A DNA stretch of 5,994 nucleotides from CAYFZR01 sp046760505 [NCBI: Candidatus Hydrothermarchaeota archaeon] (GTDB lineage: Archaea; CAYFZR01): assembly GCA_046760505.1 (NCBI GenBank), contig JBHIEG010000061.1, forward strand, positions 1 through 5,994, written 5' to 3'. Below, one piece after another: positions 1 to 5,994 of the stretch. Both the position numbers and the translations under genes were made by a program. Position 1 is the first letter of the stretch. Each line of letters starts with the position of its first letter. The notes beneath the pieces are model-generated. The model was not told the origin of the DNA, ran no database searches, and worked only from the letters and a program-made list of their open reading frames with translations.

Positions 1-4
1 GAAC

Positions 5-36
5 TAAAAGAAAAGGCGAAAAAGAGTTAATTCTCT
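5..36 (-). terminator. possible terminator after the polyferredoxin gene
   Basis: Ten bases past the stop, the minus strand can form a short AGAG/CTCT stem (36-33 with 26-23, six-base loop) followed at once by a T run and further T-rich sequence to about position 5. The stem is weak, but the T-tract alone could end an archaeal transcript. Confidence 0.4.
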
Positions 37-45
37 GGTAAGCTG

Positions 46-822
46 TTATGCATTATGAATTTGGGCTTGCATGACCGAATACGGCTTAGAAGATGCTTTA
101 CCGTATCTTAATGCTTCAGTAGGACATACATTTATACAATCGCCGCATCTTATACATTCGCCTGGAGGAATAGAATCTCTATTCTTCCATATGCTGTCTT
201 CTACTACTAAAAGGTCCATTGGACAGGTTCTCTGACATAAAAGACATGCTCTGCACTTCTCACGATCTACTACCACTCTTGTTAGACTAAATCTATCTAA
301 TATGGCTATTGTAGCTCCCAACGGGCAAAGGTATCTGCACCAAGCCCTACCATGATAGAACACCGCGAAAAATAAGGCTGCTACAAGCAACACCATGGGA
401 AACACTGGGGCTACACTTGCTGCATTTACACCTCTTATAAAGACGCCTGCTGGACATACGGTGCAAAAAACGGTATAACCATAAACAAAGGCAGCGATCA
501 AGAATCCCCCAAGTACAGAGTACTTTAGATTCCTATACTCCAAGAATTCAGGTATTCTATGTTTTCTTCTCGTAATGCCATTCAATATATCTAAAATCGT
601 TCCCCAAGGACAAATCCAGCCACAGAAAGCCCTTCCAAACAATATTGTGAGCAGTATGAGTCCTCCGATTGATGCGATCACCAAGGATATTAGAGGTTTT
701 CCTCCTGCTACGATACTCTGTATGAAGAAAAAAGGATCGTATTTATCCCATGTTCCCAGCATCGTAAGGGCGAAGAAAAGTACTACCAGCTGTGATACCC
801 TTCTTATGGGCTCTATATTCAT
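46..822 (-). CDS. NapH/MauN-type membrane polyferredoxin (4Fe-4S)
   Basis: This 258-residue protein is a membrane-bound iron-sulfur electron carrier of the NapH/MauN/NosR-C-terminal type. Hydrophobic helices lie at about residues 10-24, 43-63, 103-122 and 139-156. A CX3CP motif (C67, C71, in FCGWICPWG) follows the second helix, a CX2CP (C120, C123) ends the third, and a second CX3CP (C162, C166, in WCRYLCPLG) follows the fourth. The C-terminal part carries two classical 4Fe-4S ligand sets, C190-C193-C196-C200P and C223-C226-C229-C233P. The early DPFF motif near residue 29 is also typical of the family. The ATG start is preceded by GGAG at good spacing. The gene lies 43 bases downstream of the membrane-protein gene 866-1594 on the same strand, so the two are probably cotranscribed. 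In the family, such proteins pass electrons between the quinone pool or cytoplasm and an extracytoplasmic partner. The partner here is unknown, so I give no gene symbol. Confidence 0.9.
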   Translation of the reverse strand: MNIEPIRRVSQLVVLFFALTMLGTWDKYDPFFFIQSIVAGGKPLISLVIASIGGLILLTILFGRAFCGWICPWGTILDILNGITRRKHRIPEFLEYRNLKYSVLGGFLIAAFVYGYTVFCTVCPAGVFIRGVNAASVAPVFPMVLLVAALFFAVFYHGRAWCRYLCPLGATIAILDRFSLTRVVVDREKCRACLLCQRTCPMDLLVVEDSIWKNRDSIPPGECIRCGDCINVCPTEALRYGKASSKPYSVMQAQIHNA

Positions 823-865
823 TTTAACCGCTCCAGGTAATATTGAGAGAAACGTGTTCGTTTTT

Positions 866-1594
866 TTATCTCAGATAAGGTACCAAAGCCTTTCCAGTGA
901 TTAATGATACTACAAGGGCTGTAATTCCGGTAGCAATTAGAATCCCTGTCTCTTGAGAAGGTCCTGATGAGCCAATCTCCACCCCTAGGTTGCCCTCTCC
1001 TATGCCTCCCACTCCTCCAAGTGGAGAGGGTCCGCACGAGGCCGCAGCATTCACTATAAATGCCCCTATGAGTATTGGCAATGCCACGGGATTGTTGGTG
1101 ACCTCTGCGATTGCTTTCGCAAAATAATATACTCCAGGTATTAAAGCAGCGGCTAATATCCTACCACAAGGCATTGGAGTAATTGTAGGTATATTTACCA
1201 ATATCACCGCCACGAAAGGCAATCCGATGGATATTCCCTCTTTTAGTCCTAAAAAAGATATTCCTAACCCCTGTAGGGGGATAAATATAGCGTCTACAAA
1301 ATGCGCTATTTTCCAGCAGAGATCTAATAATGCGTCAAAGCCTCCCGCCAGTCCCAGGGCTCCTGCAATCAAGAATCCAGAGGTCATTGCCATTATTGGA
1401 TGTAAAATTACTCCTGCTAGCAAGTCTTCTATTCTCGCTCTACTTATCAGCATGATTACGATGGCAATAAATATCAGTATGGTTTGTATAGGTGGTACTT
1501 TGACTCCAAATTTACCGTAAAGTATGAGCGAGGTTGCTAAAACTATCATGAAAAAGGAGAATGAGATGTATCCTATTTTCAATCTTTCTTCCAC
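866..1594 (-). CDS. polytopic membrane protein of unknown function (transporter-like)
   Basis: This 242-residue, very hydrophobic protein has about eight predicted helices (roughly 8-27, 36-51, 65-88, 97-113, 121-137, 144-162, 170-186 and 214-235). I do not recognise the family. Two Gly/Pro/Cys-rich breaks stand out: one around residues 136-146 (IPTITPMPCGR), and a glycine-rich stretch at 184-204 (with SCGPSPLGGVGG) between the last two helices. Such non-helical Gly/Pro elements inside a membrane protein resemble re-entrant substrate- or ion-binding loops of secondary transporters, so a transporter or channel is the best guess. That is inference only. The start is GTG. It is supported by a strong GGGAGG site 7 bases upstream, and no alternative nearby has as good a site. 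It is the first gene of an apparent operon with the polyferredoxin gene 43 bases downstream, suggesting redox-linked transport or a membrane subunit of a redox complex. Confidence 0.85.
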   Translation of the reverse strand: MEERLKIGYISFSFFMIVLATSLILYGKFGVKVPPIQTILIFIAIVIMLISRARIEDLLAGVILHPIMAMTSGFLIAGALGLAGGFDALLDLCWKIAHFVDAIFIPLQGLGISFLGLKEGISIGLPFVAVILVNIPTITPMPCGRILAAALIPGVYYFAKAIAEVTNNPVALPILIGAFIVNAAASCGPSPLGGVGGIGEGNLGVEIGSSGPSQETGILIATGITALVVSLITGKALVPYLR

Positions 1595-2059
1595 TTATAA
1601 GCCTCCCAATTATTGAGGAAAACCAAAATTAAGGGTTAAAACTTAAGTACAACTTTTATGGCATTTACACGTTGTGTACTTGATTTGCTTGTGAAACTTT
1701 TTGATTTTCATCTCTCCACCTAATTCTAAAACGTGAGATCTTTTTAAAGGGTTTGTTCTTTACAATAGGAAAAAATTAGAGAGATTATTTTTTGTATTTT
1801 TCATGATTTTATCTTTCCCAAAATTTTGTATTACCGATAAATATATTTTTTATTTCATTAAAAGATTTTTAGGGCGAATTGAAGTAATTCCAGTTCAATT
1901 TGAATCTTATTTAAAAATTAGATCGTTTTATCCTGTTATTAATATACATAAAGAGTAAGTTACAAGAAAAATCGATAAAATTGCTTTCTTAATTTTAAAA
2001 TTGTAATCCAAAAATTTTCCTATTTTGAAGATCTCACTGCTATAAATAAATGAAGATAA
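1595..2059. other. AT-rich region without a convincing gene
   Basis: These 465 bases separate two minus-strand genes and are visibly richer in A+T than the genes to the left. The GGGAGG ribosome-binding site of the 866-1594 gene lies at its left end. Two inverted repeats are present: AAGTACAAC (1645-1653) against GTTGTGTACTT (1671-1681, imperfect), and a perfect 7-base pair AATTGAA (1877-1883) with TTCAATT (1894-1900). A 12-base palindrome AATTTTAAAATT lies at 1991-2002. The longest open stretch is a plus-strand frame of 51 codons from ATG 1803 to TAA 1958 (open without a start back to 1737), with no ribosome-binding site close to the ATG and a composition expected from AT-rich noncoding DNA. 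I therefore see possible regulatory sites and at most a doubtful or decayed small ORF. Confidence 0.55.
1645..1681. promoter_or_regulatory. imperfect inverted repeat upstream of the membrane redox operon
   Basis: AAGTACAAC at 1645-1653 is mirrored by GTTGTGTACTT at 1671-1681, with two extra bases in the right arm. It lies 50 to 90 bases before the GTG start of the 866-1594 gene, where an operator would be expected. No matching regulator gene is in the window. Confidence 0.3.
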
Positions 2060-2992
2060 CTATTCTAAATTCCATATGAAGACTCTTTCTGGAACATTGT
2101 AGACGTTTTTAATGGTTAATTTCATGTATTTTGATTGACCTTTGAGTTTGGGGAATTTTAGAAGTCCAAATCTGTGATGTCCTCCAGGAGGAGAGCCTTT
2201 CCAATCTATGGCCTTGTACTCGTTTTCCCAGGAATCCTCCAGTACGGATATATCTTTTAGATCGAAGTCAAGAGAGCCCCAGTGGGTATCGATCCTTACC
2301 TCAAAGATGACCGGTTTGTTATAACTGAAATCTACAGGAGTTACCTCAAAAGAAACTCCGTTTTCTGTATTTGTTTTTGTGGGGAGAGAAATAGTCTGTT
2401 GTCTGGTATTAGACAGTAAGCATCCGGATATCGTTACGATAAGCACCATGGAGAAAATTAAGATGGAAAGAATTATGGTTTTATTGCGGATTCCTTTCAT
2501 ATCAAATCTAAATATTTCTCCAAATAGACCTTTCATTCCATCAAATAATTCGTGTTTCTGTATTATTTCTAACATAATAGTAATTCCAATTAAGTTTGAG
2601 AGAATTCCTAGTAAAATGAATACTAATTGGTACTTAGTTAGAAATACCGCTGCAGCAGATAAACCGATAATTGGTAAAACATCGGTCAAATGGTGAGCAC
2701 AGCAAGCGATCATGGATGTCGTTGAGATTCCTCCTGTGGTAGCAACAGAGGTAGTAGCAGCCATTCTTCTTGCGTGAAAAGCGACCCGAATATAATAGTA
2801 GAGTCCTACTTGGATTCCAAAACCTAAAACTAAGATCAAAATCCAATACCACATATTGGTAAATTCTTCAACGGCATGATTAAAAGAATTAGCAACGGTA
2901 AGAATTCCAAAATATATAGTCAACAAAACAGAACTGCCTATGAAACCCACTAATATTGGGCTTTTCCGTATTTTGCTTCCGGCATCCGTCAT
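2060..2992 (-). CDS. CCAHH-motif membrane protein fused to a GGHHR extracytoplasmic domain
   Basis: This 310-residue protein has two parts. Residues 1-190 hold about five to six helices (13-34, 47-70, 88-101, 104-118, 122-144, 171-190). A conserved-looking motif ACCAHHLTDVLP (96-107) sits at the start of a helix, with C97, C98, H100 and H101 as possible metal ligands. Residues 191-310 form a soluble beta-rich domain containing VSFEVTPVDFS (213-223), DTHWGSLDFDL (235-245) and SPPGGHHRFGLL (267-278). From memory, both parts resemble bacterial and archaeal uncharacterised proteins, the second often seen as a stand-alone exported lipoprotein. The helix before the soluble domain ends in ISGC (188-191), which fits a lipobox, so the fusion joint falls exactly where a lipoprotein would begin. 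The ATG start has a GGGGGAA ribosome-binding site. Metal or redox handling is inferred from the Cys/His motifs only. No neighbour clearly shares an operon with it. Confidence 0.85.
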   Translation of the reverse strand: MTDAGSKIRKSPILVGFIGSSVLLTIYFGILTVANSFNHAVEEFTNMWYWILILVLGFGIQVGLYYYIRVAFHARRMAATTSVATTGGISTTSMIACCAHHLTDVLPIIGLSAAAVFLTKYQLVFILLGILSNLIGITIMLEIIQKHELFDGMKGLFGEIFRFDMKGIRNKTIILSILIFSMVLIVTISGCLLSNTRQQTISLPTKTNTENGVSFEVTPVDFSYNKPVIFEVRIDTHWGSLDFDLKDISVLEDSWENEYKAIDWKGSPPGGHHRFGLLKFPKLKGQSKYMKLTIKNVYNVPERVFIWNLE

Positions 2993-3376
2993 AACTTCCC
3001 CCCGTGCATCTTAACTCGCGAAAAAGATTGAAGATAAAACATATCTCACTTATCCTTTGAAAAAGAAAAGATTTAGACAATGTTACTTTAAACTTTGAAA
3101 GCAAACAATGAAAAAAATCCAAAATTAGTCATCCTCGCAGAGTAAAAAATTCTTTATATAATAACTTCCTACTCCTTACTTCGAAAAGTCCAAAAAATGG
3201 TCTTATTCAAAAATTAAAGTTATTTTAACATTATATTTTAGAAAAAAAAATCGGAATTATATCATTAAAATCTCGAATAGTTTAAAATAAAGTCAAAAAA
3301 AAATCCCCCATTTTTTTCCTAATTAAAATGACAAACCAGTTAAATTTGAGGTAATGTTAAAGGTCATGTGATCAAA
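2993..3376. other. divergent intergenic region with promoters and mini-ORFs
   Basis: This AT-rich stretch separates the minus-strand gene 2060-2992 from the plus-strand gene 3377-3790 and must hold both promoters. On the left, the GGGGGAA ribosome-binding site abuts the ATG at 2992, and a possible minus-strand TATA element (GTTTTATC, about 3034-3041) would give a leader of around 20 bases. On the right, TTTAAAATAA near 3281-3290 could serve the plus gene. A consensus TATA box at 3153-3160 fits neither gene well. Two mini-ORFs of 8 and 5 codons (3328-3354 and 3354-3371) overlap each other and the start region of the plus gene. No other coding signal is seen. Confidence 0.5.
3153..3160. promoter_or_regulatory. 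consensus TATA box in the divergent intergenic region
   Basis: TTTATATA is a near-perfect archaeal TATA box, and its complement TATATAAA also fits, so direction is unclear. Read rightwards it would start RNA near 3180, giving a leader of nearly 190 bases before the gene at 3377. Read leftwards it would start near 3130, giving a leader of about 140 bases before the gene starting at 2992. Either leader is long for an archaeon, so an unannotated small RNA is another option. Confidence 0.35.
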
Positions 3377-3790
3377 ATGAATTACATAGTAGAATACTTT
3401 AGAGAATATCGTGTAGAGACGCCTAAAGACGTTAAAGACTTCAGCTTTCTTTATCCAGAAGTCAAAGAAACTCGAAGGAGTAGAAGACTTAGTGCAGAAA
3501 TCTGGAAACTTCATAAAGATTTCAAAGAAAGACTAGAAGTGAAAAATTTAAACGATGCATCTAGAAATATGCAAGCAAACCATCCAGTATTAAGAGTGAG
3601 GAGACTTATAAATTCAGTAAAGGAACATGTTTACAAACTTAAAAACAAACCATCGGGCGTAATTAGACTGAAAGAGCCCTTTTTTTTGTTTCTGGTTTAC
3701 CACTTCTTTGGAAAAAGGACCTTTGTGACTTTCGATTCGACTGATAACAAGGAAAAATTGGTGCAGAAAATTGAGGGACTAATAAAATAA
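3377..3790 (+). CDS. hypothetical basic soluble protein
   Basis: This is a protein of 137 residues from the ATG, or 140 if translation starts at the in-frame GTG at 3368. I do not recognise it. It has no membrane helix or signal peptide, is rich in Lys and Arg (for example ETRRSRRL near residue 31), and should be largely helical in its first two thirds. A hydrophobic aromatic stretch (EPFFLFLVYHFFG, about residues 100-112) then leads into a predicted strand (KRTFVTFDST) and a final helix. The composition would suit a nucleic-acid-binding or small regulatory protein, but no motif proves it. I chose the ATG because GTGATC, which pairs with the GAUCAC at the 3' end of archaeal 16S rRNA, lies 3 bases before it. 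Two overlapping mini-ORFs precede it. It stands alone on the plus strand, divergent from the gene at 2060-2992 and 140 bases ahead of the ThiI unit. Confidence 0.65.
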   Translation: MNYIVEYFREYRVETPKDVKDFSFLYPEVKETRRSRRLSAEIWKLHKDFKERLEVKNLNDASRNMQANHPVLRVRRLINSVKEHVYKLKNKPSGVIRLKEPFFLFLVYHFFGKRTFVTFDSTDNKEKLVQKIEGLIK

Positions 3791-3860
3791 TAAGAACAAC
3801 CCTTGACGGTATTTACATCTCTTACTCCATCCCTTTGGATGCAACCCTGTGCTAAACGTC

Positions 3861-3868
3861 TTTAAAAC
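3861..3868 (+). promoter_or_regulatory. second TATA-like box upstream of ThiI unit
   Basis: TTTAAAAC lies about 40 bases upstream of the better TATA box at 3899-3907. Each box is followed 4 to 6 bases later by the same nonamer TGCATTCTT (3873-3881 and 3914-3922). This could be a weaker upstream promoter. The call is tentative. Confidence 0.25.
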
Positions 3869-3898
3869 TTAATGCATTCTTCAAACCTGAACCCTCAC

Positions 3899-3930
3899 AT
3901 TTATATGCGGTCTTGCATTCTTTTTTTTAG
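3899..3930 (+). promoter_or_regulatory. TATA-box promoter for a leaderless ThiI unit
   Basis: The sequence ATTTATATG (3899-3907) fits an archaeal TATA box. Counting about 25 bases from its centre puts the transcription start at about 3928-3931, on or next to the ATG at 3931. The T-run and AG just before the ATG contain no Shine-Dalgarno element. Together this argues for a leaderless mRNA covering the TBP-like and ThiI-like genes. The promoter call is by eye. Confidence 0.6.
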
Positions 3931-4194
3931 ATGATCTTTGTGAGCAAACCTTGCAAGACAGATTCTGCATATGAGGTCCTTCCAAAAACTAGGATAAGAA
4001 TTAACTTGGAGGAGAGCTGTGAAAAGCTTGTAAAGGGAGGGTATGAGATAGTTGTAACCACCCCTCACATTGCCGTTATCAAAAAAATATACGAAATCAG
4101 CATTTTTCCAAGTGGAAGGTTGTTGATCAAAGATTTAACGGATAAAAAAATAGCAGAAGATATTGCACGCGAGGTTTATGCCCTTGTTTTGTGA
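3931..4194 (+). CDS. small TBP-like-fold protein next to ThiI homologue
   Basis: This 87-residue protein has no membrane segment. Residues 21-82 read like one repeat of TATA-binding protein. An initial strand (RIRINL) leads into helix NLEESCEKL, followed by GGYEI at the position of the YEPE segment. Then come the strand series IAVIKK and EISIFPSGRLLIK, matching the TBP pattern of a hydrophobic strand with the S-G turn of IFSSGK, and a final helix KKIAEDIAREV. A TBP half-repeat is about this size, so the protein could form a dimer mimicking the two-repeat saddle. It lacks evident DNA-intercalating Phe pairs, so it is unlikely to be a general transcription factor. No ribosome-binding site precedes the ATG, while a TATA box sits about 27 bases upstream, implying a leaderless transcript. 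The ThiI-like gene starts 7 bases after its stop, so the two are almost certainly cotranscribed and may act together. The fold assignment rests on pattern matching by eye. Confidence 0.75.
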   Translation: MIFVSKPCKTDSAYEVLPKTRIRINLEESCEKLVKGGYEIVVTTPHIAVIKKIYEISIFPSGRLLIKDLTDKKIAEDIAREVYALVL

Positions 4195-4201
4195 GTAAAA
4201 A

Positions 4202-4831
4202 ATGAAGGCGGTTAGTTTAATTTCAGGTGGTATAGATTCACCTGTGGCCTCATACCTCATGTTGAGGAAAGGAATTGAGTTAGTGTATATGTACGCAGAC
4301 AATAAACCATTTGTGAGTGAGACTCCCCTTGAAAAGACGAAGAAACTTATAGGGTTACTGAAAAAGTTTGGCAGGGGATCTAAACTATACGTTATACCTC
4401 ATGGCCGTACTCAAGTTGAGATTCTGAGGCGTTGCGAGAGAAAATACACGTGTGTAATATGCAGGAGATTTATGTATCGCTGCGCCGAAAAGATTGCAAT
4501 AAAAGAGAATGCTCGTGCAATCGTTACAGGAGAGAACTTGGGGCAGGTAGCAAGCCAGACTCTCTCAAATCTTGTGGTAGAAGACTCTGCCGTAAACATT
4601 CCGATTCTTCGTCCTCTTTTGGCTTTAGACAAAAAAGAAATAATAAATAAAGCAAAAGAAATAGGAACTTACGAGATTTCTATTATTAGGAGCATGTGCT
4701 GTACGATAACTCCAAAATTCCCCGCCACGAAAACAGAAATAAGAGATATAGAAAGAGAGGAGAAAAGGTTGGATATTGAAAAACTTGTCCAGGACTCACT
4801 GAAAGATGCAAGTATCCTCAATGCGCTTTAA
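4202..4831 (+). CDS. ThiI-like tRNA sulfurtransferase, PP-loop domain only
   Basis: This 209-residue protein matches the AANH/PP-loop half of ThiI, the enzyme that adenylates U8 of tRNA and inserts sulfur to make 4-thiouridine; ThiI also takes part in thiazole sulfur transfer in some organisms. The ATP-binding PP-loop is SGGIDS (8-13). Other family signatures are CRRFMYR (87-93), VTGENLGQVASQT (108-120), ILRPLLALDKKEI (135-147), IGTYEIS (154-160) and MCCTITPKFPATKT (165-178). C84 and C87 form a CxxC just before RRFMYR. In archaeal ThiI, which lacks a rhodanese domain, this CxxC is the expected persulfide/disulfide site. The NFLD and THUMP domains that normally fill the first half of ThiI are absent, so tRNA binding must come from elsewhere, perhaps from the cotranscribed TBP-like protein 7 bases upstream. 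ATG follows a weak GTGAG. It may instead be a ThiI paralogue acting on another substrate, so I withhold the symbol thiI. Confidence 0.9.
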   Translation: MKAVSLISGGIDSPVASYLMLRKGIELVYMYADNKPFVSETPLEKTKKLIGLLKKFGRGSKLYVIPHGRTQVEILRRCERKYTCVICRRFMYRCAEKIAIKENARAIVTGENLGQVASQTLSNLVVEDSAVNIPILRPLLALDKKEIINKAKEIGTYEISIIRSMCCTITPKFPATKTEIRDIEREEKRLDIEKLVQDSLKDASILNAL

Positions 4832-4891
4832 AAAATTTCAGCCATTAACTCACACCACAGATTTCATCCTTAATTATTGCTCATTGGTTTA

Positions 4892-5233
4892 TTATTCGTC
4901 TAGTCTCTCCACAAATATCTTCATTCCGTAAAGCCTCTTGATTTTCACCTTTTCTCCCTTTTTTAAAGCCTCATTCGAAATAGCCCCCCATAATTCGTTT
5001 TTGTACTCTACAATCCCCTCCGGGTTTATATCCCTTACCACAATTGCCTCTGACCCTATCATCTCTTCCCAACCCATTTTAGCCGGAATTCTCATGGATT
5101 CCACAATTTTATAGTATATAAAACCTGAGAAAGCCAAAATTACGATATACATAAGAAAGGCAGTCCAGAAAGGTAAAAAAATGAAAACTCCAAGACCGAT
5201 TAATGGCGCAAGTAAAATCAAGTGACAGAGCAA
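4892..5233 (-). CDS. short NfeD-family membrane protein with OB-fold domain
   Basis: This small NfeD-type protein has 113 residues from a TTG start, or 116 from the in-frame GTG at 5242. Two close hydrophobic helices (about residues 2-21 and 25-43) are followed by an OB-fold domain (about 55-111). Family hallmarks are GSEAIVVRDINPEGIVEY, the NELWGA motif at 79-84 (equivalent to the GELW of NfeD) and a final GMKIFVERL strand. Short NfeD proteins usually pair with stomatin/SPFH proteins, where the OB domain is thought to aid assembly or membrane-domain organisation. No stomatin gene is visible in the window. I prefer TTG because GAGGTG lies 6 bases before it, whereas the same GAGGTG overlaps the GTG and could not serve it. 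The gene follows the Cys-rich small gene at 5305-5460 by about 70 bases and may be read with it. Its 3' end faces the ThiI-like gene. Confidence 0.85.
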   Translation of the reverse strand: MLCHLILLAPLIGLGVFIFLPFWTAFLMYIVILAFSGFIYYKIVESMRIPAKMGWEEMIGSEAIVVRDINPEGIVEYKNELWGAISNEALKKGEKVKIKRLYGMKIFVERLDE

Positions 5234-5304
5234 CCCTAACACCTCAAACCATAGGTTGACAAATGAGGAGATGCCGAGAAAATTAAAATTTCCTGATAAT
5301 TTAC

Positions 5305-5460
5305 CTATTTATGGCATGATTTCTCGTTTTGGACATCTTCTGAGCTTTTTTTATGTCCTCCATGGCACCCTCCGCAACCAAGTCCAAATTTTCTTGCTAA
5401 GACGCCCCATATGATAAGGAAACCTACTAAGATGGATACATTAAACAGAAATTCAGACAT
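5305..5460 (-). CDS. 51-residue single-helix membrane protein with CGGCHGGH motif
   Basis: This short gene would be missed by a length cut-off. The minus strand reads ATG at 5460-5458 through TAG at 5307-5305, giving 51 residues. An N-terminal membrane helix (about 5-22, LFNVSILVGFLIIWGVLA) is followed by RKFG, then a Cys/His cluster CGGCHGGH (29-36) and a polar tail ending SCHK with C49 and H50. A very good ribosome-binding site, GAGGTGG, stands 7 bases before the ATG, and a TATA-like box lies a little further upstream. The layout (one helix, then a cytoplasmic Cys-rich tail) recalls the small Cys-rich membrane proteins found with FeoB iron transporters, but the motif is not identical and no feoB is visible. 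Metal binding or redox chemistry at the membrane is therefore inference. The downstream NfeD-type gene may be in the same transcript. It is a real gene if the Cys/His pattern is conserved in relatives. Confidence 0.7.
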   Translation of the reverse strand: MSEFLFNVSILVGFLIIWGVLARKFGLGCGGCHGGHKKSSEDVQNEKSCHK

Positions 5461-5462
5461 TT

Positions 5463-5473
5463 CAATACCACCT
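5463..5473 (-). promoter_or_regulatory. strong ribosome-binding site of the 51-residue gene
   Basis: The minus strand reads GAGGTGG followed by TATTGAA and ATG. The match to the archaeal 16S rRNA tail is long and the 7-base spacing is optimal. It is the main nucleotide evidence that the short reading frame is translated. Confidence 0.65.
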
Positions 5474-5508
5474 CAACTATAGTTAGAGATAGAAAACTTT
5501 ATCATTTG

Positions 5509-5518
5509 CTCTTTAAAA
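5509..5518 (-). promoter_or_regulatory. probable TATA box for the small Cys-rich protein gene
   Basis: On the minus strand TTTTTAAAG sits about 50 bases before the ATG at 5460. A start about 25 bases downstream of it (near 5488) would give a leader of roughly 28 bases, enough to carry the GAGGTGG ribosome-binding site. It lies just past the U-rich terminator region of the PEGA gene, consistent with a new transcription unit beginning here. Confidence 0.4.
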
Positions 5519-5522
5519 AAGG

Positions 5523-5560
5523 AAAAAAATCCCGCATCCAATTACCAAAAAACCAAAAAT
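5523..5560 (-). terminator. U-rich terminator region after the PEGA gene
   Basis: Just after the TAG stop, the minus strand has successive T runs (5 T's at 5559-5555, 6 at 5552-5547 and 7 at 5529-5523) without a clear hairpin. Archaeal transcription terminates on such U-tracts, so this is probably the end of the PEGA transcript. Confidence 0.5.
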
Positions 5561-5567
5561 AAAGTTT

Positions 5568-5994
5568 CTACTTCCATCGTCTTGGGTACATTCTTCTTCG
5601 GCGTCCAATTGATATTTTCTTCCAGTATACCCCAATCACTGCCAAGGACAATATCCCAAAACAAAACAAAGCAATTAATAGATAATCCAAGGGCTTTTTA
5701 GTTGTAACTGAAGTTGATACAAGCGTCGCATTTTCATAGACTTCTTCTCCAGACTTCACGGTTATTTCCTTTATATAATCCTTATATCCCTCTTTTGTAA
5801 GCTTTATTATATAATTGCCAGGCTGAATACTAAGTTCTAGAGGAGTTTTTCCCTTGTAGTTGTCATTGAGATATACACTTGCATCAGAGGGATCAGAAGA
5901 GACAACGATTTTTCCTGACTTAGGTGTGAGAACTGCTACTTCATAGACTTCTTCTCCAGACTTCACGGTTATTTCCTTTATATAATCCTTATAT
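5568..5994 (-). CDS. PEGA-repeat surface protein, C-terminally anchored (5' end outside window)
   Basis: This is the last 141 residues of a longer protein. The frame stays open to the right edge, so the apparent GTG start near 5966 is an internal Val codon. A complete PEGA domain is seen: GKIVVSSDPSDASVYLNDNY (visible residues 27-46), then the PEGA-like GKTPLE turn (48-53), PGNYIIKLTKEGY and KDYIKEITVKSGEEVYE. The same YKDYIKEITVKSGEEVYE also opens the visible part, 69 residues earlier, so at least two tandem PEGA units exist. A short Thr/Ser/Val linker (STSVTTKKP) leads to one transmembrane helix (about 102-124) and an Arg/Lys-rich tail (GRRRRMYPRRWK) that should stay in the cytoplasm. PEGA domains are beta-rich modules common in archaeal and bacterial surface proteins, so this is probably an envelope or adhesive protein displayed outside. 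The N-terminus, signal peptide and number of repeats cannot be seen. Confidence 0.88.
   Translation of the reverse strand, partial: YKDYIKEITVKSGEEVYEVAVLTPKSGKIVVSSDPSDASVYLNDNYKGKTPLELSIQPGNYIIKLTKEGYKDYIKEITVKSGEEVYENATLVSTSVTTKKPLDYLLIALFCFGILSLAVIGVYWKKISIGRRRRMYPRRWK
5733..5994 (-). repeat. tandem PEGA-unit repeat, 207-base period, 55 bases identical
   Basis: The stretches 5733-5787 and 5940-5994 are identical base for base over 55 positions and offset by 207 bases, exactly 69 codons. The second copy runs off the window, so the identity may extend further. They encode the end of one PEGA unit and the same segment of the next. Identity at synonymous positions points to recent duplication or gene conversion. 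Confidence 0.92.

What the first reader, a model, noticed from the sequence alone, without database searches (positions are those of the whole stretch)
5305..5460. Hidden 51-residue membrane protein with a CGGCHGGH metal-type motif
A short minus-strand frame combines a strong GAGGTGG ribosome-binding site at ideal spacing, one clean membrane helix, and a dense Cys/His cluster directly after it, plus a C-terminal CHK. Random frames rarely show all three. It resembles in layout the Cys-rich small proteins linked with iron transporters, yet its neighbours are an NfeD-type and a PEGA protein, so it may be a new small membrane metal or redox protein.
Basis: partly seen in the sequence, partly recalled or inferred. 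Interest (0 to 1): 0.65.

Follow-up and report, generated by a model that had tools for sequence, protein, structure and literature searches.

The report
Tiny Cys/His-tailed membrane protein gene
A 51-residue reading frame looks like a real, overlooked gene for a one-helix membrane protein with a probable metal-binding tail, broadly like small proteins that accompany bacterial iron transporters, but no relatives could be checked in its own kind of organism.

Summary
On the minus strand at 5305-5460 there is an ATG frame of 51 codons with the strongest ribosome-binding site of the gene starts tested, one clear membrane helix (residues 4-22), then CGGCHGGH and a final CHK. The combination occurred in 0 of 271,052 comparable frames in 56 Mb of simulated sequence, and the codon score lies within the range of the window's longer genes. 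I judge it a real gene (about 0.85).

Homology could not be settled. No genome is held for the window, the one genome scan reached two bacterial genomes, and no archaeal genome could be searched with this protein. [quoted passage not shown] Shuffled controls are mixed: the resemblance is mainly layout plus a GCxGC core. No FeoB lies in the window.

Most likely mechanism (inferred): a single-pass protein whose inward-facing Cys/His tail binds a transition metal, working like the FeoB-associated peptides but not shown to be one. A link to NfeD or PEGA rests on gene order alone. CGGCH is also a heme-c motif; the charge pattern argues against that.

The parts
5305..5460 (-). small ORF, 51 aa, ATG start, TAG stop
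   Evidence: coding score in gene range
5467..5474 (-). Shine-Dalgarno GAGGTGGT, 6 nt before the ATG
   Evidence: read; duplex energy -12.3 kcal/mol, 3 of 526 start-like codons as good
5473..5475 (-). in-frame TGA upstream, which fixes the start at the ATG
   Evidence: read
5395..5451 (-). codons 4-22, predicted membrane helix FLFNVSILVGFLIIWGVLA
   Evidence: Kyte-Doolittle 2.39; helix 2-25 in the model
5353..5376 (-). codons 29-36, CGGCHGGH (CxxC followed at once by HxxH; also contains CxxCH)
5308..5316 (-). codons 49-51, C-terminal CHK
5515..5529 (-). two T-tracts (TTTTTTT CC TTTTTT) shortly after the PEGA gene, possible archaeal-type terminator
   Evidence: read; function inferred
5510..5517 (-). 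TTTAAAGA, TATA-like, beginning 57 nt before the ATG (7 of 8 positions of YTTAWATA); possible own promoter
   Evidence: weak: 4 of the 7 starts scanned have a 7-of-8 box within 100 nt; consensus recalled
4892..5242 (-). next gene downstream: hydrophobic N-terminal half (read by eye) plus NfeD C-terminal domain; GAGGTG at 5240-5245 suggests the start may be TTG 5231-5233 rather than GTG 5240-5242
   Evidence: PF01957 E 3.2e-13; start read
5568..5993 (-). gene upstream: PEGA-domain protein with a C-terminal hydrophobic stretch (read by eye), runs off the window
   Evidence: PF08308 E 2.7e-22

Best explanation
A real, unrecognised small gene. Its product is a single-pass membrane protein with the N-terminus outside and the C-terminus inside; the tail holds three Cys and three His (CGGCHGGH...CHK) that coordinate one transition-metal ion, most likely Fe(II) or Zn(II), at the inner membrane face. 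It would work as a membrane-tethered metal acceptor, chaperone or sensor subunit for a membrane partner (a transporter or the neighbouring membrane proteins), in the manner one would expect of FeoB-associated Cys-rich peptides. Shown: frame, ribosome-binding site, hydrophobic helix, motif, improbability by chance. Inferred: translation, topology, metal binding, partner.
For: Frame and motif; best SD of the starts tested; coding score in the gene range; 0 of 271,052 simulated frames with all three features; helix model. Charge pattern: one acidic residue (E3) before the helix and R23, K24, K37, K38 after it, so the tail should face the cytoplasm by the positive-inside rule. PF12669, with the same helix-basic-Cys layout, is the only Pfam match (E 0.015); 0 of 60 segment-preserving shuffles matched that family, within HMMER's filters; hhalign against 59 fetched members beats 299 (global) and 298 (local) of 300 shuffles.
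Against: No homologue in what I could search, though no archaeal genome was among it. The metal site and the partner are inferred from sequence alone. Against an HMM of the 59 members the frame scores -1.8 bits, a score that 2068 of 3000 segment-preserving shuffles reach; without composition correction it scores 12.8 bits, reached by 116 of 3000. Up to 3 of 60 shuffles hit an unrelated Pfam family at E 0.04 or better, one of them at 0.0093, so E 0.015 alone is weak.
Confidence: 0.5

Rival explanations
1. It is a divergent true member of the FeoB-associated family (PF12669) and serves FeoB-type ferrous-iron uptake, with feoB outside the window.
For: Only Pfam match; same layout as the 59 members fetched, 59 of 59 with CxxC and 12 of 59 ending in CH plus at most 5 residues; 0 of 60 shuffles match PF12669.
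Against: 16 bits, cut-off 27. No FeoB in the window, while 41 of 44 stand-alone members sampled lie within about 1.5 kb of a FeoB-like gene and 15 of 59 are fused to one (4 of these FeoB-like frames checked and confirmed by Pfam). 0 of 59 have CxxCHxxH, and 57 of 59 have four or more Cys against three here. The local hhalign match is 7 columns, GCGGCHG.
Confidence: 0.2
2. A tiny membrane-anchored c-type cytochrome: CGGCH binds heme outside the cell.
For: CGGCH fits CxxCH; weak PDB hits include cytochromes c over residues 25-40 (E 0.95, second to an uncharacterized protein at 0.59); CxxCHxxH is common in multiheme cytochromes (recalled).
Against: Charges put the tail inside; the tail is under 30 residues with one CxxCH; no cytochrome family in Pfam at E up to 10.
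Confidence: 0.08
3. A partner of the downstream NfeD-type protein, acting with it in membrane-microdomain or stress functions rather than in metal handling.
For: Same strand, 62 nt apart.
Against: Gene order in one window only; no relative to show conserved pairing; no stomatin family among the 9 frames scanned.
Confidence: 0.1
4. A chance open frame that is not translated.
For: No homologue found; only 51 codons; synonymous-codon signal alone is weak (0.067).
Against: SD, helix and Cys/His together 0 of 271,052; codon score in gene range and above 24 of 25 other frames; strongest SD of the starts tested.
Confidence: 0.12

Closest known systems
[quoted passage not shown]
   Same: Short (stand-alone frames of 43-136 aa in the sample), one N-terminal helix, basic stretch, then a Cys cluster with CxxC, in 12 of 59 ending CH plus at most 5 residues.
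   Different: Below the family cut-off; His-rich CGGCHGGH, its CxxCHxxH pattern found in 0 of 59 members; three Cys where 57 of 59 have four or more; not near FeoB in the stretch seen.
Archaeal zinc-finger micro-proteins (Haloferax, PMC6562870; passages read)
   Same: Small, CxxC plus HxxH, and more frequent in archaea (paper: 8% of archaeal small proteins under 100 aa are potential zinc fingers against 1.5% in bacteria).
   Different: Here the CxxC and HxxH abut and follow a membrane helix; the passages read describe no membrane anchor.
FeoC
   Same: Small accessory with a Cys motif in an iron transport system (PMC8749426, passages read).
   Different: FeoC is called cytoplasmic in that paper's abstract (start seen); this frame has a membrane helix. 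No sequence comparison with FeoC was made beyond the Pfam scan, which lists no FeoC.

Membership tests
PF12669 FeoB_associated | score above the curated cut-off (27 bits) | tested here: not met
   16 bits, E 0.015
PF12669 FeoB_associated | short protein: N-terminal helix, basic residues, Cys cluster with CxxC | tested here: met
   compared with 59 members
PF12669 FeoB_associated | sequence similarity beyond composition and layout | tested here: inconclusive
   HMM of 59 members: 2068 of 3000 shuffles reach the corrected score, 116 of 3000 the uncorrected one; hhalign: 1 of 300 (global) and 2 of 300 (local) reach it; Pfam's own model: 0 of 60 shuffles match
PF12669 FeoB_associated | next to or fused with FeoB | tested here: inconclusive
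   no FeoB in the window, which shows only 534 nt upstream; 41 of 44 stand-alone members sampled have a FeoB-like gene within about 1.5 kb
c-type cytochrome | CxxCH motif | tested here: met
   CGGCH, residues 29-33
c-type cytochrome | motif on the outer face of the membrane | tested here: inconclusive
   charge distribution read from the sequence favours the inside
c-type cytochrome | match to a cytochrome c family | tested here: not met
   no such Pfam family at E up to 10; HMMER's filters drop most matches above about 0.1
zinc-finger micro-protein | paired CxxC / HxxH ligands in a protein under 100 aa | tested here: met
   definition from PMC6562870
zinc-finger micro-protein | binds zinc | not testable with these tools
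   needs expression and metal assay

The most novel reading that the evidence does not exclude
The founding member of an unannotated archaeal family of one-helix proteins with an inner-face CxxCHxxH metal site, conserved beside NfeD-type genes and working without FeoB.
Probability: 0.12. Interest if true: 0.5.

Novelty: new variant of a known kind. Interest (0 to 1): 0.3.

Why it matters
[quoted passage not shown] A frame with a very strong ribosome-binding site and a compact CxxCHxxH tail, with no Feo gene in the stretch seen, is a concrete test case. If it is lineage-specific or never translated, it matters little.

Tried and rejected
Finding relatives: ThiI in genome contigs gave only two bacterial loci, 44% and 41% identical; the small frame, ThiI, the 310-aa protein and the NfeD protein gave nothing in viral contigs, nor did the back-translated CGGCHGGH. 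The small frame gave nothing in plasmids or phages. The NfeD protein in plasmids gave 107 records with weak hits (best E 0.04), 93 of them Sinorhizobium, Rhizobium or Ensifer.

The small frame against 398 genomes of the phylum of L002's genome: 28 genomes with a match at E up to 0.1, where about 40 are expected by chance; the best one (3.7e-4) is broken by three stops. Against 379 genomes of the phylum of L001's genome: 31 genomes where about 38 are expected; best L082, a GCGTCHAEH stretch, taken as chance. So no credible homologue in either.

Using the ThiI gene for the only genome scan was meant to reach relatives with the whole neighbourhood; it failed, and no archaeal genome could then serve as a centre. 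The only look at named archaea was that of PF12669 in the tool's 14 control genomes: over the cut-off in 0 of 14; four of the 13 named are archaea. A heme-c reading and an NfeD-partner reading were kept only as rivals. No Rfam family reaches threshold in the window. PHROGs and NCBIfam give nothing for the small frame at E up to 10. One literature search held no paper with all its terms.

A first extraction of PF12669 members ignored the strand of the loci and was discarded (redone). In one search the row named NfeD_TTG5230 does not test the TTG at 5231-5233 that I name as a possible NfeD start; that start was read by eye. The FeoB nature of the neighbours was tested by Pfam on 4 frames only, all 4 with FeoB domains. 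The 59 members are, with one exception (L005), the best-scoring place of each genome among 77 listed places, so they lean to typical members.

Full report
Observation. The frame at 5305-5460 on the minus strand is as described. The ATG is preceded by GAGGTGGT with 6 nt spacing, and an in-frame TGA overlaps that site, so there is no upstream start. Pairing with the archaeal anti-SD (recalled sequence) is -12.3 kcal/mol, better than the other gene starts tested (the PEGA start lies outside the window); 3 of 526 start-like codons on both strands, itself included, are as good, without regard to spacing.

Chance. In 56 Mb of order-2 random sequence with the window's composition, 271,052 frames of 40-80 aa arose: 1,990 had an SD of 6 or more exact matches, 26,449 a helix, 379 a CxxC with at least 5 Cys/His in the tail, 55 helix plus Cys/His, 187 SD plus helix, and none all three. 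A first run of 6 Mb with a slightly different Cys/His rule also gave none (0 of 28,955 frames). The criteria were chosen after the fact. Codon preference is 0.135 bits/codon; leave-one-out values for 8 longer window genes run from -0.025 to 0.221, and 5 of the 8 lie below the small frame. Of 25 other frames of 40 aa or more, 24 lie below it, one of them close (5513-5635, 0.117), and one above (990-1127, 0.296, antisense to the 242-aa gene). The antisense 52-aa frame scores -0.143. The synonymous part alone is 0.067 (all). Four of the 8 training genes (140, 87, 242 and 310 aa) have no Pfam match at its cut-off, so the training set is not fully independent evidence.

Anatomy. Residues 4-22 form the best hydrophobic segment. 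AlphaFold from the single sequence gives helix 2-25, with mean pLDDT 90-93 over residues 1-20, and an unstructured tail at 55-67, which a tail that orders only on metal would also give. E3 lies before the helix, and R23, K24, K37, K38 after it, which predicts the tail inside. Ligands available: C29, C32, H33, H36, C49, H50.

Setting. The order on the minus strand is PEGA protein, small frame (107 nt later), NfeD-type protein (62 nt later). T-tracts shortly after the PEGA gene and a TATA-like TTTAAAGA suggest, weakly, that the small gene starts a new transcript; boxes of that quality stand before 4 of the 7 starts scanned. TTTATATG beginning 31 nt before the ATG of the 87-aa gene looks like a classic archaeal promoter (recalled); with the SD this makes an archaeal source likely, but no tool named the organism.

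Family. Pfam gives one match at E up to 10: PF12669, E 0.015, 16 bits, cut-off 27. I gathered 59 members (59 of the 77 places listed, mostly the best place of a genome; L005 was fetched; sequences). All 59 contain CxxC, 3 CxxCH, none CxxCHxxH; 12 end in CH plus at most 5 residues; 57 have four or more Cys. 15 are fused to a long FeoB-like frame, and 41 of 44 stand-alone ones have a FeoB-like gene within about 1.5 kb; the window has none. Pfam confirms FeoB domains in the 4 of these frames that I scanned. The family is found at E up to 1e-6 in 37 of 60 genomes of the family of L002's genome, at 1e-5 in 28 of 199 of its phylum, and over the cut-off in 0 of 14 control genomes.

Controls that keep the helix and tail compositions separate. 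Pfam: 0 of 60 shuffles match PF12669 within the tool's filters, but up to 3 of 60 match an unrelated family at E 0.04 or better, one at 0.0093. My own HMM: the frame scores -1.8 bits with composition correction, which 2068 of 3000 shuffles reach; without it 12.8 bits, which 116 of 3000 reach, or 99 of 3000 when the Cys are also kept in place, or 3 of 3000 when the whole protein is shuffled. hhalign: 1 of 300 (global) and 2 of 300 (local) shuffles reach its score, but the local match is 7 columns. Verdict: same layout and a shared GCxGC core; common descent not shown.

Relatives. None credible in the 398 and 379 genomes searched (matches at or below the chance rate), nor in plasmids, phages or viral contigs. 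No archaeal genome could be searched with this protein, so absence says little.

Literature. [quoted passage not shown] PMC6562870 (passages): classical C2H2 fingers use CxxC and HxxH; small potential zinc-finger proteins are more frequent in archaea. PMC11456600 (passages): 314 unannotated translated small ORFs in Methanosarcina mazei, one with four conserved cysteines discussed as a possible iron-sulfur protein. PMC9431491 (passages): in Methanococcus voltae a ferredoxin-like ORF between feoB and feoA, unique to that species by the authors' BLAST, is 69-fold more abundant on FeS2; lineage-specific Cys-rich accessories in archaea are therefore plausible. PMC5898192 (passages) does not mention NfeD or PEGA. 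The literal term CxxCHxxH occurs in no paper of the held library.

Conclusion. Probably a real gene (about 0.85) for an inner-face metal-binding micro-protein; the mechanism is inferred; the kind is known, the exact motif and setting are a variant.

Noticed in passing
4202-4831 (+): ThiI-type PP-loop protein of 209 aa with no THUMP region in the frame; it aligns only to the C-terminal half of full ThiI structures. It is preceded by an 87-aa frame (3931-4194) with no Pfam match and a TTTATATG promoter-like box 31 nt upstream.
   Followed up: partly
2060-2992 (-): 310-aa protein with no Pfam family at its cut-off and an ACCAHH motif beside hydrophobic stretches: a second Cys/His-bearing probable membrane protein in the window. 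No relative in viral contigs.
   Followed up: partly
866-1594 (-) and 46-822 (-): 242-aa hydrophobic protein with no Pfam family at its cut-off (CGPSPLGGVGGIGEG motif) directly upstream of a protein with several 4Fe-4S domains that looks NapH-like (recalled); the pair may be an operon.
   Followed up: no
5231-5245 (-): The NfeD gene's listed GTG start overlaps a GAGGTG; a TTG at 5231-5233 with 6 nt spacing may be the true start (read).
   Followed up: partly
L082 1501-1596: 76-aa frame in a genome of the phylum of L001's genome with GCGTCHAEH...CFCH, superficially like the tail here (E 0.0035, within chance for 379 genomes).
   Followed up: partly
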